This document shows, piece after piece, positions 1 to 64,000 of a stretch of DNA of 64,000 bases. The notes under the pieces were generated by a model. That model worked only from the letters and a program-made list of their open reading frames with translations. It made no database searches and was not told where the DNA came from. Source of the DNA: a virus; IMG/VR virus record IMGVR_UViG_3300013131_002268, positions 28,510 to 92,509 of that record. One strand, written 5' to 3'. A program made the translations under genes and the position numbers. Numbering within the stretch: the first letter of the stretch is position 1; each line of letters begins with the position of its first letter.

Positions 1-238
1 TTAGTCTTGCAAATTCAGACTCCCAAGCATCCAATGTCATTCCATTTACTGAAATATTTTCAAGTCTATCTCTACCATCACCATCCCAATCAATTACCAC
101 TTCTCTACTACTTCCCATTTGTCCAAGACTTCGTAGTCTTGAAAATAATTCTAATAGCGGTTTTACTGCATCATCAGAACAAGTAAATGAAATGACATTT
201 TGAAAAGCAATGTTTGGTGTTTTAAATTTTTGTTCCAT
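1..238 (-). CDS. Cassette-borne small protein of unknown function (3' end outside window)
   Basis: An open frame starts at the ATG at 238 and runs off the left edge without a stop, giving 79 visible codons. The start is preceded by an A/T-rich stretch typical of Bacteroidota leaders. The protein begins MEQKFKTPNIAF and has an acidic stretch with VVIDWDGDGRDRLEN around residues 48-62; I recognise no family. It is the third gene of the cassette array, 47 nt after the G^TT point of the site at 280-376. If the array continues, an R'' box reading CGATAAC should lie just beyond its stop codon, outside the window. Confidence 0.6.
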   Translation of the reverse strand, partial: MEQKFKTPNIAFQNVISFTCSDDAVKPLLELFSRLRSLGQMGSSREVVIDWDGDGRDRLENISVNGMTLDAWESEFARL

Positions 239-279
239 TTTTAAATTCTTAAATGCCAACCCACGAAAAATGAACTATC

Positions 280-376
280 CGATAACACGGGTTTGGCGTA
301 ATGCCACCAGATAGTTTGTGCCTAAATTTAAAGTTCTTGCAAGGTGGCACTAACGCCAAGCCCGAAACCGTTGTGT
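280..376 (-). repeat. attC-like site 1
   Basis: On the minus strand the R'' box ACACAAC (376-370) is followed by a 5-nt spacer. A long imperfect stem follows (364-343 pairing with 308-288), with one extra base and few mismatches, and the site closes with the R' box GTTATCG (286-280). The arms contain GGTGGC/GCCACC and enclose a 34-nt loop region. The order RYYYAAC-like box, spacer, stem, loop, stem, short spacer, GTT box is that of integron attC sites, and the extra base resembles the extrahelical bases that set attC strand choice. It lies 8 nt after the stop of the gene at 384-599. Confidence 0.65.
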
Positions 377-383
377 GTAATAG

Positions 384-599
384 CTACGGTTTTACTATCT
401 TGCAACTCCATCGCCAAAATTTTTGAAGGCTATCAAACCAAATATCAATTTCATCAGCAACCCAACCCTCTCCACCTAATAAGTGTTGAATGTCGTGTTC
501 TTTTGGTTCTAAACCTTCTCCGCTTCCAATGCTTGTACCTTCTGCCCACATTTGGTGTGCTTGGTCAAAAATTTCTGTATGTTCTCTATCTACTGTCAT
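384..599 (-). CDS. Cassette-borne 71-aa protein of unknown function
   Basis: The ATG at 599 lies 31 nt into the cassette that starts at 630. The 71-aa product begins MTVDREHTEIFDQAH and is rich in acidic residues and tryptophan, with a glycine-rich centre (EGTSIGSGEGLEPKEHD, about residues 20-36). No signal peptide or membrane segment is visible and I do not recognise the family. The stop codon is 8 nt before the R'' box of attC-like site 1. No separate promoter is apparent, so expression probably depends on read-through from nrdA, as is usual for cassette genes (inference). Confidence 0.6.
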   Translation of the reverse strand: MTVDREHTEIFDQAHQMWAEGTSIGSGEGLEPKEHDIQHLLGGEGWVADEIDIWFDSLQKFWRWSCKIVKP

Positions 600-624
600 C
601 TTTCTGTTATTAAACCGCTACTAC

Positions 625-720
625 ACACAACAATGTGTATAAGTAATGGCACGTTAAAGTTTGTGGCATAATTCAAAGGTTCGGTGTATGTGCCACTACC
701 CATACACTCGTCCGTTGTAC
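625..720 (-). repeat. attC-like site 2
   Basis: On the minus strand the order is R'' GTACAAC (720-714), a 6-nt spacer, an 18-bp stem (707-690 with 652-635), a 37-nt loop, a 3-nt spacer and R' GTTGTGT (631-625). The three imperfect stem positions are G-T wobbles on the minus strand and A-C mismatches on the plus strand. The R'' box extended to TGTGTACAAC is the exact reverse complement of the start of the same cassette at 1180-1171, but matches its own linear partner R' only in the ACAAC/GTTGT core. That mosaic is expected of cassettes joined by site-specific recombination. Confidence 0.7.
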
Positions 721-726
721 ACAATA

Positions 727-1140
727 CTACTCTGTGCCTAACCTTTTAAGTTTCTGCACTAAATGTAAAGCAAGGGTCATATACTCTTTAACTTGTTCAT
801 TTGTTGGTAGGTCATAATCGTACTCACTAATCGCTTGAAGAGTATCGCAACCACTACAACTACCGTAATAAGTGTCAGTCATTACATAATCTTCCACACT
901 TGGTTGGTAAGTGTCAGTAGGCACAATAAATATTTGTGTACCTTGATAATCACCATCATCAATTACAGTCATTTTATCCAAAGCCCATCCGTTATAAGTG
1001 GTTGCTTCGGGTATGCACAATTCAAATATCTTCTTTACAATAGCTTCATAGCTATCGTATTCATCTTGTTTTGTCGTTTTGAAATACTCTTCAAGCTTAT
1101 GCTTGTTTTCTTCCCATTGCTTTACTAATTCCGTTATCAT
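727..1140 (-). CDS. Cassette-borne 137-aa acidic protein, phage/bacterial hypothetical
   Basis: The protein of 137 aa starts MITELVKQWEENK, with a helical charged N-terminus. A YYGSCSGCDTLQAI motif (about residues 91-104) has two cysteines three residues apart, and the C-terminus is a short helix (EQVKEYMTLALHLVQKL). Uncharacterised proteins with a similar YGSCSxCDTL stretch occur in phages and bacteria, but I know no assigned function. The ATG at 1140 is 39 nt inside the cassette that starts at 1179. The TAG stop is 4 nt upstream of the extended R'' box of attC-like site 2. The AATTAAAAATAAAATT leader fits Bacteroidota initiation. Confidence 0.75.
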   Translation of the reverse strand: MITELVKQWEENKHKLEEYFKTTKQDEYDSYEAIVKKIFELCIPEATTYNGWALDKMTVIDDGDYQGTQIFIVPTDTYQPSVEDYVMTDTYYGSCSGCDTLQAISEYDYDLPTNEQVKEYMTLALHLVQKLKRLGTE

Positions 1141-1173
1141 AATTTTATTTTTAATTCATTAAACCCGTACTGT

Positions 1174-1226
1174 GTACAACACTGTATAAGCCACATTAAA
1201 ACGATGGCTTATACTCACCGTTATGC
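1174..1226 (-). repeat. attC-like site 3, containing the nrdA stop codon
   Basis: This is the shortest of the three sites (53 nt). On the minus strand the order is R'' GCATAAC (1226-1220), a 5-nt spacer, a perfect 10-bp stem (1214-1205 with 1193-1184), an 11-nt loop, a 3-nt spacer and R' GTTGTAC (1180-1174). The TAA of the nrdA 3' gene occupies 1223-1221, inside R''. The cassette array therefore begins at the last codon of nrdA. The same hairpin could also act as an RNA terminator for nrdA, although no T-run follows it. Confidence 0.65.
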
Positions 1227-1835
1227 ACTACAACCAAAACATTCAAATGGACTATCTTTTGGTTTTTCTGGTGTTTCGTTTATTTTTGACGTTGCTAACT
1301 TTGTATTTGTATCTAATTTTGACTTACTTCTTGTGTAATAAACTCCAGTTTTAAGTCCACCTTTCCAAGCATACATTAAAGCACTGGCAATCTTTGAATA
1401 CTTAGCATCTGAGTGATATACATTTAATGATTGTGATTGGTCAACATATTTATTTCTAATTATTGATAGGTCTAATAATACTTTTTGTGGTATCTCCCAA
1501 ACATCCTTATATCGATATCTAACATCTTCTGGAATTTCCATTATGGTTTGTATACTACCCTTATTAGAAATCACCTTATCAATCATATCAGAATCCCATA
1601 AACCCAATTCAATCAATTCATTTACAAGATACTTATTAACCACTAAGAATTCACCTTGACCAACTCTTCTGGTAAATAGATTAGCTGTAACTGGTTCAAA
1701 TGATTCAAAACTACCTAATAAAATCGCAGAATTATGACTCACACAACCGTTACCTGTTATGTATTCATGAATTTCTGGTACTTCAATGTCCCATGTTGGT
1801 TTAACACCATTTTCTTTAATACTTTTAATCTTCAT
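1221..1835 (-). CDS. nrdA: Ribonucleotide reductase large subunit, C-terminal part with split-intein IntC
   Basis: Residues 1-35 are the C-terminal half of a split intein: block F around DIEVPEIHEYITGNG and block G ending in the splicing pair His-Asn (SHN). Ser36 is the +1 nucleophile of the C-extein. Residues 36-204 are the last part of class I NrdA. They follow the substrate-binding PTAS motif encoded at the end of the 3135-5117 ORF, include FEPVTANLFTRRVGQGEF, and end in CFGCSA, the redox-active CxxC tail that re-reduces the active site. Splicing with the other half would give about 717 residues, near the usual NrdA length. The ATG overlaps the end of the endonuclease ORF by 11 nt, so the two are translationally coupled. 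Confidence 0.93.
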   Translation of the reverse strand: MKIKSIKENGVKPTWDIEVPEIHEYITGNGCVSHNSAILLGSFESFEPVTANLFTRRVGQGEFLVVNKYLVNELIELGLWDSDMIDKVISNKGSIQTIMEIPEDVRYRYKDVWEIPQKVLLDLSIIRNKYVDQSQSLNVYHSDAKYSKIASALMYAWKGGLKTGVYYTRSKSKLDTNTKLATSKINETPEKPKDSPFECFGCSA

Positions 1836-3051
1836 ATATTTTATTTTCTTTTAAAAAATTATTTACTCTTTCTTTATTTATTTCTAATTTATCTGACGAC
1901 CACAAAGTTAAAATTTTATACCCATGTTCTTCAGCAATTTTTATTTTATTTTTATCTTTATTTATAAAGTGAATTGCATCTTTTTTACTTCTTTTATGAC
2001 ACCAGTTTTCCATTAACCAGTCAGTTGAAAACTTCATATAGTTAGGGTGCCATGCTTCTCCATTATATTCTATTATTATTTTTTTACTTTTAATCGCAAA
2101 ATCATATAAATATGGTCTTTTAGTATCAACATCATAAATAACTAACTCATAGTTATTTTCAACACCCATTTTAATATCACCAATTTTATAACCACAATTA
2201 ATAAGTTTTTCATAAAAAGGTTTTAAAATCTTTAACGATTCTTTACTAGCCCTACCTATTTTAACAGTTTTACTATTAATTATTTTTTCATATTCTATAG
2301 TAGCTTTTTCAACATCACCATCAAACTTTTTAAGAATTTTTTCAAAAGTAGTTTTAATACTTTTTTTCCTTTCTTTTAAAAGTTTATTGGCTTCGGAAAC
2401 ATTACCATTACATTTTTTTAATGCCCATTTATAACTAGTCGAATCTTTAGATTGTGTATAACTCAACCATTTTTTTTCACCAATTTCTTCCCCATATTTA
2501 TCGATAAACTTATCATATGTGTGTTTTGATGTTTCTTGAAATTCTTTGAATTTTTCACTTCCTAATTTTTTACCATGTCTCTTTATAAAACCTTTTAATG
2601 AAGTTGATTTTTTGGTTTTATATTCTTTAACCTTTAAAATAGATTCATCGTGTGTATAACCTTTTTTAACCCAATAGTCTATTTTATATGGTGAATTAAT
2701 AAGTCTTTTTAAATCTTTTTCTTTAAATAGTTTTACACCTAAATCATTACCATATTTTAATTTATAAAATTCTTCATTAACAACAAATTGGTTATTATTT
2801 TTAAATTCGATAAATTTAAAATATCTGGCCATATTAAAATCATCAATTTCATTTAAATCATTTGTTATTTTAGTTAAGGTTAAACCGTTATACTTCATAA
2901 GAAGTATTCGATAAAAAAATAACATATTATTGTCAATCTCTTTATTTAAACCTAAAGTTTTTCTAATAATACATAATTCTTCACCATTTAAGTTTATTTT
3001 ATCATTCTCTTTTAGGTATTTAGTAATATTTCGTTTGTAATTAAAATTCAT
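1825..3051 (-). CDS. Homing endonuclease of the Vsr-like (PD-(D/E)XK-related) family inside fractured nrdA
   Basis: This free-standing 408-aa ORF lies between the IntN and IntC halves of the nrdA intein. The N-terminal three quarters are very lysine-rich, with repeated short helical motifs such as FIKRHGKKLGSEKFKEF and FIDKYGEEIGEKKW, probably for DNA binding. From about residue 315 a Vsr-like nuclease core follows: YDFAIKSKKIIIEYNGEAWH, with candidate catalytic Asp, Glu and His, then a late YKILTLWSSD strand. Split inteins interrupted by Vsr-like endonuclease ORFs are an established arrangement ('fractured genes', first described from marine metagenomes). Its role would be spreading the intein into intein-less nrdA alleles. 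Confidence 0.88.
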   Translation of the reverse strand: MNFNYKRNITKYLKENDKINLNGEELCIIRKTLGLNKEIDNNMLFFYRILLMKYNGLTLTKITNDLNEIDDFNMARYFKFIEFKNNNQFVVNEEFYKLKYGNDLGVKLFKEKDLKRLINSPYKIDYWVKKGYTHDESILKVKEYKTKKSTSLKGFIKRHGKKLGSEKFKEFQETSKHTYDKFIDKYGEEIGEKKWLSYTQSKDSTSYKWALKKCNGNVSEANKLLKERKKSIKTTFEKILKKFDGDVEKATIEYEKIINSKTVKIGRASKESLKILKPFYEKLINCGYKIGDIKMGVENNYELVIYDVDTKRPYLYDFAIKSKKIIIEYNGEAWHPNYMKFSTDWLMENWCHKRSKKDAIHFINKDKNKIKIAEEHGYKILTLWSSDKLEINKERVNNFLKENKIYED

Positions 3052-3061
3052 ATATAATACG

Positions 3062-3118
3062 TTTTAACAGTTATTATCGTTATTATTATTATTATATAAA
3101 TATATTTAACTGTTAAAA
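3062..3118 (-). promoter_or_regulatory. 12-bp inverted repeat plus TATTTATA promoter-like box before the endonuclease gene
   Basis: TTTTAACAGTTA at 3062-3073 is the exact inverse of TAACTGTTAAAA at 3107-3118. Between the arms, the minus strand reads TATTTATA at 3102-3095, about 43 nt before the endonuclease ATG. The hairpin follows the IntN stop codon. It could separate endonuclease expression from nrdA, with the box giving the endonuclease its own late promoter (inference). Confidence 0.4.
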
Positions 3119-3134
3119 AGTGTTATGCCCACTA

Positions 3135-5117
3135 CTATTTTTCTATAATATCATCATTTTCATTTAACTCATCGGCTCTCAACCAAACCTCTTTACCATC
3201 ACGATTAACAAGAAATTTATGATTATGTGTGCATTCAAATATTTCACCATCTTCCATTTCTATTGCTAATGTTTCTACTTTACCGTTATAGATAATATTA
3301 TGTATATCCCTATATCCATATCTACTATCGACCTTTAATGGTACTTTTAATTTAAATACTTGTTGTTCATTTAGTGTTTCAATAGTTTCGTAATCAATAC
3401 CGTTCATTTTTAAGATATCTTGATATGATAAAACACCCTTATCAGTCTTGATTTTACCTGTAGAAACAAAACAACTTGCAGTCGGCATTAGTCCCAATAA
3501 AAGGCTATTGTACATTGGTATTGGTTCACCCTTTTCATTTGGTGACCAACCATCAATATATGTTTCACCTCTTGAGTATCTACTACCTTCCCATGCTGGA
3601 TAATTCTCACCAGTTTCTTCAGCAATTTTAGAAGATTCAAGTACCGCAGCTTTATACATTGTTTCAAAAATGTCATTATTCCATTGTTTGGCTTCTTCTG
3701 ATTCATAAGATATTTTTTTCTTTGCAAAGAAATCAGCCATACCAGCAACACCGATTGCTAATGCTCTTTGGTTAACACCAGCGTTCTTACTCCATTCATC
3801 AGACCACTTATTCTTATCAATAACACGATTTAAAGCTCTAACCAGTACTCTGGTACTTTTAGCTATTGATTTCAAATCTGAATGTTCAGCTAAATTTAAT
3901 GATGCTAATGTGCATTGCGGTGTGTAATTTGGTTTGCTTGCTTGAAAAATTTCTATGCAAAGATTACTTTGTTTAATAACACCAATATTGTCTTGCATGT
4001 TTCTTTTATTGGCGTTATCTTTGAACATAACATATGGCTTACCACTTTCCACTTGTGATTTAATTATCGCATCAAATATCTTTTTAGGGTTAATTGCTTT
4101 ACCTATACCCAATTCAACAGCTTTATTATACTCCATAACAAATTCGTCACCATATAAGTCATATAGTGGTCTTAAACCAGCTTTTTTAATGTCGTTTGGA
4201 CAGAATATATACCAATCTTCCCCTGATTGTAATTTCTCCATGAATAGGTCATTTATTACAACAGCCGTAAACAAATCTCTAGTTCTTAATTGCTCATCAC
4301 CAACAGGAAGTGTTAATTCAAGAAAATCAATGATATCTCTATGCCATACTGATAGATACAAAGCACAACTTCCAGAGCGTGAACCTTGCTTATAGAATCG
4401 CATCTTAGATTGAACCATATCAGCTAACCTTACCACACCACCAGCTTTACCATTAAAAGAACTTACATAACTATCTTTGCTTCTGATTGGGTCAATAAGT
4501 AAACCAATACCAGAACCTTCTTTTGAGGCATAAGAAATCTTTGTTAATGTTTCTTCGATTCCTTCAATAGTGTCAGATTCTAAATGAGTCAAGTTGCAGC
4601 TAATCATACCACCACGTTTTTCTATACCAGCATTGGTATATGTTGGTGTTGCAAAGTTAACCCTTTTTGAATTTAATTCGTCTAATAATTTTCTCTTTTC
4701 AATTGGTGTTTCGGATAAAAATGAAGCTACCCTATTATACATACAAGATGGTAATTCAATTGGTGAATTATCGTCACTCTTCATTGAATATTTGGTTAAG
4801 AATGTTGTAGCACCAAAAAAGTCATAAGTTAGGTCAACCTCTTGTAATTCTTTACCTATTAGTTTTGATTGTCTACTTAACAATATTCTACCACCTAATA
4901 ATGAATAGTCTGGGTGTTGGATGATTTTATCAGCAGCTTTGAACGCTATAATTTCATCAACCTCAGTGGTTGTTATATTATCAGAAATTAATGGTATTAC
5001 CTCCTGAAATAATAAATCAGGATTAACGTTTAACCCTTTAGATTGGGTTTTAATTCTAGTCAATATTTTGTTTGGTGCAAAATTTTGTTTCGTACCGTCT
5101 CTTTTTACAATTTTCAT
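3135..5117 (-). CDS. nrdA: Ribonucleotide reductase large subunit, N-terminal part with split-intein IntN
   Basis: The 660-aa ORF starts with an ATP-cone (residues about 1-90). The class I catalytic domain follows, with Cys174 and Cys402 as the likely redox pair and Asn385/Cys387/Glu389 (NLCIE) as the radical site. The extein ends at PTAS (545-548), the phosphate-binding loop of the substrate site. Residues 549-660 are the N-terminal intein half: Cys549 is the splice nucleophile, block A is CFVSTGKIKT, and block B around NGKVETLAIEMEDG leads to a CTHNH box with the TxxH pattern. The ORF then stops. Function requires trans-splicing with the product of 1221-1835. The enzyme makes dNTPs with NrdB, and glutaredoxin (42076) is a likely reductant. 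Confidence 0.95.
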   Translation of the reverse strand: MKIVKRDGTKQNFAPNKILTRIKTQSKGLNVNPDLLFQEVIPLISDNITTTEVDEIIAFKAADKIIQHPDYSLLGGRILLSRQSKLIGKELQEVDLTYDFFGATTFLTKYSMKSDDNSPIELPSCMYNRVASFLSETPIEKRKLLDELNSKRVNFATPTYTNAGIEKRGGMISCNLTHLESDTIEGIEETLTKISYASKEGSGIGLLIDPIRSKDSYVSSFNGKAGGVVRLADMVQSKMRFYKQGSRSGSCALYLSVWHRDIIDFLELTLPVGDEQLRTRDLFTAVVINDLFMEKLQSGEDWYIFCPNDIKKAGLRPLYDLYGDEFVMEYNKAVELGIGKAINPKKIFDAIIKSQVESGKPYVMFKDNANKRNMQDNIGVIKQSNLCIEIFQASKPNYTPQCTLASLNLAEHSDLKSIAKSTRVLVRALNRVIDKNKWSDEWSKNAGVNQRALAIGVAGMADFFAKKKISYESEEAKQWNNDIFETMYKAAVLESSKIAEETGENYPAWEGSRYSRGETYIDGWSPNEKGEPIPMYNSLLLGLMPTASCFVSTGKIKTDKGVLSYQDILKMNGIDYETIETLNEQQVFKLKVPLKVDSRYGYRDIHNIIYNGKVETLAIEMEDGEIFECTHNHKFLVNRDGKEVWLRADELNENDDIIEK

Positions 5118-5129
5118 TCTTATCTTTTT

Positions 5130-6083
5130 TTAAAAATCTTCATCAAAAACACCATCCATGGATGAGGGTATCTCTACTCGTGTATATTCACCATCTCTCT
5201 TTTCAAAGAAATTATTTTTAGCTGAAAGACCTATTCTGGCCATATACTCCAATGGATTATTAACATTAAATTCTCGTTCACAACCAAAATCACTTAAAAC
5301 AATATCTGTTACATACTGAACATATTTAACCATATCTGATTTTGTTAGTCCTTGAAGTCCGTCTGGCATACTTTCTTCAACAAAAATCTTCTCAACCTCA
5401 TAACAACCAAGTATTATATTTCTAAGTTCTGATTTTGATAGTTTATAATTATCTTTTAGATATTCCTTATAAAGATTAAGAGCGAACTCATAATGTGTTG
5501 TTTCGTCTCTAAGTATTAGTTCATTCATACTTCCAAGACCTGGCATTTTATTACGACTTCTGAACCAAAATACACCAGAAAATACGCTGGCAAATGAAAT
5601 ACCCTCTACACACGCAAACGCCACCAATCTATGGGCAAATGACGGGTGTTCAATCCAATTTTCAGCCCAAGCAGCTTTTTTATTAACTGCTGGATTTGTT
5701 TCCATTGAATTAAATAATGCGTCTCGTTCAATTAAGTCCTTAATATATGTATCTATTAATAATGAATATCCATTGGCATGTACTTGTTCAATGAAAGTTT
5801 GATGACCGTAAAAATATTGGGCTTCCAATATCTCTACTTCATTTAGAAAATTAGTTGCAAGATTGTCAATGACTAAACCATCAGATATGGCAAAAAACGC
5901 CAATATATTCTTAAGATAAGTTTTTTCATTATCTTTAAGTTCATCAAACCTATCTTTACTTAGGTCTATCTCTTCAGCTACCCACGTTTGTGATTCAGCA
6001 TTCTTATATCTTTCCCAAATGTCATTATGGGTTATTGGGAATATCGAATATCTCTTACCTACGTCTTTATTTCTTAAATACAT
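5130..6083 (-). CDS. nrdB: Ribonucleotide reductase class I small (radical) subunit
   Basis: The 317-aa R2 protein has complete metal ligands: Asp68 (ISDGLV), Glu99 and His102 (FIEQVH), Glu160 (CVEGIS), Glu194 and His197 (RDETTH). Tyr106 sits four residues after His102, where the radical tyrosine is found in class Ia enzymes. The acidic C-terminus SSMDGVFDEDF is the tail that docks on NrdA. It lies 12 nt upstream of nrdA on the same strand, so the two probably form one operon. It has no intein, unlike its partner. Confidence 0.96.
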   Translation of the reverse strand: MYLRNKDVGKRYSIFPITHNDIWERYKNAESQTWVAEEIDLSKDRFDELKDNEKTYLKNILAFFAISDGLVIDNLATNFLNEVEILEAQYFYGHQTFIEQVHANGYSLLIDTYIKDLIERDALFNSMETNPAVNKKAAWAENWIEHPSFAHRLVAFACVEGISFASVFSGVFWFRSRNKMPGLGSMNELILRDETTHYEFALNLYKEYLKDNYKLSKSELRNIILGCYEVEKIFVEESMPDGLQGLTKSDMVKYVQYVTDIVLSDFGCEREFNVNNPLEYMARIGLSAKNNFFEKRDGEYTRVEIPSSMDGVFDEDF

Positions 6084-6098
6084 TATATTTTTTTTTTA

Positions 6099-7508
6099 TT
6101 AATCAATTATTTGACCGCTTTCAAGTTGTTTTGCGGCTTTAATTCTATCTAAAGCATTACTAATAATAGCTTGGTTACCACCATTTATACCAGTCTTAGC
6201 TTCAAAGGATGTTACAGCGTTTTGCTCTTCACCGATTTCAATCTGAATTTTAGAGTTATCAAAAATGCAATCTTGGAACACCAAACCGTCTCTACCAAAT
6301 CTAGATTTAAGTATCGCAATATTAGCATGGCCACTTTCTTTTTGTGTTAAACTTTTAGCTATACTCATAATAAAGTGACCAATTTGACCTTTTTTAATTG
6401 AACCACCAATTTGGTCAGCCTCAACAACATCAGCCTTTATTGAACTTCGATTACCTTGAACAAATGTCCATCCAGCCATATTAAGGTCTAATATCATTGT
6501 TTCAAATTCACGCATAACATTACCTTCACCAGCATAATAATCATCGAATTTCTTAGATGGTTGAATACAATCAATATAATCCAATATAATTAAATCTGGT
6601 CTGAAACCTTCTGAAATTTTCTTATCAATATATTTTCTAATTGTTTTAATCGTTGTTCCATCACTAGCAAATCTTTTCAGTTTAAGGTTACCTTTAGAGT
6701 TTTGCTCCATTTCCTTTACTTTGGTGATAACCTCATCCCTAAATAACCCTAAATTATTTAATTCAATCTTGGTCCAACACGAATAGTGTTTTCTTTTAAT
6801 TACTTTAGGTTGGTCTTCAAAGAAGATTTGAAGTACATTGTAACCGTTATTAAATGCGCTATTTGCCAGTTTAGTAGCTAAGGTAGTTTTGCCAATCCCG
6901 AATGGCGCAACAACAACCGCTAATTCCGTCTTTGACAGACCACCATTCATAATTTCATCCAATTTTGGTATACCAGTTGAGATTGGATTTCGATAATCAT
7001 CCGCTAAAACCTCTTCCATACCATCAAATAAGGTCGTATCGTCCTCTTTAGTATATCCAACATCCAACGCTTTTTTTATAATTTCATTGGCGGTATCAAA
7101 ATCACTAGATTTACCACCATCAATTAATTTTTGTATTTTTTTGACAGCTTTACTTAACTCTTGTTGTTTACAGAATTTAATAGCCTCTTCCTGTATTAAT
7201 TTAGGTGTTTTTACTGTTAAACCCCTAACTTTATCTAAACTAGCTAAAACAAAGTTAAGTACAATACTATCGTTACTTTGCTTTAATTTCAACTCTAAGG
7301 TCGGATAGTCTGGTATTGAACCGTAAGAATCTTTAATATTCCTAATCTCAGCAACAATATTTTTAAGGTCCACTGTTTCAAAATAATTTGGGTCAATAGC
7401 GTCTATGATACCCTCACCAAATTTAGTATCAACAATGATTTGGTTTATCAAACTATATTGATAATCAACACCTAGATAATTAAAATTAGTTTTTTCAATT
7501 TTACTCAT
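6099..7508 (-). CDS. 41: Replicative DNA helicase, DnaB/T4 gp41 family
   Basis: The 469-aa protein has an N-terminal helical domain (about 1-150). The RecA-type helicase core carries Walker A APFGIGKTT at 201-209, a FFEDQ motif near 235, Walker B LIILDYID near residue 300 and a later GNRSS sensor stretch. The role is unwinding DNA ahead of the phage polymerase as a hexamer on the lagging-strand template (family knowledge). It lies 15 nt upstream of nrdB, and the two may be co-transcribed. A TATTTATA box (7539-7532, coding strand) lies 23 nt upstream of the ATG. In T4 this gene is early or middle, so whether that box drives it is uncertain. Confidence 0.9.
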   Translation of the reverse strand: MSKIEKTNFNYLGVDYQYSLINQIIVDTKFGEGIIDAIDPNYFETVDLKNIVAEIRNIKDSYGSIPDYPTLELKLKQSNDSIVLNFVLASLDKVRGLTVKTPKLIQEEAIKFCKQQELSKAVKKIQKLIDGGKSSDFDTANEIIKKALDVGYTKEDDTTLFDGMEEVLADDYRNPISTGIPKLDEIMNGGLSKTELAVVVAPFGIGKTTLATKLANSAFNNGYNVLQIFFEDQPKVIKRKHYSCWTKIELNNLGLFRDEVITKVKEMEQNSKGNLKLKRFASDGTTIKTIRKYIDKKISEGFRPDLIILDYIDCIQPSKKFDDYYAGEGNVMREFETMILDLNMAGWTFVQGNRSSIKADVVEADQIGGSIKKGQIGHFIMSIAKSLTQKESGHANIAILKSRFGRDGLVFQDCIFDNSKIQIEIGEEQNAVTSFEAKTGINGGNQAIISNALDRIKAAKQLESGQIID

Positions 7509-7580
7509 ATTAGAACATTAAATATTGTTATTATAAATACCATATATATATGGTATAATTGACTTAATTTTCAGGTTTTT

Positions 7581-8066
7581 TTAAACGTTACTCGTATGTT
7601 CCCTGATAGTTCTAATGATGTCTGGTATAATGTCCTTAATGTTAATTTCATAGCGAACTTTTGGTGGGAAAAAGTTACCACTGAACTGTGTTTCACCAAC
7701 TAAACGCTCTTCATTTCTTCTAAAATCAAAAAATGTTACTTTAAAACCGATAATATCTTCATTTTCAAACACGTCACGTCTGTCAATCATATCTTCAGTT
7801 TGTTTATAATGTGGATTATATGTTCTCCACAAAAAATCAACACTTTTATCTTTCAGAAATGTCGGGATAATACCCATGCTACCGAATCGGTCATTGTTCA
7901 TACCTGAAAGTTCATCCATCATTGGTTTAATGTCTTTTAGTTTTTCAAAATCAACATCTCTAACTGAGAAATATCTTTTACATAAAATATTACCATTAAT
8001 TGTTAACAGAAATTCGAAATTTTGATGTGGTTTTCTTTCGTAATTGTGAGTTTGTTTTTGTTCCAT
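7581..8066 (-). CDS. Conserved phage protein of unknown function (161 aa)
   Basis: The 161-aa protein starts MEQKQTHNYERKPHQNF and is rich in aromatic and charged residues, with FEFLLTINGNILCKRYF near residues 17-33 and SGNFFPPKVRYEINIKDI near 129-146. There are no cysteine clusters, membrane segments or signal peptide, and I do not recognise a domain. It sits 5 nt downstream of the RNase H-like gene and upstream of the helicase, all on one strand. An accessory role in replication or recombination is plausible from context only. Confidence 0.7.
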   Translation of the reverse strand: MEQKQTHNYERKPHQNFEFLLTINGNILCKRYFSVRDVDFEKLKDIKPMMDELSGMNNDRFGSMGIIPTFLKDKSVDFLWRTYNPHYKQTEDMIDRRDVFENEDIIGFKVTFFDFRRNEERLVGETQFSGNFFPPKVRYEINIKDIIPDIIRTIREHTSNV

Positions 8067-8071
8067 TTTTT

Positions 8072-9115
8072 TTAATTTTTATATTCTCTATCATTTAATT
8101 TTTTGAACGGTAAGAAATAGTCTGACATATAATATTCCTTTATTACATCATCTAAACTATCCCGTTTAACCATTTTATATACATTCATAATGCTTCTGTC
8201 ATCACTTAAAGGTGTGTCAATAACATCATAAAAATGTTTTATTGATTTCTCGGTCATTTTTGGTTTACTCAAATTAACCAATTCATCGTTTATTTCATAT
8301 ATCTTTTCACCTTGAATACCATCAGTAACTGAATTTATCAGATTATCCAAAGCTTTAAGTGGTTTCTTCTTATCTAAAACCCTATTCTCTTGTATCTGTT
8401 TAGCTTCATTTAGTATCTCATCAAGTTTAACAGACCTTTCAGTTATCTGTGGAAAATGCTTTAGTAACGTGTTTTCTTTAACACCTTTAATACCTTTAAT
8501 GCTATCTGAATTATCACCAGCGATAGTTTTAATTAACGCAATATTTGTATAGTGGTGGTTGAAATATTCACTATAATTTTCCTTAGTTAGATATACTTTC
8601 TTATCACAAAGATATATTTTAATTTGGTCATTTACAAGTTGACAGATGTCTCTATCGCTAGTACAAATTGTAATATCTTCATTATCAGCACGATTAATGC
8701 AATAAAAAGCTATATAATCATCAGCTTCTACAACGTCATCTTCAATTTGACGAATGGATAAGTGGTATAGATATTCTTTAACCATGTACTGTTGGAGTTT
8801 TTCATCCATATCGTCTGGTTTGGTGCCAGTCTCATAGTTTTTACCCCTATCAGATTTATAGTCTGGATATATTGCATACCTCAGTTTACCACTGAACTCA
8901 CCGTCCCAGAAGACGTATACTCTATGGTATACATCTTCGGACAGCAATTTTTTAAGAATAGTTATGAATTGATATAATCCACCAATATGTTGACCCTCTT
9001 TGTTATAAGCGTCATGGCTACCATGGTAACCTCTTTTGAATAGCGCATTACCATCTATCAAAAGCGTGTTAATCCTATCAATACGTTTACCTTTTTTTGG
9101 AGGTAATTTAGGCAT
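8072..9115 (-). CDS. rnh: RNase H / 5'-3' flap exonuclease, T4 Rnh type
   Basis: The 347-aa FEN/5'-nuclease has its acidic metal ligands in the expected order: Asp21 (LLIDGNALF), Asp71 (FWDGEF), the helical-arch motif YPDYKSDR (83-90), Glu130-Asp132-Asp133 (EADDYIA), Asp154/Asp156 (TSDRDI) and Asp201/Asp204 (GDNSDSIKGIKGV, the H2TH turn). T4 Rnh removes RNA primers and adjacent DNA from Okazaki fragments; the same role is expected here. It lies between uvsX and the 161-aa ORF in a minus-strand replication cluster. Confidence 0.9.
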   Translation of the reverse strand: MPKLPPKKGKRIDRINTLLIDGNALFKRGYHGSHDAYNKEGQHIGGLYQFITILKKLLSEDVYHRVYVFWDGEFSGKLRYAIYPDYKSDRGKNYETGTKPDDMDEKLQQYMVKEYLYHLSIRQIEDDVVEADDYIAFYCINRADNEDITICTSDRDICQLVNDQIKIYLCDKKVYLTKENYSEYFNHHYTNIALIKTIAGDNSDSIKGIKGVKENTLLKHFPQITERSVKLDEILNEAKQIQENRVLDKKKPLKALDNLINSVTDGIQGEKIYEINDELVNLSKPKMTEKSIKHFYDVIDTPLSDDRSIMNVYKMVKRDSLDDVIKEYYMSDYFLPFKKLNDREYKN

Positions 9116-9151
9116 TTACATTAGTTAAAATGGTTAAACATTCTATTAATT

Positions 9152-10273
9152 TCAGTTTAAGGTTTGCGCCAAATCTTCTTCAGTTAAACCTTGTTCTTCT
9201 TTAACGATTTCAAAATCATTATAAGGTACATTCAATCGACTTAAAATGAAGTCTCTATGTTTAGATTTATAATCGTTGATTTTATCTGGGTTCCAATATC
9301 CGTGTGGCGTTGAAGCTAACTTACCTTGTTCTTCGATACCATTGACTTGGTTTTTCTCGCACCTAACCTTTGTTTCAATACCAAATTGGTATGTTTCACC
9401 ACCAGATGTGGCTTTAAGTTTGCTTGTTGAATGCGTTAGTATACCGCCAAAATGTACGATAACTCTAGCTGAATAGAATAAAGCCTCGCCACCCTTGTGT
9501 TTGACTACTTTATTTTCATTATCCAACCATATTTTTTGAACAACAGCAAGCGTATTGGTAAATTCTTTACCTTCTTTTTTAGAAGCTGGTATTCTATAAT
9601 TTACCAAAGTTTTGAAAGCTGATTCCATAGCGCCAGCGTTCCATTGATTATTATTGTTCTTTGATGTTGCTGAACGATAACCGTTTATTGAACCTACAGA
9701 ATCCCAAAGGAAACAAAGATTTCTTGGTAGGTCACCATTTTCCTGTGCATCCAATAAATCATTGATTAGTTTAGCAACATCTTCAATTACTGGCTCAAAT
9801 CTTAACGGTTTTGTACCCTCTTTACCAGATGAATAATCATAGTTTTGATATCTTTTGACTAAATCATCACCACTGATAAAGATGAAATCACCATCATAAT
9901 CATAGATTTCACCTGTTGACTCGTCAACGATTTCGGTGAATTTTACACCAATATTTTTGGCATGCTCCCAATTCCAGTTACCTTCAGTTTCAATAATCAC
10001 TGGTAAGTCACCAATTTTTTGTGCGCCAGCAACAGCCTCATAAATTGCTGTTGATTTACCAGTATTACTATAACCTCTAAATGCCGTTACATAACCTCTG
10101 GCTAAACCTGGCATTTTTAATGCGTCATGATAGGCTTCTGACATTGGTATCCAAGATATTTCTTTTTCTTTTACCGTTACATCGTAACCATTATTTTTCT
10201 TAAATGAATCTAAATCGAATTTTTTGTTAGCTGTGTTTGTTTCAGAACTTTTTTTAGGTGCTTTTTTAGCCAT
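9152..10273 (-). CDS. uvsX: RecA-like recombinase, UvsX family
   Basis: The chosen start is the ATG at 10273 (MAKKAPKKSSETN). The frame stays open up to 10348, but that extension would run through the SSB terminator hairpin and is implausible. The protein of about 373 aa has Walker A GYSNTGKST, Walker B NLCFLWDSVGS and an RGYVTAFRG strand before the P-loop. UvsX pairs homologous strands in recombination-dependent replication, working with the gp32-type SSB encoded just upstream. The C-terminal EEQGLTEEDLAQTLN is acidic, as in other UvsX proteins. Confidence 0.9.
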   Translation of the reverse strand: MAKKAPKKSSETNTANKKFDLDSFKKNNGYDVTVKEKEISWIPMSEAYHDALKMPGLARGYVTAFRGYSNTGKSTAIYEAVAGAQKIGDLPVIIETEGNWNWEHAKNIGVKFTEIVDESTGEIYDYDGDFIFISGDDLVKRYQNYDYSSGKEGTKPLRFEPVIEDVAKLINDLLDAQENGDLPRNLCFLWDSVGSINGYRSATSKNNNNQWNAGAMESAFKTLVNYRIPASKKEGKEFTNTLAVVQKIWLDNENKVVKHKGGEALFYSARVIVHFGGILTHSTSKLKATSGGETYQFGIETKVRCEKNQVNGIEEQGKLASTPHGYWNPDKINDYKSKHRDFILSRLNVPYNDFEIVKEEQGLTEEDLAQTLN

Positions 10274-10313
10274 AATATACTTTTTAATTAAAATGTTATT
10301 TTTTTTTGAATAA

Positions 10314-10345
10314 AAAAATAAGTGGTTTTTACGCCACTTATTTTT
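10314..10345 (-). terminator. Hairpin terminator after the SSB gene
   Basis: AAAAATAAGTGG (10314-10325) pairs perfectly with CCACTTATTTTT (10334-10345) across an 8-nt loop. On the minus strand the stem is followed by a T-rich run. It starts 17 nt after the SSB stop and lies before the chosen uvsX start, so it should limit read-through from the highly expressed SSB gene. Confidence 0.75.
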
Positions 10346-10361
10346 CATTCAAATTAAATGA

Positions 10362-11261
10362 TTAGAACGGTAAATCGTCTTCGTCATCATCAGTACCAGC
10401 TGCTACAGCTGTAGGTTGCATTGCTTCATCACTAGTCAATTTACTATTTGATGAACCGATTGATAATTCACTTTCCAAATCATCAGTTGTTGATTCTGAA
10501 TCATTATTTTCGGATAGTGATTCCTTATCAACCCAACATTCTTTAACTTTATCCCAAGCTGGAACACCACCTCTAACAACCACTTCCAAGTAGTCGTATG
10601 ATTTAACAGCATAAATACCGTCTCTCCAAGTTCTAGTATCACCCAACCACTCAGTAACTTTAGCTTTATCTTCAGATAGTGGGGTTTTATCCAATTGAAT
10701 AATTGATTGAACAACTGGTGAGCCGTTAGCGTTTCTAGCTAAATTAATCTGAAGGTCTCTACCTGTTTCTGGGTCAGCAATATCATGCTTAACAGCCTTA
10801 TAGATACCAACAATCTTATCGAAGGTACCAGTTTTTTGCCAGTTATCTGCGAATCGCCAGAATTTAACACCCTCGTTCTCTTTATCTCTATCAATAACTT
10901 TTACAATATAGAATTTACGAACGTTGAATTTTTTAGCAAGTTCTTTGCTTTCTTCGGTACCTTCGGCTCTTAAAGCATTTCTTGTCTCACAAAATGGACA
11001 ATCTTTACCCTCTTCTTTGTCCAAACAAGGAAATGTTTTCCAATCACCATCAAGTTTATACTTATGGGCATGCATTTCTACGAATGGGGTTGCTTGACCT
11101 TCAGCAGCTGGAAGGATTCTAATTGTTTTAGTACCTTCTTTAACACCGTCTGGAAGGTAGGTGCTGAAATAATTTGCTAAGTCATATGTCTTAGCCTCGA
11201 AATTTGAATTACTACCAGATTTACTATACTGGTTTAAAATTGCGTCTAATGGATTACTCAT
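10362..11261 (-). CDS. 32: Single-stranded DNA-binding protein, T4 gp32 type
   Basis: The 299-aa protein has the gp32 zinc site: His66 (or His64), Cys79, Cys88 and Cys91, close to T4's His64/Cys77/Cys87/Cys90. The core is basic and aromatic, typical of the OB fold. After about residue 240 a Ser/Asp/Glu-rich linker leads to the acidic tail DDDEDDLPF, which recruits replication proteins. It coats ssDNA and organises polymerase, helicase and UvsX. It has its own strong host-type promoter (11328-11358) and a terminator directly downstream, consistent with high independent expression. Autogenous translational control, as in T4, cannot be judged from the sequence. Confidence 0.93.
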   Translation of the reverse strand: MSNPLDAILNQYSKSGSNSNFEAKTYDLANYFSTYLPDGVKEGTKTIRILPAAEGQATPFVEMHAHKYKLDGDWKTFPCLDKEEGKDCPFCETRNALRAEGTEESKELAKKFNVRKFYIVKVIDRDKENEGVKFWRFADNWQKTGTFDKIVGIYKAVKHDIADPETGRDLQINLARNANGSPVVQSIIQLDKTPLSEDKAKVTEWLGDTRTWRDGIYAVKSYDYLEVVVRGGVPAWDKVKECWVDKESLSENNDSESTTDDLESELSIGSSNSKLTSDEAMQPTAVAAGTDDDEDDLPF

Positions 11262-11327
11262 GTTTTTAAAATTTAAATGTTAATAATTATTATTGTTATG
11301 TTATATATGTTCGTATAACACACATTG

Positions 11328-11358
11328 CAAATGTACCACAAAATTGCAGCGGTGTCAA
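11328..11358 (-). promoter_or_regulatory. Bacteroidota-type promoter for the SSB gene
   Basis: On the minus strand TTG (11358-11356), 20 nt, then TACATTTG (11335-11328) matches the Bacteroidota -33/-7 pattern TTG-N19/20-TAnnTTTG. The predicted start lies about 60 nt before the SSB ATG, leaving a long A/T-rich leader. This implies that the host RNA polymerase transcribes the gene without the late phage factor. Confidence 0.7.
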
Positions 11359-11382
11359 CAGTTATGTTAAAAAAATTTTTTT

Positions 11383-12075
11383 TTAGATGTCTTCCTCTTC
11401 AAAATCACCGAAACTATCCTTTATATCGGTATTTGAAAAGTCATTAACGTCAGCTTTGGTTAAAACATATTCCTTTGGTTTTGTTTCACCCATATTACTT
11501 TGTGAACTTTGAACCGTTGTCACCTTATCTGAATGGTCAGACCAAAAATCACTAAGCTTAATGTTATATGGGAATGAATCCAATGAACGCATTTCAATCT
11601 TTTCCGTTGGTGTTGGATTACGTTTGGCAATCTCAGCACTCATTTTTGTTAACTCATTATCCAAAGAATCAATCTTTTTTGTCATTTGACTCATAGAGTT
11701 AACTTGTGCAGCCAATTTATTGAAGTTATCCAGAAGCTCGGCCATTTTAGCGCTATTCTCTTCTGAAGAAGCTTTAAGGTCATTTGATGTATTTACTAAA
11801 TCTGTCACATCAAGTTCAACCTCATCACCACCCATATCATCAACAGGTTCTTCTTCACCAAATGATTCTTCACCACCCATATCATCAACAGGTTCTTCTG
11901 GTGTTTCTGAGTTTTCAGCATCATCTGCTGGTGGTAATTCCTTTTCTAAATCAGCAAGTTCTTTATCTAACTCATCATCCTCAGCTTCATTAACACCAAT
12001 GAAAGAGTATTCTGATATTTGCATAAATCGTTTAGCTTCTTCAGTGATAAGCTTATTTTTATTCTCTATCTTCAT
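11383..12075 (-). CDS. Acidic coiled-coil protein of unknown function, probably structural
   Basis: The 230-aa protein has a very acidic N-terminal third. It contains an imperfect 15-residue duplication, EEPVDDMGG twice, encoded by a direct repeat at 11826 and 11871. A predicted coiled coil follows (about 95-155: SEENSAKMAELLDNFNKLA and KIDSLDNELTKMSAEIAK), and the C-terminus ends FGDFEEEDI. No catalytic motif is visible. It is the first of three to four small genes between the replication block and the tail genes. A scaffold, chaperone or virion-linker role is possible but not shown. Confidence 0.7.
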   Translation of the reverse strand: MKIENKNKLITEEAKRFMQISEYSFIGVNEAEDDELDKELADLEKELPPADDAENSETPEEPVDDMGGEESFGEEEPVDDMGGDEVELDVTDLVNTSNDLKASSEENSAKMAELLDNFNKLAAQVNSMSQMTKKIDSLDNELTKMSAEIAKRNPTPTEKIEMRSLDSFPYNIKLSDFWSDHSDKVTTVQSSQSNMGETKPKEYVLTKADVNDFSNTDIKDSFGDFEEEDI

Positions 12076-12076
12076 A

Positions 12077-12259
12077 TTAAGTAAGTAATTGTCTTCCGTC
12101 CTGTGTTATTACTTTTTTATTGACAACTTCAATAAGACTTTTGTCGTTTTTGATTATGCAAACGTCATCTTTACATTCGATGGTTTTATTATCTTTGTTT
12201 TCATTCTGAGCTAAGAACTCATCCAATTCAGTGAAAAGTTTTTCTCTTTTATTTTCCAT
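12077..12259 (-). CDS. Small 60-aa protein of unknown function
   Basis: The 60-aa ORF starts MENKREKLFTELDEF, with a charged helix followed by ECKDDVCIIKNDK (two cysteines five residues apart) and a short KVITQDGRQLL end. It abuts the 11383-12075 gene with one base between, which suggests translational coupling and supports it as real. No family recognised. Confidence 0.6.
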   Translation of the reverse strand: MENKREKLFTELDEFLAQNENKDNKTIECKDDVCIIKNDKSLIEVVNKKVITQDGRQLLT

Positions 12260-12307
12260 AACTAATTAATTTTAAATAATGTTATATAAGTAAATATCTC
12301 AAAATGA

Positions 12308-12712
12308 CTAAAAAATTCTTTTTATATCATTAATAATGAGTTCATTTTCAAAAGAGGTTATTAATTTATTCTGATATTCCGACCAATCTATTTTAACTGA
12401 TGTATAATCAATATTACCAATCGCGTTTGGATTAAGGGTTTCTATCAATCTATTCAGACCGTTTATTGTGTAAAGACAATCACCCTTTTTATGTACAATA
12501 AGTGAATTTGTGAAATCTTTGCTTAGATTAAGTTTATCATCTTGCGGAACTGAATATCTGAATGTCATAACATAATGCTCTGGATTATCGTTATTAACAT
12601 ATGTGAATATATGTTTTTGTTTGATGTTGAACCTGCCCTCCATAAAACCATAAAACCATTCTATCTTGTTTTTTTCAACAAATGTGGCTATGATTACTTG
12701 TTTGTCATTCAT
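12308..12712 (-). CDS. Conserved phage protein of unknown function (134 aa)
   Basis: I chose the ATG at 12712 (MNDKQVIIATFVEKNKIEWFYGFMEG). The frame is open up to 12760, but that longer form overlaps the upstream gene by 56 nt; the chosen start overlaps its last codons by only 8 nt, typical of coupled genes. About 134 aa, with aromatic beta-strand-like stretches (HYVMTFRYSVP) and no recognised motif. Probably co-transcribed with 12705-13313. Confidence 0.65.
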   Translation of the reverse strand: MNDKQVIIATFVEKNKIEWFYGFMEGRFNIKQKHIFTYVNNDNPEHYVMTFRYSVPQDDKLNLSKDFTNSLIVHKKGDCLYTINGLNRLIETLNPNAIGNIDYTSVKIDWSEYQNKLITSFENELIINDIKRIF

Positions 12713-13313
12713 TTTTACGTATAGAATATAAATATGGAATGTATTTATAATCATTTTCATACATATCCATAAAATCTTTATATTCTATAATTATCTCGTT
12801 ACCTTGCAGAAAGACATCCGATACTTTTTTTATTTTAGATATTATTTTTTCTCTGTCATCACCAATAAATTCATAGAACATTATATTAATACCTAAGATA
12901 ACACCCATGGTATAGATATAAAGCATATCCTTATTGTGATAAGTGATTATTTTATCATCGGTTTTTTCTATTTTATCAAACATTCTCTGATGTTTATCTT
13001 CTGACATCAGTAATGGGTCAATAAAATAATAATCAGTATCTTTAATGATTAAGTTATAGCAATACTTCTTAAATTCATATAAATCTAAGTCATGATAACT
13101 TCGGTGTTCATCTATTGTGAAAGTCCAATATTTATTGTTATCAAGCTTTCTATCTAAGATATCAATAGACTCACCAAACATTGTTTTAACGTCTTTAAAT
13201 CCAATAAAAATAGCTGGTGAATGTATTAATTCATTATAGTCAGCATAGGATATCACCTCGAAATTATTTTCGGGCTTTATTCGTTCATCTGATATAATAT
13301 AACCAATTGTCAT
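12705..13313 (-). CDS. Conserved phage protein of unknown function (202 aa)
   Basis: The 202-aa protein begins MTIGYIISDERIKPENNF and is rich in Tyr, Asp and Lys. A moderately hydrophobic stretch, YIYTMGVILGINIMFYEF (about residues 133-150), is too polar and short to call a membrane helix. No domain recognised. It is the most upstream gene of a two-gene unit with 12308-12712, just downstream of the giant hub gene. Confidence 0.65.
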   Translation of the reverse strand: MTIGYIISDERIKPENNFEVISYADYNELIHSPAIFIGFKDVKTMFGESIDILDRKLDNNKYWTFTIDEHRSYHDLDLYEFKKYCYNLIIKDTDYYFIDPLLMSEDKHQRMFDKIEKTDDKIITYHNKDMLYIYTMGVILGINIMFYEFIGDDREKIISKIKKVSDVFLQGNEIIIEYKDFMDMYENDYKYIPYLYSIRKNE

Positions 13314-13344
13314 CTTGCAAAGATACTAAATAATATTAAACTTA

Positions 13345-16300
13345 TCAAGCAGTATATTCGGTTATCTGACCAGCATTTAAAGCTGCTACAGCTTCTGATG
13401 TAAAGGCATCACCTTCGTTACCACCATTTTTATCATAAGAAATATGGAAATGGGAAGCTGTTGCTGTTGGTGATGGGTATCTATATTCATCCAAAAATTT
13501 AAATTGTGGGTTTTGACCAACCACAAACCCTTGAAGTATCTTTTTAACATTGTTTATTATTATCTCATTCTGTGGGGAGTATGTTACAGCTGTTTGTTGG
13601 TTTAATGGTTTTGATTTATTGTCGTTACGAATACTTATATAATTACTCGGTGTTGGTATTTTTTGTCCATTACCTATTACAAAATCTATTGCGTTACCCT
13701 TTGCATGTCTACTTTTGGCGCTATCTTTATGTGATTGGTCGTTACCAGCGGTAACCTGAACATAATATGTTGGGTATAGTTGTTTAATTTTATTAAATAC
13801 GGCTGATGCGTATCTCTCAATATCAGTACTTATGTCATTACCAGAGTTATCTATCGCTCTACCATTTTCAGTGTAATCTAATTTATTTAAGGTTTCTCTT
13901 AACTTATCAGCATTGGGTGTTTTCGGTACATCTAGCGATGGTTTATATTCTTTTGTTATTTCATAATAAGCAGCATCAATTCTACCACACCAACCGTTAT
14001 ACCAATCAAGATATATTTTAAGATTGTCTATTTTATCATATAACGGTTTGTTATTATTCATTCTACCCGATAAATCACTACCATCACTCAATTCGGACAA
14101 ATTATTTTTTACAATTGTATTATAACCACTCTTACCTTGTTGATGACTCAAATATGCGTCCCTAGTATTTTGTAGTGATGTTGGGTTAGTATCAAGATTA
14201 AATATTGCTAATTGTGAAGCTGCAATGATAGAAATTAAATCATCAAATAATGAATTTGTTATTCGATTATTATCAGCTGGGTTTGCATTATATTTATCAC
14301 GGATAGGTATTTTTAAAGATTTTCTTTGTTGGTCAACATTAGCAAAAAATGTATATTGATTGAAATCCTCCAGTTTATTGAATAATAAATCTGAAACCGA
14401 TTTATTCACTTGATTTGCCGCATCAACACCAAACTGCATTAACCCAACATACCCAAGTGGGTTCATGCCGTCACCTATACCACCCTTATTAACACCAACA
14501 ACGGTTTCTAATACTGATATGGTTTTTAGAACGTTTATATCAACTTTAGTTAACTTAGCCGCGATGTCGAATATTTGATTATAGGTTAATCTTTGACCAT
14601 TTTTAATTGTATTTGATTCTCTATCAAATAATGAATTGTTAAAACCATATTCTCTATTTGAGTTTTGGAAGTTGTATTGATAGATGTTCGTATTTGTACT
14701 ATTTGTAGCTTGATTTTTACCAGTAGCGGTATCTTCATTGGCATTTTTAACTGGAACTGGTTCATTACCTGTAGTACTATCTGTATTCACAGCTGGCTCA
14801 TCTAAATCATATTTGATTGATGCTAAATCTTCTGACCCAGCTATTAATGACTTGATTTCGTAAAGGTCTTGATTTAGTTCAGTGTCAATATCTTTAATTC
14901 TAACACCAGTAAATTGAGTAGTCATATGGTTCGGCTTGATATTATGCGTGGTATTAATTATAATATACCCACCCCTAAACATTGGTATATTGTTCAACTG
15001 AAAATACATCATAGGTTGTATCATCGGCATACCTAAAGCCTCAACTTTAGCACTATAACTTCTAGTTTGATACACATTATATAAATTTTGACCCTTAAAT
15101 GCTGGATTATTTTTATCCCCGCTATTACTTAACTTATCAATTATGACCAATGATTCTTCAGTTTCAACAAATTCTTTTTGGTCTAAGGTTAAGTCTTTGA
15201 AGAAGTTTTGATTTTGTTGTGCATAATTTACCTCAAATATTGGTATTGCCCTTTCACTTTTGCTTAAATCAGTATTAAAAGCTGAACTTTTTATTTGTTT
15301 GCCACACGGACTAAAATCAACACCATCATCAATAAAATCACTATTTTCACCTAAATCTAAATTTGTTGAGTTTTGACCAATATAGACACAAACGAATGAT
15401 GGTCCATATGTTATATTCTCGTCATTAGTCACCATGTCCAAATAACTAATTGGTCTAAATACAGACTTAAGACCTGCTTCATTTTTAAAATTAACAAAAG
15501 TGGGTAACGGAATGAAGTTAAAATTATTATTAGCTAAAATATTACTAATAATATCAAAAAAACTTTGATTGTAATTTTTAATTAATAATTCAGAAATAAC
15601 ATCAGGATTGAGTATAAACTTATCGCTAATATCATTGTAGCCTTTATCTAAAAAGATAAAGGAATCAAATAAGTTATCATATTCACCAGTATAGCCATAA
15701 TTTGAACAGGGATAAAACATTTGACCACCTATTTCCCCCGAACCAATCCATTTATTATTTATTGCTGATAAATGTCGATAAATTTGTAATTTAATTAAAT
15801 CATTTGAGGTGCTTTTAAAAATACCATTTTTAATTGTGTCCTCATCGATTTTTTGTTCACGGTACTCATCATAAAGTCTTCTAAATTCTTCAACAAATAC
15901 TTCTAAGAATTTTTTAAATGTCGTTTTTTTAACCGTGATTGGTTTATAAGGGCCTGTCAATTTGTTATCCTCCCTTTGACTTTGATAAAAAGTATACGGT
16001 GATGCATTAAGTATTACCAACTGTTTACTAAATAACTTCATCAACGGGTTGTTTAATTCTGGTTTAAAATCAAAAGTTAATGAATAGAATCTACTATCCC
16101 CACCAACTGGTGGTTTATTAGGGAATATATACTTATAATTACTGCTATTTATCGGTTCATTAGAATACCATGGGTTATCTATACTAACATTAGCTGTCAT
16201 AGCTGAATAGTTTATAACACTACTTCCTTGCCATGTCGTTAGGTTAGCTAAGTTATTACTATTTGTAATGTATCCATCTGGAAACACCTCTAAAAGTGTT

Positions 16301-19300
16301 CTTAAATATTTAAAGCCAGAGTCTATTGAAATATCATTGTATGACCAACTTTTAAATCTTTCTATGAACTCATCTTTTACTTGTTTTGGTAACTTTAATA
16401 ATGTTTCATCAACCTTACGATATTTACCAGTCGGACTAAAAAACATTGCTGGTTTATCCTCATTATCAATTTCTTTTGTTGATAAATTAAAAAATAACTC
16501 ATCTGGTTTTGGATATACTGTTATACCAGGCACTAAATTAACATTAGTATCTACAGTTTTTGTTATTATGAGGTCTTCCCCAGTTTTTTTAAACTCTTCG
16601 TATCGCCATAATATACTACCAACCCAATAAACCCACAATGCTGGAGCATTAATAAATGCTGATGAACTAGTGAACATTCCCATTACACTACGATAATTAC
16701 CTAGTGAAAAATTATTGGACAGCGTGTTTTCAGTAAAGTTATTTTCGGTACCATCAATTAAACCTTTTAATGGTAATGTGTTTAAAAATAAAAATGATTT
16801 AGCTAAATCGGGGGACTTAGATATTGATTGTGCATAATACAAAGGGCTACCGAATAAGCTCACACCCCATAAATAACTTGAACTCGCTCCAGTTTTTGAA
16901 AAACCAAAACTAATATCTGTTACTACATTATTTTCGGTATTATTATTAGTTATTTGGTTATTAACGATTTGTATATTACTACCGTTACTTTCAAACTCAT
17001 ATAAAACAGGCCTTTGTGGAACGCCACCAGTAACAGTTAATTTATCACTACCTACGTATTTTGGATTTACACCTAATTTTGTACCATAGTTACTTTCTGT
17101 GTTTGAAAAAAATAATGGTGACATTAACGAATAACCTTCACTGTTAGATATTGATTTAGCTTCATCATATGTCGCTTTGACTTTAGAAAAATTGGTAACG
17201 CCAAATTTGTCCCTCTCAATCGGGTTGGTATTTTTTACTAATCTTGGTCTATCTGTTGATGCACCGCCAGATTCATTTAACGAGTTTTCCTCTGGATATT
17301 TACCATATAGATTACTTGATTTATAGTCATCATAGGTCTTTGTGGCTTTTTCTACTGGTAATGTATAATCGCTATTAGCATAGGTAGTATAATCAATTAT
17401 ACGCAAATAAGTTGCACCATCATCAACTTTATTATCTTCAGAAGTGCCATTAACATAGTTACCTAAATACGTGGAAGTTACATTACCAGATAGTGCTGGG
17501 TTATTAATCAGCTTAAATCCATTATAGAACGCAATACCATCATAATCACCATCTATCGGTATGTAGGCTCTACCAGTATCTTCAGTGTTAATATATGTAT
17601 ATTTATATTCATCTGCAACCTCATCCATATATATAGTACCACCTGCTGGATGTTTTAAATCACCAGAAATCATAAATTCACCCTTTGTATATGAATTGAT
17701 AACAGAATCTGCTGTTTTATAAAAATCGACAAGTGCTGATTTTTTAGTAAAATCGGAATCATCATACCCTATACCATCAAACATGTTCCAAGCCTCAAAC
17801 TTTGCCATAAATTCTAACAGGTCTGGATTTGGTACGTTATTATTATCATAACCTGCGTTACCAATACCTAAATAAATAAACATTCGATACATTAATAACC
17901 TAAAATATTCGTCAGGTTTGGCTTTATTACCTAATCTGAAATATGGGTTTTTATTGTAACCAAAAATGCTTATTGGTGTATCTAAGGGATTTAAACAAAA
18001 CCAAGTGCGTGGAGGGTTGTTTAAAAATGACGAAAGATTAATATCATCCCGTTTACTCTTTATTAAAGCCTCTAATAATTCTTCAACAAATTTTAACTCA
18101 TCAACTTCGTTGGCGTCAACTACAGAACCAAGCCATGTTTCATTACCATCTTTATTATATTCTGGCCAAGGATAAATGTCCGAATTTTGTTTAATATTTA
18201 AACTACCAGCTTTAAGTAATGATTCCAGTTGTTTTATTCTATCGTTAGATTTAGATGCTTTATCAGACACTCTAGCTATTGTTCTTAAAAAAGTATCACA
18301 ACTAGCAACTAATGTTCTAAATATGGTTCCAATCGTAGGGTCTATATCAAAATTTCGCTTACCGTATCGTCTAATCTCTTTAGAAAATTCTTCCCGTAAT
18401 TCTTTATCGTATACCTCATTAGCATCGATAATTTCATTTATCTCTATTGCATTCTTTTTGAGGTCATAAACATAAAAATTACCAGTATACTTTGATAATT
18501 TACTGTCATTAGTTCTAATCAAATTTGTTACCCTATCTTTATCCGTATCTATTGTCTTATCATAACCATTATTTGACGCATTAATAAAATTATCAATTGA
18601 AGTTTCAATATTACTCGCTGAATCACCAATTTTTATTTTTTGATATGTAAGTGGTCCAGAAATAATTGGTAACATATTTTCTGGTTCAAATTTAGTAGAT
18701 TTTAAATATTTGTTTATTTCGGAAATTTTTTCGTTTAGTTTAGATTTATAGTCGTTTAATACATCATCTTTTTTTTCTTTTACATATACAAAATCATTAC
18801 CGCTTATACCACTACCGATTCTATTAGCATCATCACCTAAACTTAAAATAAATTCTCGATTAAGTGATTTTATCTGTGATAAGATTTGATTGACTTTGTT
18901 TAACGAAGCTAATTTTTGGAAACTTTCACTATTTTGTTTTATATCTGGTATTGCACCCTTTAATTTTGCAAGTTTTTCTAACAAATCATTTATAGTGTTG
19001 GTTTGCTTTGAAGCATCAGCATCAACTATCTTTTTATCATAATCTGATTTTACATTTATAAATTCTTCACTACCAATGGTTGTATATGGTATGGCCTTTA
19101 AATAACCAATTAACATATCGGTTAACATTGCATAAGTGTAACCTATGAATTCAGCCTCAATTTCAAAATTTCCAGTTTGTGAATTAAATTTGGCATTCCA
19201 TTTGGTTAAATGTAAACAATAACTGACCGCTTTACCATAATAACCCTTAACCGTCAAATTAAATAATGGGTATGGTAATTCAAAAAACATACTGTATTTT

Positions 19301-19725
19301 GAATTATTTCCTCTAGCTATCATATTACCCCTAGTGTCAATAAAATTAATTTTAACTAATGGTGTATATGCGGTATCAAATGATATGTCGATAGATGTAA
19401 TACCAAAACCTTCTAAAGAATCATCACCTGATGGTTTATCAAAAGTTGTACTAATATCAGTATAACTAGTCGTAAGTGACCTATCGCAATCGTCAGAGCC
19501 AACTTTACTTCCGTGTATGAAATTTATAAAACCAATATTATTACCACTATTTGTTAGGGTATCATTAACAATTCTAGAACGAGATTTTGATGTTGTGGTT
19601 AAACTGACATATATCGATAAATCTTCATGATTAATAGGTGTATTAGTTAATATATTATCATCCAAATTATTTGGGTCAACATATAAAGCTCTAGGTATTT
19701 TTGGTGTATTATCCATGTCTATCAA
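13345..19725 (-). CDS. Giant tail hub / baseplate protein with transglycosylase and M15 peptidase domains
   Basis: The protein is 2126 aa. The N-terminal 200 residues include ITSIDISFDTAYTPLVKINF, resembling hub-type beta-rich domains of large phages. The middle (about 250-1650) is a long structural region. Near 1705-1860 lies a lysozyme-like/SLT domain (TISVLETVVG with a candidate catalytic Glu, then YVGLMQFG). Near 1960-2115 lies a D-Ala-D-Ala carboxypeptidase-like M15 domain: the zinc motif SRHAKGNAIDF (HxxxxxxD pattern) and SHFHISYD. The protein would digest the peptidoglycan glycan strand and stem peptide during tail penetration. It overlaps the LysM-like gene by 4 nt (ATGA). Confidence 0.85.
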   Translation of the reverse strand: MIDMDNTPKIPRALYVDPNNLDDNILTNTPINHEDLSIYVSLTTTSKSRSRIVNDTLTNSGNNIGFINFIHGSKVGSDDCDRSLTTSYTDISTTFDKPSGDDSLEGFGITSIDISFDTAYTPLVKINFIDTRGNMIARGNNSKYSMFFELPYPLFNLTVKGYYGKAVSYCLHLTKWNAKFNSQTGNFEIEAEFIGYTYAMLTDMLIGYLKAIPYTTIGSEEFINVKSDYDKKIVDADASKQTNTINDLLEKLAKLKGAIPDIKQNSESFQKLASLNKVNQILSQIKSLNREFILSLGDDANRIGSGISGNDFVYVKEKKDDVLNDYKSKLNEKISEINKYLKSTKFEPENMLPIISGPLTYQKIKIGDSASNIETSIDNFINASNNGYDKTIDTDKDRVTNLIRTNDSKLSKYTGNFYVYDLKKNAIEINEIIDANEVYDKELREEFSKEIRRYGKRNFDIDPTIGTIFRTLVASCDTFLRTIARVSDKASKSNDRIKQLESLLKAGSLNIKQNSDIYPWPEYNKDGNETWLGSVVDANEVDELKFVEELLEALIKSKRDDINLSSFLNNPPRTWFCLNPLDTPISIFGYNKNPYFRLGNKAKPDEYFRLLMYRMFIYLGIGNAGYDNNNVPNPDLLEFMAKFEAWNMFDGIGYDDSDFTKKSALVDFYKTADSVINSYTKGEFMISGDLKHPAGGTIYMDEVADEYKYTYINTEDTGRAYIPIDGDYDGIAFYNGFKLINNPALSGNVTSTYLGNYVNGTSEDNKVDDGATYLRIIDYTTYANSDYTLPVEKATKTYDDYKSSNLYGKYPEENSLNESGGASTDRPRLVKNTNPIERDKFGVTNFSKVKATYDEAKSISNSEGYSLMSPLFFSNTESNYGTKLGVNPKYVGSDKLTVTGGVPQRPVLYEFESNGSNIQIVNNQITNNNTENNVVTDISFGFSKTGASSSYLWGVSLFGSPLYYAQSISKSPDLAKSFLFLNTLPLKGLIDGTENNFTENTLSNNFSLGNYRSVMGMFTSSSAFINAPALWVYWVGSILWRYEEFKKTGEDLIITKTVDTNVNLVPGITVYPKPDELFFNLSTKEIDNEDKPAMFFSPTGKYRKVDETLLKLPKQVKDEFIERFKSWSYNDISIDSGFKYLRTLLEVFPDGYITNSNNLANLTTWQGSSVINYSAMTANVSIDNPWYSNEPINSSNYKYIFPNKPPVGGDSRFYSLTFDFKPELNNPLMKLFSKQLVILNASPYTFYQSQREDNKLTGPYKPITVKKTTFKKFLEVFVEEFRRLYDEYREQKIDEDTIKNGIFKSTSNDLIKLQIYRHLSAINNKWIGSGEIGGQMFYPCSNYGYTGEYDNLFDSFIFLDKGYNDISDKFILNPDVISELLIKNYNQSFFDIISNILANNNFNFIPLPTFVNFKNEAGLKSVFRPISYLDMVTNDENITYGPSFVCVYIGQNSTNLDLGENSDFIDDGVDFSPCGKQIKSSAFNTDLSKSERAIPIFEVNYAQQNQNFFKDLTLDQKEFVETEESLVIIDKLSNSGDKNNPAFKGQNLYNVYQTRSYSAKVEALGMPMIQPMMYFQLNNIPMFRGGYIIINTTHNIKPNHMTTQFTGVRIKDIDTELNQDLYEIKSLIAGSEDLASIKYDLDEPAVNTDSTTGNEPVPVKNANEDTATGKNQATNSTNTNIYQYNFQNSNREYGFNNSLFDRESNTIKNGQRLTYNQIFDIAAKLTKVDINVLKTISVLETVVGVNKGGIGDGMNPLGYVGLMQFGVDAANQVNKSVSDLLFNKLEDFNQYTFFANVDQQRKSLKIPIRDKYNANPADNNRITNSLFDDLISIIAASQLAIFNLDTNPTSLQNTRDAYLSHQQGKSGYNTIVKNNLSELSDGSDLSGRMNNNKPLYDKIDNLKIYLDWYNGWCGRIDAAYYEITKEYKPSLDVPKTPNADKLRETLNKLDYTENGRAIDNSGNDISTDIERYASAVFNKIKQLYPTYYVQVTAGNDQSHKDSAKSRHAKGNAIDFVIGNGQKIPTPSNYISIRNDNKSKPLNQQTAVTYSPQNEIIINNVKKILQGFVVGQNPQFKFLDEYRYPSPTATASHFHISYDKNGGNEGDAFTSEAVAALNAGQITEYTA

Positions 19726-20036
19726 CCATATAAGTTTTTATACCTATTAACAGCACTGATATATCTTTCAACAGCACTGTCAAATGGAAATGGAACCCTA
19801 ATTATATCCCTATCTTTAATATCAAACTCCAAACCACCATATTGTGGATTCGCAGCCATAATTAGAAATCCATGATAACCATTACCATAATAGGTTTGAC
19901 TCAATATGTCAAGCCTTGTTTCACCAGCTTTGTATAAAACTTGTTTATCTGTATTCGCAATAGGTATCTTTATACCAGGCACTGGCTTAACAGTACCATT
20001 CACTTTAAATTTTTCATATCTATCAAAATAAGGCAT
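19722..20036 (-). CDS. LysM-like baseplate wedge protein (T4 gp53 / tail protein X type)
   Basis: The 104-aa protein contains a LysM-like core after a short N-terminus: KAGETRLDILSQTYYG, then FLIMAANPQYGG and the closing DIKDRDIIRVPFP. The pattern fits tail protein X and the LysM part of T4 gp53, baseplate wedge parts at the hub. Its position directly upstream of the hub gene, with an ATGA overlap, supports a baseplate role. Assignment to gp53 in particular is by analogy. Confidence 0.75.
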   Translation of the reverse strand: MPYFDRYEKFKVNGTVKPVPGIKIPIANTDKQVLYKAGETRLDILSQTYYGNGYHGFLIMAANPQYGGLEFDIKDRDIIRVPFPFDSAVERYISAVNRYKNLYG

Positions 20037-20049
20037 TGGTTATTAAAAA

Positions 20050-23000
20050 TTAATTAGTTGTTATGTTAGCTGTTAATGGTGTATCTATACCATCTAAAGT
20101 AACCGTTAGTTTATTTAATAGACCAGGAAACTCAAACTGGTTAACATCATAATTTTGGTTATCACTGGTTCCATATGTAATAGCGGTGATTTCTAAAATA
20201 TATGTCTGAGCTAAATCAACGCTGTTAAGCTGTTGGTTAGGATATTGGACATCTTGAACCGCAGCCGATACATTAACTGTGGTGCTATCATCAACCTTAA
20301 CAGATATTATATAATCTTTAGACAATGCTGTATTATCAGTACCCTCAACTCTAGTTATTGAAAAATTAAGAGTGGTGCCATCCCAGAACGCTCTACTGAT
20401 TGTTAATCGTTCAAAATCAGATTGTTCTGGCGAAACCTCGACTGGTGGTTGATTAGCATCATTTGCTGAATCTGCTTCTTGTTCTTGATTTGTATCTGGA
20501 ACAATTGTGTTATTTGTATCAATACCTTCAGTATCAACTGGGTCTTCATCAATTGGGTCAACCAATGTTGTTGGGTATTTACCTCTATTAATTGTAGCAT
20601 TACCAAACTCACCATCAACCGTGTCAGATTGTGGACTGTACATTTCAGTGTTTGCAAAGAAGTTATATGATACCGCATTTTGTAATCTATTTATAGGTGC
20701 GCTCAAACTAGAACCACCAATAAATGCGAAATTAAGGTCTACAGTACATATCATAGGTTGTACACCAACACCCTCTGGGTTTAAATCCCAAACTAATGGG
20801 TCAAAACTGAAGTTCATTGAGTCAATCACAATCTTTGTGTGGTAAAAATCACCAATTCTTAGTATACAAATTGGTGGTCGACCGAAAGCTAAATTGTCAG
20901 GACTACAATTTCTAGTAGCGTTTGATACATTATTTAAATTGGTTATCGTGTTACCAGCTTCATCCTTAAAAAACCCTGTTGGTCCTTGTCTGGTACATTG
21001 CTGTAAGAAGGTTAATCGACTATTAAAACCTTCTGGTGTTATTGAATGAAATGATGGGTGAAAAAATGATATTTTCTCACTTATTGAGTTATAGACAAAT
21101 TTATTTTCCTGAGCTAATTTTTTAAAATACAACGACTCATTATACCATCTACTTTTAACTTTTTGATTAAGATTAAATTCAATCGTTTCTCTTTGAGGTT
21201 GTTTTTTGTTTGGATTTATTAATTCGGCTAATACAGAATCAAATTTGAATTGGACTGTTACCTTTATATTTTCTTTGAAGATTTTGTTATCAGTTCTCAA
21301 AGGAACTCCATTAAAATCAACTAATGGTACATTAATTGTACCTCCATCAACTAATTTATAACGTTTATTAACTAATGATGCCCCATTGCTATCAACATCT
21401 TGAAACTGTATTATTTCATTTTCAAACCAATTCTGTATTTCAACACCACGACCCCTTCTAGCTAAATCAGATTCACCAGTAACGCCATATGTTGTTATTA
21501 TTACTCTACAGGCTTGGCAATTTGTCATACCTTCAGCTAAACTTTCAAAAAATTGAATTGATGATTTACCTTCGTTTAGACCATAATTTGTAAAATCAGT
21601 TCTAGTAATTCCATCTTCGTCACCATAACTACCTAAACCAGCACCATAACCATTTGGGTTTTGTTGATAATTTATGTCAGTACTGCCACTTAAACCATCT
21701 TCAAAACCATTATCTAAAACATCACTTAATAAACTATCATTATATGGGAAATATATTGTGAATTCAGGTGGCTCTGGTTGAGGTGTATTGTTGACTTTAT
21801 CAATTGCTTGGTTGTTAGCTATTTCAAGAGCTTGCAATTCATTTGCTGATAGTCGGCTTCTAACTCTATCATCAACTTCAAAACCACCAGCAAAGAATGA
21901 ACTTATCAACTCATCACTTTCACCTTTTAAACTATTCAAATACGCTGGATGGTCAATAATCATTTTGAACTGTAATGTACCAGTTCTAGTTGTATTATTG
22001 TATGTATAAATTGGTTCACCTCTACCAATAAAATCTGTTTTTTCCCAATTAACTGATGTGTTATCAGTAAACGCCATATCATAAGGTGGAAACCACATTA
22101 TTCTACCTCGTTTACCTGTCGTTGGGTCACCATTACCAATTTCTTCTGGAATTAAATTTTGTTCATAACCAGCCCATGCCAAATTCTCAATTGAAAACAT
22201 ATATTTTTTAGTTTCAACAGCTGGAAGTATTGAAAGGTCACCTTGTCTACTAAAATCTGATGGTTGGTCACTATATGGTGTTATTTTAACAAAACCATTA
22301 TCATCTAATACCGATTTTTCAGTGTTACGTCTTTGATTGGTACCAGCATTACCTAAAACACCACTATGTTTCTGTAATCTATTAACCCTATCATATCTTC
22401 TTGATGAATTAAACGTTCTGAAAAACATTGTTTCTGGGTCACTTTCCTGAGTTTGACCATTGAATTTAACCTTATTACTACCCCTAGAAGCATAGCTAAA
22501 CCCGTTATTATTAACAACAGCTGAATTAACCTCTGTCTTATCTTGAATCCTAAAACGGTCATTGACCATAGTTTTCATCTTTTCATTTTGAATAGAATCA
22601 ATACCAGCACCAGCATTAAATAATTGTTGAGTTTTACCCAACATTGATTTCTTATCAAAATTTCTACTATCCAACCCCCATGTAAATGGTATCGTTTCAC
22701 TACCACCATCACCGTCATCGACTGTTATTGTCTTATCAGCTAATGATTGAAAACCAGAATCCCTAACCATCCCTTCCAATTGATAGTTACTTCTTGATAT
22801 CGGATTATTCTCTGAACCAAATTCAATATCAATCACTTGACCATCAGTGGTTTGAAAAGCATATATATTAGCATTTAAACCTTGATTTGGACTTCTTGGG
22901 TCTCTGAAACCTGGTGCATATCCGCTTTTTCTATCGTTAGAACTTAATAAATTTTGACGTAAATTGAAAAATAAAGCTTCAATCTGACCTCTACCAGTAT

Positions 23001-24078
23001 TCTCAATCATACTGTTAGCCCTTTCAATATTACCAATAGGGTTCTCTGATGAAAATATAGATGACGTTGTTGATAATAGACTTACTGGTGTTTGAAATCC
23101 TAATATGCGTTCCGCATAATCCAAAAATCCTCCAGCAGTACCCTTTGCAACGGTTATACTATAATTTGGTATTAGAAAACTATCACCTTGAAGTATACTT
23201 ATTGGATTGGTATTGATATTACCTAATGTTTCTTCAACTAAATTGAATGCAGCATTCTGTCTTATTGCAAAACCTAATCTATCAGCAGCAATAATACCTA
23301 ACGGTGTTTCTGGTGTATCAGTGCTTCTACCACCACTTAAAAGGCTTGTAACGTCAAATAACGGGTCTGTGCCACTAACTGAATAATTTGGAACAATACC
23401 ACCTAAAAGATTATCTATGACCGTAGAAGCGTTGTTAGAGGGTCCTCCGCCAACAATACCAGCCATTCTTTCAGCATAATTTGGTAAATTCTTATCAGTA
23501 ACAACTGGTGTAGTTATAATATCAGCTAATATTTGAGATTCAAAATCTAAATATTTGTTCTTAGTAGTAATATTTTTCCTATATGATTTTGAATCATCAC
23601 TTGTACCTAAATCAGCTAAACTATAATCATAATTGATAAAGGTCTCTTCAGTTGGTTGATATGTAACTAAAGATATTGTTGTATTATTCTCTAATAAACC
23701 TTGATATTTGTTCTTTAAAGCATTGAACTCTTTATAAAATTCACTGTTTTGAACTATTGGACTATTTGCTGGTTCTGGACTTGTATTATACGGTTGTCCG
23801 TCTGAATAATTAATTGGTGTTGTTACTATGGATACTCTTTGGTAATCTGTTAGTTCACCTTGAAATTTATTATTGATTATCAATAAATCCTTATATAAAT
23901 CACCAAGTTCTTCTATATTGTCAGAAGGTCTAACATTCTGTGTACCATTGGTAGTACTTGCTAACTGACCAATATCAAATAATAAACCAGAAAGACCATT
24001 TTCTTCAACAGTATCTGAAATAATATTCCTTGCAAGTAAACTTTCTCTAATACTTGGTGATAAACTACTTATATCCAT
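20050..24078 (-). CDS. Large baseplate structural protein with an OmpA-like segment
   Basis: The 1342-aa protein is mostly unfamiliar, beta-rich and Asn/Asp-rich. Near residues 770-900 a stretch resembles OmpA-type peptidoglycan-binding domains: FTIYFPYNDS, then FFESLAEGM, RVIITTYGVTG and DLARRGRGVEIQNWF, close to the usual LAxRRAxxV helix. Near 1060-1140, RPPICILRIGDFYHTKIVIDS resembles repeated baseplate domains. The last 120 residues look like an Ig-type fold. A TATTTATG box (24102-24095, coding strand) lies 16 nt before the ATG. The OmpA-like call is tentative. Confidence 0.7.
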   Translation of the reverse strand: MDISSLSPSIRESLLARNIISDTVEENGLSGLLFDIGQLASTTNGTQNVRPSDNIEELGDLYKDLLIINNKFQGELTDYQRVSIVTTPINYSDGQPYNTSPEPANSPIVQNSEFYKEFNALKNKYQGLLENNTTISLVTYQPTEETFINYDYSLADLGTSDDSKSYRKNITTKNKYLDFESQILADIITTPVVTDKNLPNYAERMAGIVGGGPSNNASTVIDNLLGGIVPNYSVSGTDPLFDVTSLLSGGRSTDTPETPLGIIAADRLGFAIRQNAAFNLVEETLGNINTNPISILQGDSFLIPNYSITVAKGTAGGFLDYAERILGFQTPVSLLSTTSSIFSSENPIGNIERANSMIENTGRGQIEALFFNLRQNLLSSNDRKSGYAPGFRDPRSPNQGLNANIYAFQTTDGQVIDIEFGSENNPISRSNYQLEGMVRDSGFQSLADKTITVDDGDGGSETIPFTWGLDSRNFDKKSMLGKTQQLFNAGAGIDSIQNEKMKTMVNDRFRIQDKTEVNSAVVNNNGFSYASRGSNKVKFNGQTQESDPETMFFRTFNSSRRYDRVNRLQKHSGVLGNAGTNQRRNTEKSVLDDNGFVKITPYSDQPSDFSRQGDLSILPAVETKKYMFSIENLAWAGYEQNLIPEEIGNGDPTTGKRGRIMWFPPYDMAFTDNTSVNWEKTDFIGRGEPIYTYNNTTRTGTLQFKMIIDHPAYLNSLKGESDELISSFFAGGFEVDDRVRSRLSANELQALEIANNQAIDKVNNTPQPEPPEFTIYFPYNDSLLSDVLDNGFEDGLSGSTDINYQQNPNGYGAGLGSYGDEDGITRTDFTNYGLNEGKSSIQFFESLAEGMTNCQACRVIITTYGVTGESDLARRGRGVEIQNWFENEIIQFQDVDSNGASLVNKRYKLVDGGTINVPLVDFNGVPLRTDNKIFKENIKVTVQFKFDSVLAELINPNKKQPQRETIEFNLNQKVKSRWYNESLYFKKLAQENKFVYNSISEKISFFHPSFHSITPEGFNSRLTFLQQCTRQGPTGFFKDEAGNTITNLNNVSNATRNCSPDNLAFGRPPICILRIGDFYHTKIVIDSMNFSFDPLVWDLNPEGVGVQPMICTVDLNFAFIGGSSLSAPINRLQNAVSYNFFANTEMYSPQSDTVDGEFGNATINRGKYPTTLVDPIDEDPVDTEGIDTNNTIVPDTNQEQEADSANDANQPPVEVSPEQSDFERLTISRAFWDGTTLNFSITRVEGTDNTALSKDYIISVKVDDSTTVNVSAAVQDVQYPNQQLNSVDLAQTYILEITAITYGTSDNQNYDVNQFEFPGLLNKLTVTLDGIDTPLTANITTN

Positions 24079-24316
24079 TTAACTTATCCTTTACCATAAA
24101 TAGTTTAATCATTGAAAATTGAAAACTACTATACTCAAAATAAGTCACTATACTATAAAAGTATATAATATATATTATATTATTATTTATATTATATATT
24201 ATTAATTATATATATTTAGTTATATTGGCCCCCCTTTTATTCCCCCCGTTAGGTTAATGCAAATTAACAATATTTTTTACCAAAAGTCAAGTCTCTTAGT
24301 GAAAAAAATCAAATTA
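24079..24316. other. Non-coding spacer with an A/T island and two C6 tracts
   Basis: This 238-nt gap between the tape measure gene and the baseplate gene codes for nothing visible. About 24135-24220 is nearly pure A/T with TATA-type runs. It is followed by two runs of six C (24229-24234 and 24242-24247) separated by TTTTATT, which read as G6 tracts on the minus, transcribed strand. The right part of the gap (24250-24316) shows no strong hairpin. Confidence 0.6.
24095..24102 (-). promoter_or_regulatory. Late promoter-like box before the 20050-24078 gene
   Basis: The coding (minus) strand reads TATTTATG followed by GTAAAG, 16 nt upstream of the ATG at 24078. It differs in one base from the TATTTATA box seen before other virion genes. 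Confidence 0.4.
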
Positions 24317-26809
24317 TTAGTATCTCGGTATCGGATTTGGTGATAATTTACCACCTGCAAGGTTAGTTCTAAGCTGTTCTTGTATCATAGTTGACAGTTT
24401 TCTTACAAATTCTGGCTCTCGTGTTAAATCAATATTGGCAACATTTCCACCAGGCATATCTATCGATATCTTACCACCAATTTCAAGCTTTCCGAACTCA
24501 ATTTTTTGTTTTTTAACACCTTTACCTTGAACTAATTCATCAATTTTACCCTTATTTGTTGATGCCACAAGACCATCATCCATTGATACAATCTTATCCT
24601 GTGGATTGAATTTTATGATTGCGTCATCTACAAAATTTGTTGATATCGCGTCACCACCCATCTTACCTAATGCTGAACCAGCCAATGAGCCTATTGCAAA
24701 CCCAACACCTGGTATTGGTATCAGTGTTTGACCAATTGCACCACCAATAAGTCCGCCAGCCAATGAACCCGCATCACCAATTGCGGTGTCTTCTAAACCC
24801 ATAGCTTCACTACCTTTACCGCCTAAAAAGTCACCCAAAAAGCCAGCACCTAAACCTGCCGCACCACTTGCCAATTTTGCACCACCAACAGCTAACTTAG
24901 TACCAGTTTTACCAATTTTTGGTAATAAATTTCTAACCATTTTACCTTTGGTACCCTTACCTAATAGAGTTTTATCTAAAAAAGAATCTTGTAATCCACT
25001 TTTACCACCAGCCTTAGCTACACTATTAAAGCCCATACCCAATTGCACACCTTGAGCATACCATTTAGCGGCATTAAAAAAAACTGTACCACCCAATGCC
25101 GTCACTAAACTAGCTACAGGGTTTTCAATAATAAACTTACCGATAGAACCTATTAATGTACCGACTTTTTCAGCTAATGATTTAAGATTAGCTAATACAT
25201 TTTCATTTTTTAATAATTCTTGTAAATTAGCGATTGGTTGAACCAAAGCAGTATTTAATGCTTCAACAAATGGTAACATCACTGTTTTAAATTGATTAAC
25301 CAAATTATTAAAAGCATCATCAAACGTCTGTGCTTGTTTGGCTCTAGCATCTAAGGCTTGTTTTTCATCTTTATATCTTTTAAGCGCATTTGTATCCAAT
25401 TGATTAAGCAACATATCTTGATTATCAATATGTACTCGCCATTGACCATCTTCACCCATTTGTGCCAACGATGATATTAATTGTTTATCATCTTCTTCAA
25501 ATGTGCTTGGAACCAATGATTCAATCTTATTGAATTTGGCGGCAGCTTTTGCCATTTCAGATAATTGTTCCTCACTAATACCAGTTATCTTTGCAATCTC
25601 TCGCATTCTGTCCAATTGAAGACCACCAATTTCAAACTCACCAGAATTTTCATTGAATTGCGCCAATTCAGCCGTTGCATTTGCCACATCCTTTGTGAAA
25701 GCACCGAAATCATTTCTAGCTTTGAACATCAACTCAAATGGGTTACCCAATCTAGCAAAAGACCCACCCATGGTCTGCAATTGTGCCGCCATTTCAACAG
25801 CACCCTCTGGTCTGAATACTTTTCCAGCCATACCAGCTATCGAACCCATATCCACTTTCATTTTTTCAGCGAATACGGCCATCTCAGCCATACCTTTAAC
25901 ACCACCTTTAAAGTGATACGTATTGGCAATCTTAAGATTCTTACTAAGACCCTTTAACGCTTTTTCAGCATTAACACCCATACTATGTGCAATATCAACA
26001 GTCTCTTGAACCGCATTTCTTGATGATTCAACACCCAAACCAAAACGCTCCATATCAGCAGCCATTTGAGCAGCACCTTGCATACCCAAAGTTGTACCCT
26101 TAGCCATTTCAGCCATTGCTTGGTATCCAGCCTCAGATAACATTACTGACCTACCTATCTCAGCTGAATATTCAGCTTGTCCTTTAGCCAAATCACTTAC
26201 ACCAACACCCAACTGTATTGTTGATTCAGAAGCTGTTGAAATTGTCTTTGAAAAGAACTTTGATTGACCATTAAGTATACCCATACTTAATTCAGCAGCT
26301 TTAATGTCTTTTGACATTTGAACCGCTGCCAAATTCTTTAATTTACCATAAAAACTTTGAGCTAGACCTGGTAACTTACTCCAAATTTTACCAGCTTCAA
26401 CATATGCAATATTAGCTTTATTAGCTTCTTTAGCGATTTGTTGTTGAATTTTTAATTGCTCCTCTAATTTTTTTGTTTGCTTTTTATTGTATTTAACTAA
26501 ACCTTCGGCTACTTTGCTAGCTTTTTTTGCTTCTTTAAGTTTTTGTTTTGCAGCGGCTATAGCTTGGGTATTATTACTATTTTGAAGCGCATTATAAGCC
26601 TGTAGAGCTGCGGCTTCTTCCGCAGCAGACTCACGAGCTTTTTGGTCTAATTCAGCTTGTTGGTCTTTTAATTTTTTTATATTTTGCTCTAAAAGACCAA
26701 TCTCTTTTATTAATTTAAGATATTCAGCCGCACTAGTATTTACTTTATTTTGTAAAGCTTCCTGTTCGGCTAATCTTTTAGCTATATCATCCCAATTATT
26801 ACTTACCAT
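24317..26809 (-). CDS. Tail tape measure protein
   Basis: The 830-aa protein has a long charged coiled coil (about 1-150), an Ala/Met/Gly-rich helical middle (AGYQAMAEMAKGTTLGMQ), hydrophobic segments near 560-580, and a Gly/Ala-rich region at about 640-720 (GGAKLASGAAGLGAGFLG, then GSLAGGLIGGAIGQTLIP) that could insert into membrane. This layout is typical of tape measure proteins, which set tail length inside the tube and are ejected at infection. The C-terminus has beta-type sequence ending in NLAGGKLSPNPIPRY. It is short for a large myovirus, so the tail may be modest in length (inference). Confidence 0.8.
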   Translation of the reverse strand: MVSNNWDDIAKRLAEQEALQNKVNTSAAEYLKLIKEIGLLEQNIKKLKDQQAELDQKARESAAEEAAALQAYNALQNSNNTQAIAAAKQKLKEAKKASKVAEGLVKYNKKQTKKLEEQLKIQQQIAKEANKANIAYVEAGKIWSKLPGLAQSFYGKLKNLAAVQMSKDIKAAELSMGILNGQSKFFSKTISTASESTIQLGVGVSDLAKGQAEYSAEIGRSVMLSEAGYQAMAEMAKGTTLGMQGAAQMAADMERFGLGVESSRNAVQETVDIAHSMGVNAEKALKGLSKNLKIANTYHFKGGVKGMAEMAVFAEKMKVDMGSIAGMAGKVFRPEGAVEMAAQLQTMGGSFARLGNPFELMFKARNDFGAFTKDVANATAELAQFNENSGEFEIGGLQLDRMREIAKITGISEEQLSEMAKAAAKFNKIESLVPSTFEEDDKQLISSLAQMGEDGQWRVHIDNQDMLLNQLDTNALKRYKDEKQALDARAKQAQTFDDAFNNLVNQFKTVMLPFVEALNTALVQPIANLQELLKNENVLANLKSLAEKVGTLIGSIGKFIIENPVASLVTALGGTVFFNAAKWYAQGVQLGMGFNSVAKAGGKSGLQDSFLDKTLLGKGTKGKMVRNLLPKIGKTGTKLAVGGAKLASGAAGLGAGFLGDFLGGKGSEAMGLEDTAIGDAGSLAGGLIGGAIGQTLIPIPGVGFAIGSLAGSALGKMGGDAISTNFVDDAIIKFNPQDKIVSMDDGLVASTNKGKIDELVQGKGVKKQKIEFGKLEIGGKISIDMPGGNVANIDLTREPEFVRKLSTMIQEQLRTNLAGGKLSPNPIPRY

Positions 26810-26816
26810 AACTTAT

Positions 26817-28061
26817 TTAAAAAATATTATTTTTAATGACATTTATTGTAGTTTCTTTAGGTATATGGTTATCAGTATAAACCTCAATACCAAACTTATT
26901 ACCACCAAGTTCATTTTTTAATAAGATTTTAACTGTAATAGATTTTTTATTATCTATTTTATACGAATATTTTAAATTTATTTTACCTTTTGATTTTTGA
27001 ATTTTAGCTTTAATATCTGAACCACGTCTAAGTAATAGTTTAGATTCGTTTGAACCAGGTCTTGTATTTAAAGTAATATCCTCTAAATATCTAAATTCAA
27101 CAAATCTATTATTGGTAAATTCAGTTCTAATATTATTGACTTCATCGTCATCAGATATAAAACCCTTATCATTTAATATTTGATATACTCTAGACAATCC
27201 AGTATAATCAGCGCCTTCAATAAAACCCAATAGTTTAGGCCTATCAACAAAAAACTTTTTAAGACTAGGGTCTGAATTTATAATATTAAATAACTCTTTC
27301 GATGATAATTTTTCATCTTGATTATCTTCATCATCATCATCAGATTTATCAACCCATTCAGTAACATTATAATCAGTTACATTTACTAACCTATCCGCAA
27401 TATTATCATCAACATTAGTTAAATTAATAAATTTATCACCCTCATCTGATTCTTCAATGGCTTCATCATTAAACATTAATTTAAACCGCTTATTGACATC
27501 ATCTTTATAATCTGAATCTTCAGTCTTCATAAGTTGGATAACAGCATAAGCATCTGTTTTTTCGAGAACATTGAAAATAATTTTATCAACATTATCAGTT
27601 TCAAAGAAGAAACCCTCTTCTTCCTTCATTAAAGCTTTTAACCGTTCAATTTCACTTTCTTCTGGATGTTCAACATCCTCACCATCAACTGGAGCCTCAT
27701 CTTCACCATCAATGTCTGATGGGTCTTCCAAATCCATTGTTGTAATCCTCTTTAATGTATATGGTCTTTCCTTTTTACTCTTCTTACCTTTTAAAGTTGA
27801 TTTAATATCAGCATCACTTACATCCTCGTTCTTTTTAACAACCCAATCAAAACCAGTGAATGTTGAACCCTCGGTTAAACTCTCCAATCTCCAAGAATCA
27901 CCCAAATCCTCAACAACCTTGAATTTAAAATCAAAAGGTTCACCGCTCTGTTTACTTTTGGCTGTAATAACAATGATTTTACCTACAGATAAATTCATAA
28001 ATGGTGACTTTAAATTCAAAGCCTCCAATAACTGTCTATATTGATTTTCAGTGAGTAGCAT
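26817..28061 (-). CDS. Acidic virion or tail-assembly protein, paralogous in part to the 52941 gene
   Basis: The 414-aa protein has an N-terminal domain (about 20-110) with FTGFDWVVKKNEDV and ERPYTLKRI. It matches YTGYRWFVDKNEGI and IRPFTFKNV of the 52941-53609 protein in order and spacing. The centre is extremely acidic (DIDGEDEAPVDGEDVEHPEE), followed by a mixed alpha/beta region and a C-terminal beta-rich part. It lies between the tail chaperone pair and the tape measure gene, 7 nt from the latter. No enzyme motif is visible; a tail-assembly or baseplate function is inferred from location. Confidence 0.65.
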   Translation of the reverse strand: MLLTENQYRQLLEALNLKSPFMNLSVGKIIVITAKSKQSGEPFDFKFKVVEDLGDSWRLESLTEGSTFTGFDWVVKKNEDVSDADIKSTLKGKKSKKERPYTLKRITTMDLEDPSDIDGEDEAPVDGEDVEHPEESEIERLKALMKEEEGFFFETDNVDKIIFNVLEKTDAYAVIQLMKTEDSDYKDDVNKRFKLMFNDEAIEESDEGDKFINLTNVDDNIADRLVNVTDYNVTEWVDKSDDDDEDNQDEKLSSKELFNIINSDPSLKKFFVDRPKLLGFIEGADYTGLSRVYQILNDKGFISDDDEVNNIRTEFTNNRFVEFRYLEDITLNTRPGSNESKLLLRRGSDIKAKIQKSKGKINLKYSYKIDNKKSITVKILLKNELGGNKFGIEVYTDNHIPKETTINVIKNNIF

Positions 28062-28095
28062 AATTAATATATCATTTAAATGTAAATATGTTTAA

Positions 28096-28416
28096 TTAGG
28101 CATTTATCTCACCATTTCGCAATTTACTCTTTAACTCTTCACCACTGATACTTCTGGTTCTTCTACCTTTGGCAGAATTGCTATGCTCCCTTCGCATATT
28201 CTCATAATGCTCCTCTCTTGCCCTATTTTCAGTTTTAAGCAAGTGAATCTGATAACGTCTACTGTTTATAGACATATCCATTAAATCCTGACGAGACCAC
28301 CCTATATGCTTTCTACAGATATAAAGTTCCTCTTCCCAATTGGCTCTATAATCAGAGTTCAGGCCAAAAAAAGCTTGACTCAATGGGAAGAAATGTAGAA
28401 ATGGACTCACCCCCAC
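28096..28416 (-). CDS. Second frame of a tail assembly chaperone pair, probably made by frameshift
   Basis: The frame overlaps the 3' end of the 28352-29335 gene by 65 nt, offset by one base. Its only upstream start is GTG at 28416; the next Met is well inside the conserved part (LMDMSINSRRY). In the overlap the upstream gene runs through seven T residues (minus strand, 28372-28366). Slipping +1 (or -2) there joins ESSFF to GLNSDYRANWEEELYICRK, giving a protein of about 412 residues. Paired chaperone products made by frameshifting before the tape measure gene are a general rule in tailed phages. Initiation at GTG is the alternative. Confidence 0.6.
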   Translation of the reverse strand: MGVSPFLHFFPLSQAFFGLNSDYRANWEEELYICRKHIGWSRQDLMDMSINSRRYQIHLLKTENRAREEHYENMRREHSNSAKGRRTRSISGEELKSKLRNGEINA

Positions 28417-29335
28417 TTGTCCGAACTTGTACCTGTAAGTCGATACCTGACTCTATGTTATCTACATACTTTCTAAAGGCTTTTATATCACCTATTCGCA
28501 TATTCTCAATGAACTTCTTTACATTTGAACTATTAAAATCACCATTAATACCAACAATTTGTTTATGTAATGTATAAGTTGAACGGTTATTAACCTCAAC
28601 ACCGTTCTTAGTTTCTTCAGCTAATTTGGCTTCAATCTCATCCTCATCACCAGCTGTTAAAAACTTGAATTTTAACATATCACCACTAACAGGACATTTG
28701 AAATCAAATAAACCATTCTCATCTGGCTCAGCACCCAATGGTTTATACTTCAATTCAGATAAATCAACCTCACCCTCAACAGGTTCATATTTATCATTGT
28801 ATACCGAAACATTATAAATATTACCAAACGCACTGGCCCTTAACCAAATCATCAAAGCGTTTCTATCACCAACATGCAAATCCTTATACTTTAAATTTGG
28901 CTCTAATAAGTTTCTACTTATTAATATTTCCAAGAATTTACCACTCTGAACCAAATTAGGTGACGTTAAAATATTCTCATCAGAACCTGTCATATATGAA
29001 ACCTTAACACTTTCCCGTACACCTTTATATAGTTTACCCTTTGATGGTAATGGAACCAAATCAAATGCCGCATCCCACTTAGGTTCAGCCAATGGATGTA
29101 ATTCCGCTTTTTTGACATTTACATTAACAACCTCTTTTGGTTGCTCAATAACTTTACTTGCTTCCATAGCAGCTTTTCTTGCAGCAACTTCTTCATCAGC
29201 TCTTCTTTTTAACTCCTCAGCCGCCTTTCTTTGTTCCTCTGGTATTTCAAAAACACCAGGTATCCCAGCATCATTAGTTTCACTTGATGCTTTCCCACCA
29301 TTCTGCGGAAAAACATTTGGTTTTGTGTCAGACAT
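28352..29335 (-). CDS. Tail/baseplate assembly protein, T4 gp26-like; zero-frame chaperone product
   Basis: The 327-aa protein has an Ala/Glu/Lys-rich coiled N-terminus (about 30-80). The domain that follows has LVPLPSKGKLYKG, VKVSYMTGSDENILTSPNLV and FKFLTAGDEDEIEAKL, resembling the gp26-type assembly proteins of T4-like phages (LPSKG...Y, then a DE/Ex motif). The frame ends FFWPEL just after a T7 tract. Together with the 28096 frame it fits the two-product tail assembly chaperone layout, separated from the tape measure gene by one gene. Confidence 0.65.
   Translation of the reverse strand: MSDTKPNVFPQNGGKASSETNDAGIPGVFEIPEEQRKAAEELKRRADEEVAARKAAMEASKVIEQPKEVVNVNVKKAELHPLAEPKWDAAFDLVPLPSKGKLYKGVRESVKVSYMTGSDENILTSPNLVQSGKFLEILISRNLLEPNLKYKDLHVGDRNALMIWLRASAFGNIYNVSVYNDKYEPVEGEVDLSELKYKPLGAEPDENGLFDFKCPVSGDMLKFKFLTAGDEDEIEAKLAEETKNGVEVNNRSTYTLHKQIVGINGDFNSSNVKKFIENMRIGDIKAFRKYVDNIESGIDLQVQVRTSGGESISTFLPIESSFFWPEL
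28366..28372 (-). promoter_or_regulatory. T7 slippery tract, candidate +1/-2 frameshift site
   Basis: On the minus strand the upstream frame reads AGC TTT TTT TGG and reaches a TGA five codons after the last TTT. The downstream frame reads GCT TTT TTT GGC. Omitting one T joins them; a -1 slip would give TTG GCC TGA and stop at once. Ribosomal +1 or -2 slippage, or polymerase slippage on the homopolymer, could all produce the fusion. Confidence 0.5.
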
Positions 29336-29345
29336 TATAAAACTT

Positions 29346-29624
29346 TTATTTCTTATTGTTATTTAAAAACTTCATCATCTCATCAAATAAAGCTTTTGGA
29401 ATCTGAATAGTTTCAGTATCGTCAATCTGTTCAATATCCTTTAATTCGTTTAACTTTTTAGGTTCATTATCACCACCGAATTCCTCAAACAAAGCCTTGT
29501 GTATTATTGTCTTGGTTTTTATCGGATTCTTTATATCAGAATACTCAATTAACTTTTTGATATATTCAACATCAAACCTCTCATAGATTTGTTGTTTAGT
29601 CAATAACCTGTAATTTCTATCCAT
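29346..29624 (-). CDS. Small 92-aa phage protein of unknown function
   Basis: The 92-aa protein begins MDRNYRLLTKQQIYERF and is mainly helical and charged, ending ALFDEMMKFLNNNKK. No recognised domain. It lies 10 nt upstream of the 28352-29335 gene and is probably part of the tail-assembly operon. The tail tube gene would be its direct upstream neighbour if the endonuclease insertion at 29749-30642 were removed. Confidence 0.65.
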   Translation of the reverse strand: MDRNYRLLTKQQIYERFDVEYIKKLIEYSDIKNPIKTKTIIHKALFEEFGGDNEPKKLNELKDIEQIDDTETIQIPKALFDEMMKFLNNNKK

Positions 29625-29663
29625 AACTCTTTTACATTAAATACTGGTAATGAAACATTTTTA

Positions 29664-29735
29664 AAAAAAAATGCTCTACCTTCCACAAATTCTAATAACG
29701 AACCTGTAAAAAGTAAAGCAAGTACTGTTTTTGAT
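29664..29735 (-). terminator. Hairpin terminator, right copy of a duplicated element
   Basis: On the minus strand TGCTTTACTTTTTACA (29720-29705) pairs with TGTGGAAGGTAGAGCA (29687-29672) across 16 positions counting G-U pairs, and a run of nine T follows. The upstream arm belongs to a 31-bp sequence (29705-29735) repeated identically at 30685-30715. The element ends the endonuclease transcript and separates it from the tail-assembly genes. Confidence 0.65.
29705..29735. repeat. 31-bp direct repeat flanking the 29749-30642 endonuclease gene (copy 1)
   Basis: Identical to 30685-30715, offset by exactly 980 bp. Each copy includes the 16-nt arm of a terminator hairpin plus ACTGTTTTTGAT. Together they bracket the endonuclease gene. 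Confidence 0.9.
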
Positions 29736-29748
29736 AAGACCTTTTACA

Positions 29749-30642
29749 TTAAGTTAATACAGTCTTCAATATAGACTTAACATTCTTAATGTTATTGTTA
29801 ATGTCCGATTCCCAAAACCTGATTAAAGTAATATTATTTTCATGACACCAGTCATTTTTAATTTTATCTTTTTCTAAATTCTTAAATTGACATTCATATA
29901 ATGGTTCGTTAAAATCAGTATCTGGATTACAATGCCAAAAATCACCATCAACCTCAATTAATGCATTGTTTTTAATAATTTTGAAATCAAAATAAGATTT
30001 AATTGGTCTAACATAATATTGTCTTATATAGTCAACGTTCTCAACTAATCCAACGTCTATTAACATATTATTTATAACTTCTTCCAATTTAGACTTAACA
30101 GTATAATCGTTTTCACGCATCCACAACATACGTCTATTACTTTGTTTTTCTCTTTCTTTTGGGTCAGCCCATCGCTCTTTAGCTACCCTTGATAAATTTT
30201 CTTTATGTTCTTTTGATTTTGGTTTATTGGTCAAAGCTTTAGATATATTCTTACCCCTATCTGGATTTGATAACATCTTTTCAATATTATCCTTAATTCT
30301 AGGGTCATCAATCGTTAAACCTTTATTCCAAACGGTCAATTCTCCAGATTCATACATCTTTTTTTGTGTCTCATGAGATTTTTTAATCGCCTTTGGATTA
30401 TGACCCCAATTGTTATGAACTCTTGATGCATGACCAAGAACGTAATCAACAAAACCCTTACCAAACGACAAAAAACTGGTATTCTCACCACAACCACATT
30501 CACACGTTGGTCTAACACCATTTAACTTATAATCAATATAGGTCTGCTCAGATGATATGTTATGAACCTGAGACCTATGACGTCTTAATGAATCTAAACT
30601 TTTAAAATCTCTATTACAATCTATACAAATAATTTTTTCCAT
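29749..30642 (-). CDS. Homing endonuclease: C2H2 finger, NUMOD-like region, Vsr-like nuclease
   Basis: The 297-aa protein starts with a C2H2 zinc finger (Cys6, Cys9, His22, His27). A CECGCG cluster and NUMOD3-like repeats follow (NPKAIKKSHETQKKMYESGE; SKEHKENLSRVAKERWAD). From about residue 185 a Vsr-like nuclease core runs: YFDFKIIKNNALIEVDGDFWH with candidate Asp, Glu and His, then WCHENNITLIRFWESDI. It is a free-standing selfish gene between the tail tube gene and the 92-aa gene, flanked by duplicated terminator arms. It shares the nuclease type, but not the DNA-binding part, with the nrdA endonuclease. Confidence 0.88.
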   Translation of the reverse strand: MEKIICIDCNRDFKSLDSLRRHRSQVHNISSEQTYIDYKLNGVRPTCECGCGENTSFLSFGKGFVDYVLGHASRVHNNWGHNPKAIKKSHETQKKMYESGELTVWNKGLTIDDPRIKDNIEKMLSNPDRGKNISKALTNKPKSKEHKENLSRVAKERWADPKEREKQSNRRMLWMRENDYTVKSKLEEVINNMLIDVGLVENVDYIRQYYVRPIKSYFDFKIIKNNALIEVDGDFWHCNPDTDFNEPLYECQFKNLEKDKIKNDWCHENNITLIRFWESDINNNIKNVKSILKTVLT

Positions 30643-30654
30643 AATAAAAATGCT

Positions 30655-30715
30655 TTACTCTTTACACAAATATATAAATAAATATGTAAAAAGTAAAGCA
30701 AGTACTGTTTTTGAT
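30655..30715 (-). terminator. Hairpin terminator after the tail tube gene, left copy of a duplicated element
   Basis: On the minus strand TGCTTTACTTTTTACA (30700-30685) pairs with TGTAAAGAGTAAAGCA (30674-30659) with one mismatch, followed by TTTTTATT. It lies between the tail tube stop (30728) and the endonuclease ATG. The first arm is part of the 31-bp repeat also present at 29705-29735. Confidence 0.6.
30685..30715. repeat. 31-bp direct repeat flanking the endonuclease gene (copy 2)
   Basis: Identical to 29705-29735. It ends 12 nt before the stop of the tail tube gene, so an ancestral tube-gene terminator was probably duplicated when the endonuclease gene entered. Confidence 0.9.
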
Positions 30716-30727
30716 GGGGCGATTCTG

Positions 30728-31216
30728 CTAGAACAAAAGTATAGCGCGGTCAAACCTAAGCGTGGCGGTAATTTCAGCAATACCGTCATCATCCATACCT
30801 AAGTCTCCAAAGTTAACAGTTGTTAACATTGTACCTTGAAGTTCCCATTTCTCAACGACAACGCCAGTTGGGTCAAGCATTTCAAGATAAACATCTCTTT
30901 TATATCCAGCGGCATAACCTTGTCTACCAGTAATTGATTCAGAACCTAATCGAACCCACTCCATAATAGCTTGTGCGGTAGATGGACCAATTGCGTCCCT
31001 AAAAGTAACATCAATAGCTTCCCAAGTGAAACGACCCAACACGAAAGTTGATGTGTTCAAAAATGGAATTTCAACGTCAGATTGCGTAATTGTAGGTCTA
31101 GAAGCTGAAGCTAACCACCACTCTTGAATACCCAAATCTGAAGGGAATCTCAAGAGCCACCTATTCTTTCTTTTAGGCTCATACGGTGTGGGCATTTTCA
31201 TTAATAAGTCTGCCAT
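30728..31216 (-). CDS. 19: Tail tube protein, T4 gp19 family
   Basis: The 162-aa protein begins MADLLMKMPTPYEPKRKNRWLL, the typical gp19 opening. Short beta-strand motifs follow, such as FTWEAIDVTFRD and VYLEMLDPTGVVVEKWELQG, and it ends ATLRFDRAILLF. It forms the inner tube through which DNA passes, stacked as hexamers inside the sheath. It lies in T4-like order close to the sheath gene (32130), separated here by an inserted plus-strand gene. A TATTTATA box on its coding strand (31261-31254) lies 37 nt upstream of the ATG. Confidence 0.93.
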   Translation of the reverse strand: MADLLMKMPTPYEPKRKNRWLLRFPSDLGIQEWWLASASRPTITQSDVEIPFLNTSTFVLGRFTWEAIDVTFRDAIGPSTAQAIMEWVRLGSESITGRQGYAAGYKRDVYLEMLDPTGVVVEKWELQGTMLTTVNFGDLGMDDDGIAEITATLRFDRAILLF

Positions 31217-31221
31217 TTTTC

Positions 31222-31251
31222 TTGTTTTTTAAATATTTATTATTATCTTTG
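31222..31251 (+). promoter_or_regulatory. Bacteroidota-type promoter for the inserted 31279 gene
   Basis: TTG (31222-31224), 19 nt, TATCTTTG (31244-31251) fits the host -33/-7 pattern and points into the plus-strand gene at 31279. A phage-late box for the tail tube gene (TATTTATA on the minus strand, 31261-31254) lies only a few bases away on the opposite strand. Confidence 0.55.
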
Positions 31252-31253
31252 TA

Positions 31254-31261
31254 TATAAATA
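31254..31261 (-). promoter_or_regulatory. Late promoter-like box for the tail tube gene
   Basis: The coding strand reads TATTTATA at 31261-31254, 37 nt before the tail tube ATG, in the same arrangement as the sheath gene box at 35084-35077 (40 nt). Confidence 0.5.
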
Positions 31262-31278
31262 GTTAGAAATTAAAAAAA

Positions 31279-32094
31279 ATGATAGACCGTAAAGAAAAAT
31301 TCATAAATAAATGTGAATTAAAATTTAATAATAAATTTGATTATTCAGAAATTGATTATATTGATTCAAAAACCAAAATAAAAATACGTTGTAAAAAACA
31401 TGATTACTCCTTTTACCAAGCACCTTCGGAACATTTAAGAGGTAAAAATGGTTGTATACATTGCAATGGTAAAATTAAGTGGTCTGTTGAGTCATTTATC
31501 AAAAAAGCTAAAGAAGTTCATTCTAATGCTTACAATTACGATAGTATAACTAAAGTCGATACAGTTAATAAACTTAAAATTAATTGTCCAAAACATGGTG
31601 ATTTCTATCAATTATTACATAATCATTTAAATGGTCAAGGGTGTCCGATATGTGGTACACTTAAAACCTCAATCGAAAATCGGTATGATACTGATGGTTT
31701 CGTAAATAAAGCTAAATCAATTCATGGTAATAAATATGATTATTCTAAAGTAGATTATATTGATTCGAAAACTAAGGTTAAAATAATTTGCGAAGAACAT
31801 GGTGAATTTGAACAACAACCATATAATCATTTACGTGGTAAGGGTTGTCCTAAATGTGGTAATAATGAGGTTAAGTTAAAATTAACTTATACTGTTGATG
31901 ATTTTATAGGTAAAGCTAAAGAGGTACATAAAGACAAATATGATTATTCTAAGGTTGACTATAAAGATATTCGAAATAAAGTTTTAATTAACTGTCCGAC
32001 ACATGGTGATTTTGAACAATCACCTTATATACATATAAATGGTCATGGATGTCCTAATTGTGGTACACTTAAATACAAAAAAAGCCTAGAATAA
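31279..32094 (+). CDS. Four-repeat zinc-ribbon DNA-binding protein, likely from a homing element
   Basis: The 271-aa protein is almost entirely four tandem repeats of about 58-65 residues. Each has F-KA-VH-N-YDYS at the start, then C-x2-H, an H in HL-G and C-x2-C (for example CPICG, CPKCG, CPNCG), the ligands for one zinc per repeat. Such repeats are found N-terminal to Vsr-like nucleases in phage homing endonucleases, but here no nuclease follows. It could be a truncated endonuclease, a DNA-binding partner or a regulator. It sits on the opposite strand between tail tube and sheath genes, with its own host-type promoter and a bidirectional terminator. Confidence 0.85.
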   Translation: MIDRKEKFINKCELKFNNKFDYSEIDYIDSKTKIKIRCKKHDYSFYQAPSEHLRGKNGCIHCNGKIKWSVESFIKKAKEVHSNAYNYDSITKVDTVNKLKINCPKHGDFYQLLHNHLNGQGCPICGTLKTSIENRYDTDGFVNKAKSIHGNKYDYSKVDYIDSKTKVKIICEEHGEFEQQPYNHLRGKGCPKCGNNEVKLKLTYTVDDFIGKAKEVHKDKYDYSKVDYKDIRNKVLINCPTHGDFEQSPYIHINGHGCPNCGTLKYKKSLE

Positions 32095-32107
32095 TCTAGG
32101 CTTTTTC
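32080..32107. terminator. Bidirectional hairpin terminator between convergent genes
   Basis: AAAAAGCCTAGA, loop ATAA, TCTAGGCTTTTT forms a strong stem with A- and T-runs on both sides. The stop codon of the 31279 gene (32092-32094) lies in the loop and second arm. It serves both the plus-strand repeat protein and the minus-strand sheath gene. Confidence 0.85.
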
Positions 32108-32129
32108 TTTTTATCATCTTTCTTAATTC

Positions 32130-35036
32130 TTATACATTCTCGAAAGAAGCACCAGTATTAAGGATATTGAATTCGATTGAAATATATTCAAGAGAACGAG
32201 TAGGTTTCAAGAATATCTTACCATTCAATTCATTTCTATCGATAGATTCTGGTGTATCAACAAGAACCACACGGAAATCTGTAAGACCTCTTTCACTTCT
32301 AATGTTATCCAATATTGGGTTAACAAGGGTCAAGAATTGATTTCTAACAACATCATCGTTTTGTTCGAATAGCAATCTGATAGATACAGCAGAAATAAGT
32401 TTTCTTGCTTGAAGAAGAAGTCTTCTAACGTTAACTCTATCAAGTGCAGATTCTCTAACTTGCATTGTTTTGTTACCCCAGATTTTAATACCTTCTGAAG
32501 CGAAAGTTGTAACTGGGTTAACTCTTGCGGCATACAATGTATCTCTTTCATCCAATGTAAGTTTCTTTCTAGCCTTAATTGCATCCACGTTACCTCTTTG
32601 GATACCAGCTACTGCAAACCATGGGAAAGCGATATTATCAGTTAATGCTGTGTTTCTAACAACGTCTCTTGTTGGTGGTAACCAAATATAAACGTTATTT
32701 TCGGTATCATTAACTTGAATCCATGGGAAGTAAGTAGAAGTATAGCTACTATCATACAAACCATCTAAAGTATCTGATACATCTTCAGCTGTAAGAACTT
32801 CACCACCAGCGTCAACGTCTGGTATTGTCATAATATACCATGAGTCAGCTCTATCTTCTTCAATCATTTCGATTGAAGCTTCGATAAGATTACTGTTTTC
32901 AAATCCATCGATACCTGGTGTTGCAAACACATTAATGTTAACAGCTTCAGGGTTTCTGAATGTCCAAATACCTTCTAAGTAAGCGTAGTAATCTGAAGTA
33001 ATACCTAAGTCACCGTTAGAAAGAACTTTATTTTCGAAAGTTTTATCTAAACCTAATTGACCTTTAACACCATTAATAGCGTATGTGTCGGTATTGGTTC
33101 TTCTATCTCTATATACATCCCAACCATCGAAACCACCGTATGGTGCCAATGTAAATTTACGGGCATATATTTTTTCGTAAGCAGTACCTTGAATTCCTAA
33201 ATCAGTTCTGAATGGGCAGCATCCCGTATCGAATAAGAATACTGGTGAATAGGTATCACCTGAACTATTGATAACGATTTCAACACCGTCAATTGTTGCA
33301 CCAGTAGCTGCAAAGTCCATGTGGAAACCTTTTGTAAGGCCAGTCCACATATCGATATCTGGACTATCTGGAATACCTTTATAATCAAAGAAATCAGCGT
33401 CAATACCTTCAGTATTTGAAAGACCTAAGTAATACTTACGTTTGTTTTCAAATTCGCCATAAGTTTGTTTATAAAGGATATTTGGTGCTAATACGTTAGT
33501 ATTTGTTGATTGAGTATAATCTCTGATTGGGAATCCTACGAAACCAGCTGGGAATGCCTCACTAGTATCGTTGGTATCATCAAGTTCAATTAAAATATGA
33601 TTAGATTTTGATGCGTATTCACCATCTAATGTACCAATTCTTTTAGCGATAAAGTTATTAGATTGTGGATTCATTGTCAATCTAGAGAATTTCTCCAATA
33701 CAACTTTATTAGCGTCAGTATCATAGAAAGCTCTAATTTCAATATCAAACTCTCTTTCATCTGGTTTAATATTTGTTATTGATATTTTAATCAATTCGTT
33801 AGCTGAATTACCATCAGAAATTGTCCACATTCTGAACAATCTCAATAGGTTTGTACCACGAAGTTCTGATACAACATATGGTGTAACCGCTGGTTTGTAT
33901 TCTTGTTTATAATCATCAAATGGGTTACCTTGTGAGACTGAGTTAGTGTAATCAACCAATGATACAATATTAATTGCTCTAACTTTATTTTCATTTACGA
34001 ATTTATCAAACATTTTTTGATAAAGTTCTTCAACAAATAAAGCTGGTCTACCATCTTTTTCATTTCTACCTAGTACTTTACCGATATAGTTTCGTTTAGT
34101 TGTATCAAATGAGCATTCATAACTGAAGTTACCCAAAGTTAATGCGTTACCAGTAAGTGAGAAATCACCTAATGGGTCCAATGCTGCGGTTGATGGAGTT
34201 GAACCAAATTCAACAAATGTTACACTTGAGTTAGTGTAACCAGTAACTTCAAATAAGATATTTTCTTGACCATCATATTCGCCTCTTGACCTAAGTAATG
34301 CAACCAATTTATTTTCAACATCAGCATATCCAGTACCTGTGTAAGATATAGTAACACCAGATGTAAAACCAGTGTAAGCTGTTGAACCAGTTGGGTTTGG
34401 TGGTACTGTATTAGTAACGGTAACATTGAATGATACACCACTAAATGTGTTATTACTTTGTGTATTAAGATAAGTGGTATTAACGTTTAGTGTTGTTGTT
34501 GCTGAAGTAGCTGTTGACAAATATGTGGTCAAACTATTCAATTGACCTTCAGCCAATAATGCTGAAATTATCGGGTCATTTACAGCATTGTAAGTAACAG
34601 TTCCAGCACTGCTAACACTATAAGTAATCATTGGGTTACCAGTGTTTCCTGTGTAAGTTGTTGTTGATGCACTTGAAACTGTAGATGGGTCCAATGCAGC
34701 ATCCAAAACAATACCCCAAGCTGGTCCAGCATCATAACCAGAAAAACCTAAGATTCTTGATACGAATAATTGGTTTGATTGTGTTAAATATGATTTTGCA
34801 ATATATGGTAATTCATATTGTGGGTAACCAGAATCTTTAAATTTTGTTGGATTCAATCCACCAAAAAAAGTTGTGAATTCGTCATAGTTTGACACGAAAA
34901 CTGGTTGAAAAGCTGGTCCTTTAGTAGTCTCACCAACAAGACCAAGAGTAGTAACACCAACTTGACGTGTTACGAATGAAAGGTCTTTTTCTGAGGTATA
35001 AACACCTGGACTTACGAATACTCTATCTATAGCCAT
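32130..35036 (-). CDS. 18: Tail sheath protein, T4 gp18 family
   Basis: The 968-aa protein begins MAIDRVFVSPGVYTSEKDLS, the standard sheath opening, with VTTLGLVGETTKGPAF soon after. The conserved C-terminal domain starts near residue 790 (FPWFAVAGIQRGN, KGQ-type region, RLLLQARKLISAVSI) and ends FNILNTGASFENV. At 968 residues it is longer than T4 gp18; the extra length is a Thr/Ser/Gly-rich insertion at about residues 110-300, probably exposed on the sheath surface. It contracts to drive the tube into the host. Confidence 0.94.
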   Translation of the reverse strand: MAIDRVFVSPGVYTSEKDLSFVTRQVGVTTLGLVGETTKGPAFQPVFVSNYDEFTTFFGGLNPTKFKDSGYPQYELPYIAKSYLTQSNQLFVSRILGFSGYDAGPAWGIVLDAALDPSTVSSASTTTYTGNTGNPMITYSVSSAGTVTYNAVNDPIISALLAEGQLNSLTTYLSTATSATTTLNVNTTYLNTQSNNTFSGVSFNVTVTNTVPPNPTGSTAYTGFTSGVTISYTGTGYADVENKLVALLRSRGEYDGQENILFEVTGYTNSSVTFVEFGSTPSTAALDPLGDFSLTGNALTLGNFSYECSFDTTKRNYIGKVLGRNEKDGRPALFVEELYQKMFDKFVNENKVRAINIVSLVDYTNSVSQGNPFDDYKQEYKPAVTPYVVSELRGTNLLRLFRMWTISDGNSANELIKISITNIKPDEREFDIEIRAFYDTDANKVVLEKFSRLTMNPQSNNFIAKRIGTLDGEYASKSNHILIELDDTNDTSEAFPAGFVGFPIRDYTQSTNTNVLAPNILYKQTYGEFENKRKYYLGLSNTEGIDADFFDYKGIPDSPDIDMWTGLTKGFHMDFAATGATIDGVEIVINSSGDTYSPVFLFDTGCCPFRTDLGIQGTAYEKIYARKFTLAPYGGFDGWDVYRDRRTNTDTYAINGVKGQLGLDKTFENKVLSNGDLGITSDYYAYLEGIWTFRNPEAVNINVFATPGIDGFENSNLIEASIEMIEEDRADSWYIMTIPDVDAGGEVLTAEDVSDTLDGLYDSSYTSTYFPWIQVNDTENNVYIWLPPTRDVVRNTALTDNIAFPWFAVAGIQRGNVDAIKARKKLTLDERDTLYAARVNPVTTFASEGIKIWGNKTMQVRESALDRVNVRRLLLQARKLISAVSIRLLFEQNDDVVRNQFLTLVNPILDNIRSERGLTDFRVVLVDTPESIDRNELNGKIFLKPTRSLEYISIEFNILNTGASFENV

Positions 35037-35076
35037 TATTTTTTTTATTTTTTTATTTGATATTATAATACTTTAT

Positions 35077-35084
35077 TATAAATA
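35077..35084 (-). promoter_or_regulatory. Late promoter-like box for the sheath gene
   Basis: The coding strand reads TATTTATA then ATAAAG, 40 nt upstream of the sheath ATG. The rest of the gap 35037-35171 is A/T-rich and shows no gene. Confidence 0.5.
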
Positions 35085-35171
35085 TGAGACAATTGGCAAA
35101 AGATTTATTGAATGTTAAATTCTTCATATATCTTTAATTAGTGTTACAACATATTGAATTGATTGTTGCCA

Positions 35172-35378
35172 TTAATTTAAAGGTTCAATAATTGTACTTA
35201 ACCATTCAATATATTCTATTGGCGCTTCATCATACCAAGTCCATCCTTCATATGGATAAGTGTATGTGTCTTTAAGTTCACGAAGTAATTCCCACGAACC
35301 ATACGGACCTAGTACTGCATTAGGACCAAAAAACCATTGGTCATCTATTAATTTATAAAAACCTGATGTATCTTCCAT
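35172..35378 (-). CDS. Small acidic, tryptophan-rich 68-aa protein
   Basis: The 68-aa protein has unusual composition: six Trp and many Tyr and Glu (LIDDQWFFGPNAVLGP; YPYEGWTWYDEAPIEYIEW). It lies between the sheath gene and the chimeric tail protein gene on the same strand, 21 nt after the latter's 3' end. Candidate roles include a virion accessory protein or a short chaperone; nothing in the sequence decides. Confidence 0.55.
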   Translation of the reverse strand: MEDTSGFYKLIDDQWFFGPNAVLGPYGSWELLRELKDTYTYPYEGWTWYDEAPIEYIEWLSTIIEPLN

Positions 35379-35399
35379 ATTTATAATTTTTTAATTCTA

Positions 35400-38300
35400 T
35401 TAAATTATTACTGTCCAACCTTTTCCAGTAGCAATTGCTGTATTGCAAGTTGAAGAGCCTGGGTTCTGTGACACCGTTATTGTTTGACCTACAACAATTG
35501 CCAGATTAGTAAATATCTCATCGATTGCTGTTGCATCTAAAGCACACTGATTAAATGATACTGACACCTTTATTCCAGTACCTTGCATCCTCCTTAGATT
35601 ATAGCAACCAGAGAATGCTGCTGAAAAGTTGGTACCTGAACTCATACTACAAGGTCCTATTTCAGCTAACGCAGAACAACTTCTTACAAATTCTTGCCAA
35701 CCAGTCACTGCACCAGTGTTTATCATATCAAGCCTTCTTAACGAGTACATATTTTGGAAAGTCCTATAATTTCCATACGTATCTGTCGATGTTCCAGCAA
35801 AGTCTAAAGTTGGAAGTTCTGTCAATGAATAGCAACTCGTGAATGTTCCTGAGTTTGGTTGACCCCATCTTGTAACTGATGAAAAGTCTAAATTGCCAAC
35901 CGATACCAATGAATAACAGTTCTCAAACATAAATGTATTATTGGTAACATTTGATGTGTCCAATGTAGGAACCACTCTTAGTCCAGAGCAATTCTGAAAC
36001 ATTCCGCTTGTAAGTGTACAAGCACCCATATCAAACATATAAACTTCAACGAGATTTCTACATCCACTATACATTGAAGACATCTGTGCGCATACGGAGA
36101 ATGTTCCAACCAGATTTTCTTTCAATGATGCGCACCCAGCGAACATTTGAAGTGCTGATAAAATAGAAGTACAAGTTAAATTATTAGGTGGTAATTCTAA
36201 TGATAGACAATTGTAAAACATACTTACACAAGAAGTGGGTGTTCCTGTCAAATTGGCTTTTCTAAGCGAATAGCATTGATTGAACATATTATCACAACTA
36301 CCAATAATATTTGTTATATTCACATTCATCAATGAATATGCTTGATAAAATGCTGATGCCACAACAGCATTTGGAACATTGGCCTCCAGATACCTCAAAC
36401 CACTACCTTGAAAAGCATTTGATAATGTAGTTGCATTTGAAAAATCGTGATTGAAATATTCTATATTACCACAATTGATTAATATTGACCCATAACTTCC
36501 AGTTATCGGAGGAACTTCTAAATGTCTTAATGAACGATTGCCACTCATCAATGATAGATAAGACGTTAACCCAGTAGCAATCATCACATACTTTTCAAGC
36601 ATCCCAAAAAACTTATTGGTACCACCGTTGAATTGGTGGAATGATAAATTAGGAACCGATAGTTTAACATCAAGCCACTGTTCCAAATACAGCCACGTTC
36701 TACTTGAATGTCGATATGGAGTAACATCAAATCTTGTTAAAGTCTGACCAGCTTGAGGCGTTATTGTTATGATGACCTGCCTATATCCACGAGTTGAATA
36801 TGTTGATGAGCTAATAGAAGAATACGTGTAGGAATGTTCTGCATTCGTATTTGAAGCGTGTGTTGTAACCGTGCCATCACCCCAATCTACCTGATAATTT
36901 CCTTGACATCTGAATGCCACTACATTTGAATCGCTGTCAAATACAGCAAACAAGCCTACTATTTTTTCATCGCCAGGACTTACCAGACTATCAATGTCCA
37001 ACCAATCCGAAGGCCTTTCGTATGGACGAACGATAATATTAAGTTGAAATGTTGAAACCACCTCACTGCTACCATTACTAGCCACACACTCAACATCAAA
37101 CAACCCATATAAATACTCGGAAGCCCAATTAAAATTAATACCAGAACCAACATATATACCATCAACATACCAATCAACCGATGTTAATATTGATTCAGAT
37201 ATGGCTGAAAATGATACAGTATCACCAAACACAACTGTAGAAGAACTGGAGGTTGCTGATACTGTTAGTGAATCACAGGTTGTTGCGCTTATCGGTTCAC
37301 CATATGGTGTTGAATAATTTGTACCATCCGAATCAGTCCAATTGACATCAGGTATAATATAATTTTCAACTGAAGGTATTGTGGTAATTGTTGTACCCGT
37401 AGTATTACTTATTGTAATATTGGGTAGTTGAAATGTGCTACCAGCAGACGTACTAGCACTGTAGGTGCTACCTGAATTTATAATGGTTACTGGTTGACAG
37501 GTGGTAGCTGTAAATCCAACCATAGCTGGTGTTAACACAGCACTACCATCACTATCATAATTGGTTACATTTGGTAAGGTATAACCACTTTCAGCTGGTA
37601 CGCTTATACTAAATGTGTTACCAGAATTGTTTATTGTCGATGCTGATATATAATATGATGTTCCACTAACAGAACCAACACTATTGAATCCATTGGTAAT
37701 ACCGATATTAACATCTTCAACCGAAGGTTGTGAATACAATAGTTGACTATTACCATAAACGTTTATATTAGGTAATTGAAACATTGAACCTGACGGTGTA
37801 CTAGCTGAATATGTACTACCTGAATTGATTATCGTTACTGGTTGACAAGTAGTAGCGGTGAAACCAACCATAGCTGGTGTTAATACAGCACTACCATCAC
37901 TATCATAATTGGTTACATTTGGTAATTGTAAATTTGTTGTTGCTGGAAGAATTTGACTATATGTATTACCAGAATTAAAAATCAATGAATTACCAACAAC
38001 ATAATTTTCACCACATGTAACTACCGATAATACTGTATTATTTGTATTTTTAACAATAACGCTACCTTGTGCTGCAACAATAGGCCCACTACAATTTCTA
38101 CCATCAGTTATTGGTGTTGAAGTCCCATCGCCAACTTCAATCTCACTCATAACCATAGCCCTATTGATTGTTGGCATTATTTCAAAATCATCCTCATCCA
38201 AAATATAACCAGCCAATAACATTTCAAATGGTTGAACATAGAATCTTCTATTCTCAAAATCATCAATGTTTGATTCGTCACCGATACTTTCCAACATAAC

Positions 38301-38876
38301 TGGCATTGGGTGACCTTTAGGCCAAATGTATGCTTGCCTTGATTGGAATTTTTTCTGAACCTTTTCATTCAATAAATTCAAATCAGACATTTTATTCGTG
38401 AATAACCTAACTTCATAGGTTATATCCACAGATGTTGGTTGTGGGATTTTATAAACGTCAACACCAACTCTCGTACCATCATTGGTTGGTACTTTATAGT
38501 AGGTGAATGTCGGTCTACCAGGTATATTATACAATCCATTGTAATTTGTACCAACTTGAACATCTGGTTTTCTTACAATGGTTATAAATGGAATCTTGAT
38601 GTTTTTATATTCATCAGTAAATTGCCATGTTTTTGTGAATTCTGAATATCTTTGAAGTGTTAAAAAGATGACAGGTACTTGATTACCATCAATTTCAATG
38701 TGAAGTTCCTTATTTACAAATTCAATAAACGTTTCGTCAATATCCTTATAATGGACACCTCTGGGTAAAAAAGTTCCATCATCAGCAATATTATCCAATA
38801 ATTCCTGACGTCTTGGAACACCAATTTTTGGTGATGTTAACTTTATATTATTTCTAAAACCTTTAGGTAATGCCAT
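35400..38876 (-). CDS. Chimeric tail adhesin: virion domain, Ig/PKD-like repeats, BspA-type leucine-rich repeats
   Basis: The protein is 1158 aa. Residues 1-255 look like a virion attachment domain (MALPKGFRNNIKL; FTKTWQFTDEY; PFEMLLAGYILDEDDFE). Residues about 260-510 hold a duplicated module with the same 40 residues 116 apart, encoded by DNA repeats at about 37466-37575 and 37814-37923. A PKD/Ig-like domain follows at about 540-620 (TVVFGDTVSFSAIS). Residues about 700-1090 are BspA/LRR_5-type repeats (MFYNCLSLELPP; MFQNCSGLRVVP; MFENCYSLVSVG). It ends with DATAIDEIFTNLAIVVGQTITVS, as in other phage adhesins. It probably binds the host surface. Confidence 0.85.
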   Translation of the reverse strand: MALPKGFRNNIKLTSPKIGVPRRQELLDNIADDGTFLPRGVHYKDIDETFIEFVNKELHIEIDGNQVPVIFLTLQRYSEFTKTWQFTDEYKNIKIPFITIVRKPDVQVGTNYNGLYNIPGRPTFTYYKVPTNDGTRVGVDVYKIPQPTSVDITYEVRLFTNKMSDLNLLNEKVQKKFQSRQAYIWPKGHPMPVMLESIGDESNIDDFENRRFYVQPFEMLLAGYILDEDDFEIMPTINRAMVMSEIEVGDGTSTPITDGRNCSGPIVAAQGSVIVKNTNNTVLSVVTCGENYVVGNSLIFNSGNTYSQILPATTNLQLPNVTNYDSDGSAVLTPAMVGFTATTCQPVTIINSGSTYSASTPSGSMFQLPNINVYGNSQLLYSQPSVEDVNIGITNGFNSVGSVSGTSYYISASTINNSGNTFSISVPAESGYTLPNVTNYDSDGSAVLTPAMVGFTATTCQPVTIINSGSTYSASTSAGSTFQLPNITISNTTGTTITTIPSVENYIIPDVNWTDSDGTNYSTPYGEPISATTCDSLTVSATSSSSTVVFGDTVSFSAISESILTSVDWYVDGIYVGSGINFNWASEYLYGLFDVECVASNGSSEVVSTFQLNIIVRPYERPSDWLDIDSLVSPGDEKIVGLFAVFDSDSNVVAFRCQGNYQVDWGDGTVTTHASNTNAEHSYTYSSISSSTYSTRGYRQVIITITPQAGQTLTRFDVTPYRHSSRTWLYLEQWLDVKLSVPNLSFHQFNGGTNKFFGMLEKYVMIATGLTSYLSLMSGNRSLRHLEVPPITGSYGSILINCGNIEYFNHDFSNATTLSNAFQGSGLRYLEANVPNAVVASAFYQAYSLMNVNITNIIGSCDNMFNQCYSLRKANLTGTPTSCVSMFYNCLSLELPPNNLTCTSILSALQMFAGCASLKENLVGTFSVCAQMSSMYSGCRNLVEVYMFDMGACTLTSGMFQNCSGLRVVPTLDTSNVTNNTFMFENCYSLVSVGNLDFSSVTRWGQPNSGTFTSCYSLTELPTLDFAGTSTDTYGNYRTFQNMYSLRRLDMINTGAVTGWQEFVRSCSALAEIGPCSMSSGTNFSAAFSGCYNLRRMQGTGIKVSVSFNQCALDATAIDEIFTNLAIVVGQTITVSQNPGSSTCNTAIATGKGWTVII

Positions 38877-38882
38877 TATTCG

Positions 38883-39644
38883 CTATATTTTTTCATATTT
38901 CCATAAAAAACCACCAGCAGATTTCCTATCACCTCTTAATACCGCATTTATATGTTTATAAGTTTGCTTGACCTCATTAACAGATTCCCACCGACTAATT
39001 AAATTTCCATTCTTATCTAATTGTAATATTTTCTTAGGTATTTGTTTTTCTAATTTATCTTTAATAATCCGTAAATCATTTTTAGTTAATGGATTATCAA
39101 TATATCGCCAAATATAACCACCAGCAGTACAACGTTTACCATTGGCAGATAAATTTATATTATTAATAGATAAGTTTCTTCTAACATCATTCATCGATTC
39201 CCAAACCTTTAACTCATTACCGTCAGTATCATATTGGATAATTGGTTTAACTCGACTTTTCTTTAGTTGTTCTATATTTTTAGGTATTAAACCCTTTTTA
39301 CTTAATGACATTTTACGTTTAGTTTCATCAGATATAGGTGTTCTATAGGTACATCCACCACCATTAGTCATATTTTTAAGCTCAAAACCCCAAGCCTTGA
39401 ACTGATTTATCCAATATTTTTCCCAAAAAACCCAATCGTCTTCTGTTACAATTTCAATTATTTCCATTATAGGTTTTTTACCATTATCTAGCAAACCCTT
39501 TACCCATTCATCCTTTTTATTTAATTTACTTTTAGTTTTTGCATCATAAATATGGATATACATACGACTTTCAGGTGAGACTGTTTTACCAACATATTTC
39601 ACATCTAACCCATCAGATAACGTATAAATTATTACCTCTCTCAT
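38883..39644 (-). CDS. GIY-YIG homing endonuclease with NUMOD motifs
   Basis: The 253-aa protein has a GIY-YIG domain at residues 1-95, with IYTLSD (the GIY equivalent) and YVGKT (the YIG equivalent), an Arg in PESRMYIHI and the usual NMTNGGG near residue 92. A NUMOD3-like helix follows (SDETKRKMSLSKKG), then two NUMOD1-like units (YDTDGNELKVWESMNDVRR, ending AGGYIWRY, and LDKNGNLISRWESVNEVKQ, ending AGGFLWKYE). It resembles free-standing Seg-type endonucleases of T4-like phages. It lies directly upstream of the chimeric tail gene and probably separated that gene from its promoter. Confidence 0.92.
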   Translation of the reverse strand: MREVIIYTLSDGLDVKYVGKTVSPESRMYIHIYDAKTKSKLNKKDEWVKGLLDNGKKPIMEIIEIVTEDDWVFWEKYWINQFKAWGFELKNMTNGGGCTYRTPISDETKRKMSLSKKGLIPKNIEQLKKSRVKPIIQYDTDGNELKVWESMNDVRRNLSINNINLSANGKRCTAGGYIWRYIDNPLTKNDLRIIKDKLEKQIPKKILQLDKNGNLISRWESVNEVKQTYKHINAVLRGDRKSAGGFLWKYEKI

Positions 39645-39658
39645 AATAATAAATATAT

Positions 39659-40180
39659 CTACGAGGACTGAAATTCGTTATAATCAACAGGGGCGCATGT
39701 TACAGTTCTATATGCACCTTTATATCCCATTATGGTATGTTTATTATCGTAGTTTTTAATACCGTCATTAACTACACTGAAAAATCTAACTTCAGTTTCA
39801 GTAACTGGATAACCGATATAATCACCATAAGATATTTCGACACCTAAGTCATCCAATTGCGATTGATAGATGTAAAAAACCAATTGACCATCCTGTAAAT
39901 CTCTAAGACCACCACTATTACCATTAAATGTTTTGTTTTCAGGTTCATTCAATAATGGCATAACTTTAAGTTCAACAGGTGGTTTATATGCAACCTCATT
40001 CATTCTTGCCTCATTATAAATATCAGATGGTGTCATTTCCCTATCTACTCTATAAAGTATGATGGTAAAATTACCATCACCCTCTAAAGCTTCTCTACCC
40101 ATTTGGATTTCCAATTCATAATCCTCCTGAGAAAAGAATTTATAGTTTCTGGTTATCGGTATTATTTTAGGTTTTGGCAT
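39659..40180 (-). CDS. Virion protein, probably neck or tail connector
   Basis: The 173-aa protein begins MPKPKIIPITRNYKFFSQEDYELE and contains LVFYIYQSQLDDLGVEISYGDYIGY, then ETEVRFFSVVNDG. This Y-GDYIGY...E-RF-V-DDG pattern occurs in tail-connector-type proteins of large phages, but I cannot assign a T4 gene number. A TATTTATA box on its coding strand (40201-40194) lies 13 nt before the ATG, indicating late expression. It opens the minus-strand tail block. Confidence 0.55.
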   Translation of the reverse strand: MPKPKIIPITRNYKFFSQEDYELEIQMGREALEGDGNFTIILYRVDREMTPSDIYNEARMNEVAYKPPVELKVMPLLNEPENKTFNGNSGGLRDLQDGQLVFYIYQSQLDDLGVEISYGDYIGYPVTETEVRFFSVVNDGIKNYDNKHTIMGYKGAYRTVTCAPVDYNEFQSS

Positions 40181-40270
40181 ATCACGTTTTTACTATAAAT
40201 ATCAAACTAATCATTAATAAGGAACAATCATTGATTTTTATTCAATTTATATTTATAATTATGTGATATT
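40181..40270. promoter_or_regulatory. Divergent late promoter region
   Basis: Two TATTTATA boxes point outwards: minus strand 40201-40194 (for the gene starting at 40180) and plus strand 40250-40257 (for the gene starting at 40271). Each is 13 nt from its start codon. The A/T-rich spacer between has no gene. Confidence 0.55.
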
Positions 40271-42073
40271 ATGATTAAAATTGAGAACATAAAAGGTTTT
40301 GCGGCTCTTAATAAGTTACGAGAATATAATGGTAAAAATCCATATCTTAAAAAACTTAAAAATGAGTTAATTAAAAAGGGTAAACTATCACTCACATCGA
40401 CACAGGAAGAATATATCCTCAAAAATTTTGATTTTGAACCATATAAAGTTGATAGGGTAATTGGGATATCTGATTATTTAGGTGAAGAACTAAAGAACAA
40501 ATATGAATTACCATTTGTTCCAAATAAAGTTTATTTTGGTTTTGTTCTAGGTGAAAATGAAAAGTCTTTTCATGTTTATGGTAAACTAAAGAAAAACCAA
40601 AAAGAAAATGAAATGTACTGGTTTCCAAAAACACAGGTTTTGGAAGACCCATATTATACACCGATAGATATCGATATTGATTTTGAAAAATATGAAGCAA
40701 AAGATAAATTAGGTCGAAAGTTATATGAACACCAAAAGGAAGGTATTAAGTTCTTGGTGTCAAGAAAAAAATGTATTTTGGCGGACGACATGGGCCTGGG
40801 CAAAACCATCCAATCGGTTATGGCGACATTGGCTGCTGAATCAAAAAAGGTATTGATAATATGTCCATCATCAACAAAAATAAATTGGGAACGTGAAATT
40901 AATATGTTCGGTGAATACGACACCTCAATAATCAGTGGTAGAAAATGGAAACCCGCAAAATACACAATAATTAATTATGATATTCTTAAAAACTTTCATA
41001 CTGTTAAAAAACGAGGTGAAAAGCCAATTGAAGAATTAACACATATTCTTGATGAGAAATTCGATACTTTAATTGTCGATGAAGCTCATTACTTAAAAAA
41101 TCACACAAGTATAAGGGGTTCAATTGTCACCGAGTTGGTCAAAAAAAACGATTTTGAGAACGTCTGGTTATTAACTGGTACCCCAGTAGCAAATAGACCA
41201 AAAGACCTTTATAATCTACTTAAAATCATTGGACACCCATTATCTGATAATTGGCAATTTTATGTTAAAAGATATTGCGATGCCAAGAACTTTAAGAAAA
41301 AAATGAAGAACGGTAAGATTAAAAACATTTGGTTAATTGATGGTAATTCTAATTTGGATGAGTTAGCCATTAGGGTAAAAAATAAAGTGTTAAGGCGTCT
41401 GAAAGAAAATGTTCTCGATATGCCTGATAAGACGATTATACCAGTCTATAATGAACTAACGTCTAAAGAATGGGTTGAGTATGATAATTTATGGGAAGAG
41501 TACCTTATAAAGCGTAAAGAAGAGAAAAAACGAGGTAATCCGCAAAGAGACTTAGTTGAGTTAATATTACTTAGACAATTTATAGCAATGAAAGCTATAC
41601 CGAATACCATTGAATTAACGGATAATGCGATTGAAGAAGATAAGAAGGTTATTATCTTTACAACGTTTACTGATGAATTATTGGAACTACAAGAATATTA
41701 TGGTAATAAATGTGTTGTCCATCACGGGTCAATGAGTGATAAGGAAAAACAAAAATCTGTTGATGATTTTCAAAATAATAACAGTAAAATGGTATTTATA
41801 GGTAACATCATGTCTGCTGGTGTTGGTATAACATTAACTGCGGCAGATACTGTAGTTTTTAATTCTTTTGATTGGGTGCCTGGTAACAATGAACAGGCCG
41901 AAGACCGCAGCTACAGAATTGGACAGAAAAATAATGTTTCAGTATATTACCAATTATTTGATGATACGATTAGCACAAGAATGTGGTATACGTTGAAACA
42001 TAAAAAGAATGTTATTAACCAAATTATTGGTGATAATGAAATTGATGAAATAGTAAAAGATATAATTGAATAA
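40271..42073 (+). CDS. SNF2-family helicase/ATPase
   Basis: The 600-aa protein is a two-lobe superfamily 2 helicase of the SNF2 (SMARCAL1-like) type. Motif I is DDMGLGKT near 172, Ia LIICPSSTKINWERE near 197, II DEAH near 273, III LLTGTP near 303, V SAGVGITLTAAD near 518 and VI QAEDRSYRIGQ near 547. An N-terminal region of about 150 residues precedes the core. It could remodel DNA branches or stalled forks, a job done in T4 by UvsW. It is followed 2 nt later by glutaredoxin. Confidence 0.93.
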   Translation: MIKIENIKGFAALNKLREYNGKNPYLKKLKNELIKKGKLSLTSTQEEYILKNFDFEPYKVDRVIGISDYLGEELKNKYELPFVPNKVYFGFVLGENEKSFHVYGKLKKNQKENEMYWFPKTQVLEDPYYTPIDIDIDFEKYEAKDKLGRKLYEHQKEGIKFLVSRKKCILADDMGLGKTIQSVMATLAAESKKVLIICPSSTKINWEREINMFGEYDTSIISGRKWKPAKYTIINYDILKNFHTVKKRGEKPIEELTHILDEKFDTLIVDEAHYLKNHTSIRGSIVTELVKKNDFENVWLLTGTPVANRPKDLYNLLKIIGHPLSDNWQFYVKRYCDAKNFKKKMKNGKIKNIWLIDGNSNLDELAIRVKNKVLRRLKENVLDMPDKTIIPVYNELTSKEWVEYDNLWEEYLIKRKEEKKRGNPQRDLVELILLRQFIAMKAIPNTIELTDNAIEEDKKVIIFTTFTDELLELQEYYGNKCVVHHGSMSDKEKQKSVDDFQNNNSKMVFIGNIMSAGVGITLTAADTVVFNSFDWVPGNNEQAEDRSYRIGQKNNVSVYYQLFDDTISTRMWYTLKHKKNVINQIIGDNEIDEIVKDIIE

Positions 42074-42075
42074 TT

Positions 42076-42333
42076 ATGGTTAGAGTATATACAATGGAAG
42101 GTTGCCCTTATTGCGATAAATTAAAGGGTCTATTAAAAGAAGATAATATTGAATTCAAAGACATTGATATTAACGATAAAAAATATAAGTTAGAGTTCAA
42201 TAAGATAATGGAAATCAGTGGTGCCGATAGTGTACCTGTGGTTATTGTTAAGAAAAAAATACTTATACCAGAAAAATCATTTATGACGATTGAAGAGGGT
42301 TTTTCTATAATTAAAAAACTACTGAACGAATGA
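42076..42333 (+). CDS. Glutaredoxin
   Basis: The 85-aa thioredoxin-fold protein has the active site CPYC at residues 10-13 (MEGCPYCDKL), the cis-proline segment SVPVV near residue 57 and a terminal helix. It probably reduces the C-terminal CFGC pair of NrdA, as T4 NrdC does, although it is encoded far from nrdA. It is co-oriented with and 2 nt downstream of the SNF2 helicase gene, so they should be co-transcribed. Confidence 0.9.
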   Translation: MVRVYTMEGCPYCDKLKGLLKEDNIEFKDIDINDKKYKLEFNKIMEISGADSVPVVIVKKKILIPEKSFMTIEEGFSIIKKLLNE

Positions 42334-42352
42334 CGATTACTGCAATTTCTTA

Positions 42353-42360
42353 TATTTATA
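42353..42360 (+). promoter_or_regulatory. Late promoter-like box before the neck-like gene
   Basis: TATTTATA at 42353-42360, followed by TAAAAAG, lies 16 nt before the ATG at 42377. Confidence 0.55.
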
Positions 42361-42376
42361 TAAAAAGAAATATAAG

Positions 42377-43528
42377 ATGGCAGTATCAAATTCAGAAAAG
42401 GAAAAATTGTTTGAAAGATTCAGACATACGATGGGTGCTCCCATAAGAAACATAGAACTTACAGACGAACAATTATGCACCTTATTAGAAATTGCAATTG
42501 AGGATTATTCTCAATATGTACAAGAATGGTTGATTGAACATCAATGGCAATCATTACTGGGCCAGAATGTTGATACGATTGATATGTCATTCGCATTAAG
42601 TGTAAGGTCTTTGGATTTTATGACATCATACACTTATGCCTATTCAAAACAAGTCGGTTTACAAGCAAGAGGTCCATGGGAACTTAAAAAGGATTATATT
42701 GAATTGGAAGCTGGTAAACAAGTATATCAAATACCAGCTGGTAGAGAAATAAATGAGGTTTTATGGATAACACCACCAACAACAGATATGGCGTTATTTG
42801 CCAATTATGCTGGTATTGATTATGGTTTTGGTGGTGGTTATGGTCAATTAGGTTCAACAGGTGGTGGATTTAATGCTGCTGGCGCTGGTGGTGCTGGTGG
42901 TTATTATATTGCACCAGCCTATGATATTCTATTAACAGCTTCAGATTTTAATTTGAAGAACAGGATATTAAGAAGTGAATTGGTATATAAAGTAACTGCT
43001 GGGCCTAATGGCACAAGATTATTACATTTGATGTCGACACCAGGCTCAAAATTATCATTTGGTCATGGTATTGGTGGTGCAACGAGTAGTAGTATCAATA
43101 TGACGGGTTGCCAAGTATGGTACCATTATTATGATACTACACCAGAAAACGTTGACCAATGTAGACTTGAAAATCCTGACATTATCCTAATGCCAAATGA
43201 CGTGCCGTTAGCTAAATTAGAGTATGAGAGGTTCAATGAACCAACAAAAACATTGATACGTCAATTATTCTTTGCTGAAGCTAAAAGGGCTTTGGGTAGG
43301 ACAAGAGGTAAATTTGGTGGTATCGTTGGACCACCAGAAGCTGAACGTACACTTGACTATGAAACTTTAATATCGGAAGGTAATGAAGAAAGAAAGGCTA
43401 TCTTAGAAAGATTGGATGAGAGGTTAGTTAGATTATCATCGACTTCGCAACTTGAGCGAGGGGCCAAAGAAGCTGAATTTCTCAATCAAGCTTTAAAATA
43501 CAGACCTTTAGGCTTCTGGGTGTACTAA
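42377..43528 (+). CDS. Virion neck-like structural protein (T4 gp13-like)
   Basis: The 383-aa protein begins MAVSNSEKEKLFERFRHTMG, has a Gly-rich loop at about 152-175 (FGGGYGQLGSTGGGF; GAGGAGGYY) and a conserved C-terminus with AKRALGRTRGKFGGIVG and LERLDERLVRLSS. This organisation matches neck/connector proteins of large T4-like phages and roughly T4 gp13, which joins head to tail. Glycine-rich insertions of this kind usually form an exposed loop. A late-type box precedes it. Assignment to gp13 is by resemblance, not alignment. Confidence 0.65.
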   Translation: MAVSNSEKEKLFERFRHTMGAPIRNIELTDEQLCTLLEIAIEDYSQYVQEWLIEHQWQSLLGQNVDTIDMSFALSVRSLDFMTSYTYAYSKQVGLQARGPWELKKDYIELEAGKQVYQIPAGREINEVLWITPPTTDMALFANYAGIDYGFGGGYGQLGSTGGGFNAAGAGGAGGYYIAPAYDILLTASDFNLKNRILRSELVYKVTAGPNGTRLLHLMSTPGSKLSFGHGIGGATSSSINMTGCQVWYHYYDTTPENVDQCRLENPDIILMPNDVPLAKLEYERFNEPTKTLIRQLFFAEAKRALGRTRGKFGGIVGPPEAERTLDYETLISEGNEERKAILERLDERLVRLSSTSQLERGAKEAEFLNQALKYRPLGFWVY

Positions 43529-43533
43529 ACAGT

Positions 43534-43613
43534 TTACGAAAATTATTGTAATTAGCTAAGTTTTTTTGTATATTTGTCGTGACCATAGGTCTATGGTTAA
43601 AAAATTTTCGTAA
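43534..43613 (+). promoter_or_regulatory. Polymerase promoter bracketed by nested inverted repeats
   Basis: TTG (43546-43548), 20 nt and TATATTTG (43569-43576) form a host-type promoter. At the expected transcription start lies a palindrome, ACCATAGGTCTATGGT (43582-43597), which can also fold as a 6-bp RNA stem with GGTC loop. TTACGAAAATT (43534-43544) and its exact inverse AATTTTCGTAA (43603-43613) enclose the whole element. This arrangement suggests an operator or 5' hairpin controlling polymerase synthesis. Confidence 0.6.
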
Positions 43614-43640
43614 TATATAATAATTAAACAAAATTATTTA

Positions 43641-46600
43641 ATGTCTGAAATCAATTTTGAAGTGATTGAGCGGTTCATTGCAGGTAAAGATGAACAGAAA
43701 TATATCGTTGCTATTGAAGCGCCAAATGATGAGAATAAAGCATACTTGGTCATTAATGACCCAGACACGGGTAAGCGTGTAGAAGTTCACACATATCGAC
43801 CATTTCTTTGGATGAAAGAGGTTGTTGGTAAACAACTATATGGTGGAAATAGGGGTAAGTTAAAGGATGCGATGCTTAAGTATGGTATTAAGATTGAGGC
43901 GTTAAAAACTGATAATTCTGAAGGTAAGATACCAGCTAGAATGTCAAGAGGTTTTAAGTATCTTGTAACATGTAGTAAAACACCCAACGACCTTATAAAT
44001 TTTTTCAAACGAGGCGGTTTTGACCCATTTAAGAAAGAGAATTCAAGGTTAGTCATGAGAATTCAACCAGCTGAACAGTTTTTGATTCAGACTGGTAAAC
44101 GAATGTTTAAGGGTATGGAAGACTATGACGACCTACACAGATTTCAATTTGACCTTGAAACTGAGGGTCTTAATCCTGAGACTGATGCCATATTTCAAAT
44201 AGGTTTAAGAGATAATAGGGGTTACGAAATGGTTTTAGAAACCATTGGTGAAACACAACAAGAAAGACGTGACAGTGAAAGATTAAATATTGTTTCATTT
44301 GCCAATGAGGTTATGCGAATAAAACCTGATATTATCGCTGGATATAATTCAGAGAACTTCGATTGGGATTATTTTGAGCGAAGATGTCAGCGGTTGGGAC
44401 TTGATTTTAGTGGTTTATTGTTTGGTTTTGATGGTAAAACACCGTTGAAAAGAATCGAGAATTCAACACTAAAATTGGGTAATGAGACTGAACGATATAC
44501 TCAAACAACTCTATGGGGTACAAACATATTGGATACATCTCATGCTGTGAGACGAGCGCAAGCTATTAATTCAGACATAAAGAGTTGGGGTCTTAAATAC
44601 ATTACAAAATTCTCAAAAATCAATAAGAAGAATCGTGTGTATGTGGAGGGTGATAAAATACATTCAACATGGGCTGATACCCGTGACTATTGGTTCAATA
44701 ACGAAGACGGTTCTTGGGGTCTATTAGAGGGTTCAGGATATGTTAATGAATTATCAGAACCATTAAAAATCGTTAAGGGTGACTATATTGTTCAAAGATA
44801 CCTTTTAGATGACCTTTGGGAAACAGAGAAAGTTGATGCAATCTATAATCAAGCCTCTTTCCTGTTGGCCAAGTTGTTACCAACATCTTATATGAGAAGT
44901 TCAACAATGGGTACTGCTGGTCAGTGGACATTGATATTGTTAGCATGGTCATATGAGAACGGTTTAGGTATTCCAGATTATGAACCAAAAAGAGATTTTA
45001 CTGGTGGTTTATCAAGATTATTGGAAACTGGTTTTGCAGAGAACGTTGCGAAATTAGATTATGCTGCACTTTATCCAAAAACAACATTAACTTATGACAT
45101 CTTTCCAGATTTGGATATCAGTGGTGTGATGAAGGGTCTTCTTAAATATGTTGTTGATACACGGGACACTTACAAAACTTTAACAGGTGATTATAAGTTT
45201 AAAGCAAAAAAACTTAAAGAATCAAATGCTAGTGAAGATGAAATTGAAAAGGCATCTAAAATGGCTTCAGATTATGATAAAAAACAATTACCACTTAAAA
45301 TATTGGCAAACTCTTTCTATGGGTCATTCGGAGCACCGTACATATTCCCATGGGGTGATAGCATGTGTGCTGAAAAAATCACATGCATGTCAAGACAACA
45401 CTTAAGATTACTGGTTAAAGTATTTAAGGAAAAATATGATTTGAGACCTTTGGTTATGGATACCGATGGTGTTAACTTCGCATTACCTAAAAATATCAAT
45501 GAAATTAAATATACTGCAAAGGGTGACCATTGGAAAACGAAAGATAAAGCTGGTGAAGAATTGATTGGACTTGATGCTTGTGTTGCGTATTCTAATGAGA
45601 CCTATATGGAAAAATGGATGGGTTTGGATGTGGATGATGTTTGTACATCAACAATCAATTTCAAAAGAAAGAATTATGCTAACCTAATTGATGGTAAGGT
45701 CAAATTGGTCGGTAATTCAATCAAGTCTAAAAAAATGCCAACCTATATTGAAGAGTTTTTGGATAAAGGTATCCGATTACTTTTAGATGGTAAAGGTTAT
45801 GAATTCATTCAACATTATAATGAATATGTTGAATTGATTTATAATTATAAAATACCATTGGTTAAAATAGCTTCTAAAGCAAAGGTTAAAGAAAGTGTTA
45901 GTGAATATCTTAAGGACTGTAAAACGCTAACTAAGGCTGGTAACTACAAAGCAAGAAAGGCTCACATGGAATTGGTATTGGAACATGATTTAAACCCAAA
46001 TCTAGGTGATGTTATTTATTATGTTAATATCGGTGATACAAAATCAAAAGGTGATGTTACAGTTACAACTGATAAGGAAACTGGTCAAAGAACAGTAACA
46101 CTTAATTGTAAATTAATACCACAAGAACAAATTGAGGCTAACCCAGAACTTACGACTGATGAATATAATGCTCCAAGATATCTTAATGCACTTAATACAC
46201 GAATAACTCCATTGTTAGTATGTTTCAGTGAGGATATTAGAAATAATATACTTATCGATATGGTTACGGATAAAAAAACTAAGAATCTGGTATTAACGGA
46301 AAAAAGTTTTTTTACAGAAAGTCAATGTAAATTAGTGGCTGGTTATCCTTTATCATCTGAAGACCAAGACTCATATGCTGAACTTATGCAAATTGAGGAT
46401 AAGGAAATAAAATTTTGGTTGGCCGCAAATGAAATACCAAATCAAATGTCAGCCGATGAATGGAAATCTGTTGTGTTTGAGTTTAACGAACGCATAAAGG
46501 AAGAAAAAACAAAGAAATTAGCCGAAGAACGAGAAAAAATTATTGAAATTTCGAAGCGTTTAGAGGTCAGTGATTTAAACAAAATTAAATCAGAAGGTTT

Positions 46601-47114
46601 TATCCCAGATAGTATATTGGTTTTTGCTGATGTTGATTCGAATACATTATCATTTATTTCAAAAGAGTATAATGAATCCATAATAGGCTTAGATGTGCTA
46701 TTCAAATTTGAAGACCTAGCTAACTTAAGGCATGCATTTTATTGTAAAATATTCCCAATGATTATCGATGGTAATCTTTATGATAGATGGACAACTTTCG
46801 TTCATAAAATTAAAGATACAACAATCGATGTTGAACTTACAACCGATAATTGTGGTTATTGGATTGATAAGGTATGTGAAATAGGTTATGACAATTTCAT
46901 TAACCTTTCAATCGGTGAGATAACTGATATGTGGATTAAGGCGTTAAGTGGTGATACAACCACACAAATAACTGTAGAAGAATTCGATGAAGACCACGCA
47001 AATGATATGGTATTAAACCATATGGTCGAGTCTCTTGATGATACCGAAATAGATGATATAATGTCTTTGGTTAAAAATGAAATGATAAATATATCAGAAT
47101 CGGAAATTCTCTAA
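43641..47114 (+). CDS. 43: DNA polymerase, family B (T4 gp43 type)
   Basis: The 1157-aa protein has exonuclease motifs Asp171/Glu173 (FDLETEG), NSENFD at 236-241 and YLLDD at 387-391. Polymerase motif A is DYAALYPK (Asp473; the usual SLYPS is changed), motif B has Lys553, Asn557 and Tyr560-Gly561 (KILANSFYG), and motif C is MDTDG (Asp607, Asp609). KRKNY follows near 675. The C-terminal part after motif C is about 550 residues, roughly twice that of T4, and includes a charged helix near 950-980. It replicates phage DNA with proofreading and is controlled by the promoter at 43546. Confidence 0.95.
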   Translation: MSEINFEVIERFIAGKDEQKYIVAIEAPNDENKAYLVINDPDTGKRVEVHTYRPFLWMKEVVGKQLYGGNRGKLKDAMLKYGIKIEALKTDNSEGKIPARMSRGFKYLVTCSKTPNDLINFFKRGGFDPFKKENSRLVMRIQPAEQFLIQTGKRMFKGMEDYDDLHRFQFDLETEGLNPETDAIFQIGLRDNRGYEMVLETIGETQQERRDSERLNIVSFANEVMRIKPDIIAGYNSENFDWDYFERRCQRLGLDFSGLLFGFDGKTPLKRIENSTLKLGNETERYTQTTLWGTNILDTSHAVRRAQAINSDIKSWGLKYITKFSKINKKNRVYVEGDKIHSTWADTRDYWFNNEDGSWGLLEGSGYVNELSEPLKIVKGDYIVQRYLLDDLWETEKVDAIYNQASFLLAKLLPTSYMRSSTMGTAGQWTLILLAWSYENGLGIPDYEPKRDFTGGLSRLLETGFAENVAKLDYAALYPKTTLTYDIFPDLDISGVMKGLLKYVVDTRDTYKTLTGDYKFKAKKLKESNASEDEIEKASKMASDYDKKQLPLKILANSFYGSFGAPYIFPWGDSMCAEKITCMSRQHLRLLVKVFKEKYDLRPLVMDTDGVNFALPKNINEIKYTAKGDHWKTKDKAGEELIGLDACVAYSNETYMEKWMGLDVDDVCTSTINFKRKNYANLIDGKVKLVGNSIKSKKMPTYIEEFLDKGIRLLLDGKGYEFIQHYNEYVELIYNYKIPLVKIASKAKVKESVSEYLKDCKTLTKAGNYKARKAHMELVLEHDLNPNLGDVIYYVNIGDTKSKGDVTVTTDKETGQRTVTLNCKLIPQEQIEANPELTTDEYNAPRYLNALNTRITPLLVCFSEDIRNNILIDMVTDKKTKNLVLTEKSFFTESQCKLVAGYPLSSEDQDSYAELMQIEDKEIKFWLAANEIPNQMSADEWKSVVFEFNERIKEEKTKKLAEEREKIIEISKRLEVSDLNKIKSEGFIPDSILVFADVDSNTLSFISKEYNESIIGLDVLFKFEDLANLRHAFYCKIFPMIIDGNLYDRWTTFVHKIKDTTIDVELTTDNCGYWIDKVCEIGYDNFINLSIGEITDMWIKALSGDTTTQITVEEFDEDHANDMVLNHMVESLDDTEIDDIMSLVKNEMINISESEIL

Positions 47115-47118
47115 CAGT

Positions 47119-47502
47119 TCACTTTTTAATGTAACCTTCTATTACATTAATAATAAGTTCCTCTTGTATTGGGACAATCAGGGTTCCAGAGCCATCCAAA
47201 AACTCTATAATGAATTTACCAACGTAGGTACCACCTTTATTAGTATCTCTTTCAGTGAATTTATAAGAAAGGTAATACTCCTCACCCAAACAATCCTCAC
47301 AATTATAACATTCTTCTTTTAACAAAGGGTTCGTTAATTTCTTACCAATTTTTTTAACACCAGTCTCTATATCGGACATTGTAAAATAAATGTCCGAATT
47401 CTGCAACTTATTATAAAAATCAGAATAATCATATCGACCATCTTGAATCAACTCAAGATTCAAAACGGGTAACGTAGCATTTTTATTTATGTTGAATATC
47501 AT
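47119..47502 (-). CDS. Phage protein of unknown function with a CxxC pair (127 aa)
   Basis: The 127-aa protein begins MIFNINKNATLPVLNLELIQDG. It has ECYNCEDCLGEEYYLSYKF (about 64-82), with three cysteines that might bind a metal, and a beta-rich C-terminal part ending ELIINVIEGYIKK. It is convergent with the polymerase gene (4 nt apart) and is the last gene of a minus-strand fibre operon, 3 nt after the fibre gene. A small fibre or baseplate accessory protein is a reasonable guess from location. Confidence 0.6.
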   Translation of the reverse strand: MIFNINKNATLPVLNLELIQDGRYDYSDFYNKLQNSDIYFTMSDIETGVKKIGKKLTNPLLKEECYNCEDCLGEEYYLSYKFTERDTNKGGTYVGKFIIEFLDGSGTLIVPIQEELIINVIEGYIKK

Positions 47503-47505
47503 TAT

Positions 47506-49842
47506 TTAAATATCGTAATAAGGAATTTTAACGGGTGTACCATTTAAATTAGTTATTATGAACCCAAGAGGGTTCGATGGTAATGTTTGAACACCAGCAT
47601 TAGCTGTTGTCGAGCCTGAAGTAAAAATATAACTCCATGACACATTACCAGAACCATCAGTCTGCAACACTTGACTTGGTGAACCATCAGTGTTAGGGAA
47701 CGTATAAGCTTCGTTTATTGTTACATAACCGTTTGTGTCTACGCTAAAATAATGAGTATAGACTGATGGGGCTGTTTCTCTAGTAACAAGAAAAGTTTGA
47801 CTTTGACCTGTATTAAATAAATTAACATTTACACCGTATTGATTAGTTATATATATACCTGTAGAAGTTGTGCCAGTATTATTGTAAATACTAACACCAG
47901 AATTGTTTAAACTTATTTCTGATTCACGACTGTTAACATCATCAACCCATTGCATTTGGGCGACATCCTTTCTTAGATTGACAAGTGTTCGGTCATTGGT
48001 ACCAAAATCAGTATAACCCAATATTGTTGAATAATCATCAGCAATTGATGATAAATCACCGTTAAGAAAAAAAGAATAACTTGTGGCACTTAATGCATTA
48101 TTATATAAAATTGAAGTTACACCGCTGCTTGGACCTATAAATGAAATTCCATTCTCAAATAGATTAGTTGAATTACCAATAACGGCTTCAGTTTTAAACA
48201 CATTTGTTCCATAATCATAGGTCAATCCAGAGTTTGCACCAAATGAACCACCTTGATTGAATTGTATCTGAGTATCTAAACCAGCTGGTGATGTACTACC
48301 AGTACCACCAGATACTGTTGCCCAAGAAACATTACCAGCACCATCAGTCTGCAATACTTGATTTGGCGAACCATCAGTTGTTGGAAAAATAAATTGGTTA
48401 TAAATACCCAATTGACCAAATGTTCCCGTTGTCGCTGATAGACCACCGCTTATTAAATAATTGCCAGTTAATGTTTTACCAAATTCAAATATCGTAGTTC
48501 CACTATTATATATTAGTAAATCACCATTGGTCTGTCCAGAAGTTTGTACATTATGTAAATCACCGATATTATAACCTAAACTTGGTCTAACAAACAAAGA
48601 ACCATTACTATCAGCATCAATAACAATAGCCATTTGTATTTTCAAATTTGGTTCAACAGGTTCAATGCTGGTTAAACCACCAGCTATAGTCGGGTGAACA
48701 TAAAGTATTGTACCACCACTCCACGTTTCACCATATAATGAACCTGTGGTGTTTAAACCCTTAATTAAGCCAAACTCATAAACATAACCATCTTCACCAT
48801 TTAAAATATTTTCACCAGCGATACCAAGAGTAAAATAATGAGGTATTGTACCATCAGCAATCATATACTCGCCAAGTATTCTACCTGAAGAACCTAAGGT
48901 TCCAGCAGCTCTAACAACTCTACCTTTATTTATTGTTGAACCACTTTGATTCTTAATATAATATAAATTGTCTAAACCAACTTTAAGATTTACATTATTA
49001 CCCTCTAAGTCAACGTCTAACGTACCATAATCTTGGTCCCAATGAATCCTACCAATCTGCTGAGTTGGGGTATATCCAGTATTAAAATCGATATAATTTA
49101 GATTAGTTATTGTACTGGCAGTTACATTATTTAAATTAGAGGTTCCAGTAACGGTTAAATTACCATTTATTGTCAAACCAGACATTTGGTCAATTAACGC
49201 ATTATATACGGAACCATAAGTATCACTAATTGATAATGTATTTGTTGTGTTATCATAAGTAAAACCAGTTGTATATATATCCGTATAACCAGTTAAGAAT
49301 CCAGTAACTTGGAATGTACCGCCACTATTATTAGTAAAGGTTGCAACACCAGTAGATGGATTATAAGTACCACCAGTGACTTTAAGGTCACCAGCTAATA
49401 TACCCAAATTCTGTGTTAAATCAGTACCATTATTCAAACTGACGGTAATGTCATAATTTGCTGGGTTAAATGTAAAACCTGTTGTGTAATAATCTGTACC
49501 ACCACTACCACCAGTTACACCAGTTATACTGAATGTACCACCAGTATTGTTTGTAAATGTTAAAGTTGACGCTGATGCACTATAAGTGCCACCAGTTACA
49601 AAAACATCAGTACCAGTACCACCAGTAAATGCCGATAAATCGATACTTATATTACTACCATTGATTCTTTCTAATATAAGGTCAGTACCACTTACTGAAC
49701 CGCTTTTAATATCTAATCCCTTTAAAAATATAAAGTTGTTATCAACCTCACTCCACGACAAAACAGAACCTTTAACAATATCTGGTAAAGGGAAAGTATA
49801 TGGGCTACCTGTACTACGTAAAACTAATCTATTAGTGGCCAT
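47506..49842 (-). CDS. Tail fibre protein
   Basis: The 778-aa protein is Gly/Thr/Ser/Asn-rich with repeated beta motifs (TGGTYSASASTLTFTNNTG, TGGTYNPSTGVATFTNN), typical of elongated fibres. Two copies of a TDGSPxQVLQTDGxGNVSW block, near residues 485 and 740, resemble repeats preceding the C-terminal domains of fibres in Bacteroidota phages. No intramolecular chaperone motif was recognised. A late box variant, TATTTATT, lies about 17 nt upstream on the coding strand. It probably contacts the host surface or links the baseplate to adhesins. Confidence 0.8.
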   Translation of the reverse strand: MATNRLVLRSTGSPYTFPLPDIVKGSVLSWSEVDNNFIFLKGLDIKSGSVSGTDLILERINGSNISIDLSAFTGGTGTDVFVTGGTYSASASTLTFTNNTGGTFSITGVTGGSGGTDYYTTGFTFNPANYDITVSLNNGTDLTQNLGILAGDLKVTGGTYNPSTGVATFTNNSGGTFQVTGFLTGYTDIYTTGFTYDNTTNTLSISDTYGSVYNALIDQMSGLTINGNLTVTGTSNLNNVTASTITNLNYIDFNTGYTPTQQIGRIHWDQDYGTLDVDLEGNNVNLKVGLDNLYYIKNQSGSTINKGRVVRAAGTLGSSGRILGEYMIADGTIPHYFTLGIAGENILNGEDGYVYEFGLIKGLNTTGSLYGETWSGGTILYVHPTIAGGLTSIEPVEPNLKIQMAIVIDADSNGSLFVRPSLGYNIGDLHNVQTSGQTNGDLLIYNSGTTIFEFGKTLTGNYLISGGLSATTGTFGQLGIYNQFIFPTTDGSPNQVLQTDGAGNVSWATVSGGTGSTSPAGLDTQIQFNQGGSFGANSGLTYDYGTNVFKTEAVIGNSTNLFENGISFIGPSSGVTSILYNNALSATSYSFFLNGDLSSIADDYSTILGYTDFGTNDRTLVNLRKDVAQMQWVDDVNSRESEISLNNSGVSIYNNTGTTSTGIYITNQYGVNVNLFNTGQSQTFLVTRETAPSVYTHYFSVDTNGYVTINEAYTFPNTDGSPSQVLQTDGSGNVSWSYIFTSGSTTANAGVQTLPSNPLGFIITNLNGTPVKIPYYDI

Positions 49843-49870
49843 TTAAAATTTTCTTTTTTAATAAATATGG

Positions 49871-51553
49871 TCATAAACCGTATCTTGCCTTTTCTTGGTT
49901 ATAATTATTTTCAATATCAACCCAATTAAGATTACATGTATAAAATTTGAATTGTGATATTGAACCTATGAATGTTCCAGCAAAGTTCTTTTCTATATTA
50001 AGACCTAAATCTTCAGGGTCTTGACCATCAAAGGTCATACTTTCCAATAAACCTTGTGAACCACCACCTAAACTTATATTATATGGTACGGCAACTTGTT
50101 TCTGATAATTGGTGTCCAATCGTCTTGGTATTATTTCCAAAAAGTCATCAACCCAGAATTTTAACTTACCGTTAACATAAATAGCCAATCTACCTAATCT
50201 ACGACCTTTACATAATAGTTCTTCATCGGTCATTCTTTCATAAGCGTAAAATCTTATTGCGATATTCTTCCAAATATCATTTGTTACCATACCACTGGCT
50301 GAATATCCTTCAGTAACTGTAACACCTGAAATATATGTATCACCTGTACAGGTACCTGTTACTGATAATAAACGATAGCCTATGCTACCATCATCTTTAA
50401 TCCTAAAACCTATTGCGTTATCAATAATGTCCAAATTGTAATCCAAACTCAATAAAGGTTGTGTTCTTCCAGAATAATCACATACAGTATGACAATCTGA
50501 TTCACCACATGAACAACTGGCGCTATTACATTTATTACAGTAGATTAAGAATTGATTTCTATTATCTGTTAATAATTGTGTTGTCGCTGTTATGGTAATA
50601 CTATCACCTGTAAATTCTGGTGCGGTTTCTCCTTTAGGGTAACTTACGCCATAATGAGTTGTTGTTGCCCCACCATTATGATATATCATAAATTGATTTT
50701 TAATCACAATCTCCTTTATTTCTGGTGGGTCTAATGTAACACCATTTGACAATACAATTTGATTTTCTTTAGGTACTGTACAAAATGTTGTAACTGTTCC
50801 CGTACAACCTATTGGTGTAGTACATGCACTTGTGCAACCAGTGTTAAGACCTTCAAATACATCCCAAAACTTATTTTCAGCCCTTGTACCCATATAAAAG
50901 AAAAAACCTTTATTATCTGGGTAAAGGTCATTAAGAGTTGTTGCTGTTGTTCCACTACAAGCATTATCGGATTTATTTAACCAGAATTCAGCAACCCAAC
51001 CCTTATTCACCCTATTTGGTAATACCTGATAATCAAAACCATCTAATTTATAATACCCTTGATAGAAACCACCACAGAAATTCATATAATCACCAGTTAT
51101 TCCAGTACTGGTGACAAAATTCATTGGATATTCGTATTGTTCTGTCATACCAGTAACTCTGGTCATCATAAACCTTGTATCACCAGATGGTATATATAAT
51201 GTTGAAGCTGTTAAAGCTGATAATAACGCTTGATTTGATGTGTCTGCTGACAACTTTTCAAATGTAATCAAACCGTTGTCAATACCAGTAATACCGATAG
51301 TCGTTGCTGTTACACCAGTATTAGTTGCGCCAGTCCAAGTCTGTGTTGAATAAATAGTATCAGCGGAAGTTGTTCCAGTACCAAATATTGCTGGGTTATT
51401 AAAGTCAAAATCAACGACAAAACAAGTTCCTGAGGTTGAACCAGTATATGGTGCATAGTTAGGCATAGCATTCTTCAAATAGAAATCCCAATAATACCTA
51501 TTTGAAAGAACTAACTTAAGATTATTTGGTGTATAGTTAATTATATTGGTCAC
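49871..51553 (-). CDS. LamG-like virion protein with a cysteine-rich insertion
   Basis: The 560-aa protein ends in a concanavalin/LamG-type sandwich: FRIKDDGSIGYRLLS, WKNIAIRFYAYE, GRLAIYVNGKLKFWVDDF and ISLGGGSQGLLES, then ISQFKFYTCNLNW. Before it, near residues 340-365, lies CNKCNSASCSCGESDCHTVC with seven cysteines in 20 residues, plus other Cys pairs at about 250-265. The lectin-like fold suggests glycan binding in the fibre apparatus. The Cys cluster could bind metal or form disulphides. A TATTTATA box on the coding strand (51574-51567) lies 13 nt before the ATG. Confidence 0.75.
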   Translation of the reverse strand: MTNIINYTPNNLKLVLSNRYYWDFYLKNAMPNYAPYTGSTSGTCFVVDFDFNNPAIFGTGTTSADTIYSTQTWTGATNTGVTATTIGITGIDNGLITFEKLSADTSNQALLSALTASTLYIPSGDTRFMMTRVTGMTEQYEYPMNFVTSTGITGDYMNFCGGFYQGYYKLDGFDYQVLPNRVNKGWVAEFWLNKSDNACSGTTATTLNDLYPDNKGFFFYMGTRAENKFWDVFEGLNTGCTSACTTPIGCTGTVTTFCTVPKENQIVLSNGVTLDPPEIKEIVIKNQFMIYHNGGATTTHYGVSYPKGETAPEFTGDSITITATTQLLTDNRNQFLIYCNKCNSASCSCGESDCHTVCDYSGRTQPLLSLDYNLDIIDNAIGFRIKDDGSIGYRLLSVTGTCTGDTYISGVTVTEGYSASGMVTNDIWKNIAIRFYAYERMTDEELLCKGRRLGRLAIYVNGKLKFWVDDFLEIIPRRLDTNYQKQVAVPYNISLGGGSQGLLESMTFDGQDPEDLGLNIEKNFAGTFIGSISQFKFYTCNLNWVDIENNYNQEKARYGL

Positions 51554-51566
51554 AATAATAGTTTAT

Positions 51567-51597
51567 TATAAATATTGATGTTTTTGACATATTTATA
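51567..51597. promoter_or_regulatory. Divergent late promoter pair
   Basis: TATTTATA on the minus strand (51574-51567) serves the LamG-like gene starting at 51553. TATTTATA on the plus strand (51590-51597), followed by TTAAAAG, serves the gene starting at 51614. Both lie 13-16 nt from the start codon. Confidence 0.55.
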
Positions 51598-51613
51598 TTA
51601 AAAGCTTTTTAAT

Positions 51614-52168
51614 ATGACTATTTTAAAAAAACGAGAATTTTTATTGAAATTCAATATGAACGAAAATACTGAGGTTGATGAACAATTAATCGATGAGTTT
51701 GTAGACCCCGATGGTTCTTTTGTTGATAGTGCTGTTCCAGATGGTAATGAAGCTAATATACAAACAGGCCCTGTACAAAAACCAGCAAAAGACCGTGGAT
51801 TGACAAGCTATAAAAAAGGGGTTGCACCTGATACCGATAAAATAAGAAGAGATACCAGTCAAGGTGATAGATGGCAAAGAGCATTTGCTGGACTTGGTGG
51901 TACAGCATATAGTCACGGTGAACGATTGGGTGTTGGCACATGGTTAAGTATGCTTCACGAAGACTCAAATCTACAAATGAAAGAAAACATCAAATCAATG
52001 ATTGAGGATATGGTATCTAAAGGTAGCGAAAATGATTTGGTGTCCAAAATCACCAATAAAGAATTGGTAGATAAAGATAAATTCACTGAATTGGTTTCAA
52101 AGATTGAGAAATTATCACCAGAAGAAAAAGAAGAACTTAAAAAATTATTGAGCGATGCCAAATCTTGA
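51614..52168 (+). CDS. Phage structural/assembly protein of unknown function (184 aa)
   Basis: The 184-aa protein has an acidic N-terminal third (VDEQLIDEFVDPDGSFVD), then a basic segment with GDRWQRAFAGLGGTAYSHGERLG, and a charged helical C-terminus (EKLSPEEKEELKKLLSDAKS). A second Met at residue 15 (MNENTEVDEQL) is an alternative start. No known domain. It opens a plus-strand operon of five small genes with tight spacing (overlaps of 14 and 1 nt), driven by the late box at 51590-51597. Confidence 0.65.
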   Translation: MTILKKREFLLKFNMNENTEVDEQLIDEFVDPDGSFVDSAVPDGNEANIQTGPVQKPAKDRGLTSYKKGVAPDTDKIRRDTSQGDRWQRAFAGLGGTAYSHGERLGVGTWLSMLHEDSNLQMKENIKSMIEDMVSKGSENDLVSKITNKELVDKDKFTELVSKIEKLSPEEKEELKKLLSDAKS

Positions 52169-52625
52169 TTTAAAAAATAAATCATTCGAAGTTCCAAAGA
52201 ATCTTAGACCATTATTAAACAATAATGTAGAAATGTCATATTCCAATATGAATAAAAAAATGTCTGAATTGAACAATAAAGATAAAAGGACGCCTGAAGA
52301 AGATAAAGTTTTAAAATGGTTAGAAGAAACACTTAAAAAGGAAATTACCGCAAACGAAGCACCAAAAAGAATCAGAATGGAAACAGGTGCTAGTGGTAAA
52401 AAGGGTGGTGGTAATAACTTTAAAGATACGCATAAAAAAGATAGGGATAATAAGAACCCAACAAAGGTTGGTGGTATTCCAGATGTCAGAACCATGAGTA
52501 ATGGTAGGAATATAATGAACAATACTGTTGATTATGTTAAAGAGGATTATGATAAGGAAATGTCCAAAATGAGATATTTAATAGAATATATGGATAATAA
52601 TAACAACAAAAATAAATTAAACTAA
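52155..52625 (+). CDS. Lysine/asparagine-rich 156-aa phage protein
   Basis: The 156-aa protein begins MPNLDLKNKSFEVPKNLRPLL and overlaps the previous gene by 14 nt. A charged helix (PEEDKVLKWLEETLKKEI, about 46-63) is followed by a basic, Gly-rich stretch (TGASGKKGGGNNFKD) and a helix ending MRYLIEYMDNNN. Basic, low-complexity composition suggests DNA or head-scaffold contact, but no family was recognised. Confidence 0.6.
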   Translation: MPNLDLKNKSFEVPKNLRPLLNNNVEMSYSNMNKKMSELNNKDKRTPEEDKVLKWLEETLKKEITANEAPKRIRMETGASGKKGGGNNFKDTHKKDRDNKNPTKVGGIPDVRTMSNGRNIMNNTVDYVKEDYDKEMSKMRYLIEYMDNNNNKNKLN

Positions 52626-52626
52626 A

Positions 52627-52941
52627 ATGAGTAATGCTGCACAAAAATTAACTGACGCTGCTAATGTTGCTAGGAAAAATAACATAGTAAAAAATATTTA
52701 CAATGGTGAAGCGGATGCAAACGAATATTCAGCAACACACACTAGAGCATTAAAAGACCAAGAAACGCCAATCCAAGGTAAAGGTACAGGCATATACTTG
52801 GACACATATAATGGTGGTGGTGAACTTGATATTTTAGGTAGTCCTAACTATGGTGGTTCTGGTAGATTAGCGGCCATCGCATATAACCAATCACAATGGG
52901 GGATGTCACCAAATAATCCTTATACTGCACCACAACTATAA
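52627..52941 (+). CDS. Small 104-aa phage protein of unknown function
   Basis: The 104-aa protein has an N-terminal Ala-rich helix (SNAAQKLTDAANVARKNN) followed by Gly/Tyr/Asn-rich sequence (YLDTYNGGGELDILGSPNYG) and the end MSPNNPYTAPQL. It starts 1 nt after the previous stop and shares its last base with the next start (TAATG). Probably a small virion component; not recognised. Confidence 0.6.
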   Translation: MSNAAQKLTDAANVARKNNIVKNIYNGEADANEYSATHTRALKDQETPIQGKGTGIYLDTYNGGGELDILGSPNYGGSGRLAAIAYNQSQWGMSPNNPYTAPQL

Positions 52942-53609
52942 TGTTAAAACTTTACAATATATTTGAAAGTGTTATACTTGAACAACAACTTAATCCATCA
53001 AACCCGTTTCAAGGTTTAAGTAATAGGGATATAGTTACAATTGTTACCAATAATACTGAAATACCGTTTGAGGTTATTGGTATGGACAGTGAGCAATTAG
53101 AACTTGAAATCCTTTTACCCAAATCAATGTATACTGGATATAGATGGTTTGTTGATAAAAATGAAGGTATTGTAAATGGTACATTAAAATTCACCACAGC
53201 CAATAAAAGGACTGGTGATATTAGACCATTCACTTTCAAAAATGTTGTAAGTGTTGAAAAAGGTAGTGATGAAGGACAACCAACATCAATAAGTGTCACA
53301 AATATAAATGACGCGATTAATAACAAAAACGAAATCATAATTTATTATGATGGGGATGAAAATACTTCAAAAGGAAAAAGGAACGTTGAGGTATATGCTT
53401 ATGGTATATCAATGGCTGGTAATCCAGTTATTAGGGCTTATCAATTAAGTGGTGATAGTGATACCATTGTTCCAGAATGGAAGTTGTTCAGGGTCGACAG
53501 AATCAGTCAATGGTCTGTATTAAACAGAAGATTTAGAACACCAAGACCTAAATTCAACCCCAATGGCGATAAAAGTATGAAAAGTGTTTTAAACATAGCT
53601 AAATTTTAA
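52941..53609 (+). CDS. Protein sharing a domain with the 26817-28061 protein (222 aa)
   Basis: The 222-aa protein has residues 30-110 (VTIVTNNTEIPFEVIG, YTGYRWFVDKNEGIVNG, IRPFTFKNVVSVEKG) that match the N-terminal domain of the 26817-28061 protein motif by motif. The C-terminal half has NEIIIYYDGDENTSKGKRNVEVY, AYQLSGDS and EWKLFRVDRISQWSVLNRRF, which resembles a WYL-like fold (WRLFRLDRI...). Such modules bind ligands or nucleic acids in other proteins; here the role is unknown. The gene follows its neighbour through a TAATG overlap. Confidence 0.65.
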   Translation: MLKLYNIFESVILEQQLNPSNPFQGLSNRDIVTIVTNNTEIPFEVIGMDSEQLELEILLPKSMYTGYRWFVDKNEGIVNGTLKFTTANKRTGDIRPFTFKNVVSVEKGSDEGQPTSISVTNINDAINNKNEIIIYYDGDENTSKGKRNVEVYAYGISMAGNPVIRAYQLSGDSDTIVPEWKLFRVDRISQWSVLNRRFRTPRPKFNPNGDKSMKSVLNIAKF

Positions 53610-53613
53610 AATT

Positions 53614-54207
53614 ATGCAACAACCAGTAGACGTACCATTATCATTTCTTAAGAATCTTGAAAAGAGTAAAGCTGTTATGGCAATGGCTGAATCTGTTAAA
53701 AAAACAGCACCAAGTCAATCGACAACACAAGGTTTTGTTGACGAACAACCAACACAGTATCTTTCAGAACTTCCTGATGGAATGATGAATGAAGGTTACG
53801 GTATGACCAGTAAAAGTACTGAACCGAGACCAATCAGTAAAGATATGATTAATAATTCAAAGTTACCAGATAGTATTAAAAAAATAATGTCTGAAAATAT
53901 AATCGAACCAGCTGATATGTTTGTACCTAAGATTGATTATAATTTATCAAATGTTAGAAAAGACTTAATGGGTGGTGAAAAGGAAGTACCATACAACCAA
54001 CCTAGCAGTCTGAATGAACTTATGCAAAATAAAAAGAAACCAATAAGTCAACAACCAACGACATCTAATGTTAATGAAGATATGGTCAGGAATATTGTGA
54101 GAGACGAATTGGTCAGAATAATGAGCGAGTCCTATACTAATAAGATTAAGGAAGATACAATCAAGAAAACTATAATGACATTAAAAAAACAAGGTTTGTT
54201 AAAGTGA
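53614..54207 (+). CDS. Low-complexity 197-aa phage protein with a C-terminal helix
   Basis: The 197-aa protein is Ser/Thr/Gln/Pro-rich and looks unstructured (TAPSQSTTQGFVDEQPTQ; KKPISQQPTTSNVNED). The C-terminus, from about residue 155, is a conserved-looking amphipathic helix (DMVRNIVRDELVRIMSES; KIKEDTIKKTIMTLKKQG). A comparable terminal helix is seen in several small virion proteins of large phages. Last gene of the 51614 operon, followed by a terminator. Confidence 0.6.
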   Translation: MQQPVDVPLSFLKNLEKSKAVMAMAESVKKTAPSQSTTQGFVDEQPTQYLSELPDGMMNEGYGMTSKSTEPRPISKDMINNSKLPDSIKKIMSENIIEPADMFVPKIDYNLSNVRKDLMGGEKEVPYNQPSSLNELMQNKKKPISQQPTTSNVNEDMVRNIVRDELVRIMSESYTNKIKEDTIKKTIMTLKKQGLLK

Positions 54208-54248
54208 TTTCTTTCATCATTTAAATTGTGTTATATAATCAAACCTTT

Positions 54249-54276
54249 AAGCACCAGAAATGGTGCTTTTTTTTTT
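54249..54276 (+). terminator. Rho-independent terminator with GAAA loop
   Basis: AAGCACCA, loop GAAA, TGGTGCTT and a long T-run (54267-54276). It ends the 51614-54207 operon. A weaker promoter-like sequence follows for the glycosyltransferase gene: TTG at 54285, 20 nt, then TAATATTA at 54308-54315, with two mismatches to TAnnTTTG. Confidence 0.88.
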
Positions 54277-54334
54277 GCGCAATATTGACTTATTGTTTCA
54301 TTATGTCTAATATTAAAAAAACTAATTATATAAT

Positions 54335-55621
54335 ATGAAACAAGAGAAAATTAATGCCCCAGTAGGTCGTAAAATTAGAGTACTTGTAGTACCTAGTGAC
54401 CGCACTGGCGTTGGATATTATCGTTCAACCAAACCACATATGACCTTAGAAAAGAATTATCCAGATGAGTTTCATGTGGATATTGATTATGAACCAAAGT
54501 TAAACGATGAAGAATGGTTAAGCAAATATGATATCGTTCATTACCATAGAAATTTGGGTAGTTTTGAAACAATGCAATCCACGTTAGATAGGTTAGATAA
54601 ATTAGGTATTGTAAGTTTTATGGACATTGATGATTATTGGGCGCCTGGTAGTCATCACCCAGCACATATGATGATTAAACAAGCTGGACTGGATAAGAAA
54701 ATACCTAATAATATTAAATTGGCTAAGAATGTAATAACAACCACTGAAATTTTTGCCGATGACATATCAAAGATAAATAAGAACGTATATGTAATACCAA
54801 ATGCTGTTGACCCATCTGAAAAACAATTTAAAATAGATGTTAAAAAAAGTGATAGGATTAGAATCGCCTTTCTTGGTGGTAGCTCACATCTTGAGGATAT
54901 TAAACTTTTAAAAGGTCTTGTAACTAAACTAAAGGGTGATAAATTGATGGATAAAGTTCAATTTGTTCTTTGTGGTTACGACATTAGAGGTATGATTACA
55001 ACGATTGACCAAAAAACTGGTCAACAGACCCAAAGACCGATTAAACCACATGAAAGTGTCTGGTATGAATATGAAAAGATATTCACTGATGATTTTAAAA
55101 CAGTAAGTCCTGAATATAAAGCTTATCTGCATGAATTCACTAAAACAGAATACCCAGATGTTGATAATGAGCCTTATAGAAGGGTTTGGACAAAACCAAT
55201 CTCAACCTATGCCAGCAATTATAATATGTTTGATATTTCTTTGGCACCTTTGGTTACACACCAATTTAACAAGGTCAAATCACAATTAAAGGTAATTGAA
55301 GCTGGTTTCCATAAAAAAGCTTTGGTTGCTCAAGATTTTGGCCCATACACAATTGATTTGACATCAGCCAAAGATAAAGGTGGTGAATTCAATGAAACTG
55401 GTAATGCTTTATTGGTGGATAGTGCTAAGAATCACAAACAATGGTATCAACATCTTAAATATTTGATTACCAATCCAGATAAGATTGAAGTACTGGGTAA
55501 TAGATTATATGATACGGTCAAAGACACGTACAGTATTGACGCTGTTACAGCTAAGAGACGTGAGTTATATCTTAAAGTTTTGGCTGACAGTAAGAAGTTT
55601 GAAGAAGTAGAAGTTGTTTGA
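54335..55621 (+). CDS. Glycosyltransferase, GT-B fold (GT4-like)
   Basis: The 428-aa protein begins with RVLVVPSDRTGVGYYRSTKP, an N-terminal Rossmann-like opening with the Gly-rich acceptor loop. DIVHYHRNLG and VSFMDIDDYWAPGSHH follow. The second domain starts near NVYVIPNAVDP and IRIAFLGGSSHLEDI, then has SLAPLVTHQFNKVKSQLKVIEAG with the donor-binding Glu of GT4-like enzymes. It transfers a sugar from a nucleotide-sugar donor; the acceptor is unknown. It is first in the right-end glycan block and separated from it by the HD/dUTPase operon. Confidence 0.88.
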   Translation: MKQEKINAPVGRKIRVLVVPSDRTGVGYYRSTKPHMTLEKNYPDEFHVDIDYEPKLNDEEWLSKYDIVHYHRNLGSFETMQSTLDRLDKLGIVSFMDIDDYWAPGSHHPAHMMIKQAGLDKKIPNNIKLAKNVITTTEIFADDISKINKNVYVIPNAVDPSEKQFKIDVKKSDRIRIAFLGGSSHLEDIKLLKGLVTKLKGDKLMDKVQFVLCGYDIRGMITTIDQKTGQQTQRPIKPHESVWYEYEKIFTDDFKTVSPEYKAYLHEFTKTEYPDVDNEPYRRVWTKPISTYASNYNMFDISLAPLVTHQFNKVKSQLKVIEAGFHKKALVAQDFGPYTIDLTSAKDKGGEFNETGNALLVDSAKNHKQWYQHLKYLITNPDKIEVLGNRLYDTVKDTYSIDAVTAKRRELYLKVLADSKKFEEVEVV

Positions 55622-55648
55622 CTTTTGTCTTAAAATTTTGTAAGTTTG
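55618..55648 (+). promoter_or_regulatory. Bacteroidota-type promoter for the 55681 operon
   Basis: TTG (55618-55620), exactly 20 nt, TAAGTTTG (55641-55648), with about 32 nt to the ATG at 55681. Host RNA polymerase should transcribe the HD-like and dUTPase genes early. Confidence 0.7.
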
Positions 55649-55680
55649 CAAATATAACTAAAAAAATAAATTAAAGACAT

Positions 55681-56250
55681 ATGTTAACAACAGAAAAAGT
55701 AACTAAAAACGCTGGTAAGTATTTTAAGACCGCTGAGACCTATGGTTTTATGACAAATGAACTTATGGAGTTCTTGGGTGTGGATTTTGTTAAAGCGCCA
55801 GCTTCAGACCAAACCAGTAAATATAATGCCTTTGAGGGTGGTTTGATTGACCATTTGCTTAAAGTGGCAAAATACGCCATTACAATCAACGATTCGTTAC
55901 CTGAGAATATTCAAGTTAAAAAAGAATCATTGTTGAAAGTATGTTTACTACATCAAATCGGTAAAGCAAAACTTTATATTAATAACGATTCTCAATGGCA
56001 TAAAGATAACTTGGGTCAAATGTACAAGTTCAATGAAAATCTTGTCGCTATGAAGATAGGTGAACGTTCAATTTATTACGCTATGCAACATGGAGTTTCT
56101 TTCACAGAAACCGAGTACCAAGCTGTAATGAATTTTGATAAGGATTACACTGATAAACAAGCGATGTGGTTTGCTGAACCATTGTCAATCATTTTACGAG
56201 TGGCAAATGATTTGGCTATGCTTGAAGATAAAAACACAAAACAAAATTAA
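55681..56250 (+). CDS. HD-domain-like protein with an altered HD pair
   Basis: The 189-aa protein shows an HD-superfamily pattern: GGLIDHLLKVAKY with His58, then LLHQIGK with His91 followed by Gln92 where HD hydrolases have Asp, and a later His106. The fold resembles HD hydrolases acting on nucleotides or nucleic acids, but the missing Asp would remove a key metal ligand, so it may be inactive or use another residue. It sits directly before dUTPase, so a nucleotide-related role is possible (inference). Confidence 0.6.
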   Translation: MLTTEKVTKNAGKYFKTAETYGFMTNELMEFLGVDFVKAPASDQTSKYNAFEGGLIDHLLKVAKYAITINDSLPENIQVKKESLLKVCLLHQIGKAKLYINNDSQWHKDNLGQMYKFNENLVAMKIGERSIYYAMQHGVSFTETEYQAVMNFDKDYTDKQAMWFAEPLSIILRVANDLAMLEDKNTKQN

Positions 56251-56256
56251 AGTAAT

Positions 56257-56880
56257 ATGTTTAAAGAAATGGGTGAAGATTTGGATAAAAAAGTTGCTGA
56301 ATATAAACAGCAAATTGATGATTATAAGACCAAACTTAATTTTGATGAGTTAATTAAGAAATATGAGCAAGAACCATTTGATTTTGATAAATGGTTAAAG
56401 GATAAAGCTAAGTTATTCCCAACGCCAAAAACTAAAGTAAGATTAGTAAATAAGAGTACAAACCCAGACCCTGAATTTGCAACTGATGGTGCTTCTGGAT
56501 TTGATTTAAGAGCTGACTTACCACTTGACGAATCAATGACATTGGGTGTTGGTGAATATGCAATGGTACCAACAGGTTTATATTTTGAGATACCAGAAGG
56601 GTTTGAATTACAAGTTAGACCAAGAAGTGGTTTGGCGGCTAAACATGGTGTTACGGTATTAAATTCGCCAGGTACAGTGGACAGCGATTACCGTGGCGAG
56701 GTCAGAGTTATTTTAATTAATCATGGAACAAAACCATTCGTTATTGAAAATGGTGAGCGAATTGCTCAAGGTGTTATTGGTGGTGTAATGGGTAAAAAAA
56801 TGATAACATTTGAAAGTGTTAGTGAACTATCAGACACTGAACGTGGTTCTGGTGGGTTTGGTAGCACTGGTATTAAATAA
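56257..56880 (+). CDS. dut: dUTPase with an N-terminal helical extension
   Basis: The 207-aa protein has all five trimeric-dUTPase motifs in order: GASGFDLRA (1), PRSGLAAK (2), [11 protein letters not shown] (3), GERIAQGVI (4) and [10 protein letters not shown] (5). The catalytic Asp and Tyr are in motif 3. The first 60 or so residues ([20 protein letters not shown] onward) are an added charged helix not present in typical dUTPases of about 150 residues. It hydrolyses dUTP to dUMP, keeping uracil out of phage DNA and feeding dTMP synthesis. Confidence 0.94.
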
Positions 56881-56886
56881 TTAAAA

Positions 56887-57606
56887 ATGAAACAATATTT
56901 TATTAATCTATTAGATAGAATTTTAGACTTTTTTGGTTTACAGAGAAAACCAAAGATTGATTTATCACAAACTGGTTTTACTGAAACTTTTAAAGTTAAA
57001 GAACCTGAAAACGTTGAAAAAGCGGAAGATAAAGTTAATTATCATTACACTGCGGTTGACGCCTACAAACAACCATCAAAGGCGTGGAAAGAAAAATATG
57101 AATTTTTATTGAATTATAATGGTAATGATTCAAATTATGATAGATTATATGAAACCAAAAAATGGTCTAACACTACAACATCACCATTAATGGTTGATTT
57201 TAATAAGGTTGATGAACACAATTCAGATGAGACCAATGTTGACAAACCAACAATGAGAGAATTGCTTAATTCAGAAGGTTATGAGTCGCGAAAAGCTTTA
57301 AGACGGAATGATGATAATTGGTTAAATTCTAAAAGGTTTAGGGTATTAACATCTAAAGTAACTGGGTCGCACAAAAAATTCACAAAAAAAGAAGAAAAGA
57401 TTGAGGAGACGCCTGTAGATTTTTTAAGTGAAGAGGAACTAAAACAACATATGTCCGATAAGAACATGAGTGAGATGGGTGCGATGTTTGATTTAGATGA
57501 AAAAACTAAAGCTTCATATGGGTTACCAGATATTATTAGCGAAACTATGAAAAGGGAAATGCTTAAAGATTTGCCAGTAGAAGAACTACCAAAAAAAAGA
57601 CAGTAA
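56887..57606 (+). CDS. Charged phage protein of unknown function (239 aa)
   Basis: The 239-aa protein begins MKQYFINLLDRILDFFGLQRK (an amphipathic helix, possibly membrane-associating). The rest is highly charged and largely non-globular (KVKEPENVEKAEDKVNYHY; KKFTKKEEKIEETPVDFL), ending LPVEELPKKRQ. It follows dUTPase by 6 nt and overlaps the next small gene by one base (TAATG), so it is within the same operon. No family recognised. Confidence 0.6.
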   Translation: MKQYFINLLDRILDFFGLQRKPKIDLSQTGFTETFKVKEPENVEKAEDKVNYHYTAVDAYKQPSKAWKEKYEFLLNYNGNDSNYDRLYETKKWSNTTTSPLMVDFNKVDEHNSDETNVDKPTMRELLNSEGYESRKALRRNDDNWLNSKRFRVLTSKVTGSHKKFTKKEEKIEETPVDFLSEEELKQHMSDKNMSEMGAMFDLDEKTKASYGLPDIISETMKREMLKDLPVEELPKKRQ

Positions 57607-57764
57607 TGATTAATAAACCAAATGAAACATATTCTGATTTAGAACGTGAATATCTTTTAACTAAAAAAATTAATCTTGAAGAAATTGTTACATTAGTTAA
57701 GAAATACCCAAACGACCAAGATTTAGGTTATGAAATTAGAAAATTAGTTAATAATAAGAAATGA
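57606..57764 (+). CDS. Small 52-aa protein
   Basis: The frame ATG (57606) to TGA (57762-57764) encodes 52 residues, beginning MINKPNETYSDLEREYLLTK and ending LVNNKK. It shares the A of the previous TAA (TAATG) and its TGA overlaps the next start (ATGA), so the spacing strongly supports a translated gene. Charged, helical, no recognised motif. Confidence 0.6.
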   Translation: MINKPNETYSDLEREYLLTKKINLEEIVTLVKKYPNDQDLGYEIRKLVNNKK

Positions 57765-59419
57765 TTAGTATCGTATATTGTACAAGAGAACCGAACCCTA
57801 AACATTCTGAACATCTAATGAAGATGTTTGGTCATCCTAAAGTTGAGATTTTAGAGTATGTTAATAAAGGTGAAAGTTTAACCAAATTCTATCAAAAGGG
57901 ATTAGATGAATCGAAATACGATATTGTAGTATTTTTACATGACGATATATTAATTGAAACTAAGCAAGCGGCCAAAAAATTGGTTAAATTATATGACAGA
58001 AACCCTGAATATGGTATTTTAGGGGTTGCTGGCACTAAATATCTTTCCGATACTGGTAGGTGGTGGGAAGACCGTAGAAGTATGTATGGTAAAGTTTACC
58101 ACACACATGAAGATAAAAAATGGTTATCTTCTTATAGTGAAGATTTAGGTAATCGCATAGAAGATGTTGTCACGGTAGACGGTGTATTCTTTTCGGTACA
58201 TAAAAAACGAATAAAGAAAGGTTTTGACCAGACAGTTAATGGTTTTCACTTTTATGATATTGATTTTTGTTTTAGAAATTATTTGGAAGGTGTAAAAATC
58301 GGTGTTCATACAAACATATTGATAAATCATATGTCAATTGGACAAACGAATGATGAATGGGAAAATAATCGACAAATATTTGCTAAGAAATATCAAGATA
58401 ACTTACCAGTTAGAATAAAAAAGACGTTCAGTAATCATAATAAGATGAATGTTTTAATAAGTTGTCTTAGTTTCGCTAATTTAACTGGTTCAGAAATGTA
58501 TGTATATGAATTAGCTAAAGGTTTGGTCGAAAATAACTGCAATGTCACAATATGTTCCCAATTGGGTCAACCAATGGTTGATAAAGCAAAGAAATTGGGA
58601 ATTAAGTTATATAATCTATCTGAACCACCAGGTTATAAACTTGGTGACGGTGAATGGGGTGTTAATACACCACAAGGTTTAGTTAAGTCCGAAAAGGGTA
58701 AACTATATAAGGTGTCTGAGGTTAATTTTGATATAATGCACTTAAATCACAAACCAATAACCGAACATTTTTTAAGACTATACCCTGAAATTGAGGCAAT
58801 TTGTACTATACATTCCGAGGTTATAAATCTTGAAGAACCTGTAATAAGTGAAAAGATAAAAAAATACATCGCTATCAGGCCAGAAATCAAAGACTTCCTA
58901 ATAAATAGTTTTGGTATCAATGAATCAAAAATTGAGGTAATTTATAACCCAATAGATTCAAATAGGTTCAAACCAACTAACGGTCAAAAAAATTGGAAAA
59001 ATAAAAGAATATTATTTGTTGGTACAATAGACTATCTTAGAAAAAATACAATAATAGACTTGATTAAAACAACAGCCGAATCTAATGACGAACTTTGGTT
59101 AGTTGGAAAAGAAAATGATGTTAAAGTTTCGGATATATTTAATGAATATGGTGGTGATACATCACATGTAAAATATTTTGGCCCACAAAATAACGTTGAG
59201 AATTATATAAAACAATGTGATGAAACGGCTGGAATATTATTGGGTAGAACAACAATTGAAGGTTGGATGTGTGGTAAAAAAGGTTGGATTTATGATGTAG
59301 ATTCTTCGGGTAATATTTTAAGTAAAAATTTACATAATATACCAGAAGATATTGATAAGTTCAATAGTGATTGTGTTGCTAAAGAAATTAAACAACGATA
59401 TGAATTAATTCTATATTAA
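57761..59419 (+). CDS. Two-domain glycosyltransferase (GT2-like plus GT4-like)
   Basis: The 552-aa protein has a GT-A domain (about 1-215): ISIVYCTREPN, the metal-binding FLHDDILIE and a later FFSVHKKRIKKGFDQTV. A GT-B/GT4-like domain follows (about 225-552): MNVLISCLSFANLTGSEMYV, IEVIYNPIDSNRFKP, RILFVGTIDYLRKNT and an EGWMCG loop. Two glycosyltransfer activities in one chain could build a disaccharide step. It begins the main glycan operon, with an ATGA overlap to the 52-aa gene. Confidence 0.85.
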   Translation: MISIVYCTREPNPKHSEHLMKMFGHPKVEILEYVNKGESLTKFYQKGLDESKYDIVVFLHDDILIETKQAAKKLVKLYDRNPEYGILGVAGTKYLSDTGRWWEDRRSMYGKVYHTHEDKKWLSSYSEDLGNRIEDVVTVDGVFFSVHKKRIKKGFDQTVNGFHFYDIDFCFRNYLEGVKIGVHTNILINHMSIGQTNDEWENNRQIFAKKYQDNLPVRIKKTFSNHNKMNVLISCLSFANLTGSEMYVYELAKGLVENNCNVTICSQLGQPMVDKAKKLGIKLYNLSEPPGYKLGDGEWGVNTPQGLVKSEKGKLYKVSEVNFDIMHLNHKPITEHFLRLYPEIEAICTIHSEVINLEEPVISEKIKKYIAIRPEIKDFLINSFGINESKIEVIYNPIDSNRFKPTNGQKNWKNKRILFVGTIDYLRKNTIIDLIKTTAESNDELWLVGKENDVKVSDIFNEYGGDTSHVKYFGPQNNVENYIKQCDETAGILLGRTTIEGWMCGKKGWIYDVDSSGNILSKNLHNIPEDIDKFNSDCVAKEIKQRYELILY

Positions 59420-59440
59420 TACGAACAAAAACTTAAAAAA

Positions 59441-60064
59441 ATGGTTAATTTAAAAAAATATTTCGATGCGATTTATGTTATTAATTTAGATAGGCGACCA
59501 GATAGATATAAATCTTTTTTAAAAGAAATTGAAAAATTTAGTATTACTGAAGTGGAAAGATTTCCCGCTGTTGATGGCGCGACTATCATGTCCAACGATA
59601 TATCGTTATTAGCTGGTGAGTTAGGTGTTTTAGAATCACATTTATGTATAATACAAAAATGTAAAAAAAACGGTTTTAATAATGTTTTAATTTTAGAAGA
59701 TGATGTTTATTTTACCGAAGAGATATTAAAGTTAGATGACTATATGTCAATGGTACCATCTGATTGGGATTTTATTTATTTTGGTGGGAACCATGTTTAT
59801 GGTCAACCACCTAAATTAATAAATGATAAAATTATTAAACTAAACTTTACTGTTGCTTTACAATGTGTCGCAATTAATAGTAGTATGTTTGATATAATAG
59901 AAAGAGTTTTACCAAAAAGACAAAGGCAAGTTGATGCTTATTACGCTGAATTACATAACAGATTTAATGTTTATGGTTTTTACCCTAACATGGCTAAACA
60001 AACGGCTGGGTTTAGTGATATTCAGAATCGTAACGTAGATTATTCAAATTATTTTAGGGACTAA
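59441..60064 (+). CDS. Glycosyltransferase family 25-like protein
   Basis: The 207-aa protein has FDAIYVINLDRRPDRYKSF at the start, LGVLESHLCIIQKC, and the donor/metal motif NVLILEDDVYF near residue 80, all typical of GT25 (LPS galactosyltransferase-like). IYFGGNHVYGQPP follows near residue 105. It is followed by the next ORF with a TAATGG overlap. Likely adds a sugar to a glycan, but the acceptor is not evident. Confidence 0.85.
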   Translation: MVNLKKYFDAIYVINLDRRPDRYKSFLKEIEKFSITEVERFPAVDGATIMSNDISLLAGELGVLESHLCIIQKCKKNGFNNVLILEDDVYFTEEILKLDDYMSMVPSDWDFIYFGGNHVYGQPPKLINDKIIKLNFTVALQCVAINSSMFDIIERVLPKRQRQVDAYYAELHNRFNVYGFYPNMAKQTAGFSDIQNRNVDYSNYFRD

Positions 60065-60885
60065 TGGAAAAATACGAGAATCAATTAATTATATTTTCTA
60101 AAAACAGGGCTGCCCAATTAAATCTTTTATTAGATTCATTAAAAAAAAATGCACCGCTTTTGTTTGATAAAATTAGTGTTTTATATAAAACAGATAATGA
60201 TGAATACCTCCATGGCTACCAAAAAGTTTTTGATAAACACCTTAATGTTTATTTTAGTGATGAAAAAAACTTTAAAAATACCTTGTTTCAGCTTATTGAT
60301 GATAATATCGAAGCAACAACCTTTATGGTTGATGATGCCGTTGTTTATAATCAAATTTTATCTAGGAAAATAGATATTATTAAACCAGTTGTCGAAGATT
60401 ATGTAATATTTTCGTTACGGTTGGGTAAAAATTGTAATTACTCTCATCCAGCTAATTTACATTATGAATTGGGTGAACATGAAATTGATGGTGAATATAT
60501 GACGTTTGATTACACTAAACAACAGAATGGCGACTTTAGGTACCCCCTTTCAACAGACGGACATATATTTAATACAAAATTAATAAAAGATTTATTAACT
60601 GAGGTTAATTTCAGTAATCCAAATACTTTAGAAGCGTCTTTACAGAGATTTGTGGGTACTAATTCAATACCTAAAATGATGAAATCTTTTACTGAATCTA
60701 AATTAGTTAGTATACCAGCTAATCTAGTTAATGACAGTTTTAATAATAGACACGGTTTGGAATTTGGTATAAGTGAAAAAGAATTAAATGATAAATTTTT
60801 ATCTGGTAATGAAATTGATTTAATTTCTATGCAATTTTCAGATATAAATGGCCCACATAAAGAACTTAAATATGTCTTTAAATAA
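60064..60885 (+). CDS. Possible glycosyltransferase-like protein of the glycan block
   Basis: The 273-aa protein begins ENQLIIFSKNRAAQLNLLLDSL, an opening like that of GT-A glycosyltransferases (IIIFTKNRPxxLxxLLxSL). A TTFMVDDAVVYNQ stretch (about 86-98) has adjacent Asp residues in the DxD-like position. The rest is unfamiliar. Position between GT25-like and GT10-like genes with overlapping ends supports a glycan function, but the family is not certain. Confidence 0.6.
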   Translation: MEKYENQLIIFSKNRAAQLNLLLDSLKKNAPLLFDKISVLYKTDNDEYLHGYQKVFDKHLNVYFSDEKNFKNTLFQLIDDNIEATTFMVDDAVVYNQILSRKIDIIKPVVEDYVIFSLRLGKNCNYSHPANLHYELGEHEIDGEYMTFDYTKQQNGDFRYPLSTDGHIFNTKLIKDLLTEVNFSNPNTLEASLQRFVGTNSIPKMMKSFTESKLVSIPANLVNDSFNNRHGLEFGISEKELNDKFLSGNEIDLISMQFSDINGPHKELKYVFK

Positions 60886-61699
60886 CGTAAAAATAATAGA
60901 TAGAAATTTTGCACACGCAAAATACACAACCGATTATCAAATTTCTAAATTTATTAACTGGGATAGAAGTAAAGTGATAAATAATGATGAAATTTTATTT
61001 ATAACTGATAATTCGTTGATGAATAGTTTTAATATTGTGAACAATAATAAAATAGGTATGTTAATGGAACCTAGAGCGATAAACCCAGCAATTTATGAAT
61101 GGGTTAGTTCTAATCATGGTCAACTTAAAAATGTATTAACCTATGACAAAAACTTATTAGATAGTTGTTCAAATGCATTATTTTACCCACATTGTGGCTG
61201 CTGGGTAAAAGAAGAAGACCAAAATGTTTATGGAAAAACAAAATTATTATCCATCATTGCGTCAGATAAACGACAAACTGAAGGTCATAGATTAAGACAT
61301 GCATCAATAGATGTTTTAAGAGCAAATAATTTTGAATTAGATGTATATGGTAGAGGTTATAACCCTATTGATTATAAATTAGATTCACTAAAAGATTATG
61401 CGTTTTCTTTAATTATTGAAAATAGTCGTTCTGACTATTATTTCACTGAAAAATTAATTGATAGTTTTGTTACTGGTACCGTACCAATTTATTGGGGTTG
61501 TCCATCTATTGGTGATTTCTTTAATTTAGACGGTATGATAATTTTTAATGATGTTGAAGATTTACTTTCTAAATTAAAATTATTATCTTCAGAACAATAT
61601 AATAATATGATGCCAGCAATTAAAGAAAATTTTGAAAAATCAAAAGAGTTTTTAATTGCTGAAGATTGGATATATAAGAACACTAAATTTTTTAAATAA
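60872..61699 (+). CDS. GT10-like (alpha-1,3-fucosyltransferase type) glycosyltransferase
   Basis: I chose the ATG at 60872 (MSLNNVKIIDRNFAHAKY), which overlaps the end of the preceding gene by 14 nt. The frame is open to 60848. About 275 aa. The C-terminal half has YAFSLIIENSRSDYYFTEKL, then FVTGTVPIYWGCPSIGDFF, the family 10 donor-binding motif (ENS...DY-TEK...PIYWG). GDP-fucose-type donors are expected for this family, but the actual donor is not shown by sequence. Confidence 0.8.
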   Translation: MSLNNVKIIDRNFAHAKYTTDYQISKFINWDRSKVINNDEILFITDNSLMNSFNIVNNNKIGMLMEPRAINPAIYEWVSSNHGQLKNVLTYDKNLLDSCSNALFYPHCGCWVKEEDQNVYGKTKLLSIIASDKRQTEGHRLRHASIDVLRANNFELDVYGRGYNPIDYKLDSLKDYAFSLIIENSRSDYYFTEKLIDSFVTGTVPIYWGCPSIGDFFNLDGMIIFNDVEDLLSKLKLLSSEQYNNMMPAIKENFEKSKEFLIAEDWIYKNTKFFK

Positions 61700-62394
61700 T
61701 GGATTTTACTTTTGGGATAGTAACTGGTGGTGATAATGACGGAATGTTAAACACAATAATTGATTCAATTGAAAAAGAAAACATACCTAATTATGAAATT
61801 ATAATCATTGGTTATTCAACTATTAATATAAAAAACACTAGGATTGTAAATTTTAATGAAAATGTAAAACCAATGTGGATTACAGCTAAAAAGAATTTAA
61901 TTACACGTGAAGCTAAATATGAAAATGTTGTTTATTTTCACGATTACATTAAATTAAATGAAGGTTGGTATGAAGGACAATTAAAGTCTGGTAACGACTT
62001 TAAAATTAGAATGGATAAAATCATTAATCTAAATGGTGAACGTTTCAGAGATTGGTGTATTTGGCCGCATAATAACAATAAGATGGATAATTTTATTGGA
62101 CGAGAATGTTTAATACCATATGACGTAATACACTTATCTAAATATATGTATATTTCTGGTGCGTATTGGATTGCTAAAAAAGAAGTTATGTTGGAATACC
62201 CACTAAATGAAGATTTAATCTGGGGTCAAGGTGAAGATGTATTATGGTCTAAGCAAGTTAGATTAAAATATGATTTTAATATGAATCAAAACTCTAGTGT
62301 TAAAATAATCAAACCTAATAAAGATAAAGTTTTTATTGAGACTAGCAATGATAAAATAGAAATTTTAAATGACAAAACATTATGGTTAAATTAA
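61699..62394 (+). CDS. GT2-like glycosyltransferase
   Basis: The 231-aa protein starts DFTFGIVTGGDNDGMLNTII, then YEIIIIGYSTINIKNTRIVN and KNLITREAKYENVVYFHDY, where a single-Asp HDY replaces the usual DDD/DxD. GQGEDVLWSKQVR near residue 180 resembles the ED-type catalytic base motif of GT2 enzymes. It starts on the last base of the preceding stop (TAATGG). Acceptor unknown. Confidence 0.7.
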   Translation: MDFTFGIVTGGDNDGMLNTIIDSIEKENIPNYEIIIIGYSTINIKNTRIVNFNENVKPMWITAKKNLITREAKYENVVYFHDYIKLNEGWYEGQLKSGNDFKIRMDKIINLNGERFRDWCIWPHNNNKMDNFIGRECLIPYDVIHLSKYMYISGAYWIAKKEVMLEYPLNEDLIWGQGEDVLWSKQVRLKYDFNMNQNSSVKIIKPNKDKVFIETSNDKIEILNDKTLWLN

Positions 62395-63755
62395 TAATAT
62401 TTGATTTAGATGGTGTGTTAGTTGACGCTAAAGAAATCCATTATGAATCTTTAAACCAAGCTTTAAGGCAAATTGATAGTAAATTTGTTATTAAAAGAGA
62501 AGAACATCTAACTAAATATGATGGTTTAACAACAAAAACTAAATTACATCTACTTAGTACTGATAAAGGGTTACCTATGTCTTTACATTCTAAAATTTGG
62601 TTGTTAAAGCAAGAATCAACATTTGATGTAATAAAAGAAACATTAACTGAAGACAAACGATTAAAAAAAGTTTTAAAATCACTTAAAGAAGACGGTTGTA
62701 AAATTTATGTTGCATCAAATTCAATCAGAGAATCAATTAAATTAATGCTTTATAAGACTGGGTTGATTGAATATGTTGATGAGTATTTTGGTAACGAAGA
62801 TGTTTCAATTCCAAAACCACACCCACAAATTTATTTAAAAGCGATATTACATTCTGGGTTTATGCCATCTGAGACGTTAATTGTTGAAGATAGCTTACAT
62901 GGCAGACAAGCAGCGATTGATTCTGGTTCTTTTTTATGTTCAGTTGAAACACCTATGGATGTAACATATGAAAAATTAAAAAATCAAATAACATCAATAA
63001 ACAAAGACAAAACAACGACAAATAAATGGGAATCTGATGAATTTAATATTTTGATACCTATGGCTGGTGCTGGGTCTAGATTTAGTAACGCTGGTTACAC
63101 ATTCCCTAAACCTTTGATTGAAGTTGACCACAAACCAATGATTCAAGTAGTTGTTGAAAACCTTAACATTAAAGCCAACTTTGTTTATATTGTTCAAAAA
63201 GAGCATTATGAAAAATATAATTTAAAATATTTGTTAAATTTGATTACACCTAATTGTGACATAGTGCAAGTTGATGGTGTTACTGAAGGCGCTGCGTGTA
63301 CTACATTATTAGCTAAAGAATACATAAATAATGATAAACATTTAGTTATTGCGAATTCAGACCAGTTTGTTGAATGGGATAGTAATAGTTTTTATTATTC
63401 AATGACTAATGATAATTTAGATGGCGGTATGTTAACGTTTAAAGCAACACACCCTAAATGGTCTTTTGCTAAATTGGATGAAAATGGTTTTATTACTGAG
63501 ATTGCCGAAAAGAAACCAATCAGTGATGTTGCAACAGTTGGTATTTATTATTGGAATAAAGGTTCAGATTATGTTAAATACGCTGAACAAATGATTGAAA
63601 AAAACATTAGAGTTAATAATGAATTTTATGTGGCACCAGTTTATAATGAGGCTATATTAGACGGGTTAAAATTTAAACCATATAACATAAATAAAATGTG
63701 GGGTTTAGGAACACCAGAAGATTTAAATAATTTTTTAGAAAACTATTTAAATTAA
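62382..63755 (+). CDS. Bifunctional HAD phosphatase / sugar nucleotidyltransferase
   Basis: The 457-aa protein has two domains. Residues 1-210 are a HAD phosphatase/phosphomutase-like domain: LIIFDLDGVLVD (Asp nucleophile pair), VASNSIRES (motif II), KPHPQIYLKA and VEDSLHGRQAA. Residues about 220-457 are a nucleotidyltransferase: ILIPMAGAGSRFSNAGY followed by FPKPLIEV (the GxGxRF...PKP activation loop), VIANSDQFVEW and a terminal YNINKMWGLGTPEDL. The enzyme would process a sugar phosphate and activate it to a nucleotide-sugar donor for the glycosyltransferases next to it. It overlaps the GT2-like gene by 13 nt. Confidence 0.88.
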   Translation: MVKLIIFDLDGVLVDAKEIHYESLNQALRQIDSKFVIKREEHLTKYDGLTTKTKLHLLSTDKGLPMSLHSKIWLLKQESTFDVIKETLTEDKRLKKVLKSLKEDGCKIYVASNSIRESIKLMLYKTGLIEYVDEYFGNEDVSIPKPHPQIYLKAILHSGFMPSETLIVEDSLHGRQAAIDSGSFLCSVETPMDVTYEKLKNQITSINKDKTTTNKWESDEFNILIPMAGAGSRFSNAGYTFPKPLIEVDHKPMIQVVVENLNIKANFVYIVQKEHYEKYNLKYLLNLITPNCDIVQVDGVTEGAACTTLLAKEYINNDKHLVIANSDQFVEWDSNSFYYSMTNDNLDGGMLTFKATHPKWSFAKLDENGFITEIAEKKPISDVATVGIYYWNKGSDYVKYAEQMIEKNIRVNNEFYVAPVYNEAILDGLKFKPYNINKMWGLGTPEDLNNFLENYLN

Positions 63756-63775
63756 TTTTACAAATAAATTAAATT

Positions 63776-64000
63776 ATGAATAAAGTAGATTTTATTAAAC
63801 AAAACTTTAAAGATTATTACATCGATAAAGGACCAGAAAATGGTATATTACAAGGAACTAAATATGCTGGATGTGCAACACATTGTAGAGCATGTCTAAA
63901 CACGTTAGTAAGAATGGTTAAACCTAATTCAGTATTAGAAATTGGGTCTTATCATTATGAAAGTACAATATCAATGTCTAACGGTATGGATACTTATTTA
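63776..64000 (+). CDS. Methyltransferase-like protein, 3' end outside window
   Basis: An open frame begins at the ATG at 63776 and runs off the right edge, giving 75 visible residues. It has CATHCRACLNTLVRMVKP and then VLEIGSYHYESTISMSN, which matches motif I (VLEIGxxxGxST) of class I SAM-dependent methyltransferases. It is on the same strand, 20 nt after the HAD/nucleotidyltransferase gene, and so probably belongs to the glycan operon, possibly methylating a sugar. The substrate cannot be inferred. Confidence 0.6.
   Translation, partial: MNKVDFIKQNFKDYYIDKGPENGILQGTKYAGCATHCRACLNTLVRMVKPNSVLEIGSYHYESTISMSNGMDTYL

Follow-up and report, generated by a model that had tools for sequence, protein, structure and literature searches.

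The promoter of the family B DNA polymerase gene in the virus DNA analysed here (the whole stretch of 64,000 nucleotides, hereafter the window) carries a palindrome that, judged by comparison with related records, is a real, conserved cis element associated with this gene. The promoter match and the dyad are present in the sequence, and the dyad is conserved and goes with the polymerase gene. We favour the reading of the palindrome as a DNA operator on the polymerase promoter, for which we consider the case evenly balanced.

Promoter and predicted transcript start of the polymerase gene

The polymerase gene (43641–47114, + strand; 1157 aa; PF00136, PF03104, phrog_262) is separated from a neck-like gene (42377–43528) by a gap of 112 nt, and both the promoter and the palindrome lie inside this gap. 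The promoter comprises a TTG −33 element of the Bacteroidota type (43546–43548, + strand) and, after a 20-nt spacer whose length is shared by most relatives, the −7 box TATATTTG (43569–43576, + strand; consensus TAnnTTTG), in which TATATTT is invariant among six aligned sequences. In the excerpted text of two papers, the consensus of Bacteroidota primary-sigma promoters is given as TTTG at −33 and TAnnTTTG at −7 (PMC7366714, PMC9723704), and the −7 box of Flavobacterium psychrophilum is reported at −12 to −5 (PMC9723704, excerpt). Since this box position makes G43581 (+ strand) the predicted +1, immediately 5′ of the palindrome, the earlier statement locating the palindrome at the predicted start is upheld, as a prediction. 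TTG lies about 20 nt 5′ of TAnnTTTG at the window promoter and at those of most relatives, as in the Bacteroidota primary-sigma promoter; the palindrome, however, is no part of this promoter type. The sequence-only reading had proposed a host-type promoter. A promoter match is indeed present, but a sigma-70 scan of it gives only 9/12, and the Bacteroidota primary-sigma type seems to be the better reading.

Neither intrinsic terminators in 43000–44200 nor Rfam families at gathering scores in the whole window were found. The polymerase search gave three matches in genome_contigs at 37–43% identity, which are too distant for naming a host (MAG labels Mycoplasmatota, Tenericutes and Candidatus Scatousia), and the best identity among GenBank phages was ~30% at most.

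Conservation of the palindrome in close relatives

The palindrome, ACCATAG-GT-CTATGGT (43582–43597), has two 7-bp arms around a 2-nt centre and is not a fully symmetric 16-mer, so that the previously described 16-bp palindrome keeps its location, as predicted, but loses its full symmetry. Together with a G.U pair involving the predicted +1, it forms a potential 7-bp hairpin with a GGUC tetraloop (43581–43598, + strand). In local shuffles, P was 0.038 for arms of 7 with a gap of 2 and 0.16 for gaps up to 4, and the window contains 10 palindromes with arms of 7 and a gap of 2, compared with 6.8 in shuffles. Since, on the window sequence alone, the palindrome barely departs from chance, the case rests on its conservation.

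All five close IMG/VR records (L001–L004 and L074; polymerases 79–86% identical) carry the palindrome in the same position, behind a Bacteroidota-type TTG-N20-TATATTT promoter; these records represent three distinct promoters (L001 = L074, L003 = L004). An alignment of six sequences, four of them distinct, shows variation in only one of the 16 palindrome columns, at the central base 7 (A or G); the other 15 are invariant. The conserved core is thus ACCATA-RGTC-TATGGT plus the pair at the predicted +1, which is G.U in the window, A-U in L082 and L085, and G-C in L086 (contigs of L002, L001, and L003, respectively); the loop is GGUC in the window and AGUC in L082 and L085. In the same alignment, the leader adjoining the palindrome shows gaps and changes, and conservation resumes in the final bases 5′ of the ATG. 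Searching the 92.5-kb record for further copies of the full palindrome, RGTC centre included, found none at up to 2 mismatches. An IMG/VR scan for the window-type palindrome gave 13 matches, five upstream of the same polymerase and eight in loci lacking it; since chance matches are expected at this length, the scan alone proves nothing. Because relatives keep the palindrome at the predicted start and it is tied to the polymerase gene, a repressor operator and a 5′ RNA hairpin, the two readings suggested from the sequence alone, are the right pair to weigh.

The palindrome had also been described as nested within an 11-bp inverted repeat, and conservation of both repeats in relatives had been named as a check. 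The palindrome is kept in relatives, so its loss there, named beforehand as the refuting outcome, did not occur; the outer repeat is not kept. Its arms, TTACGAAAATT (43534–43544, + strand) and the inverted copy (43603–43613, − strand), do match exactly over 11 bp (14 nt at 93% if extended), with P = 0.0165 in shuffles of the 112-nt intergenic stretch. Inverted repeats with arms of at least 11 and gaps of 9–100 number 13 in the window, compared with a mean of 3.9 in 20 shuffles (range 1–9). The outer repeat is absent from the aligned close relatives and has no further copy within 1 mismatch across the window. Since it is not conserved and one of its arms would be untranscribed DNA from the predicted start, we set it aside as a component of the element, and the nested architecture falls with it. 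A phage-wide operator was likewise rejected, as neither the outer repeat nor the RGTC-centred palindrome has further close copies.

Different dyads on the same promoter in distant relatives

The comparison was extended to 110 loci with a polymerase start, which gave 66 distinct upstream regions after identical upstream 100-mers were merged. Enough upstream DNA was available in 65 of them (L038, whose upstream region is cut off, was dropped), and 54 belong to polymerases of at least 44% identity; the 11 rows at 36–39% identity stand outside this count. The first promoter bears a perfect stem of 9 bp or more in 40 of the 54 regions, namely 32/33 of type A, 6/6 of type B, and 2/2 of type C, and all four regions of type D, the type of the window, have stems of 7–8 bp. 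In type E (n = 3; L006, L007, and L008), whose promoters were registered by hand, a hairpin directly follows a weaker −7 box. The polymerase promoters of L005, L010, and L078 show no clear dyad, the palindrome is differently placed in L025, L055, and L064, and L116 has a 9-bp palindrome at a doubtful promoter match that is neither its first nor its last. For the 11 polymerases at 36–39% identity, no stem longer than 7 bp was found within the last 120 nt; one of them, L071, has a 9-bp palindrome at −136. With dinucleotide shuffles of 120 nt, 42 of the 65 regions reached P ≤ 0.05 and 20 reached P ≤ 0.01, and the value for the window was 0.159.

The dyads differ in sequence and share the promoter. 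Type A (n = 33) has the form TTG-N20-TAACTTTGTA-NNN-TACAAAGTTA, in which the left arm includes the −7 box and the dyad spans −12 to +11 by the predicted starts. In types B (n = 6) and C (n = 2), the dyad starts within or just behind the −7 box, with TTAA close to both ends; on the same promoter, these other dyads of the relatives start between −8 and −4 and end between +16 and +20. The A-type arms comprise 328 Watson-Crick pairs, no G-T pair, and one mismatch (329 pairs), with changes on both sides at pairs 4 and 10 and with 12 different loops. The spacing of the A-type half-sites is the same in 30 of 33 regions and shifted by 2 bp in L014, L052, and L053, where the 3-nt loop is kept. We also considered a reverse promoter starting from the mirrored −7 box and rejected it, as TTG was found on the other strand at 19–21 nt in 0/33 A-type regions. 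Two or more promoter matches occur in 40 of the 54 regions, the stem at the last one being always 7 bp or shorter, and a second, ATG-adjacent promoter without a long dyad is present in 40 of 41 phages of types A, B, and C.

In the polymerase tree, types B, C, D, and E each form one supported clade, and the A-type rows form no single supported clade; the rooting serves for drawing only, and L123 was kept as a bad row despite its broken reading frame. On this view, the dyad was retained and the sequence forming it was exchanged.

Specificity for the polymerase gene

An IMG/VR scan for the A-type dyad GTAACTTTGTNNNNNACAAAGTTAAAA, a pattern that excludes the 21- and 25-base variants and the TAAG type, returned 33 stretches, some of them near-identical. 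The polymerase match starts 97–122 nt downstream in 32 of these, and the remaining one (L098) is truncated, but its contig is that of L021, on which the polymerase is present. Exact A-type copies were found once each in 7 of 20 records, none of the 20 having a second copy within 2 mismatches, and matches with 3 mismatches numbered 10 versus 22 for the reversed control. Among noncoding promoter-like sites, a dyad of at least 8 bp occurs at 1 of 138 in G001 and 1 of 31 in G017, in each case the polymerase promoter. In the record of the window, none of 16 promoter-like sites reaches 8 bp, and the polymerase palindrome, with 7, ties for first with the promoter of the single-stranded DNA-binding protein (SSB) gene. 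Since in the relatives a palindrome lies on the polymerase promoter and on hardly any other, the conserved palindrome is probably a dedicated control site of the polymerase gene.

The gene order also bears on this association. In close relatives, the polymerase gene stands between a 127-aa gene on its upstream side and the neck gene on its downstream side, and the window has the opposite order: positions 43529–47118, containing the polymerase gene, its promoter and the palindrome, are inverted as a unit relative to the neighbours. Among 80 loci, the polymerase is preceded by the 127-aa gene (+) and followed by the neck gene (−) in 55, one (L025) has the reversed order of the window, and in the remaining 24 one or both neighbours went unmatched. 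The ends of the inversion share no exact inverted repeat of 8 nt or more. Because the promoter and palindrome were inverted together with the polymerase gene, the element belongs to this gene.

A proposed DNA operator and its alternatives

Classical repressor operators of phages and bacteria are two-fold symmetric and overlap promoters. The dyads described here resemble them in that they overlap the −7 box or come right after it and have conserved arms and a free centre; they differ in that there are one or very few copies per genome and a known repressor is lacking, and in that the sequence is replaced between clades while the symmetry is retained. In the favoured operator reading, host RNA polymerase with a Bacteroidota primary sigma factor would initiate at about G43581, and a two-fold symmetric DNA-binding protein, presumably encoded by the phage or drawn from its replication machinery, would bind the dyad from +1 to +18. 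The bound protein may block initiation or promoter escape, which would set the output of polymerase apart from that of most other phage genes, and the second ATG-adjacent promoter of types A, B, and C, which has no long dyad, would escape this control.

Several observations argue for the operator. Its dyad symmetry overlaps the promoter: the A-type dyad contains the −7 box, and the B- and C-type dyads reach at least −4, upstream of the predicted +1. In addition, the five close records keep the dyad although their upstream gene differs. The long dyads at the first promoter of 40 of the 54 regions, the near restriction of such dyads to the polymerase promoter, and the A-type arms, with both-side changes at pairs 4 and 10 and no G-T pair, point the same way. 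A further copy of the half-sites beside the helicase gene, described below, is what a sequence-specific replication regulator would lead one to expect, though it is not conserved. On the other hand, the 2-bp spacing change with a constant 3-nt loop in L014, L052, and L053 is easier to reconcile with a hairpin than with a rigid dimer site, and the dyad of the window group begins at the predicted +1, as an RNA hairpin would. Since the dyad sequence differs between clades, an operator would need several repressors or a quickly changing one, and a search of 10 records (possibly fragments) for two regulator families found HTH_3 in one and RHH_1 in none. Also against the operator are the near-chance length of the window palindrome taken alone, the absence of the helicase-side copy from six relatives, the phages noted above in which the dyad is unclear (L005, L010, and L078) or differently placed (L025, L055, and L064), and the 11 polymerases at 36–39% identity, which lack a longer stem close to the gene.

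The main rival of the DNA operator is a hairpin at the 5′ end of the polymerase mRNA, which would serve either as an autogenous translational operator like that of T4 gp43 or as a leader structure through which mRNA decay or the access of ribosomes is controlled; we consider it rather unlikely. In the window group, the hairpin begins exactly at the predicted +1, where the pair varies while pairing is kept, and the folding energies range from −5.4 to −8.5 kcal/mol. The gp43 operator of T4 and RB69 is described in the excerpted text of PMC3014915 as a hairpin of 16–18 nt, 18 nt in T4, located ~40 nt upstream of the AUG, and the 18-nt hairpin expected from the predicted +1 in the window resembles it in size and in its place before a family B polymerase start codon, ending 42 nt before the ATG (37–39 nt in relatives). 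The loop, however, is RGUC here and UAAC-like (UAAC, CAAC, UAAA) in T4-type operators, the dyads of the relatives lie partly in promoter DNA, and the hosts, judged from the promoter type, probably lack Shine-Dalgarno sites. L006–L008 likewise have a hairpin that begins at the predicted +1 and in L007 includes one G.U pair, the stem length shifts around a constant 3-nt loop in L014, L052, and L053, and the SSB leader of the phage of the window forms a conserved hairpin with an 8- or 10-nt loop, which parallels T4 gp32. In type A, which accounts for 33 of the 54 regions, a transcript from the dyad promoter would instead begin in the loop, and L109, L124, and L014 form no hairpin when folded from the predicted +1. 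The B- and C-type dyads extend at least 4 bp upstream of the predicted +1, and the absence of G-T among the 329 A-type pairs likewise speaks against the RNA hairpin. If the dyad were a generic mRNA stabiliser, many genes should carry one, whereas a long dyad is found at only 1 of 138 G001 promoters, and the window leader folds only weakly better than shuffles (z = −1.06 for 100 nt and −1.70 for 60 nt). The DNA operator is the simplest single mechanism that covers all groups, and a switch of mechanism between clades is possible.

That the promoter and dyad form a replication origin or primer-RNA site which lies before the polymerase gene by chance seems very improbable to us. The A-type dyad occurs as a single copy per record, adjoins a replication gene and is followed by A+T-rich DNA, and the skew changes sign ~3 kb (G000), 7 kb (G017), and 10 kb (G001) from the site. 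These changes match changes in gene direction, however, and none lies at the site itself; since the element in the window was inverted along with the polymerase gene, it behaves as part of that gene. We give equally little credence to the window palindrome being a functionless by-product of A+T-rich promoter sequence. Its length is near chance (P of 0.04–0.16, with 0.159 in the 120-nt upstream test), but 15 of its 16 columns are invariant beside a leader with gaps and changes, and 40 more distant upstream regions have long dyads on the same promoter.

The polymerase itself speaks against the gp43 analogy. The 52 PDB sequences that match it at E ≤ 1e-3 have lengths of 733–793 or 1160–1228 residues, and none has the length of gp43, which is ~900 residues. 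The best structure matches are family B enzymes of 733–793 residues, which we take to be archaeal, and a distant family B kinship between the polymerase and gp43 is possible.

A possible second site beside the helicase gene

The same 6-bp half-sites with the same spacing recur as ACCATA-TATA-TATGGT at 7539–7554 (no strand assigned), 30 nt before the ATG of a DnaB-like replicative helicase gene (6099–7508, − strand). This is the one further exact copy of ACCATA-N4-TATGGT with a free centre in the 92.5-kb record, and a copy with 1 mismatch lies at 2101–2116. The helicase-side copy is doubtful because, although present in the identical record L180, it is missing from the six other relatives (L181–L186). 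In six records, ACCATA-N4-TATGGT at up to 1 mismatch was no commoner than the reversed control, and inspection by eye found no TAnnTTTG box in front of the copy. The copy may have arisen by chance or may be bound by the same regulator as a second site. With it, the core is no longer unique within the window, and the weighing of the readings is unchanged.

Implications for phage polymerase control

Tentatively, and with more doubt than confidence, we propose that a group of large uncultivated phages, probably infecting Bacteroidota, carries one dedicated dyad on the polymerase promoter whose symmetry is selected while its sequence is replaced between clades. It would switch this one gene, perhaps autogenously, by way of promoter DNA and, for some clades, also through a 5′ hairpin of the transcript, and in many of these phages a second promoter would escape it. 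Control of polymerase dosage is known in detail for T4-type phages; the polymerase lineage here differs, and the hosts probably lack Shine-Dalgarno sites. A literature search, whose scope excluded subscription journals and preprints, found no description of the polymerase-promoter dyad. As a single, easily recognised element common to dozens of uncultivated phage records, it provides a defined experimental target, and the SSB leader provides a second.

Further observations on SSB leaders and polymerase frames

At the SSB promoter of the window (11261–11335, − strand), the leader can form a hairpin in which TGTTATA and TATAACA flank an 8- or 10-nt loop. The hairpin was present in 8/8 loci inspected, one of them identical to the window, and ends 33–40 nt before the ATG in the six loci folded. 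It resembles the autoregulated leader of T4 gene 32 as a structured element upstream of an A+U-rich SSB leader; it differs in being a simple hairpin, with no pseudoknot shown and with a putative function. In G001 (~124300–124453, − strand), an inverted repeat (AAAATAGT ... ACTATTTT) seems to separate two tandem promoters of the SSB gene. The SSB and helicase proteins of L162 and L180 (G021, 162.5 kb) are 100% identical to those of the window, and G021 has no match to the polymerase promoter DNA of the window; it is either a fragment or a mosaic relative.

Short frames surround the polymerase of G017 (L123), whose first 550 codons contain 44 stops; sequencing errors or a recoded stop codon may explain these seemingly broken frames. 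In L058, L061, L062, L064, L069, L072, L078, and L109, the polymerase match or frame is ~1 kb longer than in the rest, the record of L109 having a 1611-aa frame. Several loci show a break in the match, at residue 608 or 616. These longer frames and breaks suggest an intein or other insert.
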